Source: a virus. Taken from it: a DNA stretch of 39,826 nt. The translations under genes were made by a program, and so were the position numbers. The stretch spans positions 1 to 39,826 of the IMG/VR virus record IMGVR_UViG_3300046012_000369, one strand, 5' to 3'. This document shows, piece after piece, positions 1 through 39,826 of this stretch. Positions within the stretch are counted from its first letter, which is position 1; the number at the start of each line of letters is the position of its first letter. Below the pieces are notes generated by a model. It searched no databases. It had not been told where the DNA came from and saw only the letters and a list, made by a program, of their open reading frames with translations.

Positions 1-71
1 GATGGAAGAGACACCCCCGCCCCTTTTTTAGTTCGTTCATGCTCTCCCTACTGCTTCGCTACGGCTCTATT

Positions 72-137
72 GCGACCGTCCTGCACGTCATCCGCACACC
101 ATCCGCACCACACTTGCACCACACCTGCGCACCATCT
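72..137. repeat. Six tandem 11-bp iterons
   Basis: Six consecutive units begin at 72, 83, 94, 105, 116 and 127, exactly 11 bp apart. Each starts GC(A/G) and most continue C-N-C-C-A-(T/C)-C-T; the units at 94 (GCACACCATCC) and 127 (GCGCACCATCT) are closest to the consensus. The strand is almost free of G outside the first and third positions of each unit. Spacing of one helical turn places every unit on the same DNA face, as in iterons bound by replication initiators or clustered operators. The array lies 36 bp upstream of a promoter and has no credible gene over it. Binding partner unknown; the initiator-like protein at 38647-39705 is the obvious candidate. Confidence 0.7.
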
Positions 138-172
138 GGAATGGGCTGTAACACGTCGGGTTACGGATTCGC

Positions 173-201
173 TTGACATCCGCCAGTGCCGCGCGTACTC
201 T
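173..201 (+). promoter_or_regulatory. Sigma70-type promoter of the left plus-strand operon
   Basis: TTGACA (173-178) is a perfect -35 box, followed after 17 bases by TACTCT (196-201) as -10 (4 of 6 matches). Transcription would start near 208, giving a leader of about 48 bases before the ATPase start at 256. It lies directly after the iteron array, so a protein bound there could control it. Confidence 0.7.
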
Positions 202-222
202 CATCGGAAGCAATGCGACATA

Positions 223-247
223 GGGGCAATGCCCCACACCGAAAGGA
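223..247 (+). promoter_or_regulatory. Leader hairpin plus RBS, copy 1
   Basis: GGGGC-AAT-GCCCC (223-235) forms a small 5-bp hairpin running straight into ACACCGAAAGGA, whose GAAAGGA is the ribosome binding site for the ATG at 256 (8 bases away). The 16 bases CCCCACACCGAAAGGA recur exactly at 898-913 before the next gene. This RBS decides the start: the ATGs at 229 and 247 have no usable spacing. Confidence 0.6.
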
Positions 248-255
248 TGCTCACC

Positions 256-873
256 ATGCAGCAGCTAACCGAGCAATACCGTCCACGCACAATCGAAGAA
301 TTTATCGGGTTAGACAAACCTAAGCGGCTGTGCAAACGGCTGCGAGATAGTCCATACCCGTCCGCGCACCTATTCGTGGGGGAACCGGGCATCGGTAAAA
401 CCACGATGGCACTTGCGCTCGGCGAGACGATGCCAGCGCAGCTGCACCATATACCCTCTCAAGACTGCAATCTAGATCGGCTGCGTCGTGTCATTGACAA
501 TTGCCACTACTTCCCCGCTGATGGATGCAAAATGCATCTCGTCTTAGTGGATGAAGCAGACCAGATGACCGACCCCGCGCAGCTCTATTTCCTTTCCAAA
601 CTCGATTCGACCGACCGACCACCACAAACGATTTTCATCTTCACAGCGAACGGCACGGAGAGACTACAGCCGCGCTTTCTCTCACGTTGCCAGCGCATCG
701 ATTTTTCCAGCTATGGCAACTCCACCGACGCTGCTGCGCTGCTAGAGCTGGCATGGGAGATGGAAGCGCCGAAAGATGCGCCGCGTCCTAACTTCGGCCG
801 CATCGTGAAAGAAGCAACGGGAAACATCCGCGCCGCACTGATGCGCTTACAAAACGATCTGCTACTGAGCTAG
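256..873 (+). CDS. AAA+ ATPase, clamp-loader (RFC/DnaX) like
   Basis: A 205-residue AAA+ ATPase. Visible motifs: Walker A GEPGIGKTT (about residues 42-50), Walker B LVLVDEAD (95-102), sensor 1 TAN (130-132) and the SRC motif (143-145) that marks clamp-loader subunits, where the Arg serves the neighbouring subunit's ATP. The opening YRPRTIEEFIG is also typical of RFC/DnaX proteins. Known members load sliding clamps onto primed DNA. It is short: the AAA+ core and a small lid fit, but the C-terminal oligomerisation collar of true clamp loaders is missing or tiny. No clamp or polymerase gene is visible, so it may act on the host clamp or in another remodelling role. The reading frame is open further upstream (to 70), but the RBS at 241-247 supports 256. 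Confidence 0.8.
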   Translation: MQQLTEQYRPRTIEEFIGLDKPKRLCKRLRDSPYPSAHLFVGEPGIGKTTMALALGETMPAQLHHIPSQDCNLDRLRRVIDNCHYFPADGCKMHLVLVDEADQMTDPAQLYFLSKLDSTDRPPQTIFIFTANGTERLQPRFLSRCQRIDFSSYGNSTDAAALLELAWEMEAPKDAPRPNFGRIVKEATGNIRAALMRLQNDLLLS

Positions 874-887
874 TTACAAATTCCATC

Positions 888-913
888 GGGGATTCTTCCC
901 CACACCGAAAGGA
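888..913 (+). promoter_or_regulatory. Leader hairpin plus RBS, copy 2
   Basis: GGGG-ATTCTT-CCCC (888-901) followed by ACACCGAAAGGA. It repeats the arrangement at 223-247: the hairpin arms agree, the loop differs, and the last 16 bases are identical. It provides the RBS for the ATG at 920. A conserved hairpin with a variable loop suggests selection on RNA structure. Confidence 0.6.
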
Positions 914-919
914 CGCACA

Positions 920-1816
920 ATGACCACCACGCCGAAAACCCCAAAGGATGCCATTTCCGAGGGCATCGCAGCTCTCACCACACAACTCGAAGCAGGCAAC
1001 AGTGCAGCTCTCACCGCGCATTTGGCTGCGATGGGTCGATTCCATTCCTACAGTTGGGGGAATCAGATGCTCATCGCACGCCAGATGCCCACTGCATCGC
1101 GCGTCGCTGGCTTCCATTCGTGGAAGTCGCTCGGTCGCTCAGTGAAGAAAGGCGAGAAAGCGATTCGGATTCTCGCGCCGATGGTGCGCAAAAAAGAGTC
1201 GGTCGAAACGGGGGAATCCGCCGAGCATGTCTTCGGTTTTCGCGGCGTGTGCGTCTTCGACGTGTCGCAGACTGAGGGTGACGAGCTGCCCGGATTCGCG
1301 CAGGTATCCGGCGAAGCTGGCGACGTGCTGGCGCGGCTGCTTCTCTTCGCCGAGTCCAAGTCGATCGCCGTAGAGTACGACGCGGACATCGCGCCCGCTC
1401 TCGGCCTTAGCTATGGCGGCAAGATCGGCATTCTCGCGGGGATGAGCGCGGCGGAGTCCTTCACGACTCTCGCGCACGAGCTGGGGCACGAGCTGCTGCA
1501 CAAAGGCGAGGGACGCGGAAACAAGCGCACGCGCGAACTCGAAGCCGAAGCTGTTGCGTTCATCGTCGGCACGGCCGCCGGACTCGAAATGAGTACCGCA
1601 TCCGCCGACTACATCAAGCTCTATAGCGGCAACTCGATCATGCTGCGCGAGTCGCTCGAAGCCATCAGCGGAGCTGCGCGCGAGCGGCTGCGCAGCTCGG
1701 CGCGGCTGCTGCTGGCGACGCCAGCGCCCAAACATCTCTCTTCGCGGAGGTGGCAGCATGAGCGGCCAGCTTGGTCTATTCGGTGCGCACGTTCCATCGC
1801 TCGAAGGTGTGGATAG
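920..1816 (+). CDS. ardC: ArdC-type antirestriction protein with zincin metallopeptidase domain
   Basis: 298 residues. The N-terminal part (about 10-125) matches the ArdC/DUF1738 single-strand-DNA-binding domain: a helical start, WGNQMLIARQ, then VAGFHSWKSLGRSVKKGEKA. The C-terminal part has the zinc protease motif HELGHELLH (186-194) and a downstream third-ligand candidate in ELEAEA (206-211). Characterised ArdC proteins of conjugative plasmids protect incoming DNA from restriction; many phages carry homologues. The RBS at 907-913 supports the start. The last 19 codons overlap the next gene, whose RBS and ATG lie inside this frame; that basic tail looks unlike the rest, so the functional protein may end near residue 279. 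Second gene of the plus-strand operon, consistent with early expression. Confidence 0.85.
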   Translation: MTTTPKTPKDAISEGIAALTTQLEAGNSAALTAHLAAMGRFHSYSWGNQMLIARQMPTASRVAGFHSWKSLGRSVKKGEKAIRILAPMVRKKESVETGESAEHVFGFRGVCVFDVSQTEGDELPGFAQVSGEAGDVLARLLLFAESKSIAVEYDADIAPALGLSYGGKIGILAGMSAAESFTTLAHELGHELLHKGEGRGNKRTRELEAEAVAFIVGTAAGLEMSTASADYIKLYSGNSIMLRESLEAISGAARERLRSSARLLLATPAPKHLSSRRWQHERPAWSIRCARSIARRCG

Positions 1817-2294
1817 AATCCGCCTGGCCGCGTCCTACGGCGGTGAGAGCATCGCGACAACTAGCAGCGTCAAGCGACCGCATTTGCATGACGGTTCGCT
1901 GTGGGTCTACGTCGGCGGTGGGCGGGCCGGGTCTAGCGTCTTCCGTTTGGTGCCGGTGGATGAGTTCGATGGCACGCTCACCACCTACGGGCAGAGGACC
2001 GGGACGGCCGAAGCTGCTGAGGCTGCACGGAATGATCCGATGGGCTTTTATCACGGAATGCTGGTGAAGTTCGGGCGCGAAAACTATGTCTTATGCGGGC
2101 CGGAAATCATGCTCGAAGGATGCATTTTTTCTGAGGCATGGGCTGAGGAACGCACGCGCATCGGCAACACGCCGAGCGATGACGAGGATGAGGACGGCGA
2201 AGGTGAACTCTTCGACGGCTTCGACGATGACGGGCGCACTGCCATCGGCAACCAGTGGGATGATGACAACGACGAAAGCGAGGATGCAGCATGA
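1758..2294 (+). CDS. Hypothetical protein with extremely acidic C-terminus
   Basis: 178 residues, family not recognised. Residues 1-139 look like a small folded domain (SLWVYVGGG, FYHGMLVKFGRENYVLCGPE). From about residue 140 the chain is dominated by Asp and Glu (SDDEDEDGEGELFDGFDDDG, ending DDDNDESEDAA) with almost no basic residues. GGAGG at 1746-1750 ahead of the ATG fixes the start, which lies 59 bases inside the end of ardC, so the two are probably made together. Acidic tails occur in DNA-mimic antirestriction proteins and in proteins that bind basic partners; the position behind ardC makes a counter-defence or ArdC-partner role possible, but this is inference. A 4-base ATGA overlap leads into the next gene. 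Confidence 0.75.
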   Translation: MSGQLGLFGAHVPSLEGVDRIRLAASYGGESIATTSSVKRPHLHDGSLWVYVGGGRAGSSVFRLVPVDEFDGTLTTYGQRTGTAEAAEAARNDPMGFYHGMLVKFGRENYVLCGPEIMLEGCIFSEAWAEERTRIGNTPSDDEDEDGEGELFDGFDDDGRTAIGNQWDDDNDESEDAA

Positions 2295-2725
2295 CGATTT
2301 GGAGCTTGACTATAGACACTGAGGCGGGCCTTTCTACTTCCATCCATCCAACCGAGCAGAGGTGCTATCAGCATCTCCTCGATCTGTGGTTCCCCGAAGA
2401 TCAGGCCGAGTATGCCGAGGATCGCGCGGCTGCGCTCGATGCCATCGCTCAGGGAATCCAGCCGTGCATCGCTTGGTTCACTGGCTTCTTTGAGCGCACA
2501 GGCTCGGTCGATAACTACGCCGTAGACCGTCACGACCCTGAGTGGTGCATCGACCTGGACAAGCGAGCTGCGGACAATGTCCGAGCTGCGCTGCGGGTCT
2601 ATCAGTACGCGACCGACGATGCAATCGACGCTGTGCCGGCCGATTTGTTTCCCGGTCATGCGCGGCTTCTCGACATCGACATCGATGCTCTCTGCGTGCG
2701 TTTTCAGGAGGTGGGCCGTGGCTAA
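2291..2725 (+). CDS. Hypothetical acidic protein
   Basis: 144 residues, not recognised. Acidic throughout and probably mostly helical (EDQAEYAEDRAAALDAIAQG, ADNVRAALRVYQYATDDA), with Trp-containing segments. It starts at the ATG of an ATGA overlap with the preceding gene, with GAGGA six bases upstream. Its own coding sequence contains the RBS of the next gene. It also contains CGGACAATGTCCG (2571-2583), an inverted repeat like the junctions of the iterons at 39719-39750; this may be coincidence. Confidence 0.7.
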   Translation: MTIWSLTIDTEAGLSTSIHPTEQRCYQHLLDLWFPEDQAEYAEDRAAALDAIAQGIQPCIAWFTGFFERTGSVDNYAVDRHDPEWCIDLDKRAADNVRAALRVYQYATDDAIDAVPADLFPGHARLLDIDIDALCVRFQEVGRG

Positions 2726-2909
2726 CTGCCCAACATGCGGCGTCGAATTCTCTTCCCCTTACATCGTCTATGCCTTCCACGCGGGCGATAGCATTTGGTG
2801 CCCGCGCGGTCACAAGCTGGAGTTCCGTCCTCCCGGTTATGAGGACCTGACCGAAGCCGAGCAGCTCGCGGAGCTGGAGCGGATGTATGCGGGGGTGTCG
2901 CTTGAATAG
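2718..2909 (+). CDS. Small zinc-ribbon protein
   Basis: 63 residues from a GTG start. AGGAGG at 2706-2711 sits six bases before the GTG, a strong signal that overrides the upstream ATG at 2577 in the same frame, which would run through the coding region of the previous gene. The protein has two knuckle-like pairs, CPTCG (residues 4-8) and CPRGH (29-33), as in small zinc ribbons, then an acidic helical end (EAEQLAELERMYAG). It overlaps the previous gene by 8 bases. Role unknown; nucleic-acid or protein binding is usual for such folds. Confidence 0.7.
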   Translation: MANCPTCGVEFSSPYIVYAFHAGDSIWCPRGHKLEFRPPGYEDLTEAEQLAELERMYAGVSLE

Positions 2910-3282
2910 ACCTCCCGCTGGCCGAAGAGTCGGCAGCGCCGTCGTGGTGCGGCCGTGCGTCGATCAGTCGCTCACGCTCGATCAGGCGACCGACCTCGCG
3001 CGGCACTTCCTCGGCGGTCCGAGCTGGTATGCCTGGTCGGTCAATGGCGCCTGCCTCCTCGGGCGCGGACCTGGCTACATCGTCGAGGCGATCTCGGAGA
3101 CGAGCTGGCGCGAGGCGTTCCGCAAACTCGGCGTCAAGCTGCCTGTGCGCCGTCATTATGCGCACGTCGGGCCGCGCGTCATGCGCGAGGGCGAGGCGGT
3201 GGCGACGGCCGTCTCAAACTCGATGGCGGAGCGCATCGCGAACGCGCTGAACTCCTACACGCCGGACAGACGCGGAACCTGA
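2887..3282 (+). CDS. Hypothetical basic protein, last gene of left plus-strand operon
   Basis: 131 residues, not recognised. Basic, with a central region SWYAWSVNGACLLGRGPGYI followed by a helical stretch ending in REGEAVATAVSNSMAERIAN. GGAG seven bases before the ATG at 2887 supports this start; an alternative is the TTG at 2902, which overlaps the previous stop region. The frame ends 26 bases before a strong hairpin, so this is the operon's last gene. Confidence 0.6.
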   Translation: MRGCRLNRPPAGRRVGSAVVVRPCVDQSLTLDQATDLARHFLGGPSWYAWSVNGACLLGRGPGYIVEAISETSWREAFRKLGVKLPVRRHYAHVGPRVMREGEAVATAVSNSMAERIANALNSYTPDRRGT

Positions 3283-3308
3283 GCCGTTCGCCCGTCAATC
3301 AGCCGCAG

Positions 3309-3355
3309 AAACGCCGCCATTCCCCCGCGAAACACGTCGGGTTATGGCGGCGTTT
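3309..3355. terminator. Bidirectional hairpin terminator between convergent operons
   Basis: AAACGCCGCCAT (3309-3320) and ATGGCGGCGTTT (3344-3355) are perfect 12-bp arms; inside the loop CCCG (3324-3327) and CGGG (3338-3341) can pair further. Only three U residues follow the stem on either strand, so termination may be partial. It lies between the stop of the rightward operon (3282) and that of the leftward operon (3366), where a two-way terminator is expected. Confidence 0.75.
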
Positions 3356-3365
3356 GGGCTTTGGC

Positions 3366-3920
3366 CTATACGAGGGCAGGTGCGGTCTGTGGCAGCTTCC
3401 CATAGCGCCCTTGGGCCGCTTCCCTCCAGATGGCCTGTAGCGCGTTGGCTTCGCCGATCTCCGGGTTGCTGACCGCATTCTGGTAGTCGGCTTGCATTTG
3501 CTCTGAGGGCGTGGCCGGCAATCCGGCCAGCTGGAAGTGATCGAAGTCTCCAAGATCGCCGGGCCAGTCGCCGCCCCACGCGAGGCCCTGCGCCTTCAGC
3601 GCCTCCACCATCGCCTGGAATTGCGGGCTGTTGGCCTTCCAGTTCAGCTTGCCTCCGTCGCCCCTCAGATATGGGACAACGTCGACGGCCATGCCAAAGT
3701 TGTGCGGTGACTGACCGCCCCGCGCCCTGGTGATGATATGGCCGAGGGGGTTAGTCGTTCGTCCCTGCGCGTAGTCGAGGTTTTGCTGTGCCCAGGTGCG
3801 GAATCCTTCGATGACGCACAGATAGGTTCCCTGCTCCTGCAGCAGCTCCGCGCCTGCGCGGACGCGGTTGGCCACGTCCGGCATCACGCGGGTCATTGCG
3901 GTTTCACTTCGCTCATCCAT
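3366..3920 (-). CDS. Endolysin, peptidase M15 (L,D-/D,D-peptidase, VanY/CwlK type)
   Basis: 184 residues. The zinc peptidase signature is plain: SPHNFGMAVDV (about 71-81) gives ligands His73 and Asp80, and DFDHFQL (125-131) gives the second His. The EGFRTWAQQNLDYAQGR segment upstream is also typical of M15 phage endolysins. Such enzymes cut peptide links in peptidoglycan at lysis. There is no signal peptide or membrane anchor, so release would need a holin; the candidate at 10245-11027 lies in another operon. GGGAGG ten bases upstream supports the ATG at 3920, though Met9 or Met13 are possible. It is the last gene of the leftward early operon and overlaps the preceding gene by 8 bases, an unusual place for a lysis gene. 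Confidence 0.88.
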   Translation of the reverse strand: MDERSETAMTRVMPDVANRVRAGAELLQEQGTYLCVIEGFRTWAQQNLDYAQGRTTNPLGHIITRARGGQSPHNFGMAVDVVPYLRGDGGKLNWKANSPQFQAMVEALKAQGLAWGGDWPGDLGDFDHFQLAGLPATPSEQMQADYQNAVSNPEIGEANALQAIWREAAQGRYGKLPQTAPALV

Positions 3921-4458
3921 TGCGGTGTTGCCTCCCTATCGGCGAGACGTTCTTCGCCCGCTCGATCTTTGCATCTTCGATTGCCTGTGCGTCGCTCTGC
4001 TCTTTCTCGTAGCTGGCGATCAATACGTGTCGCGGGCACATGCGCTGGCCAGCGTCGCAGGCCTTGCGGCATCGGCTCGGCTTCTGTTCCGTTCCCTCGT
4101 TGTACATGCAGCCGCCTCCGGTGCCGAGCTGGATGTCTGTAAGCGTCGTGATGTGCGGCTGCTTCATCGTCTCCGCCTCCTTCTGAGGTGTCTGGTGTTT
4201 GTGCTTCGGGCAGTAGTCGAGCGTGTCGTTGAGCTTCGTGAATCCGCCGCCGATGTCGGTGTGCTGTCCGCCGCGCGTGCTTGCGCAGTGGTCGCACATC
4301 TCGGCGTCGCAAGTCTTTCCGTCGCCGAGCGGGAAGTCGCAGAGCTTCGCGACCTGGCCGCGCTTGCAAAATGGGCAGAGCTTCTTTCTTTCTCCGCTGC
4401 GTCCGCGGTTGATGTGGATGACCGCGCCGTTTGGTCCTTTGAGCCAGTCGCAGGGCAT
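3913..4458 (-). CDS. Hypothetical cysteine-rich protein
   Basis: 181 residues, not recognised. It contains CPFCKRG (about 28-34), then further Cys pairs and His residues (DAEMCDHCAS, DYCPKHKHQ, GGGCMYNEG, RMCPRHV), so two or three zinc sites are likely. The C-terminus is a charged helix. The start codon shares one base with the previous stop (TGATG), and AGAGG lies five bases upstream. Operon position between unknowns and the endolysin gives no functional clue. Confidence 0.7.
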   Translation of the reverse strand: MPCDWLKGPNGAVIHINRGRSGERKKLCPFCKRGQVAKLCDFPLGDGKTCDAEMCDHCASTRGGQHTDIGGGFTKLNDTLDYCPKHKHQTPQKEAETMKQPHITTLTDIQLGTGGGCMYNEGTEQKPSRCRKACDAGQRMCPRHVLIASYEKEQSDAQAIEDAKIERAKNVSPIGRQHRNG

Positions 4459-4952
4459 CAGGGCCTCTTCCCTGACGTATCGAACAGCATGGATAGCTCG
4501 ACGGTGTCGGCCTGCAGCCGCACGCTAAAGTTCTCTACTGTGACCGAGCCTGCGTCAATGCGCGTGGCGACCTGGCGCAGCAGCTCGCGCTCGCCGACCT
4601 TGAGCTTGCGCAGCGCCTTCCAGTTGATCGGCTGATAGATCCTCGCGCGGCCGTCGAGGATCTCCAGCTCGCCGTCAACCTCAATCCACCAGAAAGGCTC
4701 ATCCGGCCGCTGACGCCGGTCGCGCCGCTTGACCGGGCCTTTGTTGCCCGCGTCTATCAGCGCGAGTCTTGGCCGGCCTTTGTCGCTGTGCGAGGTAAAT
4801 GGAACGGTGCACTCGATCGACTTCACCGCGATCTGTGTCTCGATGGTGCCCTGGTCAATCGCGCAAAGATTCGGCCATTGCACGCGGCACGTGAAATACA
4901 CGCGCCATCGCCGCTTCGCATAGATCGTCGGCTTCGTCGGCTTCTTCTTCAT
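4458..4952 (-). CDS. Hypothetical basic protein
   Basis: 164 residues, not recognised. The N-terminus is very basic (MKKKPTKPTIYAKRRWRVYF); the centre has alternating strands (PFWWIEVDGELEILDGRARI) and the end looks strand-rich. No catalytic motif is seen. The ATG at 4952 overlaps the previous stop as ATGA and has GAGAGG nine bases upstream; the ATG at 4961 sits on top of that RBS and is less likely. Confidence 0.65.
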   Translation of the reverse strand: MKKKPTKPTIYAKRRWRVYFTCRVQWPNLCAIDQGTIETQIAVKSIECTVPFTSHSDKGRPRLALIDAGNKGPVKRRDRRQRPDEPFWWIEVDGELEILDGRARIYQPINWKALRKLKVGERELLRQVATRIDAGSVTVENFSVRLQADTVELSMLFDTSGKRP

Positions 4953-5176
4953 TTTCGCCATCCTCTCTCGATTGCCCATACTCCGATGCAGCGCAGCCCG
5001 CAAAAAAGCATCTTCGTTCCGTCGCTGCGGTCCTCCAGGATGAATCCGCGCTTGTCCTCGGCTCCACTCATGCATCCTGAGCAGAGCTTCGGCTGGCCCT
5101 GCTTCACTCCGCGCAGCGATTGCGCGTGCCTCTCTACTTCGGCCGCTGCTGCCTGCAGGCTCTCATCGCTTGGCAC
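4949..5176 (-). CDS. Small zinc-finger-like protein
   Basis: 75 residues from GTG at 5176. GGAGGAG with about seven bases spacing decides the start, although the frame is open to 5275 through the previous gene. The second half has KLCSGCM and FCGLRCIG, a four-cysteine arrangement with about 25 residues between pairs, compatible with one zinc site. The first half is a charged helix. It overlaps its upstream neighbour by 14 bases and its downstream neighbour by an ATGA. Function unknown. Confidence 0.65.
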   Translation of the reverse strand: MPSDESLQAAAAEVERHAQSLRGVKQGQPKLCSGCMSGAEDKRGFILEDRSDGTKMLFCGLRCIGVWAIERGWRK

Positions 5177-5519
5177 GTATGTTCTCCTCCGCGATCGCGG
5201 CATGTTTCGCCAGGAGGCGCCCGAGGTCGCGCGCTTGGCGAGGCGAGAAAACAATATGGCCGTTCCCTTCGGCATCCGTCAGTAGATCCGGATGATTGAT
5301 CACAACCTCGTCGCCCTTTTCTGTCACGCCGACGAGCAGCTCGCCGCAGGGTTTAGCAGGCAGCTTGGATCGCAGTGCTAGGCCCTGCATAATCAGGAGC
5401 ACCTCTTCGGTGTTAGGGCGCGTGTGCACCTGCGGCTGATATCCGGCCGCGACCAACTGAGCGCGAATCTCCTCGAAAGCTCGCGCACTCACCTCCATCA
5501 CGGCATAGCTGAAAGTCAT
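5163..5519 (-). CDS. Hypothetical protein
   Basis: 118 residues, not recognised. Mixed helix and strand (ARAFEEIRAQLVAAGYQPQV, then EVLLIMQGLAL), ending in a long helix (PRQARDLGRLLAKHAAIAEE). It begins at the ATG of an ATGA overlap with the DnaC-like gene, behind AGAGGAGG. The frame is open upstream, but that extension lies wholly inside the DnaC-like gene and looks like a shadow. Tight coupling with the helicase loader suggests a place in DNA replication or modification; nothing more can be said. Confidence 0.65.
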   Translation of the reverse strand: MTFSYAVMEVSARAFEEIRAQLVAAGYQPQVHTRPNTEEVLLIMQGLALRSKLPAKPCGELLVGVTEKGDEVVINHPDLLTDAEGNGHIVFSPRQARDLGRLLAKHAAIAEENIRAKR

Positions 5520-6292
5520 CCTCTCCTCTTTCCGATCGCCGCGCGCTGATCTGCGCCCTCGATGTCGATCGCAATGCACATTTCCTGCAATCGTGAAAAC
5601 ATCCGTTCTCCGATGCGATCGCCGAGCGTCTCCTTGCGCATCACGCTCAAAGGCTGGTCCATCATTGCCGCGTAGTTGCCGGCCGCTACCAGCTTCGGCC
5701 CGGCGCCGGCCGCTGGCGTCCATCCCGCGCCATGGTTCGGGTAGTTGTTCGCGATGATGGTCGAGCGCGCCGCGTTATACCTGGTGTTCAAGATGTGCTC
5801 GGTCATCGCGAAGGTCCACTCCGTGGATCTCGCAGCGCCCACTTCGTCGATCGCCAGGATGTCGGCGGCGAGGATCCTTTTGAGCAGCGCGTGCTCGGTC
5901 ACATCGCTCGACGGGTTGAACGTCGCCTTGACCTCGGTAAAGAACGCCGGCAGGTCCACGAAGGCGATGCTCGCGCCCCACTGCACATTGCAGCCCTTGA
6001 GCATCGCGACGGCCAGGTGCGTCTTGCCCACGCCGCACGGCCCGGTCAGCAGCATTCCCAGCTCGCGCCGTGTTGTCCATTCCTCGACGTAGCGGCGGCA
6101 CATCAGCAGCGCGGCTCCGGCCGATTTGCTCAGTTTGCCGTCGTAGGTCTCGAAGTCCTTCGCGACGTACCGTTGCGGGATGCCCGCGCGCTCAAGCCGC
6201 GCATGCAGCTTCCGCTCGACGCTGCAGACGCAGTCGCGCACGCGATTATTCTCGAACACCATCCCTGTGTCGTTGCAGGTGGGGCAGCTCAC
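5516..6292 (-). CDS. DnaC/IstB-type helicase loader ATPase with N-terminal zinc site
   Basis: 258 residues from GTG at 6292, which overlaps the previous stop as GTGA behind AAGGAGG. Residues 1-30 hold CPTCNDTG and CVC, a zinc ribbon like that of DnaC/DnaI loaders. The AAA+ core shows Walker A TGPCGVGKTH (83-92), Walker B ILAIDEVG (145-152) and sensor 1 ANNY (181-184). Known homologues place the replicative helicase at an origin after an initiator has melted it. With the initiator-like protein at 38647-39705 this makes a lambda O/P-like pair that would recruit the host helicase. Family assignment is firm; the host partner is inferred. Confidence 0.88.
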   Translation of the reverse strand: MSCPTCNDTGMVFENNRVRDCVCSVERKLHARLERAGIPQRYVAKDFETYDGKLSKSAGAALLMCRRYVEEWTTRRELGMLLTGPCGVGKTHLAVAMLKGCNVQWGASIAFVDLPAFFTEVKATFNPSSDVTEHALLKRILAADILAIDEVGAARSTEWTFAMTEHILNTRYNAARSTIIANNYPNHGAGWTPAAGAGPKLVAAGNYAAMMDQPLSVMRKETLGDRIGERMFSRLQEMCIAIDIEGADQRAAIGKRRG

Positions 6293-6468
6293 GCGGCCTC
6301 CTTGGTGATCCACGTCTCATGCACCCACACCTTGCGGCGAGGGTTCGGCCGGTTCGGGAATGGTAACCACTCGTCGCATTCGACTCGGACCTGGAAGCCG
6401 CCCCACGGTGACGGCATCACGGAGTGGATGATGGCGTTCTTCCCGATGTGGCGCACGGAGATCGCCAT
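6289..6468 (-). CDS. Small hypothetical protein
   Basis: 59 residues, not recognised. Rich in Trp, Pro and Arg (PNPRRKVWVHETWITKEAA at the C-terminus), strand-like. It begins two bases after the previous stop at ATG 6468, with only a weak RBS (GGACAA), and ends in a GTGA overlap with the helicase loader, so its translation probably feeds that gene. The frame is open upstream to 6636 but only as a shadow of the previous gene. Confidence 0.6.
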   Translation of the reverse strand: MAISVRHIGKNAIIHSVMPSPWGGFQVRVECDEWLPFPNRPNPRRKVWVHETWITKEAA

Positions 6469-6470
6469 GG

Positions 6471-6833
6471 TCAGTTGTCCCGGTGCCGCGCGAACGCGGA
6501 GCTGCTGGGTCGGAAAACCTGCTTCGTCGGCACGAGGCGCACGGTGGCGGCGGGCACGAGGTCGCGGTCGATCCGCGGCAGGTGCGCCTTGAGTCCGGCG
6601 CTGCATCCCTCGATGCTGCAGCTCCCGCGCATCCACACCTCGCCGGCGTCGTCGGTGTAGATCTGCGCCTGCGCAAGGTCGAGCCTGTGCAGGTGCTCAG
6701 GCTCGGGCGGCGCGGGCTTCGGCGTAAGCAGGTTGATGACGGCGGCGCCGGCGGTGATCAGGAGCACCATCGCCGGCAACATGCAGACGCGTGCCAGATT
6801 GCCGGGCGTCGTATTGAGAAATGCGTGGATCAT
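6471..6833 (-). CDS. Hypothetical membrane-anchored protein
   Basis: 120 residues. One transmembrane helix near the N-terminus (MLPAMVLLITAGAAVINLL, about 18-36), a Pro-rich spacer (TPKPAPPEPE), then a soluble domain with two cysteines (GSCSIEGCSAG) and a basic end. AAAGGAG seven bases before ATG 6833 and an ATGA overlap with the preceding gene support the start. Single-spanning phage proteins of this size include superinfection-exclusion and spanin components, but no family is recognisable. Confidence 0.65.
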   Translation of the reverse strand: MIHAFLNTTPGNLARVCMLPAMVLLITAGAAVINLLTPKPAPPEPEHLHRLDLAQAQIYTDDAGEVWMRGSCSIEGCSAGLKAHLPRIDRDLVPAATVRLVPTKQVFRPSSSAFARHRDN

Positions 6834-7111
6834 TTCGATTCTCCTTTACACCTTTCGCACTCCATGGTCCGTGCGCGTTGGTCGGCTTTTCGCTGCATCT
6901 CCTCGATGTTTGCCTCGGGGTTCGTCATGAAGTCGTCGCATGGCACGCTTATGGCGTGTCCTCTTGCACAGCTCGACAGCATCCAGGAAGTCGATTGCCC
7001 AATTACCGCATACCCCGCAAAGACGCCGTACGTGCGCTGATAGCTGGAGGTTGGGTCTCCTCGCCATCGCGCCCGAATGTTGGAAAAGAAAATTCGCAAT
7101 AGTCGGATCAT
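6830..7111 (-). CDS. Small hypothetical protein
   Basis: 93 residues. It starts at the ATG that overlaps the stop of the Rad50-like gene (ATGA at 7111-7108); the open frame upstream to 7309 is a shadow. The N-terminus is basic and hydrophobic (MIRLLRIFFSNIRARWRG), the middle has isolated cysteines and the end carries CERCKGE, perhaps half of a zinc site. Function unknown. It ends in an ATGA overlap with the membrane-protein gene. Confidence 0.6.
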   Translation of the reverse strand: MIRLLRIFFSNIRARWRGDPTSSYQRTYGVFAGYAVIGQSTSWMLSSCARGHAISVPCDDFMTNPEANIEEMQRKADQRARTMECERCKGESK

Positions 7112-8562
7112 CGCGCCGGCACGATCTCGACCTGGTCGCCCGAGGCCTCGCCGTCCTCCATAGTGATGCACGGCCGTCCGCCGGCGTCGATGCGCTCGAT
7201 AAGCAGCTGATGGTCGCTCTTCGCGATCATGCCCTCTACCAGCGCAAAGGTGTCGTCGTCGAGCAGGTCGCCGTCGCGGATGAGCATGATCTTCAACTCC
7301 GGGTTCCACGCGATGCCGAGTGAGACGCTCACGCGGATCTGTTCAGCGTGGCTCGCCTGCACGAAGGGCAGCTCGTTGTAGAGCACCTCGTCGTCTGAGA
7401 AGCTGAGGCCGCTGATCGGGAACTTCGCGCGCGCGATCGCGTCGATGCGTTCCTGTTCTTTCGCCTTCACGATGGCGTCCTGCTTCGCCCAGGACTCCTC
7501 GGCCATGGTCACACTCTTCACCGCCATGCGATAGGCGTTGCGGTGGCGAATCGAGTCGTTGGTTTGACCGGCCCTGGTGAGCTGCGCGGCAACCTCGGCC
7601 GTGTCAGTCAGCTTGCCCACTTCCATGTGCTCGGCCTCCTTGCGCATCCGCCGCGCGTCATCGGTGGCCGTGGCCTTCTCTTCCTGCAGCGCCTTGATGC
7701 GGAGCTGCAGCTGCTCGATCTCGGCGGTAATGTCGTACGTTCGCTGCTCCCGCGCGTCGGCCTGCTCGATCTTGCGGAGCTTCGCCTGTTCCTGCGCCGC
7801 AACCAGATTGTTGTGGTTTGCCGCCTCTTCAAGCTGCTTGGTCAGCGCGGCCGTGTCGATCATCTCTTCGGGCAGTTTCGGATCGGGCACGGCAAAGGCA
7901 TTCAGGCGCGCCTTAGCTGCGTCGACATCGCGGCCGGCATCGCGCCGCGCGTCATAGGCCATCTTCTTTGCCGCCTCGATCGCGTCGAGGTCGACATCGA
8001 GCGTCACCATCCTGCGCAGCGTCTCCAGCTGCTTCCTCGGCTCCATGCGCGCGAAGGCCAGCGGATCGAATGTCGTGCCGCGGTTCCACGCGTCGATCAA
8101 GGTCTGCGGCGTGGGGTACTTCTCTTTGTTCTTGCCATAGACGTTGAGCTTGGTGAGGTAGGGTTCCTTGCCACCATCGATGCGCGTAAAGGTGCGCTCC
8201 ACCTTGAAATCCCCGAAGTCGATCTGCACGGTCGCGGTGCGCGCACCCTTGCGGATCGGCTGCGAGGGAATCTTCGTGGTGCCGCGGATCGCGAAGTCGT
8301 AGGCGTCGAGCATCGACGTTTTGCCGCTGCCGTTCTTGCCGGCGAAGATGACCGTCGATCCCTTCGGCCGGAAGCGCACAAGCTTGATGCGCTTCACGTT
8401 CTCAACCTGCATCGCGATGATCTTGCGGCCGGGCTGCGCAGGCGCCGCCGGCTTGTCGCAGGTGTCGCAGAGCTGCTGCTTGTCGGGTCCCTGGTGTGTA
8501 GCCGGCTTCTCGCCGCACACCTGGCACATCGTCGGGTTAGCTGCTTTCTTCTTCGGTGCCAT
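7108..8562 (-). CDS. Rad50/SbcC/RecF-like coiled-coil ATPase
   Basis: 484 residues. A zinc-ribbon-like N-terminus (CQVCG at 13-17, CDTC at 32-35) precedes an ABC/SMC-type ATPase: Walker A AGKNGSGKT (74-82), then a heptad-rich coiled coil (roughly 180-370), then a C-terminal half with a Walker-B-like stretch KIMLIRDGDLLDDD. This is the AAA_23 architecture of Rad50/SbcC, with a short coiled coil and no clear CxxC zinc hook at its tip. Such ATPases act with a nuclease (Mre11/SbcD) in end processing and recombination; no partner phosphoesterase is encoded here, though a PD-(D/E)XK nuclease lies at 37855-38385. AGAGGAG seven bases before ATG 8562 supports the start, which overlaps the previous gene by 26 bases. 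Confidence 0.82.
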   Translation of the reverse strand: MAPKKKAANPTMCQVCGEKPATHQGPDKQQLCDTCDKPAAPAQPGRKIIAMQVENVKRIKLVRFRPKGSTVIFAGKNGSGKTSMLDAYDFAIRGTTKIPSQPIRKGARTATVQIDFGDFKVERTFTRIDGGKEPYLTKLNVYGKNKEKYPTPQTLIDAWNRGTTFDPLAFARMEPRKQLETLRRMVTLDVDLDAIEAAKKMAYDARRDAGRDVDAAKARLNAFAVPDPKLPEEMIDTAALTKQLEEAANHNNLVAAQEQAKLRKIEQADAREQRTYDITAEIEQLQLRIKALQEEKATATDDARRMRKEAEHMEVGKLTDTAEVAAQLTRAGQTNDSIRHRNAYRMAVKSVTMAEESWAKQDAIVKAKEQERIDAIARAKFPISGLSFSDDEVLYNELPFVQASHAEQIRVSVSLGIAWNPELKIMLIRDGDLLDDDTFALVEGMIAKSDHQLLIERIDAGGRPCITMEDGEASGDQVEIVPAR

Positions 8563-8908
8563 GCGTAGTCTCCTCTGTCTGGTTGTCGATGCGGTTTTGT
8601 TCGGGATGAACGGTCACTTTCTTTACAACTTCGGGATCGAGCTCGCGCGTGTAGACGGGCTTGCGGTCCATGCTGGCGCGCATCACATCTCCGAAGTCGC
8701 GGCCCTTCGCCATCTGCTCCGTCACCCAAACAATGTCGGGCGTATAGCCGAGCATCACGCGCACGTTGGGCTTGAGTCCGGGCATGAAGTCGTGCAGGGA
8801 TTTTGCGATGGGCTGGCCGAGCTGCAGCTTCTCGATGTTGGCCGGCTCAAGAATAAAAATGACGCAGGGGTCTTCATTCTCCGGCGTGTTGAGTAACGCG
8901 ACGATCAT
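8537..8908 (-). CDS. Hypothetical protein
   Basis: 123 residues, not recognised. It begins with a strand-like segment (MIVALLNTPENEDPCVIFIL), has a helical middle (PDIVWVTEQMAKGRDFGDVM) and ends acidic (NQTEETTHGTEEESS). AGGAGG about seven bases before ATG 8908 fixes the start; the frame further upstream is the Arg-rich shadow of an acidic gene. It directly precedes, and overlaps, the Rad50-like gene. Confidence 0.7.
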   Translation of the reverse strand: MIVALLNTPENEDPCVIFILEPANIEKLQLGQPIAKSLHDFMPGLKPNVRVMLGYTPDIVWVTEQMAKGRDFGDVMRASMDRKPVYTRELDPEVVKKVTVHPEQNRIDNQTEETTHGTEEESS

Positions 8909-9066
8909 CGTTCGTCCTCCTCGTCGTCGTCGTCGATCTCCGCATCCGCGAAAAGAACGTTGTTCGGATCCTCGGCGAGCTTCTCCAGCGCACATTCGAT
9001 GGCCTCGGCTTCGCTTTCCGCCTCGACGATCAGGTCGCCGCTGAACTCAACCTTCCACTTAGCCAC
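8905..9066 (-). CDS. Very small acidic protein
   Basis: 53 residues from a GTG at 9066 with GGAGG five bases upstream. The sequence begins MAKWKVEFSGDLIVEAESEA, has a helix (AEAIECALEKLAEDP) and ends in an Asp/Glu run (EIDDDDEEDER). The beta-alpha opening resembles small phage proteins with a strand-strand-helix fold. It overlaps the KH-protein gene by 8 bases and the next gene by an ATGA, so the frame is well framed on both sides despite its length. Function unknown; the charge would suit binding a basic partner. Confidence 0.65.
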   Translation of the reverse strand: MAKWKVEFSGDLIVEAESEAEAIECALEKLAEDPNNVLFADAEIDDDDEEDER

Positions 9067-9673
9067 GGATGCCTCCGCTCATCAGTTCGCGGGCCGTGTT
9101 GTTTACCAAGGCGTGCAGCGCGTCGATCTTGTTCTGCTTCTCGCGGCACTCAGGATTGCTGCACAGCGTATGCGCGGCGTTCGCCCAGCTGCATGTGCGG
9201 CCGCTCAGCAGGTGGCACGGCTTGTGATACGTGCAGAGGCAGTGCACGCAGGTGCCGATCGAGTTGTCGAGCTTGATCACTCCGATTCCGACGCGGCCGG
9301 CATTCTGAAACGTGACGCCCTCGCGTTGGGTCGGCTCGCCATGCTTCTTCGCCCACTCAGGATCCTCCGGCCGGATGTCCAGCTCGAAGCGGTAGCCGAG
9401 TCTGCGGCCGATGCCGTAAAAGAGCGTGCGCAGCGATCGCGCGGTGCGCCCATGCTTGCCGACAATCTTGCCCACGTCGCCAGAGGCAACGCGCAGCACA
9501 AAGCTGCTGATCGTGTCGTTCGCGCTGGTTTCGATGAAGATGCTTTTTGGATCGTCGACCAGGCCGGCTGCGGTGGCGTGCAGCCATCGCATCGCGTCTA
9601 AGTGCGCTGCATCAAAATCGCTGTCTGGTGGGAAAATCGGGGCTTCGTTCTGAACTAAGTGAATCGTGTCCAC
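9059..9673 (-). CDS. KhpA-like KH-domain RNA-binding protein fused to a cysteine-rich domain
   Basis: 204 residues from GTG at 9673 (AGAAAGG five bases upstream). The open frame to 9709 is unlikely to be used because the promoter at 9712-9740 would start RNA near 9705. Residues about 34-100 match bacterial KhpA: LVDDPKSIFIET, then VGKIVGKHGRTARSLRTLFY with the GKHG loop that grips RNA in KH domains. KhpA itself is a free protein of about 80 residues. Here the domain is followed by a second part with at least seven Cys (about 142, 145, 147, 153, 161, 171, 176), probably zinc-binding, including CVHCLC and CSNPEC. First gene of the leftward early operon, hence a candidate early RNA-level regulator. 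Confidence 0.8.
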   Translation of the reverse strand: MDTIHLVQNEAPIFPPDSDFDAAHLDAMRWLHATAAGLVDDPKSIFIETSANDTISSFVLRVASGDVGKIVGKHGRTARSLRTLFYGIGRRLGYRFELDIRPEDPEWAKKHGEPTQREGVTFQNAGRVGIGVIKLDNSIGTCVHCLCTYHKPCHLLSGRTCSWANAAHTLCSNPECREKQNKIDALHALVNNTARELMSGGIRG

Positions 9674-9711
9674 AGGTGCCTTTCTCTGACTGCGAGGACT
9701 TGTATGCACCG

Positions 9712-9740
9712 ATGCAAACAGAATGGCATCAATATGTCAA
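9712..9740 (-). promoter_or_regulatory. Promoter of the leftward early operon
   Basis: Read on the minus strand: TTGACA (complement of 9735-9740), 17 bases, then TTGCAT (complement of 9712-9717). The -35 box is perfect; the -10 box matches 3 of 6. It lies between the U-tract of the late-operon terminator and the KH-protein gene and is the only promoter-like sequence found for the operon 9673 to 3366. Confidence 0.65.
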
Positions 9741-9743
9741 CGG

Positions 9744-9784
9744 AAAAAAATAACCCCGCCAGGGCGTGCGTGCCCGGCGGGGTT
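9744..9784 (-). terminator. Intrinsic terminator ending the late operon
   Basis: On the minus strand AACCCCGCC (9784-9776) pairs with GGCGGGGTT (9760-9752), with GGGC/GCCC extending the stem inside around a six-base loop and one bulged base. A run of seven U follows (A's at 9744-9750 on the plus strand). This textbook rho-independent terminator separates the late operon from the early promoter 4 bases further on. Confidence 0.92.
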
Positions 9785-9818
9785 CTCCCAGGGTTGCTGT
9801 CCCTCGCCTTGCGGCTTT

Positions 9819-10190
9819 TTATAAAGCGGCCGTCTCATCCTCCTGCAGGTTGGTGGGCAGCGGGGTGAGGGTGCTTGGATCGGTGACGGAGCCCGCCTTC
9901 TGGTAGGCGGCGATGGCGTCGGTGAGCGACTGGTCGAGGTCGGCCGCGATCGCGAGCGCATTCGGGCTGAGGGTGGTGTCGGCCTGCAGCACTTTGATCT
10001 CGGCCTGGAAGCCGCCGAGGATTGTGACGATCTCGTCGGGCACGCTGCCGCCCGAGGCCAGCGAGGTAATCAGGCCGGGGATGGCGCCGCCGAGTTGCGC
10101 AATCAGCGTGGCGATGCCGGGTGGGATGACGCCGAGCTCCTGCAGCAGGTTCGGCAGAAGCGAGATAAGCAGGGTGATGGCGGTGGGCAT
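9819..10190 (-). CDS. Hypothetical hydrophobic protein, last gene of late operon
   Basis: 123 residues. The first 50 residues are hydrophobic and glycine-rich (ITLLISLLPNLLQELG, TLIAQLGGAIPGLITSLASG); the second half is soluble and helical (PNALAIAADLDQSLTDAIAA). GGAG nine bases before ATG 10190. Not recognised. Its place next to the holin-like gene and just before the terminator suggests a part in lysis or membrane association, but no family supports that. Confidence 0.6.
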   Translation of the reverse strand: MPTAITLLISLLPNLLQELGVIPPGIATLIAQLGGAIPGLITSLASGGSVPDEIVTILGGFQAEIKVLQADTTLSPNALAIAADLDQSLTDAIAAYQKAGSVTDPSTLTPLPTNLQEDETAAL

Positions 10191-10244
10191 TGGGTCTGTC
10201 TCCAGTCGTGCGTTTGTGCGGCTGTTACCTGCCGGGTTGTCCTT

Positions 10245-11027
10245 CTACTTCGGCGGTCCTGCGGCTAGGGCAGTCTGCGCCGCCTGAAACTTCGCCTGCG
10301 CCGCGCTGACCGCATTGTTGAGTGCGGTCGCGTCGGTCGTGCCTCCCGAGTTGTGGTACGCCTGCTCTGCCAGGTCCGCGGCGTTGAGCGCGGTATTCAC
10401 GTCGACGATGGCCTGCAGCTGTGCCGCGCTGATGCGGATCTTCCCTGCCTGCACGTCGGCCGTGGTGTTTTTCATGAACGCGTGCACCGTCTGCAGCGCG
10501 CGGTTCGCCTGCGCGTCGACCTGGTTGATCGCGCCGGCGGGCAGCGTCGCCATGACGGGCTGCTTCGGTGCGCAGCCGGTCAATGCGAGCGCGAACATCA
10601 GATAGCCGGCACAGCCGATGATCAGCAGCACAAGCGGCGCCTTAGTCGCCAGGCCCGCGGAGTTCTGCTGCTGAGGCGGCGCGGTCTGCGGAGGCGGTAA
10701 AGCGCTCGCCGGTGCGCGGAAGGCCTGCGCGATGCCGTGGATGCCGCCGGCCGCGATGAAGATCACGACGAGCTGCGAGAGCGTCGTCTGACTCATGAAG
10801 TTGGCGGGCTGCATTCCGGCGAACACTCCCACGATCGAGAGGCCGAGATTCACCAGCACGGCCCAGCGGCCCTGGATGGCGCCGTTCGGGACGGCGCGCT
10901 TCACCAGCTGGGTCACGCCGCTCACGAAGGTTGCGATCGCGATCACGCGCGTCGGCGTCTGGTGCCACAGGTCAATCCAGAAAGCGGAGCTGAAGAGTGC
11001 GACGGCTGCGAGCAGATGGACGTGCAT
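10245..11027 (-). CDS. Holin-like membrane protein fused to a lipoprotein-like segment
   Basis: 260 residues. Up to four hydrophobic segments in the first 105 residues (HLLAAVALFSSAFWI, TRVIAIATFVSGVTQLV, WAVLVNLGLSIVGVFAG, TLSQLVVIFIAAGGIHGI) suit a holin. A Pro/Gln linker (ALPPPQTAPPQQQNSAG) follows, then a fifth hydrophobic stretch ending LALTGCAPKQ, which looks like a lipobox, then a soluble Ala-rich helical domain resembling outer spanins or coiled-coil lipoproteins. One frame may thus encode holin and spanin functions, or an internal start may yield a separate lipoprotein. AAGGAG six bases before the ATG. The assignment to lysis is inferred from topology and position. Confidence 0.55.
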   Translation of the reverse strand: MHVHLLAAVALFSSAFWIDLWHQTPTRVIAIATFVSGVTQLVKRAVPNGAIQGRWAVLVNLGLSIVGVFAGMQPANFMSQTTLSQLVVIFIAAGGIHGIAQAFRAPASALPPPQTAPPQQQNSAGLATKAPLVLLIIGCAGYLMFALALTGCAPKQPVMATLPAGAINQVDAQANRALQTVHAFMKNTTADVQAGKIRISAAQLQAIVDVNTALNAADLAEQAYHNSGGTTDATALNNAVSAAQAKFQAAQTALAAGPPK

Positions 11028-11222
11028 GGCGTTCTCCTTGGGTGGCTTTGAATGGTGGGGGCGGGACGGAGCAGGGCATCGGCGAACCCGGAGTTGCAGA
11101 CCATTGCAGACTTCTTCGCCGCTTTTCTGGACTCCGCCCGCCGCCGTGCTGATACTACCTCACCGGCCGTGCGCGCAAAGGATTTTCTTCGGCTGTTTGC
11201 CGTTGCCGGTTCCGATTCCCAT

Positions 11223-11396
11223 TCAGTGACGGCCGACCACCACCATTGCATTCAGCACTTCGATAAAGTAGCCGCCGCTCATCACAATGCGCGTCGTCGT
11301 CTTTTGCTCCACGATGCGGAGCACGGTCTGCCCGGCGAGCTGGTTGAACATCCTGCGCTGCTCCTGGTCCTCCCGCAGCTCGTCCGTCGTGTCCAT
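11223..11396 (-). CDS. Small hypothetical protein
   Basis: 57 residues from ATG 11396 (AGAGG about eleven bases upstream); the frame opens at a GTG at 11435 without an RBS. Charged N-terminal helix (ELREDQEQRRMFNQLAGQ), then strands ending GGYFIEVLNAMVVVGRH. Not recognised. The following 195 bases (11028-11222) contain no convincing gene; a 20-codon frame starting near 11227 is too weak to call. Confidence 0.45.
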   Translation of the reverse strand: MDTTDELREDQEQRRMFNQLAGQTVLRIVEQKTTTRIVMSGGYFIEVLNAMVVVGRH

Positions 11397-11400
11397 GCCA

Positions 11401-11460
11401 TCAAAGGACCTCTGTCCAGCGTCTCCAGTATGCACGCAGGCTGCGCAGCAGCTCCCTCAT
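11401..11460 (-). CDS. Possible 19-residue amphipathic peptide
   Basis: MRELLRSLRAYWRRWTEVL, coupled by TGATG to the preceding gene and ending in another TGATG. The helix would be strongly basic and amphipathic with two Trp. It could be a true mini-gene or only a reinitiation step that brings ribosomes to 11396. Evidence is limited to the two overlaps. Confidence 0.25.
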   Translation of the reverse strand: MRELLRSLRAYWRRWTEVL

Positions 11461-11681
11461 CAGTGGCCTCGTATCGCGCGAGCCACTTCGATGCAGCCCC
11501 ATATCAGCGACGGCGCGCCGCACAGGATGCCGAAAGCCCACATCGCGCCCGCCTGCCGGTTGAGCACCTTGAAAATGCGATCGAACTTTTTCAGGTTTCC
11601 ATCGTGGCGCGGGCCGGCCGTCTCCCGCTCATATTCGGCCTGGTAGCTCTGGCAGATTACCCTCACATCGCTATCTGTCAT
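11460..11681 (-). CDS. Small membrane protein
   Basis: 73 residues: a charged N-terminal helix (QSYQAEYERETAGPRHDGNL) then one transmembrane helix near the C-terminus (MWAFGILCGAPSLIWGCIEV). AGGAGG nine bases before ATG 11681 supports this start. A GTG at 11720 with its own GGAGGGG would add 13 very basic residues. The size and position between tail spike and holin-like gene would suit an auxiliary lysis protein, but no family is recognised. Confidence 0.55.
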   Translation of the reverse strand: MTDSDVRVICQSYQAEYERETAGPRHDGNLKKFDRIFKVLNRQAGAMWAFGILCGAPSLIWGCIEVARAIRGH

Positions 11682-11788
11682 CTCGCGCTGCCTCCTCTCG
11701 CGTCGCTTCCTCGCTGACACCGTTCCCCTCCGCGCTTCACCTTACCGGCTCGCGCGGCCGCTTCCACTCCCATTTTCGAGTTACCTGT

Positions 11789-14725
11789 TTAGTGGCAGCT
11801 CCAAACGCTGCTTCCATCGGTCACGGCAATCATGTAATCGCTGCCGCCTCCCGCGCACACGCCGGGCGTATAGGCGACTGAATCGCTGACAAACACTTGC
11901 GTCCCTGCTGGCAGCGAAGATGCTGCTGGCAACGTGCCTACTGTGAAAACCGTGACTTGCAAATATGTGTCCTGAATCACGCCGTTGCTATGAATCACCT
12001 GAGCGTCTGACGGCCCGCCCGCGCCGCTCGCCTGGCACTGCTGATGGATCGCATCGGTGTAGGCGTTGCTGTTGAGCACATGAAACCACGTGCAATTCCC
12101 GACGCTGCCGCCGAACGATGGACCATTGATGCCCGGCTTACGGTTCCAATTGATGGTGCCGGGACTGACAAATACCGGCTCGGCGGTGTAGTTGCTGTCG
12201 CATCCCCTTGACGTGTTCGCGCCGCCCACCTGCATCCAATAGTTATTCGTGTCCATGCACATCAGCACATTGCCATCCGTGCCGTAGAAGCGGTTGAAGG
12301 CGCTGCCTCCGGTGTTGTGCGGAACGAAGTCGAACCCCGCGCCGCCGCCATAGGCGTTGAACGTCCAAGGGCCTCCGGCCGGGTTGATGGCCCAGCTATT
12401 CGGGCCGATGTTGCCGTTCGGGTTTGTTACGTTACCGAAGGTGGGATTCAGCAAACGCATGTCGAAATGCGAAGCGTACAGATTCGTGATACTCCCGCTG
12501 TTTCCGCTGCCGTTGAACGGATCGCTGGCGGCCCATGATCCGCCCGGATCGTTGGTGATACTAAAGCCGTCCATCAGCAGGTCGGTTACGGTTATGCTGC
12601 AAGCGCAGGAATAGTTACCAAGCAGCGTCGGGGCGTTGGAAGTGAGAGCGGTTCCTACCAGGGAAAGATCATGCAATTTCACCGTCGCCATCGTCTGCCC
12701 GGCAGTCGTGCCGGAGCAAAAGACGCAGTTGCCCACGTTTTTCAGGGTTACATCTTCCAGGTCCAGGCTCCCGACGTTGTTCTGGACTCCGATAGCTCCA
12801 CGCCCCTGGGTGTCGATGACGGAGTTACTCCATTTGAGGTCATTCAGCGTGGCCGGCAAAGTTCCAGTGAGTTGGAATCCAAGATTGGCCATCGAGTCGT
12901 ACACCGTCCCGCTATAGCCGTCGATGGTCACGCTGTCCACGTTGGGAGTCAGCCCGTTGCCGCAAACCACGCCCTGGTTGTAGGCGCGAAGCGCGGAGCG
13001 GGCCTCATCAACGAACGAACCGGTGATAGACACACGCAGGATCGGGCCGCAGTAACCTTCCGCTGCATTCAGTGCGATCGCATCGTCTCCGGTGCGGAAG
13101 TAGCTGTTGGCGATCACGATGTCGCTGGCCGGCCCATCGACGTGAATGCCGTCAGTGTTGATCGCCGCGGCCGGCCCCACATCGGTGGCATAGACGTGCA
13201 GATGGTCGATATCAACCTGAGTGACGTTCCCAAGCTTCACCGCGTACTTATGCAGGTTGTAGAACAGCACGTTGTCGATAAAGATATTGTTGGCATTTTC
13301 AAAGTCCGCACCGAAACAGTAGTTAGTTTGGTTTGGCCCGTTGCCATTGAAAAACACGTTGCTGATGCCGAAACCCGCACCGATACGAGACGGGACAGCA
13401 CCCGCCACGTTTTCACAATTTCCCGCTGATGGCGTTACGCCGTTGGAGATAATGTCGCCGCTGTTGGCGGCAAGGTAAAAGCCGGTGCCGAGCACAGTCA
13501 CACCGCAAGCGCCGTTGGGCGTTCCAGGATCACATCCGGCCTCCGCGCCGGATGCGATGGTTGCGGGCGTGACGTTCGCTTCGAACTGCGTACTCGTCAG
13601 GCCGCTCGACAACACGCGCACGACTGCCTGATTCAGGGCCGCACAGGTGCCCAGCCCGGTTAGCTGGATAGGCTGATTTACGGTAAGCGTGGCGGATGCA
13701 ATCGTGAAAGTCGCAACATTCGCCGTTACTGAGCAATTGGTGATGGAAACTGTCGAAAGCCCCCATCCGTTGCCGGCCAGAAAACATCCTCCTTCAACGG
13801 GGCATTGCAAGCCGTTTCCGGAGATGAGCGTAACATTGTGATCCTGCCACGCCACGATAGGATTAGTGGCCGTTGCACCTGCATACAGCGCATTGACGCA
13901 CGCCGTTCCATCGGTGCCCCCTCCAGCGGTGCCGTCCGAGTCCTGCGGGCATCCCGCGACGGAAAGATACTTGATCTGCGCGCTCACTCCAGAGGTGCAG
14001 CTTCCCGCGACCCACGATCCCGCGCTGCCCACAACGCAGTTGCCATTCACCGGAGTCAACCCATCGGGCGAATCCGTCCCGTTGCTGATGACAAGGTCTT
14101 TTGCAGTTGGCCATGTAGTCGAGGCTGATGCTATCGACACTGGAGTGCAGCCGGTGGTCTGCCCCTTCGCGTTCAGCGTCACCTGTCCAACGTGCGTCGC
14201 GTCGCCGCACGTTCCCACGCTGCTGTTGACGTTCGGCAGTGTAGCCGTCGTCGAGCCGCTGCTGTTCGGCGGCGTCGTCACGTCTCCAACCAGGCCCGTC
14301 ATTCCGGGGCTGCCGCCCGCGTTGAACAGCAGCGCCCAATAGCTCGTCGCGGTCGCCGGGTTTTGATTGATGTTTCCGTTCTGCAGGCTCACGTACCACG
14401 CATTGTTGTAGAACGCGGCCTCCGCGATCGGCTCCGCGGTGTAAGTCACCACGGAGCTCCATGGTCCGGTGAACTGGATCGGCGACTGCGAGCCGCTGAC
14501 GCGCACCCATCCATGCGCCGAGGCGCCGCACACATAGTAGATCTGGCTGTCGACATCGGTGTAGGGCTGGCCGGCGTTGGTGTCGTCGCACGCGGCCGCC
14601 GGCGCGCCATGCCCGGTCGTGGGAACCCAATTGAGCTGCGTGACCGCGTTGTAACGCTGCTGCGCCGCCGCAAAGGACGTGCAGAGTGCCAGCGTTGCGA
14701 GGAGCGTCTTACAAGTGGATCGCAT
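11789..14725 (-). CDS. Tail spike, right-handed beta-helix (polygalacturonase/GH28-like), with signal peptide
   Basis: 978 residues. AGGAG nine bases before ATG 14725 fixes the start, 17 bases inside the previous gene. Residues 1-21 form a Sec-type signal peptide: basic start, hydrophobic core LLATLALCTSFAAA, then QQ. Residues about 87-133 (PWSSVVTYTAEPIAEAAF and on to YW) resemble CBM5/12 carbohydrate-binding modules. The centre is a parallel beta-helix with GH28 motifs NTDG (in INTDGIHVDG) and GDDAIAL, the two acidic catalytic stations; the GHG and RxK motifs are not seen, so activity is uncertain. Related phage spikes cut capsule or exopolysaccharide. The C-terminal 250 residues are Gly/Asn-rich and end in a small Cys-containing domain. 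An export signal is odd for a virion protein assembled in the cytoplasm. Confidence 0.78.
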   Translation of the reverse strand: MRSTCKTLLATLALCTSFAAAQQRYNAVTQLNWVPTTGHGAPAAACDDTNAGQPYTDVDSQIYYVCGASAHGWVRVSGSQSPIQFTGPWSSVVTYTAEPIAEAAFYNNAWYVSLQNGNINQNPATATSYWALLFNAGGSPGMTGLVGDVTTPPNSSGSTTATLPNVNSSVGTCGDATHVGQVTLNAKGQTTGCTPVSIASASTTWPTAKDLVISNGTDSPDGLTPVNGNCVVGSAGSWVAGSCTSGVSAQIKYLSVAGCPQDSDGTAGGGTDGTACVNALYAGATATNPIVAWQDHNVTLISGNGLQCPVEGGCFLAGNGWGLSTVSITNCSVTANVATFTIASATLTVNQPIQLTGLGTCAALNQAVVRVLSSGLTSTQFEANVTPATIASGAEAGCDPGTPNGACGVTVLGTGFYLAANSGDIISNGVTPSAGNCENVAGAVPSRIGAGFGISNVFFNGNGPNQTNYCFGADFENANNIFIDNVLFYNLHKYAVKLGNVTQVDIDHLHVYATDVGPAAAINTDGIHVDGPASDIVIANSYFRTGDDAIALNAAEGYCGPILRVSITGSFVDEARSALRAYNQGVVCGNGLTPNVDSVTIDGYSGTVYDSMANLGFQLTGTLPATLNDLKWSNSVIDTQGRGAIGVQNNVGSLDLEDVTLKNVGNCVFCSGTTAGQTMATVKLHDLSLVGTALTSNAPTLLGNYSCACSITVTDLLMDGFSITNDPGGSWAASDPFNGSGNSGSITNLYASHFDMRLLNPTFGNVTNPNGNIGPNSWAINPAGGPWTFNAYGGGAGFDFVPHNTGGSAFNRFYGTDGNVLMCMDTNNYWMQVGGANTSRGCDSNYTAEPVFVSPGTINWNRKPGINGPSFGGSVGNCTWFHVLNSNAYTDAIHQQCQASGAGGPSDAQVIHSNGVIQDTYLQVTVFTVGTLPAASSLPAGTQVFVSDSVAYTPGVCAGGGSDYMIAVTDGSSVWSCH

Positions 14726-15842
14726 ACAGTGAGTCTCCTGGATCGGTGAGGTAGTTGGTCGTGATGGTCGCGCCGGCGAGAGCGTAATCGATGCCCGGAC
14801 GCAGAAAGCCGCGCTGTGCGCTGAATAGTGCGACAAGGACGCCGTTCGCCGGCGCCGCCGGCATCGTGTAACTCGTGCCGGGAAAGACATCGCCGCCCGC
14901 TCCAATCAGCTGCCAGAATGCCGGCGTCGTCGCGGGGTCCTGATTCAGATTGTTATTTTGCAGACTTACATAACTCGATCCGCCTTCACTTACAACCTGA
15001 TTGATCGAGTAGGTGACTGCGTTGCTCCACGCGCCGAAGAAGCCGATCGTGGTTAGCGGCGCGCCGATCATGAAGAGGACCTGGATCTCGTCGGTCGGTT
15101 GCGTTGTGAAGTTGAGTTGCAGGTTCTGCCCGCTCAGCGTGTAGTTCGCTGGCAGCATGAATCCGCCGTTGATGAACGCCGCAACAAACTGCGCGCCCGC
15201 CGGCGCGGTCGGCACCGTGTAGGCGCGGCCGGGAAACTGGCCGTTCGCGATCGCGGTAAAGGGCTGCAGCTGCGAGTAGCCGATCGTGCCGCGCCCGCTG
15301 CGCACCGGATAAAGCAGGTAGAGCCTGTCGCCTTTGCTCGTGATCCATCCGAGCGAGAGCGCGGCGCCGCTCAATGTGAAGTTGTCCGAGTCCTGCAGTT
15401 GGCCGTTGTAAAAGAGAGCTGTCGCGACGCTTCCGCGCACCGTGGGCTCGGGCACGGAATAGAACTGGCCTGGCATCTTGCCGTTCGGCACCACGCCGAG
15501 CAGCGACGCAGCTCCCCACACATCCGGCGCCGCGTTGCTCAGGTCGACGGTGGCCGAGCCTGCGAATCGGTAGTTGTTCGCCGAGATGCAGCGGTTCTTC
15601 TCGTCGATGGTCTGGATGCAGTAGAAGGTTCCGGCCGGCGTGATCGCGTCGTTGCCGTAGACCGTGGTGGTCAGCGTGCCGCCGGTGAAATAGGTCGTCG
15701 TCGAAACGTCGACTAGGACGCCGCTGCCTGCGACGCGCGGCTGCTGCGATCCGTAACCGCAGAGCGTGATCTTCATCTTCGCGTTATTGCCGGCCGCGGC
15801 GCCGCTGATGCTTTTGAGGACCGCGTTCAGGGTGATGGGCAT
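14709..15842 (-). CDS. Tail fibre / receptor-binding structural protein with internal repeats
   Basis: 377 residues. At least three copies of a module of about 85 residues are visible, with the recurring features (F/Y)-x-V-P, P-A-G or A-N-G, then N(Y/F)TLSG or DYALAG and a following strand pair ending GD-x-L or DEIQ: compare QFYSVPEPTVRG, RAYTVPTAPAGAQFVAAFIN and TSYTMPAAPANGVLVALF. Between the second and third lies a CBM5/12-like segment (AWSNAVTYSINQVVSEGG and on to FW) close to the one in the tail spike. GAGAG six bases before the ATG. Upstream of and overlapping the spike gene by 17 bases, it may form the spike's attachment or a fibre. Exact role inferred from position. Confidence 0.7.
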   Translation of the reverse strand: MPITLNAVLKSISGAAAGNNAKMKITLCGYGSQQPRVAGSGVLVDVSTTTYFTGGTLTTTVYGNDAITPAGTFYCIQTIDEKNRCISANNYRFAGSATVDLSNAAPDVWGAASLLGVVPNGKMPGQFYSVPEPTVRGSVATALFYNGQLQDSDNFTLSGAALSLGWITSKGDRLYLLYPVRSGRGTIGYSQLQPFTAIANGQFPGRAYTVPTAPAGAQFVAAFINGGFMLPANYTLSGQNLQLNFTTQPTDEIQVLFMIGAPLTTIGFFGAWSNAVTYSINQVVSEGGSSYVSLQNNNLNQDPATTPAFWQLIGAGGDVFPGTSYTMPAAPANGVLVALFSAQRGFLRPGIDYALAGATITTNYLTDPGDSLYAIHL

Positions 15843-15851
15843 CGTCGTCTC

Positions 15852-16304
15852 TCAGCTGAAGATGTAAAGCATTCCCACCTGCGCGATGCGCGGGTGGTTG
15901 TGTGGGTCGGCAATGATCTTCTCTTTGAACCACGGTCGCACGGTTTTGCCCTTCTCTTCGTAGAGCGCGTCGAGGTAGTAAACGCCGCCTTCGCGCTTCT
16001 CCGGTCCGCTGTCGATCGCGCCGGTGAGCTCGTCGATGTACATGCCGTTGAATACGTCGTCGACCTCCTGCAGCACGCGCCGGAACTCTCCGCTGCCCAT
16101 ATTGATCTCCGTGCGCGCGGGCCGCTCGTGCGGCGCCACGTCGCCGGCGCGGTTGAGCATGGCGCCCCAATCGCCGTTGTACCAACTGAGCCGGTTGCGC
16201 AGGCAGCACATCACCGCCAGCATGGGGTTGAAGCCGCCCATATCCGCGACCTCGCCGTAAGCGAAGGCTGCGAGTTGCGCCATCATGAAACGCTCTGGGC
16301 TCAC
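15852..16304 (-). CDS. SleB-like cell wall hydrolase (tentative)
   Basis: 150 residues from GTG 16304, chosen because it overlaps the previous stop as GTGA; ATG 16331 is an alternative. The pattern LAAFAYGEVADMGGFNPMLA (Glu of YGE) and the end GVYYLDAL with RIAQVGMLYIF resemble Hydrolase_2/SleB proteins, which begin around an acidic YxEA segment, continue with an AVAxVVLNR helix (here AVMCCLRNRL) and close near IGxHxFY. Known members cleave cortex or sacculus peptidoglycan. In the tail region this could be a virion-associated lysin. Identity is low by eye and the closing His is replaced, so the call is tentative. Confidence 0.4.
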   Translation of the reverse strand: MSPERFMMAQLAAFAYGEVADMGGFNPMLAVMCCLRNRLSWYNGDWGAMLNRAGDVAPHERPARTEINMGSGEFRRVLQEVDDVFNGMYIDELTGAIDSGPEKREGGVYYLDALYEEKGKTVRPWFKEKIIADPHNHPRIAQVGMLYIFS

Positions 16305-16519
16305 GCGCGCGCCGCCGATCGCCGGCCGCATCGCAGGTCATCTGCGCGTGGCCAGGGCGGGATGCCGCGCGATCCGTGGATGAGGTGGTAGCACATCAGA
16401 CAGGTGCGGTACATGCGCTCAGATACGGCGCGGTTGCGAATGAAACAGACGAAGTGGCGCGGGCAGTACTCGCAGCTGCGCGAGCTGATCTTTCCGCATC
16501 CATGCACTCCGAATCTCAT
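16301..16519 (-). CDS. Small cysteine-rich protein
   Basis: 72 residues, starting at the ATG of an ATGA overlap. It has CEYCPRHFVCF, then RTCLMCYHLIHG, four to six ligands of a probable zinc site; the CxxC...CxxCxxLxH pattern recalls HNH-like or treble-clef fingers but lacks a convincing HNH core. The C-terminus is basic. It ends in a GTGA overlap with the SleB-like gene. Confidence 0.55.
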   Translation of the reverse strand: MRFGVHGCGKISSRSCEYCPRHFVCFIRNRAVSERMYRTCLMCYHLIHGSRGIPPWPRADDLRCGRRSAARA

Positions 16520-16710
16520 GCGCTCTTTTGCTCCTCGATCTTCTCGATCATCCTCACCTGCGGCATGTACCGCTTGCCGCGATCGCCGCACAGCTCGTTG
16601 AAACAGGTCCACGCGGCGCCGTCGTCCTGCGCCATCTGCTGGCCACAGCCGCACGCGATCGAGCTGATGCATACGTCGACACAGTCCGGATTACGCTCTG
16701 CTGTCTGCAT
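16516..16710 (-). CDS. Small zinc-ribbon-like protein
   Basis: 64 residues from ATG 16710 (weak RBS GGCGG; a TTG at 16725 is possible). Cysteines are grouped as CVDVCISSIACGCGQQ and CFNELCGDRG. Charged C-terminal helix. Not recognised. It lies between an unknown of 282 residues and another Cys-rich gene, with an ATGA overlap downstream. Confidence 0.5.
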   Translation of the reverse strand: MQTAERNPDCVDVCISSIACGCGQQMAQDDGAAWTCFNELCGDRGKRYMPQVRMIEKIEEQKSA

Positions 16711-16725
16711 GGGCCGCCGTCGCAA

Positions 16726-17574
16726 TCATCCTCGCGTTCTCTGCAGCTGCTCGAAATAAAACTTTGAGACTAAGTTCTCATTCGGCCGGCCGAAGGCTTT
16801 GTCGGCCTGCATCTCGGTGATGACGCGGTGCCTAACAAGGGCGAGGATCGCGGTGCGCCATCCATGCCATTCTTCGTTGGTCGGCAAGTCGAACTCATCG
16901 AAGCGCATCACCGTCCACTCATAACCGCCGGGCACCTGCAGCTTGTTGACGTACTTGTATTCGCCGTCGACCCAGGCATAGAGCCCCACCACGCCGCGCA
17001 CCACCTTGCGGCCGAGGCAGATCAGCGCCTCCGAGTACTCCGTCTCAAGCCAGCGGGGCATGCCCGTCTCCGGGCACGGCTTGATCTCTTTCTTCACGCT
17101 CGGCTCGATGTCCGCCTTGATGCCGGCCGCACGCAGCTTCTCGATGAATGCCCGCGGCGACATCGGATTGACCATGCGCATCGCGCGGTTATCCTTGCCC
17201 TGCCATCTGGTCTGGCCGCCCCATTTGTATTGCGCGTGCATTTGGCAGTTGATCTCGTGCAGCATTTCTCTTTTTTCCAGCCACTCGTTGCTCTTCGTAT
17301 CGCTGACTTCCTTCTGCAGCTGCTCAAGCGCCTCGGCTACGCGCGGGTGCTGCATCAGCAGCTCCGTGCCGGTGCGCCAGAAATCATCCTCCATCTTGCC
17401 GAACACGTTCGGCTTCATCTCCGGTGTCAGCTCGTAGCGTCCCTCGTGGATCTCCTGCAGCGCGGTTTTGATCGCCACTTCGATGGGCCGGTCCTTCGGC
17501 GCGGACTGATGGCGCCGCGCGATGATGAGCGCCGGCGAACTGTTGCCCTTCCGGATTCTGCTGCGATGCGCCAT
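16726..17574 (-). CDS. Hypothetical phage protein
   Basis: 282 residues, not recognised. A basic start, then a helical region (VAEALEQLQKEVSDTKSNEW) and a mixed domain (GRKVVRGVVGLYAWVDGEYK, GGYEWTVMRFDEFDLP) and a helical end. It starts at the ATG of a TAATG overlap with the tad2-like gene, so the two are translated together; it could be a second component of that accessory block or an ordinary virion protein. Nothing in the sequence decides. Confidence 0.65.
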   Translation of the reverse strand: MAHRSRIRKGNSSPALIIARRHQSAPKDRPIEVAIKTALQEIHEGRYELTPEMKPNVFGKMEDDFWRTGTELLMQHPRVAEALEQLQKEVSDTKSNEWLEKREMLHEINCQMHAQYKWGGQTRWQGKDNRAMRMVNPMSPRAFIEKLRAAGIKADIEPSVKKEIKPCPETGMPRWLETEYSEALICLGRKVVRGVVGLYAWVDGEYKYVNKLQVPGGYEWTVMRFDEFDLPTNEEWHGWRTAILALVRHRVITEMQADKAFGRPNENLVSKFYFEQLQRTRG

Positions 17575-17846
17575 TACTTGACCACCATCCAGTCCTCAGC
17601 GAGTAAGTCAGTCTGCGAGCAGAGCCATGGCACGACGGTGCCCTGCGCAGTCTTCATGGCGATGTAAGCCTGATAGGGCACCAGGCCCTCTTCGCCCCAT
17701 TCCGCTTTTGCGGCTTTAGTGCGGGCTGGGTAATTGCCGGGGCCAACGTAATAGAGCCACATGCCCTTGCCATTCCAGCCCGCGCGCGCGACGCGGTGGC
17801 CAGCCTTCATATAGGCGATTGCTTCGCCGATGTCGATGCCTTCCAT
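17574..17846 (-). CDS. tad2: Tad2-like anti-Thoeris protein (DUF2829)
   Basis: 90 residues, close to the usual size of the family. The DUF2829 pattern is present throughout: GEAIAYMKAGHRVARAGWNG (7-26), KGMWLYYV, the middle PYQAYIAMKTAQGTVVPW (57-74) and the closing SQTDLLAEDWMVV. DUF2829 proteins include Tad2 of phage SPO1, which binds the cyclic ADP-ribose-type signal of the Thoeris defence system and so stops it from triggering host suicide. The start follows the previous stop directly, with GGAGGAG inside the end of that gene. It sits in the late virion region, which would place its expression late unless an internal promoter exists. Confidence 0.85.
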   Translation of the reverse strand: MEGIDIGEAIAYMKAGHRVARAGWNGKGMWLYYVGPGNYPARTKAAKAEWGEEGLVPYQAYIAMKTAQGTVVPWLCSQTDLLAEDWMVVK

Positions 17847-20126
17847 TTACTCCTCCTCGGTGTCGTCTTTCGCAAGATGCTCTGCGGTTACTGGAATCGT
17901 AGCGCGGCCTGCGGCTTTGGCCGCTTCGATCATCTTCGCCAGGCCAGGCGCGTAGTTCTTCGCCGCCGCGCCGCTGTCGATCGCAAACATCAGACTCTTC
18001 GCAACCTTCGGATTGCTGATGAGTCCGTCGAGCACATAGCGGATGGCCGGGCCGCCGATCGCGCCCTCGCCGGCGCCGGCCAGTCCGCCGAAATGGAAGC
18101 CGGTCGCGGCGCCTGCGATCGCAAACACTGCATCGCCGAATCGTTTGCGCGCGGCCATCGTCTCGTTTTCTTTGAATAGGCGCGTGAGCGTGTCGACGCG
18201 GTCGCCGCCGAGGATCTGCTTCGCGTCCGGATTCTTGTCGAGAAAATCCTTCCACTGCGCGCCGAGCTGCTGGCCGTTGAATCCGCGATAACGGCCGGTG
18301 ATGCGCCCTGGCTGCTGCTCGATCGCATAGATCGGCTTGATGGCCTCGTGCGCATCCTGCAATACGTAGCCTGCTCGAAAATTCTTTTTCGCCTGCGAGA
18401 TGTCCTGATTGGTGAATCCGTTCTTTGGATCCTCAAGGATGTCAAGCATCGCGCTCTGCGCCTCGGCGATCTTGCCCTGCACGCCCCGCCGCGCCGCGGC
18501 CTCGCTTGGCAGGTCTGCCGGATGCTTGCCGAGCTGCGAGTAAAGATCGTCGATGTGCTGGTCGAGCGTCTGCCAGCGTCCGCCGGTCACATTGTTCGCG
18601 TGCTCGTAAACCTCCTTGCCGAAAGAATGGAGCACATCGCGCGCGTCGTTGAAATTGCCGGTTGCGTCGACGGCCTTCTTCGCGTCGATCGGTGGGAACG
18701 CTGGCGCATAGGCTCCGGTCGCACGCTGATGAGCGTAGTAACCCGATATCTGCCGCTGCATGTCGTCGCGCTGCGCAAGCAATGCGCTCTGCCGCTCCTC
18801 GGGCATCGCGGCAAAGTCCTTGCCGCTGATGATGTCGTCGAGACTGCCCAGGTGAGCGGCCGCGATCTTCGGGTCTTCTGTGATCAGCGTGCCGCCGCCG
18901 GCCGCGCTGTCGGCGCGCGTGATTGTTCCAGGTCGCGATTCTTCGCTCAGCGCATACGTCGGTGCTTTGTGGGATCCGGGCGCGTTCGTGTCGCCGCGAT
19001 GAATGTCGATGGTCTTCGGCTCGCCGGTGCCAGGCTCGTTGTAGGTCTGCCGCTCGCTCGGTCCTTTGCCGCTGACCGCGCGCGTTCCGGTCTGTGCTTT
19101 GCGCGGCTGCTGCGCGATGCTTCCTTCCGTGGTGTCGACGGTCGGCGTGCCGCTGATCTTGAATTTGTAGTTGCCTTCGGGGTGCGCCGTCGTCGGCTGC
19201 GCGCCGCGCGTCGCGGCGTTGGTCTGTGCCACTCTCTCGGCTACAACGTCCTTCGCCGCATTCGCGACGGCCTCTGTCGTGGTCGCCGGCTTTGCCAGCC
19301 TCGCAAGTGCCGCCTTTCCTCCCGCGCCGAGTAGATCGAGGCCTGCGCTTGCTCCGCCGCTGAGAGCTGCCGCCTCGCCCGCCTCGCCTACCGTGGCTCC
19401 ATGCAGCGTCGCCTGTCCCGCAGTTCCGGCCGCGACTGCCCCATGCCTCAGCGCGAAGGAAATCGTCTTTGCGAGCGCGGGATACTTTTCGATCACGCCC
19501 ATCATGCGCGATATCTCCTGCGTGCGTTGCGCCAGGCTGAGGCCCTGCTTCAGCATTCCTTCGCCGGCCATCCATTCGCCGAGCTGCTCGATGATCGCGC
19601 CGTGCTGCTCCGGACCTTCCTGCAACGGCTGCGTCACTCCAGGCAGAATTTTTTCCTCCGCGCCTTCGAGCGACTGCTTCATGTGGCTCGGCGATTGGGG
19701 GCCCGCCGGCGTTCCGCTGATTTTCGTGTCGGCCGTGTCGAGGACCTGGTCGGCGCGATCGCTCACGCGGTCCAGCCATCCGGCGAGCGTGTTCGGCACC
19801 TGCGCGAGCGACTTCACCGCGCCTTTCGCGTAACCGCCGCGAAGATCGGACTGGTAACGCATCGATGTTGGTTCGTCTGAAAATGTGTAGCCTCGGCCGA
19901 TCGCATCCTGCGCTCTGCTGAAAGGCACGCTCAACGTGTCGCCGCCCGTTCCGCGCATCCCATAGGTGCCTTCGCCGGTCGGATTCGCGGTCAACGGATT
20001 CGGCGTCGCCGGCGGCGTGGCGGCTGTCGGCACCATGCCTGCAGCGAGATTGATTCCGCCTGCGGGCGGCGGTGGTGGCGCCGCTGGCACCATGCCGGCT
20101 GAGAGATTGATGGCTGGCGTTCCCAT
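17847..20126 (-). CDS. Internal virion / DNA ejection protein (largest)
   Basis: 759 residues. No enzyme motif is seen. The N-terminus has a duplicated motif (AINLSAGMVP and GINLAAGMVP) in a Pro/Ala-rich stretch; then Ala/Gly-rich helical regions, a hydrophilic middle rich in Asp, Gly and Thr, and a C-terminal Ala/Gly segment (DAVFAIAGAATGFHFGGLAG) that could insert into a membrane. With the two preceding genes it forms a trio of rising size after the nozzle gene, as in T7 gp14-gp15-gp16, proteins ejected to build the DNA conduit. Position and composition, not sequence identity, support the call. The start abuts the previous stop. Confidence 0.6.
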   Translation of the reverse strand: MGTPAINLSAGMVPAAPPPPPAGGINLAAGMVPTAATPPATPNPLTANPTGEGTYGMRGTGGDTLSVPFSRAQDAIGRGYTFSDEPTSMRYQSDLRGGYAKGAVKSLAQVPNTLAGWLDRVSDRADQVLDTADTKISGTPAGPQSPSHMKQSLEGAEEKILPGVTQPLQEGPEQHGAIIEQLGEWMAGEGMLKQGLSLAQRTQEISRMMGVIEKYPALAKTISFALRHGAVAAGTAGQATLHGATVGEAGEAAALSGGASAGLDLLGAGGKAALARLAKPATTTEAVANAAKDVVAERVAQTNAATRGAQPTTAHPEGNYKFKISGTPTVDTTEGSIAQQPRKAQTGTRAVSGKGPSERQTYNEPGTGEPKTIDIHRGDTNAPGSHKAPTYALSEESRPGTITRADSAAGGGTLITEDPKIAAAHLGSLDDIISGKDFAAMPEERQSALLAQRDDMQRQISGYYAHQRATGAYAPAFPPIDAKKAVDATGNFNDARDVLHSFGKEVYEHANNVTGGRWQTLDQHIDDLYSQLGKHPADLPSEAAARRGVQGKIAEAQSAMLDILEDPKNGFTNQDISQAKKNFRAGYVLQDAHEAIKPIYAIEQQPGRITGRYRGFNGQQLGAQWKDFLDKNPDAKQILGGDRVDTLTRLFKENETMAARKRFGDAVFAIAGAATGFHFGGLAGAGEGAIGGPAIRYVLDGLISNPKVAKSLMFAIDSGAAAKNYAPGLAKMIEAAKAAGRATIPVTAEHLAKDDTEEE

Positions 20127-22007
20127 CTATTGCACCACCGGAAAGCCCTGCGCCTTGGCAGCTGCGATCGCTGCATTCACATCGCCGCCCGGATTCGCCT
20201 TCGACCATGCGCTCGGCGAGAATGCGTGCGAGGCCGGCTGCGGAGCTGCCTGTGCGGTCTTCTGCTGCTCGAAGCGTGCGGCATATTTCGGATCGAGCGC
20301 GGCGCGTGCGGCCTTCGCGCCTTCGTCAACGTCGGGCATCTGCGCTTCGTAGATGGGACTCGGAGCCGCGTTCTTCCAGGCCTGCCCGTAGGCGTCGAGT
20401 TTGTCGCCGAGCGATTGCACCTGCGTTGTGATCGCTGCATGGCGATTGCCGGGCAGCGTCGAAGTCAGCGTCTCGTGGATATTGCCGATGCCGGGGATGG
20501 TCTCGGTGCCGTAGAAGCGCGCCAGCTCCGTGCTCACCGTATTCGCCTTGTTCTGGTACTTCGTCCATGCATTGCTGTGCGGGATGTGACTCGCCGGCGT
20601 GTTGAGTTCGTCGAGCTCGTGCATGTGCTTCAGTACGGCGTTGGCCGAATTGATCGCGGCGCCGGCCGAGCCGGGCTTCTGCGATGTGAAGTCTTTGTAT
20701 GCGGCTTCGTAGGCTTCGATCTTGCTGCCGTCGAAGTCGGGATATTTTGCCGCCACGTTTGCAAGCAGCTGTGGGTTGCGCGCCATCAGGTAGGCCATGC
20801 GGCCAACGGGCATCTTGCCGCTGCCGATCTCGTCGACCAGAGCTGCACCCGCTGTGCCTGGCGCGCCCGAATCGCTGCGGTCCTTCGTGGCGGCTGCATT
20901 CGCGCGGTTCGCGTTCGCCCTGTTCTCCGCGATCTTCGATGGCAGCTCCGCATCGCGTGCGGCCGTCTCTGATTTCAGATTCGCTGCGGTGGCCGCTTTG
21001 TCGTCGGCGTCGGCCTTGTTCTTCTGGTAGGCCTGCACGTCGGTCAGATATGCGCGGTTGTACTTGTCGATGTCCGCGTTGGTCGGCGGCTCACCGTTCG
21101 GGCCGAGCGGTGTGAAAAATTCCGTGTGCGGCGCTTCGCCTGGCTTCTGTCCCGGAACCCACTTCGGCACCTTCGTGCCCTGCGCCGCCGGCTGGCTGTC
21201 GATGTCGGGCTTGCGCAGAAAGATGCGAATGCCGATGCGGTTGCCCTGCTCGTCGTAGACCGGATGCGGCTGCAGGCCTTCGTGCCGGTAGAGTTCCTTT
21301 TCCCAGCTTGGCAGCTTTGAAACGATGTCGGCGATCTCGCCCGAGTCCTTCGCTGTGCCGAGGTCGTAGCTGTCCAGCGTCTTCTCCCGGTCGATCTGCT
21401 GGTTTGAGAACGTGATCGCATCCTGGCTGGCCTTCACGCCCATGGCCTTCAGCTCAAGATCATTTTTCGAAATCGCGCGGATGCCGAGCTGGTAATTCAG
21501 CTCATTCAGCTTTGCCTTCTGCTGGTCCTCGAATTGTTTTTGCGCGTTGGCGTCGGCGTCCTGCTCGCCCTGCTTCTGATCGTTGATCGCGCCCATTGTG
21601 CCGGCTGCGAATCCCTGCGCGGTGTGGGCTGGTCCGGGCGGTGCGGCCGCTCCGCGCGCCGCTCCGGTCAGCGCCTCAAGGCTGAGCTTCGCGTATTGCT
21701 GGCCGCGCGTGAGAGGAACCTGCTGCACGTTGCGGCCGTTCTGCCCATAGGTGACGACTTGCTTGTCGCGGCCGGCGAGCATGTCAGTCACTGCGTCGAG
21801 CACGCCCAGGAATCCGCCGCGGCGCGCCGGCTCTGTCGTCATCGCCGGTGCCTGGTATTGCGGTGCGGGCTGCTGCGCGATTTCGCCGGTGCTTGGTGTC
21901 GCGATGGGTTGCGGCGCATTCGCGGCCGGCGCTGGCGTGGCTGCTGCTGGCGGGGCGGCGGCCGGTGGCGTCGTTGCGCCCGCGAGGGCTGCGGTTGGAT
22001 CGTCCAT
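20127..22007 (-). CDS. Internal virion / DNA ejection protein
   Basis: 626 residues from ATG 22007 (TGATG with the previous stop; a GTG one codon earlier is possible). A Pro/Ala-rich N-terminus, then long helical stretches rich in Gln, Asp and Lys (NDQKQGEQDADANAQKQFED), more Ala-rich helices, and a C-terminal motif SAWSKANPGGDVNAAIAAAK typical of phage structural proteins. Second of three consecutive large proteins between nozzle and fibre genes. Role inferred from gene order in podoviruses. Confidence 0.6.
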   Translation of the reverse strand: MDDPTAALAGATTPPAAAPPAAATPAPAANAPQPIATPSTGEIAQQPAPQYQAPAMTTEPARRGGFLGVLDAVTDMLAGRDKQVVTYGQNGRNVQQVPLTRGQQYAKLSLEALTGAARGAAAPPGPAHTAQGFAAGTMGAINDQKQGEQDADANAQKQFEDQQKAKLNELNYQLGIRAISKNDLELKAMGVKASQDAITFSNQQIDREKTLDSYDLGTAKDSGEIADIVSKLPSWEKELYRHEGLQPHPVYDEQGNRIGIRIFLRKPDIDSQPAAQGTKVPKWVPGQKPGEAPHTEFFTPLGPNGEPPTNADIDKYNRAYLTDVQAYQKNKADADDKAATAANLKSETAARDAELPSKIAENRANANRANAAATKDRSDSGAPGTAGAALVDEIGSGKMPVGRMAYLMARNPQLLANVAAKYPDFDGSKIEAYEAAYKDFTSQKPGSAGAAINSANAVLKHMHELDELNTPASHIPHSNAWTKYQNKANTVSTELARFYGTETIPGIGNIHETLTSTLPGNRHAAITTQVQSLGDKLDAYGQAWKNAAPSPIYEAQMPDVDEGAKAARAALDPKYAARFEQQKTAQAAPQPASHAFSPSAWSKANPGGDVNAAIAAAKAQGFPVVQ

Positions 22008-22840
22008 CACTCACCTGCCTTTCGCAATGCGAGGTTGAAAAGAGGCAGGAACACCCTGCGCAGAATCGGCCAGCGGCGTATCGCAGCGGCCGTGCGTTCG
22101 CCATGCCGCGCATAGATCCTCGCGACGGCGGCGCCAGGGCGGGTGCGTGAGAACTCGCCGAAGATCCACGTGCGCACTTTGGCGACGCGCGGGTCATCCC
22201 ATCCGCCCCACAGCTCGGCCGCAACCCAGCAGTGCATGATCTCCGCTCCGGTTGCGGCTCCCCCGATCGCGCCGACCGCGCCCGCAAGCGGCGCCATCCA
22301 GCTTTCATTCTCCTGCGCGATCTGCGATGCCGTGGTTCCTTCGTCCGCGCCGGCCGTGTTCGCAACGGATGCTGCGCCGTTCGGGTTGAGCAGGCCCGCG
22401 GTGCCCTCAAGGGCATTCGTCGCCTGCGTGAATTTGTCGTAGCCGTGCTGGAAGCCCGCCTGCTTGATCTGCAGCTGCTCCTGCGAGAGCGTTCCGGCCG
22501 CGCCGGTGCTGACCTGCTCCTGCTGCTGGCGCTTCACGCCGCTGGGCAGGTAGTCGTTGCCGCCGCCCTCTGCCGCCTGCTCCTCGCGAAGCGCGGTTGA
22601 GGCCGATTTGTAGTTCGTGCCAACTCCTTCCATCGCCTCGGTGTTGAGCGTCTGGTCTTCCGGCTCCGTGTAGCCGTACTGGTCCGCGCCCTGCTGCAGG
22701 ATCGGCTGGTAGACAGACTGCATTTGCTGCAAAATCTGCTGATCTTCGCCATACTGCTGCTTGTCCTGCTGCTGGAGGGTCGAGTAGAACTGCGCTTGAC
22801 TCTCCTGCAGGTCGGTTTGTGCCTGAGTTGGTCCGCACAT
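22007..22840 (-). CDS. Virion protein with CFI-box-like C-terminal domain
   Basis: 277 residues. The N-terminal half is Gln-rich and helical (QAQFYSTLQQQDKQQYGEDQ), the middle has an Ala/Gly hydrophobic patch (APLAGAVGAIGGAATGAEI), as in small ejection proteins. The end starts CWVAAELWGGWDDPRVAKVR and continues with an aromatic and Arg-rich stretch (ARIYARHGERTAAAIRRWP) to LPLFNLALRKA, resembling the CFI-box C-terminal domain of bacterial secreted proteins. First of the three internal-virion-like genes. Confidence 0.6.
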   Translation of the reverse strand: MCGPTQAQTDLQESQAQFYSTLQQQDKQQYGEDQQILQQMQSVYQPILQQGADQYGYTEPEDQTLNTEAMEGVGTNYKSASTALREEQAAEGGGNDYLPSGVKRQQQEQVSTGAAGTLSQEQLQIKQAGFQHGYDKFTQATNALEGTAGLLNPNGAASVANTAGADEGTTASQIAQENESWMAPLAGAVGAIGGAATGAEIMHCWVAAELWGGWDDPRVAKVRTWIFGEFSRTRPGAAVARIYARHGERTAAAIRRWPILRRVFLPLFNLALRKAGE

Positions 22841-22843
22841 GGC

Positions 22844-23386
22844 CTATTTGTCCCCCTGTAACCCGTCGTGTATCGCCTCGTGGAGCGTTTCCCGTCCTTC
22901 GGTGGCATCATTGGCCTCGGAAAGGGGCTTTGGCGCGTCCTTGGGCTTGGGAGCGTAAATTTGCAGTCTGCGCGAGAGGGTTTCCGGTCGCTGCGCGAAC
23001 CTCAGTCTGGCGACGGCGAAGAGACGCAGCAGCCGGCTCGTACTGTCGAACACAAGTTCCCCATAGCCGCGTGCGCCGAGCGCCATGTCGAGGAAGGCCA
23101 TCCCTGCGGTCAGCGCCTTCCTCATTCGCTCCTGCTGGCGCTCCTCTTGGGGTGCGAACTGGATGAGTACGCGCGCCACTCGCTCCACGCGGAAAAAGAA
23201 CATCTCGCCGCCGCGCTGTGTCAGCACGTAGCTCTCGATGCCGTTGCCCTGCTCGATCCAAAATTCAGGCGAAATTATGCCGCGATGGTGCTCGTCGGCG
23301 TTCGTCCATGCGCGCGCGCGATCCAGGTCTGCGGCCGTCGCCAGCCTCAGCTCGTAGTCTTCACCGAATTGGAAGGCCTTGGTCAT
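22844..23386 (-). CDS. GNAT-fold-like phage protein
   Basis: 180 residues, starting at the ATG of an ATGA overlap with the nozzle gene (the open frame to 23497 is a shadow). The layout YELRLATAADLDRARAW, then strands around ESYVLTQRGGEMFFFRVE, a long helix (QERMRKALTAGMAFLDMALG) and ELVFDS recalls GNAT acyltransferases, which often accompany podovirus tail genes. The usual acetyl-CoA loop (Q/R-x-x-G-x-G/A) is not convincing, so it may be a structural variant. The C-terminus is charged and Pro-rich. Confidence 0.5.
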   Translation of the reverse strand: MTKAFQFGEDYELRLATAADLDRARAWTNADEHHRGIISPEFWIEQGNGIESYVLTQRGGEMFFFRVERVARVLIQFAPQEERQQERMRKALTAGMAFLDMALGARGYGELVFDSTSRLLRLFAVARLRFAQRPETLSRRLQIYAPKPKDAPKPLSEANDATEGRETLHEAIHDGLQGDK

Positions 23387-26300
23387 GCCGCCTGCGCTTT
23401 CCTCTGCGCCATTCTTCTGCCGTAGATCGTCGTCGTGAGGATCTCGCTCGGCTGATCTTCCTTGGCGAGCTGGATCTTCATCTGCATGTGCCGGCACGTC
23501 GTCGGCTGTCCGTTTTGCATCAGGGAGAACGCGTCGTTGTAGAGCGTCTCGCTCGGCGGCAGCAGCGGAGGGTCTTTGGCTGTTGCGTCGAGCATAGTGA
23601 ACTGACGCTCCGCGGTGGGATTTATTTCTCCCATCAGCACGCCTACGGTCGGCGCGGTGCCGACCTTCATCGAATCCATCGTGATCTCTGCAACCTCGGC
23701 CTGCTCGGTCGGCTGGCAGAGCTGGATGCTGCCCAGCGTGGCGTATGCGTCGTCATAAAGCGCGCCGTTGTCTGAGTTGACCGTGGTGTCGCGCTGAAGG
23801 ATCGGGCCGCTCGATACCCAATGGCCGTCGACAGTGCCGGTGCCGGTCTCGGCGGTGGCCGCCTGGTCGGGAAGCGTGGTGGCGAACTCGAATGATCCGG
23901 TGCCGGCTGAGCTTACATAAATTGTCTTGCCGTTCAGCGCGGGCACGGTGGTCAATCCGGCGAGAATGATCGGCGTGTTGTCGAACGGCAGGAAAAGATT
24001 CGCGTGCGTGATGGTGCAAGTTCCGAAGGCGATCTCGATGTCGGTGATGTTGAGCACGACGTTCGCGGGCACTGGAGGGCCGACCAGCAGCTTCTTGACG
24101 CCTGGCATCACTTCGATGGATTGCACGGCGCTGGTCCCGCCCTCGATCGCGGCGCGCGGACTCCACACCGTTCCGCTCTCGGGCGGAGGCACCGCAGAAA
24201 TGCGGAACCAGCCCACAGCTCCATCGGCGAGGATCACACCGGTGTCGTTGGTTCCGGCCGTGTGGTACGTCACAAAGGTTTTCTCCGGCGTATAGAGCGC
24301 CTGGCTGATTCCTCCCGTCGTCACCTTGACGAATTGGTCGCCGATCGCCTCACCGGTGTCTTCGCTCGCGGGGTCGGCCTGCGTATAGCCCGCATTGGGC
24401 GCGAAGCTGAGGAATCGGTAATCGGTGGTGAACATGTGAATCAGCGGGCCTGCCACGTCGAGCGCGTCATAGCTGAGGAGTCCGCTGCCCTGCGTGAATC
24501 GCTTCGGATAGAACGGCGAAGCGTTGCCGATGCCGGTTCCCCACACTGCCCACGGTCCGCCTGCGGTAAAGACGAGCAGCACGCCGTTCGGAAGATCCCA
24601 CGGCTCAGACCGCGCGATCAGGTCCGGCATCGCAAACACGTTCGCTGGCGACCATGCCTCGTTGCCGTTGCCGACCGTCGCGTCCGGGCCGGTGGCGAAG
24701 TATTGCAGATTGCCGACCGATCCCCACAGCCGCCCCATGTGCAGGCAGATGTTGATCAGGCCGAGCGGCGGCGGGTCGTTGGCTTCGTCGATCGCGCCCT
24801 GGATCTCGATGTCGAGGTCTCTATCGGCCTTGTTGTCGAGGAATGTCCAGAGTCCGCCGCTGCCTCCCGCCGGCGCGGGCACCGATCCGTCATAGAAGAA
24901 AGTCGAGCCTCCGATCGCGGTGCGGTAGATGTTGATGGTGTCGATCTGCGGATCATCGCTGCCTGGGCCTTGGTAGATCGGGCTGTGTCCTGCGCGGAAA
25001 GTAAACGTCGTCGCCGGCGAGAGATTGCTTTCGACGAAGTTGACGGAGCTGGAGAAGGAATACGCGACCTGAGAGGCGGCGCTTCCGGCCGTCGCATACG
25101 GTCCGGCATTGACCCATGTAGCGGCGTTGTCTGTCGTGAGGCCGGTCAGCGTTTCGTTGAATGTGGGGATGACGGCGCCGCTGATGCCGGCGATCTCAAC
25201 GTCCTGGATAAAGCCGCCGGGGTCAAGGATGGCCTGCGCGAGCGAAACGGCTGTCGTAGCGCCGATGCTGTTCCACTCGGCGACCGGCCCGATGTTCTGC
25301 CAGATTGCCGTTCCATCGGAGATCTGCGCATTGAACGTGGGTGGCCACGCCGGAGCTGTCGCGCCGCTCAGTCCTGCCAGCACGCAGTTGAACGCATAGA
25401 GTGTGCCGGAGATGCTCACGACAACAATCGAGGTGGCGGCGAAGAGACTCGACGCATTCCATGCCGCGTTGATGGTTCCCCACTGCGCCGATCCGTCGTT
25501 TGTGTTGCCGCCGATCGTCGGATTGAAGGTCGGCTCGGCCGCGCCGGTGACGCCAGCCTGCGTGAGGATGGCGAACGTCGTCAGGTCGGCGGCGTTGTAG
25601 GTGATGAGATTCGGCGAGTAGTACGTCGACGCGGTCCATGCCGGGTATGGGCTTTGCACTGGCGCCTGCGCCACGCTGGGCGCGACGGTCGGCGAATCGG
25701 TTCCCCACTTCTCAAGGGCGCTGCCCTTGTTGATCCAGATCACCGTGCCGTCTGTGGTCGGCGTGCCTGGTATAGCCGAAAATGCAGGCAGCGTGTTCCC
25801 TGAGACCCCGGTCGCATTCGAGTTGATGCCGCCGCCATAGACGACGCCAGTATCTGTGCCGCCCGCGAAGAAAGTTGCGCCCGAAACCAGAAAGCGGATG
25901 TTTCCAGCGCCGAGATTGATGACCGGGAATGTGCGCCCATTGAACTGCGAGGCGTTGTCGAGGCCCTGCACGGTCAACTCCTCGCCGTCCGCGAAAGGCG
26001 AGACGCCGCCGACCAATCCAAGGTTGAAGCGATTGAAGACTGGCGGGAAGCCGATCGGGTGCGGGCCTGCGCTGATGCTGCTGAAATTCACCACGGCCGA
26101 CGTATAGGCGAATGCAACTTGAATATCTCCGTTCGCGTCGAGCACGCTGTCGCCGGCCGAGTACTCGGTGTTGGCCATCCAGCTCTTCGTCGGCAGTGTC
26201 CATTTCAATTGCTCGACGCCGTCGCCCATGTAGAGCGTGTTGCCGACTGACTGAAAGTAGGTCTTGCCCGCGCCCGCCTGCTTGAGGTAGATGAGCGTTT

Positions 26301-26667
26301 TGGTGTTCGGACCGGTACCGTCATAGACCGCCGCGGCCGTGTCCACAATCACGCGGATCCGCGTCTTGCCGTCGACCTGCGTGCGGAAGCCATACCAGCG
26401 GCCGACCGGCAGAAACGTCGAGGTGTTGTAGGCGGTGTGCCCTGGCCGGCGAATCAGCGTCATCTTCGCGCTGACCTCCATGTTGAGGCCGTCCCAGATT
26501 GAGTCGTAGCGGCCGGCCTGGTAGAACTTGCGTTGCAGGTAGGGCACCATCGCATCGCGCAGCGGGTTGCGGTTGGTGTCGAGTCCGGTAAAAAATTCGT
26601 CGGTGGTCAGAGGCGCGTAATCGCTGCCTTCGTGATTCGCGCCGGCCGCATCGAACGGGCTTCCCAT
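23383..26667 (-). CDS. Tail nozzle / tail tubular protein B-like, with inserted repeat modules
   Basis: 1094 residues. The N-terminal part (LRDAMVPYLQRKFYQAGRYD, then VGRWYGFRTQVDGKTRIRVI) and the C-terminal part (around FATGPDATVGNGNEAWSPAN, FTAGGPWAVWGTG, and the closing QPTTCRHMQMKIQLA) fit the beta-propeller nozzle family of short-tailed phages (T7 gp12/P22 gp10 type). Inserted between are at least four copies of a module of about 50 residues built on G-x-x-G-x-x-x-P-(T/A)-(F/W), then DG-x-(A/V)-x-W-x-N-x-G, for example AGLSGATAPAW with SDGTAIWQNIG. These may decorate the tail or bind surface polymers. The start abuts the previous stop. Confidence 0.7.
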   Translation of the reverse strand: MGSPFDAAGANHEGSDYAPLTTDEFFTGLDTNRNPLRDAMVPYLQRKFYQAGRYDSIWDGLNMEVSAKMTLIRRPGHTAYNTSTFLPVGRWYGFRTQVDGKTRIRVIVDTAAAVYDGTGPNTKTLIYLKQAGAGKTYFQSVGNTLYMGDGVEQLKWTLPTKSWMANTEYSAGDSVLDANGDIQVAFAYTSAVVNFSSISAGPHPIGFPPVFNRFNLGLVGGVSPFADGEELTVQGLDNASQFNGRTFPVINLGAGNIRFLVSGATFFAGGTDTGVVYGGGINSNATGVSGNTLPAFSAIPGTPTTDGTVIWINKGSALEKWGTDSPTVAPSVAQAPVQSPYPAWTASTYYSPNLITYNAADLTTFAILTQAGVTGAAEPTFNPTIGGNTNDGSAQWGTINAAWNASSLFAATSIVVVSISGTLYAFNCVLAGLSGATAPAWPPTFNAQISDGTAIWQNIGPVAEWNSIGATTAVSLAQAILDPGGFIQDVEIAGISGAVIPTFNETLTGLTTDNAATWVNAGPYATAGSAASQVAYSFSSSVNFVESNLSPATTFTFRAGHSPIYQGPGSDDPQIDTINIYRTAIGGSTFFYDGSVPAPAGGSGGLWTFLDNKADRDLDIEIQGAIDEANDPPPLGLINICLHMGRLWGSVGNLQYFATGPDATVGNGNEAWSPANVFAMPDLIARSEPWDLPNGVLLVFTAGGPWAVWGTGIGNASPFYPKRFTQGSGLLSYDALDVAGPLIHMFTTDYRFLSFAPNAGYTQADPASEDTGEAIGDQFVKVTTGGISQALYTPEKTFVTYHTAGTNDTGVILADGAVGWFRISAVPPPESGTVWSPRAAIEGGTSAVQSIEVMPGVKKLLVGPPVPANVVLNITDIEIAFGTCTITHANLFLPFDNTPIILAGLTTVPALNGKTIYVSSAGTGSFEFATTLPDQAATAETGTGTVDGHWVSSGPILQRDTTVNSDNGALYDDAYATLGSIQLCQPTEQAEVAEITMDSMKVGTAPTVGVLMGEINPTAERQFTMLDATAKDPPLLPPSETLYNDAFSLMQNGQPTTCRHMQMKIQLAKEDQPSEILTTTIYGRRMAQRKAQAA

Positions 26668-27387
26668 CTACTCACCCATCCTGGCCTGCGTGCCGGTCGA
26701 TACCTGCGCCTGGCTGCGCGCGGCCGTCTTCATCACGCTCTCCCAATGACCCATGAAAATGTTCGTGCGCACCGCGTCGAGTCCGTCCTGCAGGCCGAGT
26801 AAACGCGCGATGAATTTCTTCTCCCAATAATCCGAACGCGCGTCGTTGACGAGCAGCGATGTGATGGCAAGGAATCCGAGGTTGAACACGTAACCCATCT
26901 CTTCGGGTAACGGGGCGAGCGGCTGCGCAAGCGAGTAGAGGCGCGCGGCGCGGCGCTGGTAGTCGCCCATGACGGTATACGCGGCGTTGGGCATCTGCTT
27001 TGTGCGGAACGTGATGTTGCCCTGGCCGTCGTCGTACTGCGCTGCGAGGTGCGTCGGCCGGCTGGTCGATTGGCTCGCGGCGCGCGGCAGCGTGAGCGCG
27101 CCGCCGAGCGCGTAGCTCTTGTTGTCCTTGTCGAGGATCCACTGCGTCTCAAGGAAACCGAAGTCGGGCAGCGAGAGCGTGTAATCGCACTCGGGCAGTT
27201 GGATCGCGGCCGGCGCCGCCGTGGGGAAAGAAAAGGTGCCGCGATTGAATCGCCATACGAGAGGCGCGCCGAAGATCGTCTGCAAGATGAGATTGCCGGT
27301 CTCAAGCGCCGGCTCCATGTTGTCGAAGTCGAGCGGCTGATTTTTGAGAAACGGCCTTGTCCAGTTGATGGCGTGCTGGAGAGTCAC
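26668..27387 (-). CDS. Adaptor-like tail protein, paralogue of the next upstream gene
   Basis: 239 residues from GTG 27387, which overlaps the previous stop as GTGA and has GGGGAGG five bases upstream; the frame is open 12 codons further. Near the C-terminus YQRRAARLYSLAQPLAPLPE and the helix after it match YQKCAQRFTALQNSLAPIPD in the neighbouring adaptor, so the two are related by duplication or share a family. The position between adaptor and nozzle supports a role in the neck or tail tube, as for T7 gp11-type proteins. Confidence 0.6.
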   Translation of the reverse strand: MTLQHAINWTRPFLKNQPLDFDNMEPALETGNLILQTIFGAPLVWRFNRGTFSFPTAAPAAIQLPECDYTLSLPDFGFLETQWILDKDNKSYALGGALTLPRAASQSTSRPTHLAAQYDDGQGNITFRTKQMPNAAYTVMGDYQRRAARLYSLAQPLAPLPEEMGYVFNLGFLAITSLLVNDARSDYWEKKFIARLLGLQDGLDAVRTNIFMGHWESVMKTAARSQAQVSTGTQARMGE

Positions 27388-28382
27388 CACGGCCTCCCCG
27401 GATCGCGCGGGTTGCGCGTCCATCCGATCGTCGGTTCGACGATGCGCGTCTCTGGATAGAGTCCGAAGGCTTCGGGTTCGCGGTTGCCCTCCTGCATCGC
27501 GACTGGAATGCTCGCCAGCCAGTCCTTCTTCATCTGCTCGAACTGCGATCGCGTTTTCGCGTCGTCGCTGTAGCCGTAACTGTAGGCCTTATAGCCCTTG
27601 CGAAAGTAATGCGCGTAGTCGTCGGGGATGGGCGCGAGCGAGTTCTGCAGCGCCGTGAATCTTTGCGCGCATTTCTGATACTTCACCGTCACCTGATACA
27701 CCGGTCCGGTCGGTGGCGCGTAGTCCTGGATGCGGAATCCTTTGCCTTCCGGATCGCAGACCGTCCACACGCAGGTGCCATCGTTGATCGTCGAGCCGGG
27801 CTGCGCGCCGGCCGTGGCCGCATAAGGCTGCGTCGCGCCCGTCGTGCCGAACGTGGTCAAGAGAAGAATGTTTCCGTTCTTGTCGATGAAGGCGGTCGGG
27901 CCATTCTGGATCTGCGAGGCCGCGGTGATGGGCGGCGTATAGACCGAGGCGGGGCCCGGCCATGTGCCGAAAAGCATCTGCTTGTTGTAAATCCAGCAAA
28001 CGCGCCGTGGCCATGCGCCGGGATATTGCGAGTAGTTGCTGCGCGCCGGCGCGAGGTCCTGCGCAGAGACTACCTGGCCGTTCGGCTGTGGCTTCGCGGT
28101 GTTGTTGATGTCAACCCACAGGCCGTCTTCGATCCATCCGATGTCGTAGACCATCGGAAGCGGGTAATCCTGCTGGAGGCTGTTGGTGTAGAACGGCGCG
28201 GCGTTCTTTGAGTTCCACTTCCAATTGAACTTGGCCGAGAGCAGCTCATTCATCACGTCGTCGCCGATGGCGAGTGTCGTGGTCTCGGCATAGCCGCTCG
28301 GTTTTGCCTGCGGGGATACGTCGGCCATCGATGAGACGACGTCGACCACGTCCTGCAGTTGCACCGTTGAGCCGCCCGCCAT
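27384..28382 (-). CDS. Head-to-tail adaptor / tail tubular protein A-like
   Basis: 332 residues. N-terminal helical part (VQLQDVVDVVSSMADV, MNELLSAKFNWKWN), a beta-rich middle, and a helical C-terminal end (HYFRKGYKAYSYGYSDDAKT). The middle carries one module like those in the nozzle (TTGATQPYA with NDGTCVWTV). AGAGGGG six bases before the ATG. Gene order portal-capsid-adaptor-nozzle is that of short-tailed phages, and the pairing with a smaller paralogue is consistent. Function inferred from order and size. Confidence 0.6.
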   Translation of the reverse strand: MAGGSTVQLQDVVDVVSSMADVSPQAKPSGYAETTTLAIGDDVMNELLSAKFNWKWNSKNAAPFYTNSLQQDYPLPMVYDIGWIEDGLWVDINNTAKPQPNGQVVSAQDLAPARSNYSQYPGAWPRRVCWIYNKQMLFGTWPGPASVYTPPITAASQIQNGPTAFIDKNGNILLLTTFGTTGATQPYAATAGAQPGSTINDGTCVWTVCDPEGKGFRIQDYAPPTGPVYQVTVKYQKCAQRFTALQNSLAPIPDDYAHYFRKGYKAYSYGYSDDAKTRSQFEQMKKDWLASIPVAMQEGNREPEAFGLYPETRIVEPTIGWTRNPRDPGRPW

Positions 28383-28400
28383 GCCGTTCCCCTCTTACTC

Positions 28401-28434
28401 GACGGCGCGCAACCTGGTTGAGCTGCGCGCCGTC
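28401..28434 (-). other. Strong intercistronic hairpin
   Basis: GACGGCGCGCA (28401-28411) and TGCGCGCCGTC (28424-28434) form a perfect 11-bp stem with a 12-base loop, just upstream of the adaptor gene's RBS. No U-tract follows on the minus strand, so a processing or stability element is more likely than a terminator. Confidence 0.6.
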
Positions 28435-28448
28435 ATTCTTGCCATTGC

Positions 28449-28811
28449 CTACACCGTCGCGGCGGTCCCGTCGTTGTGCTCGGTCCATCCGACGTTGCCC
28501 TGCGCCTCGGCGCCATACTCAAGCGACGGGGCAGGTTCAACATATAAAGTGCTGTGAATGCCGTGATGCTTCAGCTCGGCTGCGAGCGTCTGGATCTTGG
28601 CGTCGGCCGAGTTACCTGCTTGCTGCCTGGCCTCAAAGTGAGCGATACGGTCCTCAGCGGCCGTGAGACGCTCCCACAATTTTTTGATCTCTTCTTCCAT
28701 TGGCGACTTCGCGGACTCGCGCAGCTCGGCAGGGAGGGACCGACCCTCCTCACCGGGATTTGCTCTGGCGATTCTCCGCGACCTCCTTTTTCCTATGAAT
28801 TTGAACCACAT
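28449..28811 (-). CDS. Small coiled-coil protein
   Basis: 120 residues. A basic N-terminus (FIGKRRSRRIARANPGEEGR), a coiled coil (MEEEIKKLWERLTAAEDRIA) and a short soluble tail. The best RBS for ATG 28811 is AGAGG about twelve bases upstream; a start at the internal Met of MEEEIKK (residue 38) is possible but has no RBS. A small hairpin with a GCGA loop (28829-28842) lies in the leader. Not recognised; the capsid-adaptor interval suggests a minor structural role. Confidence 0.5.
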   Translation of the reverse strand: MWFKFIGKRRSRRIARANPGEEGRSLPAELRESAKSPMEEEIKKLWERLTAAEDRIAHFEARQQAGNSADAKIQTLAAELKHHGIHSTLYVEPAPSLEYGAEAQGNVGWTEHNDGTAATV

Positions 28812-28849
28812 TTTCGACTTCGCACCTCTGGCGTCGCCGCCAAAGCTTC

Positions 28850-29434
28850 TTACAGAATGGTCGGGTGGACCGGGTCGCCCTGCTGGTTCTCAAAGCTGAA
28901 GGTTGGGCCGCCCATCGCCTTGATGCGGGCCTGCTTGATGAGCTGCAGCGCCTCTTTCCACTCCTCGGCCTGGCGCAGGTATTCTGCGGGGTTGGCCTTC
29001 TTGAGGCGCGGGTCGGGCGAGTCCCACACCTTCGGGCATCGCGTGCATAGCACTCTGCGCATACCGCCAATGGGCAGGTCGGTAACAACGATCGCAGGAA
29101 TGCCGTCGCCGTTGTAGATGTCCTCAAGTCCAAAGCCGCCGAGCCGGTGCTGGCACTGTGCGGCCGTCTGCCGCTCGCCGAATTTCTCGCCGCGTAGCGA
29201 TGCCTGCGCAGCTGCGTGCTTGCGCGCTTTCTCTGCATCGGTCTGGTCGAGCTTCTGCATCTCGCGCTTCGCGAGCTTCAGCTGGTGCTCTTTGATCTCG
29301 CGGTCGAGTGTTGCGAGTTCGGTGTCGATCTGCTGGTCGGTCCGCGATGCCGTGGCCTTCTCGCCTCGGATCTTCTTCGCGGCCTTCTTTGCTGGCGATG
29401 CCGCCTGCGGTGTCTCGTTTGTCTGGTCTGCCAT
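28850..29434 (-). CDS. Hypothetical virion-region protein with coiled coil and CxxC
   Basis: 194 residues from ATG 29434 with GGAGG four bases upstream; the frame continues upstream only as a shadow. Lys/Ala-rich start (ASPAKKAAKKIRGEKATASR), long coiled coil (TELATLDREIKEHQLKLAKR), then VLCTRCPKVWDSPDPR, which may bind zinc with a partner. It follows the capsid gene after a strong hairpin. Not recognised. Confidence 0.6.
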   Translation of the reverse strand: MADQTNETPQAASPAKKAAKKIRGEKATASRTDQQIDTELATLDREIKEHQLKLAKREMQKLDQTDAEKARKHAAAQASLRGEKFGERQTAAQCQHRLGGFGLEDIYNGDGIPAIVVTDLPIGGMRRVLCTRCPKVWDSPDPRLKKANPAEYLRQAEEWKEALQLIKQARIKAMGGPTFSFENQQGDPVHPTIL

Positions 29435-29460
29435 CGTGCCTCCGGTTTGTTCGGTACTGC

Positions 29461-29500
29461 ACCCGGACGCCTCTGCTTCTCTGGTGTGAGGCGTCCGGGT
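29461..29500 (-). other. Strong hairpin after the capsid gene
   Basis: ACCCGGACGCCTC (29461-29473) and GAGGCGTCCGGGT (29488-29500) form a perfect 13-bp stem with a 14-base loop, 27 bases after the capsid stop codon. No U-tract follows in the direction of transcription. It may protect the 3' end of capsid mRNA or attenuate read-through so that capsid is made in excess. Confidence 0.7.
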
Positions 29501-29526
29501 TGGATCATCCGTTGTTGCGTTTTGAT

Positions 29527-30729
29527 CTAGGTGTTCTGCGGCACGAAGTCGAATGCGCGCAAACGCATCGTCGTGTCGGGCGGAAGGCCCCATGTGCCGA
29601 CGATGTTGTAGCTGGTGCCCGCGCCGATCAGGGCGGCGGGATCGAAGGAGCTGCCCATGCCATAGTTGCCGCGCCACAGCTTGAGGTTCTTATGCTCGCC
29701 GTCGCCTATCGAGGTCTTGCCCGGACGCTCGATGCGCACTGCGATCACTCCGTCCTCGCCGACCACATAGCTGCGGATGGCGATGCTGCCGCCCGACCAG
29801 CTCCGTGTGCCGGAGGTAAGCGCCGTCGTCTCGAAGAAGGTCACGCCGCCGAAGCTGATGACTTCGTTCTCGCCGTTCGGAGCGGGCAGCTCCTTGAGCG
29901 CCATCTGGCCCTCGATGGTGTGCTTCATGATGTCGACGTAGCTGTTGTTGCTGTTGTCGACCATCATGTCGGTCACAAAGAACGGATGGATGAGGGCGCC
30001 GAAGCGGTTCATGCCTTCGAGTGGCTGCACGTTGCGCCCGCGCATTGAGCCGGCCGCTTCGACGAACGTGTTGCGCGTGATGCTCGTCGTGTTGTTGGCC
30101 GCGTCGAGCGCTCCCACGCTGGTGTCGATCGTGCGCGCGAAGTCCATCTGTGCGAGGGTGAGCTTCTGGATCGTCAGGCCGCATCGATATGCCAGCTCGC
30201 GCTCGACGTTCTCAACGAGCGGGCTGATGTCGGTGAGGACAAGCAGGTCTGAGAAGTTCACATAGTCTGCCCACTGGCCCAGCGTATAGAGATTGCTCTG
30301 GCCGGTGACGACGATGCCGGGGCCGACCGATCCTTCGGTGGCTTCCTGCGTGTTCGCAGGCAGCGGGTTCCACATGCTGTCCTGCCACTTCTGACCGGCC
30401 TTCGCTGGCATCTCGCGCCGAGAGCAGAGACGCTGTGCCGGCGTTCGACTCTTGAGGTTCGCGACATATTTTGCGTTGTAGTGGATCACGTTCGCGGCCG
30501 TGACAGAGTTGCCGCTGTTCATGGACGCGGGGCTTGCCCCATCGTTGAACGCGAACCCGTTCGCCTGTCCGCCCGCGCAATTCAATGCGTGCGCTAGACC
30601 GGCGGTGATGCCGATCAGCGTTGCCCATAGCCATGCCAGGGCGAAGCGGAGAAACATCACCACTCCGTTGCCCACGGCAGTTGCATATCTTACCTGCGAC
30701 TGCTTCATTTGCTCCGCCTTCGCCGTCAT
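29527..30729 (-). CDS. Major capsid protein, N4-gp56 family
   Basis: 400 residues from ATG 30729. From about residue 70 the sequence fits N4-gp56-type capsid proteins (HK97 fold): a helix (VIHYNAKYVANLKSRTPAQR), EATEGSVGPGIVVTGQSNLY, the strand-helix YTLGQWADYVNFSDLLVLTD, NTFVEAAGSMRGRNVQPLEG and a beta-rich end (GGVTFFETTALTSG, GEDGVIAVRIERPGK). The first 70 residues are unusual: MFLRFALAWLWATLIGITAG (about 25-44) is a membrane-like helix followed by LAHALNCAG, which reads like a signal peptide. ATG 30729 lacks a good RBS; ATG 30708 (AAGG eight bases away) and ATG 30657 (GGAG five bases away) keep the hydrophobic stretch, whereas ATG 30522 would give a normal 331-residue capsid protein but has no RBS. 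Confidence 0.8.
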   Translation of the reverse strand: MTAKAEQMKQSQVRYATAVGNGVVMFLRFALAWLWATLIGITAGLAHALNCAGGQANGFAFNDGASPASMNSGNSVTAANVIHYNAKYVANLKSRTPAQRLCSRREMPAKAGQKWQDSMWNPLPANTQEATEGSVGPGIVVTGQSNLYTLGQWADYVNFSDLLVLTDISPLVENVERELAYRCGLTIQKLTLAQMDFARTIDTSVGALDAANNTTSITRNTFVEAAGSMRGRNVQPLEGMNRFGALIHPFFVTDMMVDNSNNSYVDIMKHTIEGQMALKELPAPNGENEVISFGGVTFFETTALTSGTRSWSGGSIAIRSYVVGEDGVIAVRIERPGKTSIGDGEHKNLKLWRGNYGMGSSFDPAALIGAGTSYNIVGTWGLPPDTTMRLRAFDFVPQNT

Positions 30730-30746
30730 GCGGACGGCGCGCCCTG

Positions 30747-30763
30747 GCCTGAAAATTTCAGGC
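30747..30763. other. Inverted repeat upstream of the capsid gene
   Basis: GCCTGAAA-A-TTTCAGGC, a perfect 8-bp inverted repeat around one base, covering the stop codon of the scaffold-like gene and ending 18 bases before the capsid ATG. It could be an operator or an RNA hairpin too tight to form fully. This junction is one of the few in the region where genes are not overlapped. Confidence 0.45.
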
Positions 30764-31621
30764 GCCTTTCGCTAGGACCTTCTCCACCTCTTCACGAAAT
30801 CCGGTCTCATGCTTGAGCCGATGCAGATATTCGTCGGTTCCGGCCATGTCCATGACTTCGCTGTAAGTGAATTTCAGTCCGCCTGCCGCCGTTCTTGCGC
30901 CGCCAGCCGATAAGGTGGATGGGCGTACTCCGGTGGTTGCTCTCGGCCTCGCCGGCTGCGGAGCGACAGGCTCTTCCGGCGGGGTTGCAGCGGGTGGTTC
31001 CTCTGTCGGCTTGGATTCTAGCGCATCCATGCCGACAAGCTCGTCAAAACTTTGCTGGAAGTGACCGAGGGTAACTGGCGCGCCATCAGCAAGGACGTAA
31101 GCCCCGTCGCGTAGCAGCTTCGCGTTGCGCGGGGATGGGTAGTAATCCTCGTTGGCATCCATAAAGGCCCTGACGACTCCGCGCATACGGTTCAACTCCG
31201 CGTCGTCGCGGTCCTTCCGCTCCTGTTCGTCGAGGTCCGTACCCTCGTCTTTGAGGAGTCTCTTGATCGCCTTGCCGGCTTTCGCCGGATCGTCGAGGTC
31301 CGCGACGGCCTGGATCACTTCGCCAGTCGTCATCTTGCCCGGAGCTCCACCAGCTGGCGGTGTCGCGCCAGCTGGTGGCGTCGGTGCTTCCGGGCCGGAC
31401 CGGGGCTTTAGCTCCCGCGTCTCTCGATAGAGCCTGCCGTTCTGAACCTGCGTGTTGCCGTACATCGCCGCAACCTTGTCGAGCATTTTTTCTTTGCTCT
31501 CGGCGTAGACGCTCTGCGGCTCCGGCCGGCCGTCCTCGAAGTCGAACGCGATGCCGACCATGCCGGCCTTGCGGTGTCCAGCTGGGAGCGGTTCTCCATT
31601 GTTGAGCCATTCGTATTTCAT
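30758..31621 (-). CDS. Scaffolding-like protein
   Basis: 287 residues from ATG 31621, with GGAGG nine bases upstream; the long open frame before it is an Arg/Ser-rich shadow. A small N-terminal domain (MVGIAFDFEDGRPEPQSVYA) precedes a Pro/Gly linker, then a highly charged helical region (KRLLKDEGTDLDEQERKDRD), a second Pro-rich linker and a helical end (EYLHRLKHETGFREEVEKVL). Acidic, helical proteins between portal and capsid are usually the capsid scaffold. No protease gene is seen. Confidence 0.6.
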   Translation of the reverse strand: MKYEWLNNGEPLPAGHRKAGMVGIAFDFEDGRPEPQSVYAESKEKMLDKVAAMYGNTQVQNGRLYRETRELKPRSGPEAPTPPAGATPPAGGAPGKMTTGEVIQAVADLDDPAKAGKAIKRLLKDEGTDLDEQERKDRDDAELNRMRGVVRAFMDANEDYYPSPRNAKLLRDGAYVLADGAPVTLGHFQQSFDELVGMDALESKPTEEPPAATPPEEPVAPQPARPRATTGVRPSTLSAGGARTAAGGLKFTYSEVMDMAGTDEYLHRLKHETGFREEVEKVLAKGA

Positions 31622-31625
31622 CGCT

Positions 31626-32000
31626 TCATACCTCCGGGGGTGGATCGAGTGCGCCGAATGCGACATGTTCGCGACGGCGCCGCGCGAGGTCTGCTGGATT
31701 GGTGGGAGTGCGGTCGGCCCTGGCGAGCATCTGCAGCTCGAAGTCGACGCCGCTGTTGAGACACTCCATAAACTGCTGTGACATCGAAACGTATGCCCAC
31801 TTTTGCGCGATCTTGTCCGCGTTGGCGAGCGGATCGAGCGCGCTGATCGTGAGCGCGGTCTCGCGCGCGGCATCGATGTACGCGTCGGCGATCTTGCGCA
31901 GGACGATGTAGCCGGGCGACGCCAGCATCGTCTTCAGATGACGCCGCTCGGCTTCGGTGATTTCGAAGTCGAGCGGGTCGCGTTGTGCGGTCTCGGCCAT
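31626..32000 (-). CDS. Hypothetical protein of the packaging region
   Basis: 124 residues, mostly helical (EITEAERRHLKTMLASPGYI, ALDPLANADKIAQKWAYVSM). Not recognised; similar small helical proteins often sit between portal and scaffold genes in podoviruses. The ATG at 32000 has no strong RBS and follows the previous stop by 6 bases. Confidence 0.6.
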   Translation of the reverse strand: MAETAQRDPLDFEITEAERRHLKTMLASPGYIVLRKIADAYIDAARETALTISALDPLANADKIAQKWAYVSMSQQFMECLNSGVDFELQMLARADRTPTNPADLARRRREHVAFGALDPPPEV

Positions 32001-32006
32001 TGCGGG

Positions 32007-32168
32007 CTACTTCTTCGCCTTCTTCTTTGCGGCTTTCTTTTTTGCGCCGCTCTTGCGTGCGGTGTTGAGCGCGATCGCGACGGCCTGCTTCTGCGGCTTG
32101 CCGGCGGCGATCTCGGTTTTGATGTTCTTGCTGACTGTCTTTTTGCTGCGTCCTTTTGCGAGTGGCAC
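32007..32168 (-). CDS. Small basic phage protein (DUF6496-like)
   Basis: 53 residues from GTG 32168, with GGAG nine bases upstream. It begins MPLAKGRSKKTVSKNIKTEI, continues AAGKPQKQAVAIALNTARKS and ends in a Lys/Ala run. This KTVSKNIKTE...GKPQKQAVAIAL pattern recurs in many podoviruses close to portal genes; I recall it under DUF6496. Strongly basic, so it probably binds DNA or the packaged genome. Confidence 0.8.
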   Translation of the reverse strand: MPLAKGRSKKTVSKNIKTEIAAGKPQKQAVAIALNTARKSGAKKKAAKKKAKK

Positions 32169-32188
32169 TTCGGTAGTCTCCTTTGGGT

Positions 32189-34327
32189 TTACGCGCCGGC
32201 GATTGTGCTTGGCCCTTGGCCGGCGAGAGTCTTTTCATCGTTCGATCGTTGCAGCAGTCCCTCGGCGCGATCGAGCGGGATACCCGCCTCGTCGCGCTCA
32301 AGCGCTTTCTCTGCAACTGTGGTCGCGAGGTCGTTCTGCGATTTGCGGTCCGCGAGGTTGAGGGCATTGTCGCCCTTGATCTTCTCGACCGTCGTTGCCT
32401 CCTGCACCTTCGCGTTGGGCGCATTCATGGTGAGCACCATCTGCTTCTCCTGATCCGTCATCGGCACGATGATCTGGTCCTCGATGCGGAACTCGCTGAC
32501 CTGGAAGAGCACGTCGAGGATGGTGTCGAGCGAGATGGTCTTGCCTTCGTTGTGGAGCTGCTGCAGCAGTTGCGGCTGCTGGAAGATCTCCATCAGGTAG
32601 GGCAGCTGCTGCGCCATGGCGACCTTTGCGGCCAGCTTCGCCGCGGCGAGCATCTCAATCTGGATCTCGGCCGACATGAATTCGTCGGCGTCGAAGTCCT
32701 TCATGATCTCGGCGGCGAGTTTGCCGTTGAGGATCTGCAGCACCTCCTTGGTGGGCATGTAGATCTTGCACATATCCACCAGCATGTAGAGGAAGGGAAC
32801 CAACAGCCCGAGCTCGATGTTCTCGACCGGCGTCTGCACGCGGCTGTCGGCCTTCGCCGCGATGCGGCCGGCGCCAGTCGCGGTGCGCGCCGCGCTCGAT
32901 CCTTTGCCCTGTAGCTGTCCTTGCATGAAGGTCGCGTCGGCGCCGCTCGTTTCTTCGCTCGACGTTTTCGAGTACTGGATCATCTGCCAGGCCTCGGGCG
33001 GAATCTTCGGCATCTCCATCACGCCCATTGCCTTGCGCACGTCGTCGCCGGTGACGGCAAAGAAGCCGCCGGCGCGTATGGTGCGGTTTCCGGTCGGCGC
33101 ATTCTGACCCATGATGTGCAGGATCGCCGGGTTCGCCTGGTACGCGAGTAGGTTGAGCGCGTGGTCGAGCGTGCCTTGCTCGATGCGCTGGTCGCCTCCA
33201 ACCAGCTTGCCCATGCCCATGCCCCATCCGGTGTTGAGCTTGCTCCGCCAGTTCGCAGTGAAGTGCGGGATGCGGCCGAGACGGTGTTTGTCGTTGCGGA
33301 TGGTGACGGTGCGGCTGTTGAAGCAGAGGCAGGTCATCACGCGGCTCTTGTCGTGCCGCTCAAGCATCATCATCGGCTGGCCGAGAGGGTCGGCGGTGGT
33401 TGGCCGGCTGCGTTCCTCGGCGTGCGAGACTACGCTGCCGCCGAGCGAAAGGCTGCGCTCGGTGTCCGTGCCGCCTTCGGCGCTCGCCTCTTTGTTGTGA
33501 AAGAAAAACGCCTTGAGCGCCTCGGCATCGGGGATCTTGTAACAACCCTCGTTGCGCATCCCCTCAAGGTCCATCCACGTTGGATAGTCGATGTCGACTA
33601 CAAAGCCGCAGAGGTCGGGGCGGTTCGGCGTGCGCCAGCCTGGATCGAAAAGCGTCGTGCCGAGCAGCCGGTTTTCCAGCCATGGATAGCTTTCCTCGAT
33701 CGTCTCGTCGACTGTTTCGTAATCGAGGCTCTCTTCCGTCGTGACCTTTGTGCCGCCCAGCGGGAGGGTGACGTCTTCCTTCGAGGCCTTCGCTTTTCTC
33801 TTACGCACCACGCGAGGTCGCTTACTCCACCCGCCTTTCCATACGCCGGTTCCGTGCAACGCCTGGCTGCTTATACCGAGGCCGGTCCAATACTGGAAAT
33901 CCATGCGGTCGAGCAGTGTGTCGAGCAGCGCGGTCCAGCCCTTGACGGATAGCTCGCTGGTTTTGCCGCGTGGCCGAATAAGGAACGGCGGCTTCTGCGC
34001 AAAGAGCGCGTTCTTCACCGCGTCGCCCATCGTGTTCGACTGGTTATTTACGGTGTAGCGCGGCACGCGGGCGCGCGTCGGATCTGCGAGGGAGTCGAGC
34101 AGCGGCACGTCGTAGAGAATGTCGTTCTCGACCCATTGCTCTGAGAACATCTCGCTATCGACAAAGACGCGCGCGCGGTTGTAATCCTGCACCACGAGGC
34201 TTGCCGCCGCCGCGTCGTCATACTCCGGCAATTCACCCGGCGCCAGGTTACGCGTGTAGACCTGTCCCATGGTGATTTCGGCAAACCCGTTGTAGCCGAC
34301 CGGCATTGCCTTGCTGTCTTCAGCCAT
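32189..34327 (-). CDS. Portal protein
   Basis: 712 residues, the usual size of podovirus (N4/T7-like) head-tail connectors. Visible features are an N-terminal helical domain (DDAAAASLVVQDYNRARVFV), the clip and wing region with ATGAGRIAAKADSRVQTPVE, and a long helical C-terminal end rich in Gln and Lys. The position directly after terL, overlapping it by 8 bases with GGAGG five bases before ATG, supports the call. It forms the dodecameric ring through which DNA enters and leaves the capsid. Confidence 0.82.
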   Translation of the reverse strand: MAEDSKAMPVGYNGFAEITMGQVYTRNLAPGELPEYDDAAAASLVVQDYNRARVFVDSEMFSEQWVENDILYDVPLLDSLADPTRARVPRYTVNNQSNTMGDAVKNALFAQKPPFLIRPRGKTSELSVKGWTALLDTLLDRMDFQYWTGLGISSQALHGTGVWKGGWSKRPRVVRKRKAKASKEDVTLPLGGTKVTTEESLDYETVDETIEESYPWLENRLLGTTLFDPGWRTPNRPDLCGFVVDIDYPTWMDLEGMRNEGCYKIPDAEALKAFFFHNKEASAEGGTDTERSLSLGGSVVSHAEERSRPTTADPLGQPMMMLERHDKSRVMTCLCFNSRTVTIRNDKHRLGRIPHFTANWRSKLNTGWGMGMGKLVGGDQRIEQGTLDHALNLLAYQANPAILHIMGQNAPTGNRTIRAGGFFAVTGDDVRKAMGVMEMPKIPPEAWQMIQYSKTSSEETSGADATFMQGQLQGKGSSAARTATGAGRIAAKADSRVQTPVENIELGLLVPFLYMLVDMCKIYMPTKEVLQILNGKLAAEIMKDFDADEFMSAEIQIEMLAAAKLAAKVAMAQQLPYLMEIFQQPQLLQQLHNEGKTISLDTILDVLFQVSEFRIEDQIIVPMTDQEKQMVLTMNAPNAKVQEATTVEKIKGDNALNLADRKSQNDLATTVAEKALERDEAGIPLDRAEGLLQRSNDEKTLAGQGPSTIAGA

Positions 34328-36035
34328 TCAATCCTCCGAGCATGGGCCGAAGACCATAGCTGCGCGCCTGCACCGGCTCGGGCGCTTCGATGGCGGCTTC
34401 GACCTCGGCCGCGCCGCCCTCTCCGTAGATTCTGCTATACCACGCATTGTCTTTCGCGACCTGATGCATCACGCGATCCTCTTCGGACACGTGGCCTTTG
34501 AACGTCGCGATCGGAATGCGCAGCGCGAGTCGGCTGATTACGTCGACCAGGCCATTCGACTCGACCATGCCGAAATTCGTGAACTGGTTTTGCAGTTCGT
34601 CGCTCTGTCCGCTCCACGTTGAAAACCACAGTCGGCCCGCGCGCATCATCGGCTGCAGGTTCTTCATGCGGCCGCTGCGTATCGCGTCGTCCATCTCGAA
34701 CTCCGGCCGCTCGATGCGCAGGCTCCAATTCTGCCTCGTTGCCTCGTTGTAGATGTGTGGAATCATCGACTCGCTGCCGGGTGTGTTCTCGATCACAACA
34801 TCGCCGCATTGGGCCTTTTTACAGCCCCGCACGATGCGCTCACATAGCTCGGTCGGGGTATAGACTCCGCGCCAGGAGTCGACGACGTAGACGCGTGAGC
34901 CGGCATAGAGGACCGCCGCGCCTTCGGCATAGCGCGCCATGTACGGCTTCGCATCGCATTGCAGCCGCCAACAAATCTTCACGTCGCCGGTCGCTGGCAC
35001 GCGCTCGCCGTCGAGTGTCGCCTGACGAAATGCGGCGGCCGGGAAGAGAGAGACGCCGCCTCCCTGCGGATCGTTTTGCTGCTGGCACATGAAAATGCGA
35101 TAGTCGGCGCGGAATTTCGAGCGCAGCGACTTGTAGGGCAGCATCTCCGGAAACAGCAGGGTCATGTCTTCTTCGGCGGGGAACTCGCCCTCGACCAGGC
35201 GGTCTCCGCTCTTGACGATCAGAGAGGACCGGATGAGCGTCTTCCACTCGCCCTCTTCCATCGTGTTCAGCATCCGCCCGTAGGCGTCGAAAGGGTGGTA
35301 GCGCGTGCCGCGCACATTGGTGTAGCCGCCGGTGCGCAGCGTGTTCGCGTTCGTGGTGTAGGTGTTCCACACGCGCTCGCGGCTGGCGTCCGATGCGTCG
35401 AGGCCGCTGTTCTCGGTGTCGACCATATCGTCCGGATTGATGATCCATGGGTGCCAGCCGGACTGCGCCGAGCCGACCGAGGTCGAGTACAGCGTCGGCT
35501 CGATCTCGTCGCGTGTGGAGCTGGGCGCGCGGTAGGTGGCGCGCGTCTTTTCGATCACCAGCTCCGGGAAGATGCGCTGGAAGATGGTCAGGTAGCCGTT
35601 CTTGGCTTTCGTGAAGATCTTCGCGGTGCGCCTGGTGAGCGCGGCGCCGAGCGGCTGTGTCGCCGTCTCGTTGACGATGGTGATGTCCGGGTCCGTGCAT
35701 ATCCATTGCACGGTGTCGATGATGCCCCAACTGGTTTTGAAGGTGTGGCGCGGGTCGAGGTGCATCCGGTTCTTGATGGGGTGCTGGTCCTCGATCTTCC
35801 GGCCGGGACACTTCTCGACATAGAGGTCCTTGACGCGCTGGTGAACGTCGAGGCGGAAGTCGTCGAAGCCGAGCAGCGGCGCGAGAAAGAAGCCGTCCGT
35901 GATGCATCGGTGCCGCAGCTCCGCCCTGTAGTCGGCGTCGGAGTCGATTCGCTCACGGTTGATGGAGGCGATATCGACGGAGATCGCCAACCGATGGCGC
36001 TGACTCTCCGTCAACTCGCTCAGCTCGTCTTTCAT
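34320..36035 (-). CDS. terL: Terminase large subunit
   Basis: 571 residues. An N-terminal packaging ATPase with a deviating Walker A in HLDPRHTFKTSW (about 92-103; Lys100-Thr101), the strand WICTDPDITIVNETA after it, and a C-terminal RNase-H-like nuclease domain with VYVVDSWRG and GDVVIENTPGSE holding candidate acidic metal ligands. The deviant P-loop (RHTFKT instead of GxxxxGKT) is common in TerL proteins. No small terminase is recognisable; the Cys-rich protein at 37359-37865 or another small upstream gene may serve. The gene lies 30 bases after the preceding stop. Confidence 0.85.
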   Translation of the reverse strand: MKDELSELTESQRHRLAISVDIASINRERIDSDADYRAELRHRCITDGFFLAPLLGFDDFRLDVHQRVKDLYVEKCPGRKIEDQHPIKNRMHLDPRHTFKTSWGIIDTVQWICTDPDITIVNETATQPLGAALTRRTAKIFTKAKNGYLTIFQRIFPELVIEKTRATYRAPSSTRDEIEPTLYSTSVGSAQSGWHPWIINPDDMVDTENSGLDASDASRERVWNTYTTNANTLRTGGYTNVRGTRYHPFDAYGRMLNTMEEGEWKTLIRSSLIVKSGDRLVEGEFPAEEDMTLLFPEMLPYKSLRSKFRADYRIFMCQQQNDPQGGGVSLFPAAAFRQATLDGERVPATGDVKICWRLQCDAKPYMARYAEGAAVLYAGSRVYVVDSWRGVYTPTELCERIVRGCKKAQCGDVVIENTPGSESMIPHIYNEATRQNWSLRIERPEFEMDDAIRSGRMKNLQPMMRAGRLWFSTWSGQSDELQNQFTNFGMVESNGLVDVISRLALRIPIATFKGHVSEEDRVMHQVAKDNAWYSRIYGEGGAAEVEAAIEAPEPVQARSYGLRPMLGGLNG

Positions 36036-36065
36036 GGCCTGCGTCCTTGCGTGTTACCCGGCAGG

Positions 36066-36422
36066 TTATTCCGCTTCCTCGGGCGCGGGTGCACCTGCGC
36101 CCTGCTGACCCTGCGGAGGCGGCTCCTGGGCTTCCTCGTCGCCGGCGCCCTCGGGCAAATGCTCCATCATGTGATCGGCTACGTCCTGCTTGTTGGCGGC
36201 AGTGTAGCCGTAGACCTGATGATGCGGCATACCATTCTTGTCCTCCATGTGGTGCTCGATATGGTGGGTGCCGTCGCCCTTCTGCGGCCTCACGCGGATC
36301 TCTGCCAGTCGCAGACCCTTGTGCGGTGCCTTCTTCTCACCGCCCTTTTTCTCGTGCTTCTCTTCGGTCTTGGCTTTCTTTTCCGGCTTGCCGGCCAGCT
36401 CCTCGGTGCCTACGGTCTTCAT
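36066..36422 (-). CDS. Small charged hypothetical protein
   Basis: 118 residues of low complexity: Lys/Glu-rich start (GKPEKKAKTEEKHEKKGGEK), a His-rich centre (GTHHIEHHMEDKNGMPHHQV) and a Pro/Glu/Gly tail. Probably largely disordered. AGGAG nine bases before ATG 36422. It sits between a possible decoration protein and terL. The His cluster could bind metal. Confidence 0.6.
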   Translation of the reverse strand: MKTVGTEELAGKPEKKAKTEEKHEKKGGEKKAPHKGLRLAEIRVRPQKGDGTHHIEHHMEDKNGMPHHQVYGYTAANKQDVADHMMEHLPEGAGDEEAQEPPPQGQQGAGAPAPEEAE

Positions 36423-36444
36423 ATCCTCGTTCTCCTGTTGCGCG

Positions 36445-36472
36445 GCAGCTCGCCCGGCGTGGGGCGAGCTGC
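36445..36472 (-). other. Strong intercistronic hairpin
   Basis: GCAGCTCGCCC (36445-36455) and GGGCGAGCTGC (36462-36472): perfect 11-bp stem, 6-base loop, in the 84-base gap between two late genes. No U-tract on the minus strand. Confidence 0.6.
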
Positions 36473-36506
36473 TTGCTGCATTGCGTGCTGCGTTGGAAGG
36501 GAAGAG

Positions 36507-37091
36507 TTAGGCGATCTCGAACTGCTCAACGATGATCTGCGCTCCGGCCGCGCCCGCGCTTTGCGTGCTGGTCAACAGGAAGCCGATCACTGGATCGTTG
36601 GCGTTGCTGATGCCTGTCATGACCGCGCTGAACGCGGCGTCGGCGACGATGACGTTGTTGATCATGAATCCGACCTTGCCCGTCATCTTGCCGCTGGTGC
36701 TGTCGTAGATCACGTCTTTCGCGTGCATGACGAAAGGCGCGGTCGCCGTGTTCTGCGTGACGGCGCCGGACGTGCCGAGGGCGGTGTCGTTGCCGAGGGT
36801 CGCTGCTGTTCCTGCCTGCAAGATCGCGCTCGGAACACCGTAGAGCTTGAGCGTCGTGGTGCTGGCGGCGACCGTTTGGATCGTGCCGGCCGCAATAATC
36901 TCAAACGCGGTCTTTTCGAGGATGGCGTTTGCTGGCACGATGACCATCAGTGGCAGCGACGCCACGCCGGGAAGCAGCGGGTTCGGAATTGCGACCGGAT
37001 TCATGACCACGACTTCGGTCGTTACAGCGGTGGCTTGCAGCGCCGGCAGCGCCGATGATGGCGTCGGGCGGAAGATCGTCGTCCTTGACAT
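36507..37091 (-). CDS. Putative decoration or structural protein
   Basis: 194 residues from ATG 37091 (CAGGAG seven bases upstream). Rich in Ala, Thr and Val with strand-like segments (TAVTTEVVVMNPVAIPNPLL, AAGTIQTVAASTTTLKLYGV, GKMTGKVGFMINNVIVADAA), no charge clusters and no Cys. This composition suits a beta-sandwich virion protein; the late operon position agrees. Not matched to a family. Confidence 0.6.
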   Translation of the reverse strand: MSRTTIFRPTPSSALPALQATAVTTEVVVMNPVAIPNPLLPGVASLPLMVIVPANAILEKTAFEIIAAGTIQTVAASTTTLKLYGVPSAILQAGTAATLGNDTALGTSGAVTQNTATAPFVMHAKDVIYDSTSGKMTGKVGFMINNVIVADAAFSAVMTGISNANDPVIGFLLTSTQSAGAAGAQIIVEQFEIA

Positions 37092-37141
37092 TTTGCGTCT
37101 CCTGAGCCGCGCCGTCCTTGGCTGGCATCGGGATGACGGTT

Positions 37142-37384
37142 TCATTTTTGCGGTTTAGAGTCAATAGCCTTTACGCGCTCGGACTTCTCTCGATACGCAG
37201 GCACGATGCCGGTCGTGGTAAGAGACATGCGCGGCACGACGGCCTCGGTGCCATCCTCGTACCGCACGCACGCGCGGCCGAAGCCTTCGGCTAGAACGGT
37301 GCAGCGCTGGCCTTTGCGCTTGACCTTTGCGGTGTGCGCGTCCCATCGCACCACACGCTCAATCGCCTTTGGTGTCGTATCCAT
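37142..37384 (-). CDS. Small basic protein, beta-barrel-like
   Basis: 80 residues, Lys/Arg-rich with strands (KVKRKGQRCTVLAEGFGRAC and EAVVPRMSLTTTGIV), as in small SH3- or OB-like nucleic-acid binders; not recognised. It begins inside the end of the preceding gene (26-base overlap) with a weak RBS. Confidence 0.55.
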   Translation of the reverse strand: MDTTPKAIERVVRWDAHTAKVKRKGQRCTVLAEGFGRACVRYEDGTEAVVPRMSLTTTGIVPAYREKSERVKAIDSKPQK

Positions 37385-37865
37385 CGTCGTTCGGGACCTC
37401 GGCCGGGTGATCCTTTTGGTACTGCGTGAGAATTGCTAGGACCTGGTCGAGCTCGGGCGTCGGGTCGTGTGGTTTGTCGAGGCCGCGGGCACCGAAGCCT
37501 AGATCGGCCATCTCGGGACGCAGGTCGACTAGGTAGCGGCGTCCCTGCATGATGGCACGCACAAAGTCTTTGCGCGGCACGCTGGCCTTGGTCACTACCA
37601 GCTCGTAGACCTCGGGGTAAGCCAGTTCCGGATATCTCTCTTCCCATCGTTTGAACTTTGTCCAGGATCGGCGCTGCGATGGCGTGCTGCTGCGATTGCA
37701 GAAGCGGCAGAACTTCGTAGAGACGCGCCGCTTTCTCATGCGCGCGTGGACCTCCTGGCACTTCTTTGAGCACGTCACTGCGCGCTGCTTCACGCGCTCG
37801 GCTGGAATCTCTACCTTGTCGACCACGCAGTACGTTTTCATTCTCAGGATGTCTTCATCGGCCAT
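37359..37865 (-). CDS. Cysteine-rich protein upstream of the packaging genes
   Basis: 168 residues from ATG 37865 (AGGAG six bases upstream). N-terminal half with C-V-V-D, CSKKC and KFCRFCNRSSTPSQR, probably two zinc knuckles in a basic context; the rest is helical (EVYELVVTKASVPRKDF, LDQVLAILTQYQKDHP). It precedes terL by three genes, so a DNA-binding packaging role (small terminase) is conceivable but unproven. Confidence 0.6.
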   Translation of the reverse strand: MADEDILRMKTYCVVDKVEIPAERVKQRAVTCSKKCQEVHARMRKRRVSTKFCRFCNRSSTPSQRRSWTKFKRWEERYPELAYPEVYELVVTKASVPRKDFVRAIMQGRRYLVDLRPEMADLGFGARGLDKPHDPTPELDQVLAILTQYQKDHPAEVPNDDGYDTKGD

Positions 37866-38385
37866 GGTTCTCTCCTTTTGGGATGTTCTCGAATTGCCAG
37901 CCAAGCTCGCGATGCCAGCGCACACCCACAAAGTTGTATTCCGGAAAGTGCTCCGCAGCGACTTTGATCTTTACTCGTGCGTCGTCTCTCCAAAAACCCT
38001 TCGTCTCGTGCATCTCGATCGCTCCGCCGGCGAGCACCACGGAGAAATCGACGTTGTAGTAGGTCCGCTGCGCAAGGCGCAATTTCAGTGGCTCAAACTT
38101 CCAATGGAGGATCTCTCCCGCCTGGCGCCGCAGTTCAAGATGCTGCGAGTACTTCGTTTCGAGTTTGTTCATCTCGCCGGCTTTTGAGGAGCTGGGCTTC
38201 GCCGCCTCGCCGATGGCTTCTGCGTTGCCGCGAAACACGTCGGTCGCGACGCGGTGGGGTGTGGACTTTACGCCCGCGCGCCGCGCTGATTCAGCACATG
38301 CCTCCTGCCAACTCGTCGGCTCCGATGTAGTTTCAATCGATACCTCCGTATTGATATTTTGTTGACATTTTGTTTCCATCACCAT
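37855..38385 (-). CDS. PD-(D/E)XK nuclease, DUF1064-like
   Basis: 176 residues. The second half shows MNKLETKYSQHLELRRQAGE (helix), YYNVDFSVVL (catalytic Asp about 113) and IEMHETKGFWRDDARVKIK (E-x-K at about 127-129), with a strand and helix after them. This is the core of DUF1064/PD-(D/E)XK phage endonucleases, several of which act as Holliday-junction or structure-specific nucleases. The N-terminal 70 residues are hydrophilic and could be a linker. First gene of the late operon, 11 bases from the divergent regulator; GAGAG four bases before ATG 38385, with Met3 (38379) also possible. Confidence 0.75.
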   Translation of the reverse strand: MVMETKCQQNINTEVSIETTSEPTSWQEACAESARRAGVKSTPHRVATDVFRGNAEAIGEAAKPSSSKAGEMNKLETKYSQHLELRRQAGEILHWKFEPLKLRLAQRTYYNVDFSVVLAGGAIEMHETKGFWRDDARVKIKVAAEHFPEYNFVGVRWHRELGWQFENIPKGENHGR

Positions 38386-38390
38386 AGAAC
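38351..38390 (+). promoter_or_regulatory. Promoter of a possibly leaderless transcript, with an 11-bp direct repeat
   Basis: TTGACA (38362-38367), 17 bases, TAGAAC (38385-38390): -35 perfect, -10 4 of 6. Transcription would begin near 38397, the A of the regulator's ATG, and no RBS precedes that ATG. TTGATATTTTG (38351-38361) and TTGACATTTTG (38362-38372) form a direct repeat of 11 bp (10 of 11 identical) overlapping the -35 box, a possible operator. All of it lies within the start of the divergent nuclease gene. Confidence 0.55.
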
Positions 38391-38396
38391 TCTCTC

Positions 38397-38642
38397 ATGG
38401 CTAAACCTACTCGTCAAACACCAAATTCAGAGGGCTCAATACAGCTCGGATTTCGCGGCTCTGCACAGGAGCAAATACTGCTGAATCATGCCGCCAAACT
38501 GCAAAATCGCAGTCGTAATTCATTCCTCAAGATTCACTCCCTGCAAGCTGCGCGCGCTGTGCTGAAAGAGAACGGCGTTGACGAAACTAGCCTCTTCCCG
38601 AAGGCTTCAAAGGTAGTGCGCTCACGCGCAAAGGCGGCGTAG
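38397..38642 (+). CDS. Ribbon-helix-helix (DUF1778-like) regulator
   Basis: 81 residues. GSIQLGFRGSAQEQILLNHA, then AAKLQNRSRNSFLK and a following helix, match the strand-helix-helix layout of DUF1778/TacA-type DNA-binding proteins, which are antitoxins or repressors. No toxin gene lies beside it: the next gene is the initiator. It is divergent from the late operon with 11 bases between the start codons, so it could repress both directions. No RBS is visible; the transcript may be leaderless. Confidence 0.6.
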   Translation: MAKPTRQTPNSEGSIQLGFRGSAQEQILLNHAAKLQNRSRNSFLKIHSLQAARAVLKENGVDETSLFPKASKVVRSRAKAA

Positions 38643-38646
38643 CCCC

Positions 38647-39705
38647 TTGGCTTTACGCGGCGTTCCCGAACACCCGAAATTTGCTGCGCTCAAGGCCAAG
38701 TTGTCTCTCTCGAAATTCGAGGGTATGGGGCTGCTTGAGACGCTGTGGCACTTCACTGGTCGCTACGCACCACGCGGCGACATCGGCCGATTCCCCGACG
38801 AGCAGATCGAAGCGTGGCTGGAGTGGAAGGCGAAGCCTGGCGCGGCGATCGCTGCGCTCATCGACACCGGATGGATCGATCATCACCCGAAATACCGCCT
38901 CGTCATCCACGACTGGCACGAACACGCCGATAACACGACGAAAAAACAGGTCAGTCGCCGCGCTAAGACGCAGCTAGATAAAGGTTTATCTGTCGATTGG
39001 GTATTCGTCGGTCTGGAGGGCCTTCCCCTCAGGATGTCCGGACACCGTCCGGACATGTCTAGCACAAACGGTAATGTGTCACGTCCCCCTGCCCCTGCCC
39101 CTGCCCCTGCTCCTGCCCCAGAGCCAAATACCCCCTCGACTACGTCTCGGGGGAAGCGCGCCGCCGAAAAGCGCGGCACGCAGGCCCCGGAAGTGCCGGG
39201 AGGCGAAGAGGTTGCGAATCCAACACCTGCATCACGGAATGGGCATCCCTTGGCATCGGAGGCGAGTCGCATAGCCGACGTACCCAAGAATGAGGCCGGA
39301 CGCCTCCTAGAGCCGAAACCCAACGGGTTACAGCTATCCGGTGGAGGTTCCAAAAGGCCGCATCGCGTTGCCTCATCCGACGCTCGTTTTGTCGATTTTC
39401 GGGACCACTTGAAGGCCTATTATGGCGCGGTCAACAGGCAGTCTGCGGGATCTACTCCATGGGGTAAGGTCGAGGACCGCGCTCTCTCCGATCGGCTGCA
39501 AGCTGAGCCGTCGCTGACACTGGACGATCTTGCGGTGCGCCTGGGCCATCTGGTGACGGCGGTGCGGATTTGCTCCGAAAAACCGAGGATGCGCAAGGGT
39601 GAGCATCGTGGTAATGTAGGGCCGCGAGACCCCTTGGCAGCTGTGATCCGCCGGCTACCGGAGTATGCGGACGGCCCGGTCGACGCGTTCGGCGAGAAGC
39701 TCTAA
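38647..39705 (+). CDS. Replication initiator-like protein (phage O / replisome-organizer type)
   Basis: 352 residues from TTG 38647, four bases after the regulator's stop, with AAAGG about ten bases upstream. The first 115 residues look like a winged-helix domain (LETLWHFTGRYAPRGDIGRF, AIAALIDTGWIDHHPKYRLV) as in phage replication proteins; a linker with a Pro-Ala repeat (APAPAPAPAPEP, about 150-160) and a long polar stretch follow; the C-terminal 100 residues (DFRDHLKAYYGAVNRQ, SLTLDDLAVRLGHLV) form a helical domain that could bind the helicase loader. The gene contains two iteron-like repeats (39035-39055), as lambda O contains its origin. Family assignment rests on layout and context. Confidence 0.6.
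   Translation: MALRGVPEHPKFAALKAKLSLSKFEGMGLLETLWHFTGRYAPRGDIGRFPDEQIEAWLEWKAKPGAAIAALIDTGWIDHHPKYRLVIHDWHEHADNTTKKQVSRRAKTQLDKGLSVDWVFVGLEGLPLRMSGHRPDMSSTNGNVSRPPAPAPAPAPAPEPNTPSTTSRGKRAAEKRGTQAPEVPGGEEVANPTPASRNGHPLASEASRIADVPKNEAGRLLEPKPNGLQLSGGGSKRPHRVASSDARFVDFRDHLKAYYGAVNRQSAGSTPWGKVEDRALSDRLQAEPSLTLDDLAVRLGHLVTAVRICSEKPRMRKGEHRGNVGPRDPLAAVIRRLPEYADGPVDAFGEKL
39035..39055. repeat. Two 11-bp palindromic repeats inside the initiator gene
   Basis: TGTCCGGACA (39035-39044, a perfect palindrome) and CGTCCGGACA (39046-39055), exactly 11 bp apart. The same unit recurs at 39719-39750 and is not found elsewhere in the window. They encode RMSGHRPDMS at the start of the linker, so coding constraint there is probably weak. 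Confidence 0.65.
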
Positions 39706-39826
39706 ACCTGTTTCCACCTGTACGGACAGTGTCCGGACAGTGTCCGGACACGCGCCCCCCCCCCGCGCCCGCGCCCTGCCGTCCTATAAACCAAAACAGT
39801 GATTCGGTCAAGATGGCGAACAATCC
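39706..39826. other. Gene-free right end with C10 run
   Basis: After the initiator stop this stretch holds the three palindromic iterons, then a run of ten C (39755-39764) in a GC block, then a moderately A-rich segment (39785-39799). An ATG at 39813 runs off the end; if 39826 joins base 1, that frame would code for only 14 residues (stop at 29-31). No other gene is seen. Together with 1-255 it forms the candidate origin region. Confidence 0.5.
39719..39750. repeat. Three 11-bp palindromic repeats downstream of the initiator gene
   Basis: TGTACGGACA (39719), TGTCCGGACA (39730) and TGTCCGGACA (39741), each 11 bp after the last; the second and third are perfect palindromes. They start 13 bases after the initiator's stop codon. 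Spacing and sequence repeat the pair inside the initiator gene, so one protein probably binds both clusters. Confidence 0.75.

Follow-up and report, generated by a model that had tools for sequence, protein, structure and literature searches.

Short direct repeats in a one-turn register beside a promoter may serve as iterons of a replication initiator or as sites for a cooperative regulator, and a locus at the left end of an uncultivated virus contig raises the question of which of these applies. The window considered here, that is, the whole 39,826-bp stretch of record IMGVR_UViG_3300046012_000369, carries six 11-bp units ahead of a gene for a clamp-loader-like ATPase. A preliminary description placed them at 72-137, just before a promoter and outside any credible gene, and offered both functions.

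An 11-bp phased array in front of the early operon

The array stands out from the rest of the window. When every 6 x 11 placement was scored, the register 72/83/94/105/116/127 gave the highest value, with 98 of 165 pairwise identities among the six units, against a maximum of 85 (mean 74.5, s.d. 3.2) when the full 39,826 bases were shuffled 100 times with dinucleotides preserved (Markov-1). Tandem Repeats Finder (TRF) reported just 2.2 copies (105-128) because the units have diverged. The best register common to the relatives described below begins one base earlier, so that the units, each a YGCR core followed by N7, are best placed at 71-136 on the plus strand in a strict 11-bp register; they read TGCGACCGTCC TGCACGTCATC CGCACACCATC CGCACCACACT TGCACCACACC TGCGCACCATC.

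The array is flanked on its left by a C-rich box, ACCCCCGCCCC (13-23, plus strand), which is kept at this side of the array in relatives. On its right, an inverted repeat read directly from the sequence, GTAAC-N7-GTTAC (148-164), forms a putative operator ahead of the -35 hexamer. A sigma70-type promoter (173-201, plus strand) follows, with TTGACA at 173-178, a 17-bp spacer and TACTCT at 196-201, in agreement with the promoter expected here. Downstream are a ribosome site and the ATG at 256 of the clamp-loader-like AAA+ ATPase gene (256-873, plus strand), the first of the early operon. Its 205-aa product, which is without a collar domain, matches PF00004 (8e-11), DNA_pol3_delta2 (2e-8) and phrog_5846 (2.5e-27); the second gene of the operon is ArdC-like (anti-restriction). 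Further along, the window encodes a DnaC-like helicase loader (5516-6313) and a terminase large subunit (34320-36035); no clear small terminase subunit was identified in the window, and no end repeats were found in its record.

The right end of the window carries a different set of elements. A small ribbon-helix-helix protein of the TacA/DUF1778-like type (38397-38642, plus strand) precedes a 352-aa replication-initiator-like protein (38647-39705, plus strand; phrog_9474, 2.4e-14). Three 11-bp palindromic units TGTCCGGACA(G/C) form an array of their own at 39719-39751, and two further TGTCCGGACA copies lie inside the initiator gene at 39035-39055. The consensus of the left array is unlike these repeats, and the suggestion that two different elements occupy the two ends is borne out.

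In the window, no stop interrupts the clamp-loader frame across the array, and a homologous protein encoded across 70-255 would have contradicted the non-coding assignment. No such protein was found: stops occur upstream in this frame in 22 of 25 relatives, and the strand and unit number of the array also vary, which rules out a protein-coding reading of 70-255.

Conservation in related soil phages

A search with the clamp-loader-like protein returned about two dozen (~25) related soil virus contigs of 38-47 kb. Of 21 records tested for a homologous terminase, 16 had one, among them all near-complete genomes of the group in that set; by this protein the closest relative of the window is G023 (65%). 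Nearly all related contigs stop just upstream of the early operon, and the 11-bp arrays are found at that end. When periods of 7-18 were tested against shuffles, period 11 was the strongest in 22 of 26 left ends, so the conservation of the period, proposed beforehand as a check, is clear. Three of the four exceptions (G006, G009 and G027) start inside or after the array; the fourth, G004, has a weak array on the opposite strand.

The unit common to the relatives is (C/T)GC(A/G)GG(C/T)(C/G)AT(C/T). When a matrix was derived from six relatives alone, excluding the window, the window array scored 37 bits, compared with a maximum of 16.3 bits in 60 shuffled 40-kb strands. Individual arrays range from five copies of TGCAGGCCATC in G007 to the more varied series CGCAGGTGATC TGCGGGCCATT AGCGGGTCATT CGCGGGCGATC TGCTGGCCATC in G003 and CGCCAGACATC CGCATGGCATT CGCAGGTGATT CGCAGGCGATT CGCAGGCGATT in G023. 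The array lies on the opposite strand in G004, G026, G035 and G008, and in G033 its place is occupied by a 22/23-bp repeat of different sequence. We conclude that the early promoter region contains a genuine cis element, phased and widely conserved, for which we infer a function below.

It could be proposed that the phased motifs act passively and need no dedicated protein, but simply curve or stiffen the DNA upstream of the promoter. The strict helical phasing, the degenerate unit and the variable strand orientation are compatible with this. However, phages share more than the period, since the YGCR core and the AT(C/T) letters are also conserved among them, and the array is without A-tracts; we consider a purely passive element very improbable.

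The position of the array is tied to the promoter. Its last unit ends 37 bp from the -35 hexamer in the window and 34-39 bp from it in most relatives, yet the number of units ranges from ~3 to 11 across genomes. This distance has a spread of ~5 bp, so the array does not keep an exact helical phase relative to RNA polymerase. Where other genes precede the clamp-loader gene in the operon (G007 and G035), the array remains at the operon's promoter. G008 too has an array of this consensus upstream of a TTGACA/TTGCAA-type promoter-like sequence, as do G021 and G022, two contigs that are otherwise unrelated.

The gap between array and -35 holds an inverted repeat in most relatives, with a phage-specific sequence. 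Under a strict rule, a genome's own inverted repeat recurred near its right end in 6 of 22 genomes (G010, G013, G025, G027, G028 and G034), against 4.5% of mismatched pairs; the right end of G023 has a palindrome, CTGTAACACGTGACGTTACAG, similar to the window's repeat at 148-164. This two-place inverted repeat likely corresponds to an immunity-type repressor with two operators.

Two local peculiarities were seen around the clamp-loader gene. In G020 (L139), more motif units occur at 996-1028, right after the clamp-loader gene, and within its N-terminus; units in the 5' part and after the gene indicate that arrays can flank the promoter on both sides. In G002, the clamp-loader-like gene (L003, 221-650) has no Walker A region, is split over two frames, and is broken or misassembled.

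The hosts are probably Acidobacteriota, as suggested by a clamp-loader homolog in a Candidatus Acidiferrum contig and by a terminase match to Tunturiibacter phage Tunturi_3. The latter is the best-covering cultured terminase, but it is distant (23% identity), and the phage collection searched contained no close cultured relative of the group. DNA searches over the array region found no close cultured phage or plasmid relatives. The consensus pattern matched once in 396 Acidobacteriota genomes, with two units only, indicating that these arrays belong to phages and not to host chromosomes generally; a general host-chromosome repeat was rejected on the same result. Literature searches for 11-bp phased phage arrays returned nothing matching.

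Replication modules, partition modules and candidate binding proteins

The array might consist of replication-origin iterons for the phage initiator or of an origin recognized by a host factor. Direct repeats of 11 bp by a promoter, in the neighborhood of initiator and clamp-loader genes and with a DnaC-like loader in the same genome, fit this proposal, and the strict register is also that of the phage and plasmid initiator iterons of lambda O and RepA. Unlike those iterons, the array persists across non-homologous initiators that have different iterons of their own, in or beside the gene. The 38647-type initiator and the DnaC-like loader occur together in the same 9 of 15 genomes, while the remaining six have different replication modules and still have the array. 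The O/DnaC-like pair was not found in G004, G007, G013, G014 and G019, all of which have the array, and G002 retains it next to a plasmid RepA (RepA_C) with its own GGTGAAACGCTCCCCCC iterons. Since the array accompanies O/DnaC-like, RepA_C and other modules alike, the initiator-iteron reading is not supported, and an origin function in either form is quite improbable. Thus, of the two functions first offered for the array, that of a cooperative regulator is favored by its conservation and its link to the promoter, whereas that of initiator iterons is rejected because the array outlasts initiator swaps. The 38647 initiator-like protein is not likely to be the binder of the left array.

The 38647-type initiator genes have phage-specific iterons inside or beside the gene, often with an 11-bp step (TGTCCGGACA, TCCGGAACGAT and CCGGACAATGT), while others are GATGCTCCAAGCATC palindromes. 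Such loci were seen in the window (39035-39055 and 39719-39751), L005, L008, L011, G020 and G023; in the initiator relatives L005, L008 and L011, other 11-bp iterons come just after the N-terminal domain.

Partition offers another precedent for the unit length, as the parC centromere of plasmid R1, bound by ParR, is made of 11-bp direct repeats. A plasmid-type centromere (parS/parC) of a phage-plasmid would, like R1 parC, place tandem 11-bp units upstream of a promoter, and several relatives encode ParA with a ribbon-helix-helix partner; the plasmid RepA of G002 also points in this direction. Unlike at R1 parC, however, no par operon adjoins the array downstream, and ParA is not generally present: a search for the ParA-type ATPase (PF13614) detected it in 7 of 21 genomes only, and it is absent from the window, G023, G019 and G020, all of which have the array. 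A ParA centromere was rejected on this distribution, and partition by any plasmid-type centromere seems barely plausible here. The array accompanies replication modules that are unrelated to one another, occurs whether or not ParA is present, and is also found in operons where the clamp loader is not first, all of which argues against both initiator iterons and a ParA centromere. The telomere of a linear phage-plasmid was also rejected, as a TelK/ResT-type protelomerase (PF16684) was found in none of 19 genomes.

The ribbon-helix-helix protein encoded at 38397-38642 is the best candidate binder, although unproven. It matches PF08681 (1.2e-4), its profile matches TacA-type antitoxins and, weakly, Arc in the PDB, and its helix pair was modelled at pLDDT 93-95. 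Ribbon-helix-helix proteins bind tandem short repeats cooperatively, the met boxes of MetJ, the heptads of omega and the operators of Arc being tandem arrays of this kind. The array resembles them in its short, near-identical direct repeats with a fixed step of one helical turn, beside a promoter, an arrangement suited to cooperative dimers. The ribbon-helix-helix gene is also family-wide here: 24 of the 26 main-family genomes encode a homolog of the TacA/Arc type, and the protein is a common feature of array-bearing genomes. It was not detected in the partial sequences G008, G011, G012, G021, G022, G024, G036 and G037. To our knowledge, an 11-bp unit with a YGCR core has not been described for MetJ/omega/Arc-type operators.

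Unlike in those systems, the binder of the array is putative, and a Mantel test gave no signal of co-variation between the array motifs and the ribbon-helix-helix protein (r 0.03, p 0.36), although this is a weak test with so short and saturated a protein. The motifs follow the clamp-loader tree instead (Mantel r 0.46, p 0.0004). For these reasons, the protein is a candidate only; it is a better one than the 38647 initiator-like protein, and a host factor is a possible binder as well.

Genome ends and the early promoter

Because the array sits beside the contig end in the main family, a role in end recognition also has to be weighed. The array might be the recognition site of a small terminase subunit or an end-processing repeat by the physical genome end. 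The R sites of lambda cosB and the short repeats at T7 genome ends are known examples, and like them the array lies near a genome end, with an anti-restriction gene among the early genes that follow it. Main-family contigs end 0-130 bp left of the array, and in G036, G008 and G021 it is located between the terminase module and the early module. In six relatives the C-rich box lies 43-48 bp from the contig start, in one more it is at 55, and the cluster of six left ends hints at a real terminus. On the other hand, unit length and spacing differ from those of cosB and T7 end repeats, and the proximal units keep their distance to the promoter and not to the end. G036 and G037 carry an uninterrupted array in the interior of the contig; their small terminase subunit looks P27-like by reading, and still the unit consensus does not change. 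The contigs end at scattered positions, ranging from before the array to beyond it, and no terminal repeats were found in the contigs examined for ends. Certain right ends continue into a promoter and then the first part of another gene, indicating missing sequence and not a clean cos end. A fixed cos end was rejected on these grounds, and packaging is kept as the leading rival, in itself unlikely, and not as the main reading.

The array is most likely a shared early-promoter protein-docking element rather than the phage's own replication origin. More specifically, its helically phased units would let a cooperative DNA-binding protein dock at the early promoter, a proposal that we hold with about even confidence, and the array possibly acts at the genome end too. 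One DNA-binding protein, encoded by the phage or the host, would occupy one unit of 11 bp after another along the same face of the helix, spreading cooperatively into a nucleoprotein filament or wrap. The first early operon encodes the clamp-loader-like ATPase, the ArdC-like anti-restriction protein and others; the filament would stop ~35 bp ahead of the -35 hexamer of this operon, and it may set promoter activity jointly with a second regulator that would recognize the phage-specific inverted repeat.

A broader version can be envisaged, in which one cooperative protein on the phased YGCR array at the genome-end junction has two tasks, shaping or protecting the incoming end and switching the first early promoter. 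We regard this new family-wide element as decidedly doubtful. If it were true, such an element, hitherto undescribed, would be independent of the replication, partition and immunity modules swapped around the array in uncultivated soil phages whose hosts are probably Acidobacteriota.

The array survives the exchange of replication modules, partition modules and operator sequences in two dozen phages, which points to a function common to all of them. Its 66 bp, with one or two candidate proteins, provide a testable handle on early gene control, and the array is a sequence signature for locating the early end of these phages in metagenomes.

Two further observations concern the contig ends. Outward-facing promoter-like sequences are found at both ends, and contigs stop at or shortly after their -10, as at the right ends of G007, G019, G001, G013, G032 and G033 and at the left ends of G004, G007, G014, G019, G031 and G032. 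The right ends of G013 and G033 continue into a leader and an ATG, and a segment with at least one gene seems to be missing from all these assemblies. Finally, many relatives encode, after the initiator region, a conserved protein of ~95 residues (M-KDxxGNxLxxGDxV...GxVxxxxEGGLITG...), which was seen at the right ends of G001, G003, G005, G006, G010, G013, G014, G020, G026 and G029-G033.

Follow-up and report, generated by a model that had tools for sequence, protein, structure and literature searches.

Does a short palindrome that recurs inside and just behind the putative initiator gene of an uncultivated phage mark the place where replication of its genome begins? The DNA that raises this question, a virus record of IMG/VR with a length of 39,826 bp, is referred to here in full as the window; it encodes terminase, portal, head and endolysin proteins, indicating that it represents the genome of a tailed phage. 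With no more than one mismatch, the decamer TGTCCGGACA occurs five times in the whole 39.8 kb, two of the five copies carrying one mismatch, and these copies are split into two clusters. One is situated within the CDS at 38647-39705 and consists of iteron 1 (39035-39044, TGTCCGGACA, exact) and iteron 2 (39046-39055, CGTCCGGACA, one mismatch). The other (39719-39750) begins 13 bp past the stop codon and comprises iteron 3 (39719-39728, TGTACGGACA, one mismatch) and the exact copies 4 (39730-39739) and 5 (39741-39750), which together form a TRF array of period 11. Every successive spacing within either cluster is 11 bp. A previous sequence-only reading had described two clusters of this spacing as confined to the locus, and this is borne out, as no other copy with zero or one mismatch exists in the 39.8 kb; the remaining ten matches in the window carry two mismatches, occur at the rate expected by chance and all fall outside the initiator locus.

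The significance of the repeats differs between the two clusters. The presence of at least three copies of a 10-bp palindrome (at most one mismatch) within 40 bp is unique to this locus and was seen in none of 60 first-order Markov simulations, and a fivefold occurrence of any one palindrome in 720 bp arose in four of 100 such simulations. The GC-rich word GCGCCGGCGC likewise reaches five copies in 720 bp of the real window, yet its 30 copies are scattered across the window. The in-gene pair alone is not above expectation under synonymous-codon shuffling (p = 0.38); it is the 3' cluster, together with the relatives described below, that gives the repeat signal its strength.

The gene harboring the first cluster (38647-39705, plus strand, TTG start) encodes a protein of 352 residues in which an N-terminal winged-helix-type domain is connected by a disordered linker to a helical C-terminal part. 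Its earlier designation as initiator-like stands, both through a match to the replication initiation protein family PHROG 9474 (E 2.4e-14, residues 8-101) and through a resemblance in fold between its N-terminal domain and models of phage primosomal and replisome-organizer proteins (E 5e-5 and 5e-4, respectively, in a viral fold library that also returned two uncharacterised phage proteins). The PHROG match spans positions 12-105 of the 288 in the profile, and thus the N-terminal domain only. This DNA-binding-type domain, delimited by the alignment and the fold-library matches to residues 1-105 (38647-38961, plus strand) and containing RLVIHDWHEHAD, is predicted by AlphaFold with pLDDT values above 90 over much of residues 10-90, which form four helices followed by two strands. 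K11, G28, G44, G47, L85, H88, D89, W90 and H93 are invariant in a 30-member alignment. The linker has pLDDT values below 50, and the C-terminal helices at 245-267, 273-286 and 292-310 are modeled with low confidence. Iterons 1 and 2 (39035-39055) encode residues 130-137, after the end of the domain at about residue 105 and before the helices that start at 245; sitting 11 bp apart, they are read in different frames. They are followed by a CCCCTG tandem repeat (39086-39119, plus strand, TRF period 6), which encodes a Pro-Ala-rich part of the linker. A sequence search of solved structures with the initiator gave only spurious matches to this low-complexity linker, and Foldseek found no significant PDB match for the full-length model, as the disordered linker dilutes the comparison.

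Protein searches for relatives yielded 15 loci, a further set of 36 loci overlapping with the first, and nine loci from genome contigs, the latter including Edaphobacter lichenicola (L068), other Acidobacteriota, and one bacterium each of the Planctomycetaceae, Lentisphaerae and Nitrospiraceae. What these proteins have in common are the ~105 N-terminal residues, ending around [VI]HDWHEH, and all 29 aligned relatives also match PHROG 9474. Their C-terminal parts are diverse, with DnaD-like, O-like, primosomal and DnaA-N-like matches besides types that could be assigned to no family; O-like PHROG 345, for example, is matched by two aligned relatives. Pfam DnaA_N (1.6e-7) is found in one of 29 members, apparently in the C-terminal part encoded by L031 (3998-4783), as assigned by reading its sequence. 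Genes neighboring the initiators of relatives encode DnaB (L009, L066), SSB (L023, L045) or, downstream of the initiator in L017, a DnaC-type loader. A phylum-wide search recovered relatives in 5 of 396 Acidobacteriota genomes, so that the family appears sparse in this phylum, which, given the occurrence of relatives there, is also our guess for the host.

Some 30 relatives carry short repeats in the linker-coding DNA directly after the N-terminal domain. As a rule these are palindromic and differ from phage to phage, and in almost every member checked the repeat word is confined to the linker. TGTCCGGACA itself is found in the linkers of L023, L024, L036 and L045. L006 carries five sites of TTCCGGAA (one mismatch allowed), each 11 bp apart; the corresponding words are TTCGCGAA in L008, GGACAATGTCC in L009, TGTCCCGACA in L011, GTTGGCAAC in L016, TGTCGCGACA in L064, TGTCCAGACA in L065 and TGTCGAGACA in L068, and GGCGGACAAC is used by L007, L010 and L032. 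Many relatives have a Pro-rich or otherwise low-complexity linker at the matching place, and in many members the repeats precede such a Pro/Glu/Ala-rich stretch. Among the linkers of other members are a 9-bp GTGCACGAT-like array (L069, 4252-5250) and a linker encoded by a long CCTTTA tandem repeat (L067, 5995-6978). By the synonymous-shuffle statistic, the linkers of L012, L015, L037 and L046 contain no clear palindromic repeat. A 3' cluster was not seen in the close relatives, and a second cluster was found only in L017 and L026, where it is located 5' of the gene.

To separate signals in the DNA from those imposed by the protein, the null model shuffled synonymous codons and kept the encoded protein constant. 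Palindromic repeats at p<=0.05 occur in 17 of 39 linkers, where about two are expected (Fisher combined 5e-12 for the 39 linkers, with a p floor of 0.005 and related members that are not independent). The most over-represented 5-mer in 30 linkers is GGACA/TGTCC, with 67 occurrences against 21.9 expected (z 11.9); without the window and L023, a member found through the repeat itself, GACAA (z 10.9) and GGACA (z 10.5) rank highest. TGTC and GACA together occur 116 times in the linkers, compared to 56.5 expected and a shuffle maximum of 74, and are not in excess in the N-terminal domains (54 versus 50.6) or the C-terminal parts (63 versus 72.7). Half-sites in the same orientation show 35 spacings of up to 45 bp, whereas shuffles gave 3.7 on average and never more than 11. 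All 35 measure 10-11, 20-22, 31-33 or 42 bp, and 33 of them deviate from a multiple of 10.5 by no more than 1 bp. Significance attaches to the number of these spacings; the phased share by itself is not significant (0.94 versus 0.76 in shuffles), being high in shuffles too because the protein is fixed. Protein repeats in the Pro-rich linkers give lags of 12, 18 and 24 bp instead, and spacings of 10, 11 or 20-22 bp indicate repetition at the level of DNA rather than peptide.

Two search routes that did not start from the initiator protein led to the same kind of locus. The DNA pattern TGTCCGGACANTGTCCGGACA was present at ten loci among 2.9 million viral contigs, four of them at initiator genes (L017, L023, L024 and L026). 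L023 and L024, found in this way by DNA pattern, proved to be members of the initiator family with the repeat in the linker. L017 and L026, apparently one phage or two very close ones and therefore counted as one observation, encode a different initiator (PHROG 2509/9474) with four linker repeats, a DnaC-type loader gene downstream and a second cluster upstream of the gene, the sole other two-cluster arrangement seen. The other matches lie in varied contexts, that in L020 inside a head-protease gene. Arrays of TGTCCGGACA in apparently noncoding DNA were observed in L018 (near 4453-4560) and L019 (near 825-868), next to genes not recognised as initiators; these are possible origins with unlinked initiator genes. 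In the second route, an ideal 11-bp repeat was translated into the peptide CPDNVRTMSGQ, which matched 25 of 50,697 phages, 24 of which are Streptococcus phages. The matched genes bear annotations of replication initiation, replisome organizer, DNA replication or DnaD-like; at E values of 0.1-8 these matches are singly weak, and many of the records are close relatives. The linker of one of them, S. thermophilus phage CHPC982 (L080), contains GTTGGACAATGTCCAAC-type repeats, which are TGTCC/GGACA palindromes, with TTGGACAATGTCCAACC present twice and further copies of TGTCCAAC, directly behind the N-terminal part and ahead of a repetitive stretch of linker; a DnaI loader gene lies next to this initiator. 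A plasmid search with the iteron-encoded peptide gave no initiator match, and in a literature search for TGTCCGGACA in phage origins, the ten papers listed with the word have it in unrelated contexts (p53 sites, primers and the like).

Beyond the initiator gene, the DnaC-like helicase loader previously placed at 5516-6292 is confirmed by matches of the minus-strand gene at 5516-6313 to PHROG 50 (E 3e-49) and to Pfam IstB_IS21 (PF01695, AAA+; E 8e-13). A clamp-loader-like AAA+ ATPase (PHROG 5846, E 2e-27; Pfam AAA, E 2e-10) is encoded on the plus strand at 259-873 (start codon assumed), followed at 920-1816 by an anti-restriction ArdC N-terminal domain fused to an IrrE/M78-type peptidase domain. 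The initiator is immediately preceded by a small TacA1-like gene of the ribbon-helix-helix (RHH) class (38397-38642, plus strand; PF08681, E 1.2e-4); an RHH-type gene is found at this position also in L036 (3822-3998), and an HTH_17 gene occupies it in L068 instead. These small genes are possible regulators of the replication operon. Upstream of the RHH-initiator operon, a divergent intergenic region comprises the most AT-rich 100 bp of the window (38328-38427, 64% AT). Within it are the 50 bp of lowest stability in the window (38348-38397), which precede iteron 1 by ~640 bp, and an 11-bp direct repeat, TTGATATTTTG/TTGACATTTTG, at 38351-38372. This region is a candidate promoter and/or unwinding element; no sigma-70 consensus was found in it, and no AT-rich unwinding element adjoins either cluster as far as the contig reaches, which is 76 bp past iteron 5. 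The gene on its other side, divergent from the operon (37855-38385), encodes a DUF1064/Holliday-junction-resolvase-like nuclease, a homologue of which (53% over 88 aa) is found near the L002 initiator. The ends of the contig neither overlap nor have 15-mers in common within 600 bp; they are not joined, and the contig may be incomplete. Synteny in relatives was of no help in placing the 3' cluster beside the clamp-loader gene at the window start. GC skew, proposed earlier as a check, is weak and lends no support to an origin; it is uninformative here, since strand-biased genes confound it.

Lambda O, SPP1 gp38 and TP901-1/Tuc2009 Rep are established cases of proteins that bind an origin inside their own gene (PMC5043065, PMC6316719, PMC8965321). 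In lambda, O dimers bind to inverted-repeat iterons inside the O gene (PMC5043065); like the window, ori-lambda and other lambdoid origins have near-palindromic iterons in the middle of the initiator gene, and the phage supplies both initiator and helicase loader (PMC5043065, PMC7466680). However, lambda has four iterons of ~19 bp beside a 40-bp AT-rich unwinding region, whereas the window has 10-bp iterons at an 11-bp pitch, two in the gene and three after it, without an adjacent AT-rich stretch. As this element is absent next to the iterons, we describe the locus as one that would work like in-gene origins, rather than filing it as lambda-type. The repeats bound by SPP1 gp38 (G38P) are found both within gene 38 and at another site; SPP1, like the window, combines a replisome organizer with repeats in its own gene (oriL), a second set outside (oriR) and a separate loader, gp39 (PMC6316719). 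The second set in SPP1 is ~13 kb away, compared to 13 bp past the stop codon in the window, and the SPP1 origins, unlike the window clusters, have AT-rich unwinding elements. In TP901-1 and Tuc2009, the origin consists of direct repeats within the genes for ORF13 and Rep2009, respectively, to which these proteins bind (PMC8965321). These lactococcal systems and the S. thermophilus replisome organizers, with the TGTCC/GGACA palindromes of CHPC982, resemble the window in their in-gene repeats, but belong to phages of low-GC Gram-positive bacteria; for the N-terminal domain of the window protein, no significant sequence similarity to these organizers was found, and its fold is weakly similar to one Streptococcus replisome-organiser model. 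Finally, pSK41 Rep has a winged-helix N-terminal domain, Rep boxes centrally in rep, a dispensable encoded linker and a separate C-terminal domain (PMC5703833), and the window shows a comparable order of N-terminal domain, in-gene candidate binding sites, linker and separate C-terminal part. 5kbj and 4pta (Rep-DNA complex, MDR initiator) rank among the highest fold matches of the full-length model, with Z scores of 6.1 and 5.5 over 80 residues that lie in the range of common winged-helix matches, the former tied with unrelated winged helices; pSK41 Rep entries are not in the list of fold matches to the N-terminal-domain model, an absence that carries no weight against such a resemblance. None of 29 members matched Pfam RepA_N, and the window protein matched no O-like PHROG at E 0.001. 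The initiator probably works like the lambda-O and RepA_N systems; we do not claim membership in either family, because the protein matches neither.

Ribbon-helix-helix proteins typically bind short palindromic or repeated sites, and in both the window and L036 the initiator has an RHH gene immediately before it. The repeats might accordingly be conceived as operators through which the initiator or the TacA1-like RHH protein (38397-38642) regulates the replication operon, with replication starting elsewhere. This is unlikely, considering that the clusters lie within and after the gene and not at the promoter-like, AT-rich divergent region, that like repeats exist in the linkers of L002, L009, L017, L023, L045, L066 and others in which tblastn (1e-4) detects no homologue of the window RHH protein, and that the words vary between phages while their position in the initiator linker is constant. 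Nor is it credible to any real degree that the in-gene repeats merely reflect protein-level repetition: although the linker is Pro-Ala-rich and repetitive, and lags of 12, 18 and 24 bp are common in linkers, the iterons are spaced by 10-11 bp with copies in different frames, the enrichment survives synonymous-codon shuffling, and the 3' cluster is noncoding.

For the 3' cluster, which can form a 10-bp hairpin, a role as transcription terminator, packaging (pac/cos) or partition site could be envisaged, but we deem this very improbable. No T tract follows the cluster, and the sole terminator-like site is elsewhere and below chance level; the large terminase gene (34320-36035) is 3.7 kb away; no partition gene was recognised among the subset of proteins scanned; and the same word is present in the initiator linkers of other phages. 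More serious is a sub-case of the origin reading, in which one cluster only is the active origin and the other has decayed or acts as an autoregulatory site or, as suggested for SPP1 oriR, as a fork-barrier/recombination site. The in-gene set is down to two copies, compared to three to nine in several relatives, and the 3' array is better preserved; moreover, of the two SPP1 origins one is situated inside gene 38 and the other elsewhere, and replication is proposed to switch its mode when it stalls at oriR (PMC6316719). Against this, nothing distinguishes the two clusters functionally, and L017 also keeps two clusters around its initiator. We hold the sub-case to be quite conceivable, if short of probable.

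That distant relatives carry repeats of their own at the matching position of the gene makes the locus very probably a phage origin, built like that of lambda. The repeats most likely represent iterons, binding sites of the initiator encoded at 38647-39705 that mark the replication origin of the phage. The earlier proposal of a candidate origin in and beside an initiator gene, in the manner of lambda O/ori, thus gains support from the initiator match, the loader, the phased linker repeats of relatives and the neighboring genes. From this arrangement we infer a path from binding and dimerisation through looping, melting and helicase loading to origin firing. The winged-helix-type domain (residues ~1-105) would recognise the palindrome TGTCCGGACA, most simply as a dimer, and with the 11-bp pitch several initiator molecules would line up along the same side of the helix. 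Looping could bridge the ~670 bp between the two clusters; the nucleoprotein complex would then melt nearby DNA, and the helical C-terminal part may help to recruit the host DnaB helicase via the phage's DnaC-like loader.

Less ordinary about the system are the additional cluster 3' of the gene and the variety of C-terminal domains. It is tempting, if somewhat doubtful, to see the N-terminal domain and the iteron linker as a mobile 'origin cassette' of ~450 bp that has been placed on varied C-terminal parts, with a TGTC..GACA code extending from soil to Streptococcus phages; if true, phages could change their origin specificity in one step. Irrespective of this, a probable origin can be assigned to an uncultivated phage from sequence alone, and the initiator group as a whole would mark its origin at one place. 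Origins and binding words can thereby be predicted for about 30 divergent phage contigs, among them prophage-like loci of Acidobacteriota. The pairing of initiator domains with their cognate repeats provides a data set for the recognition code of winged helices, and suggests minimal replicons for hosts with few genetic tools.
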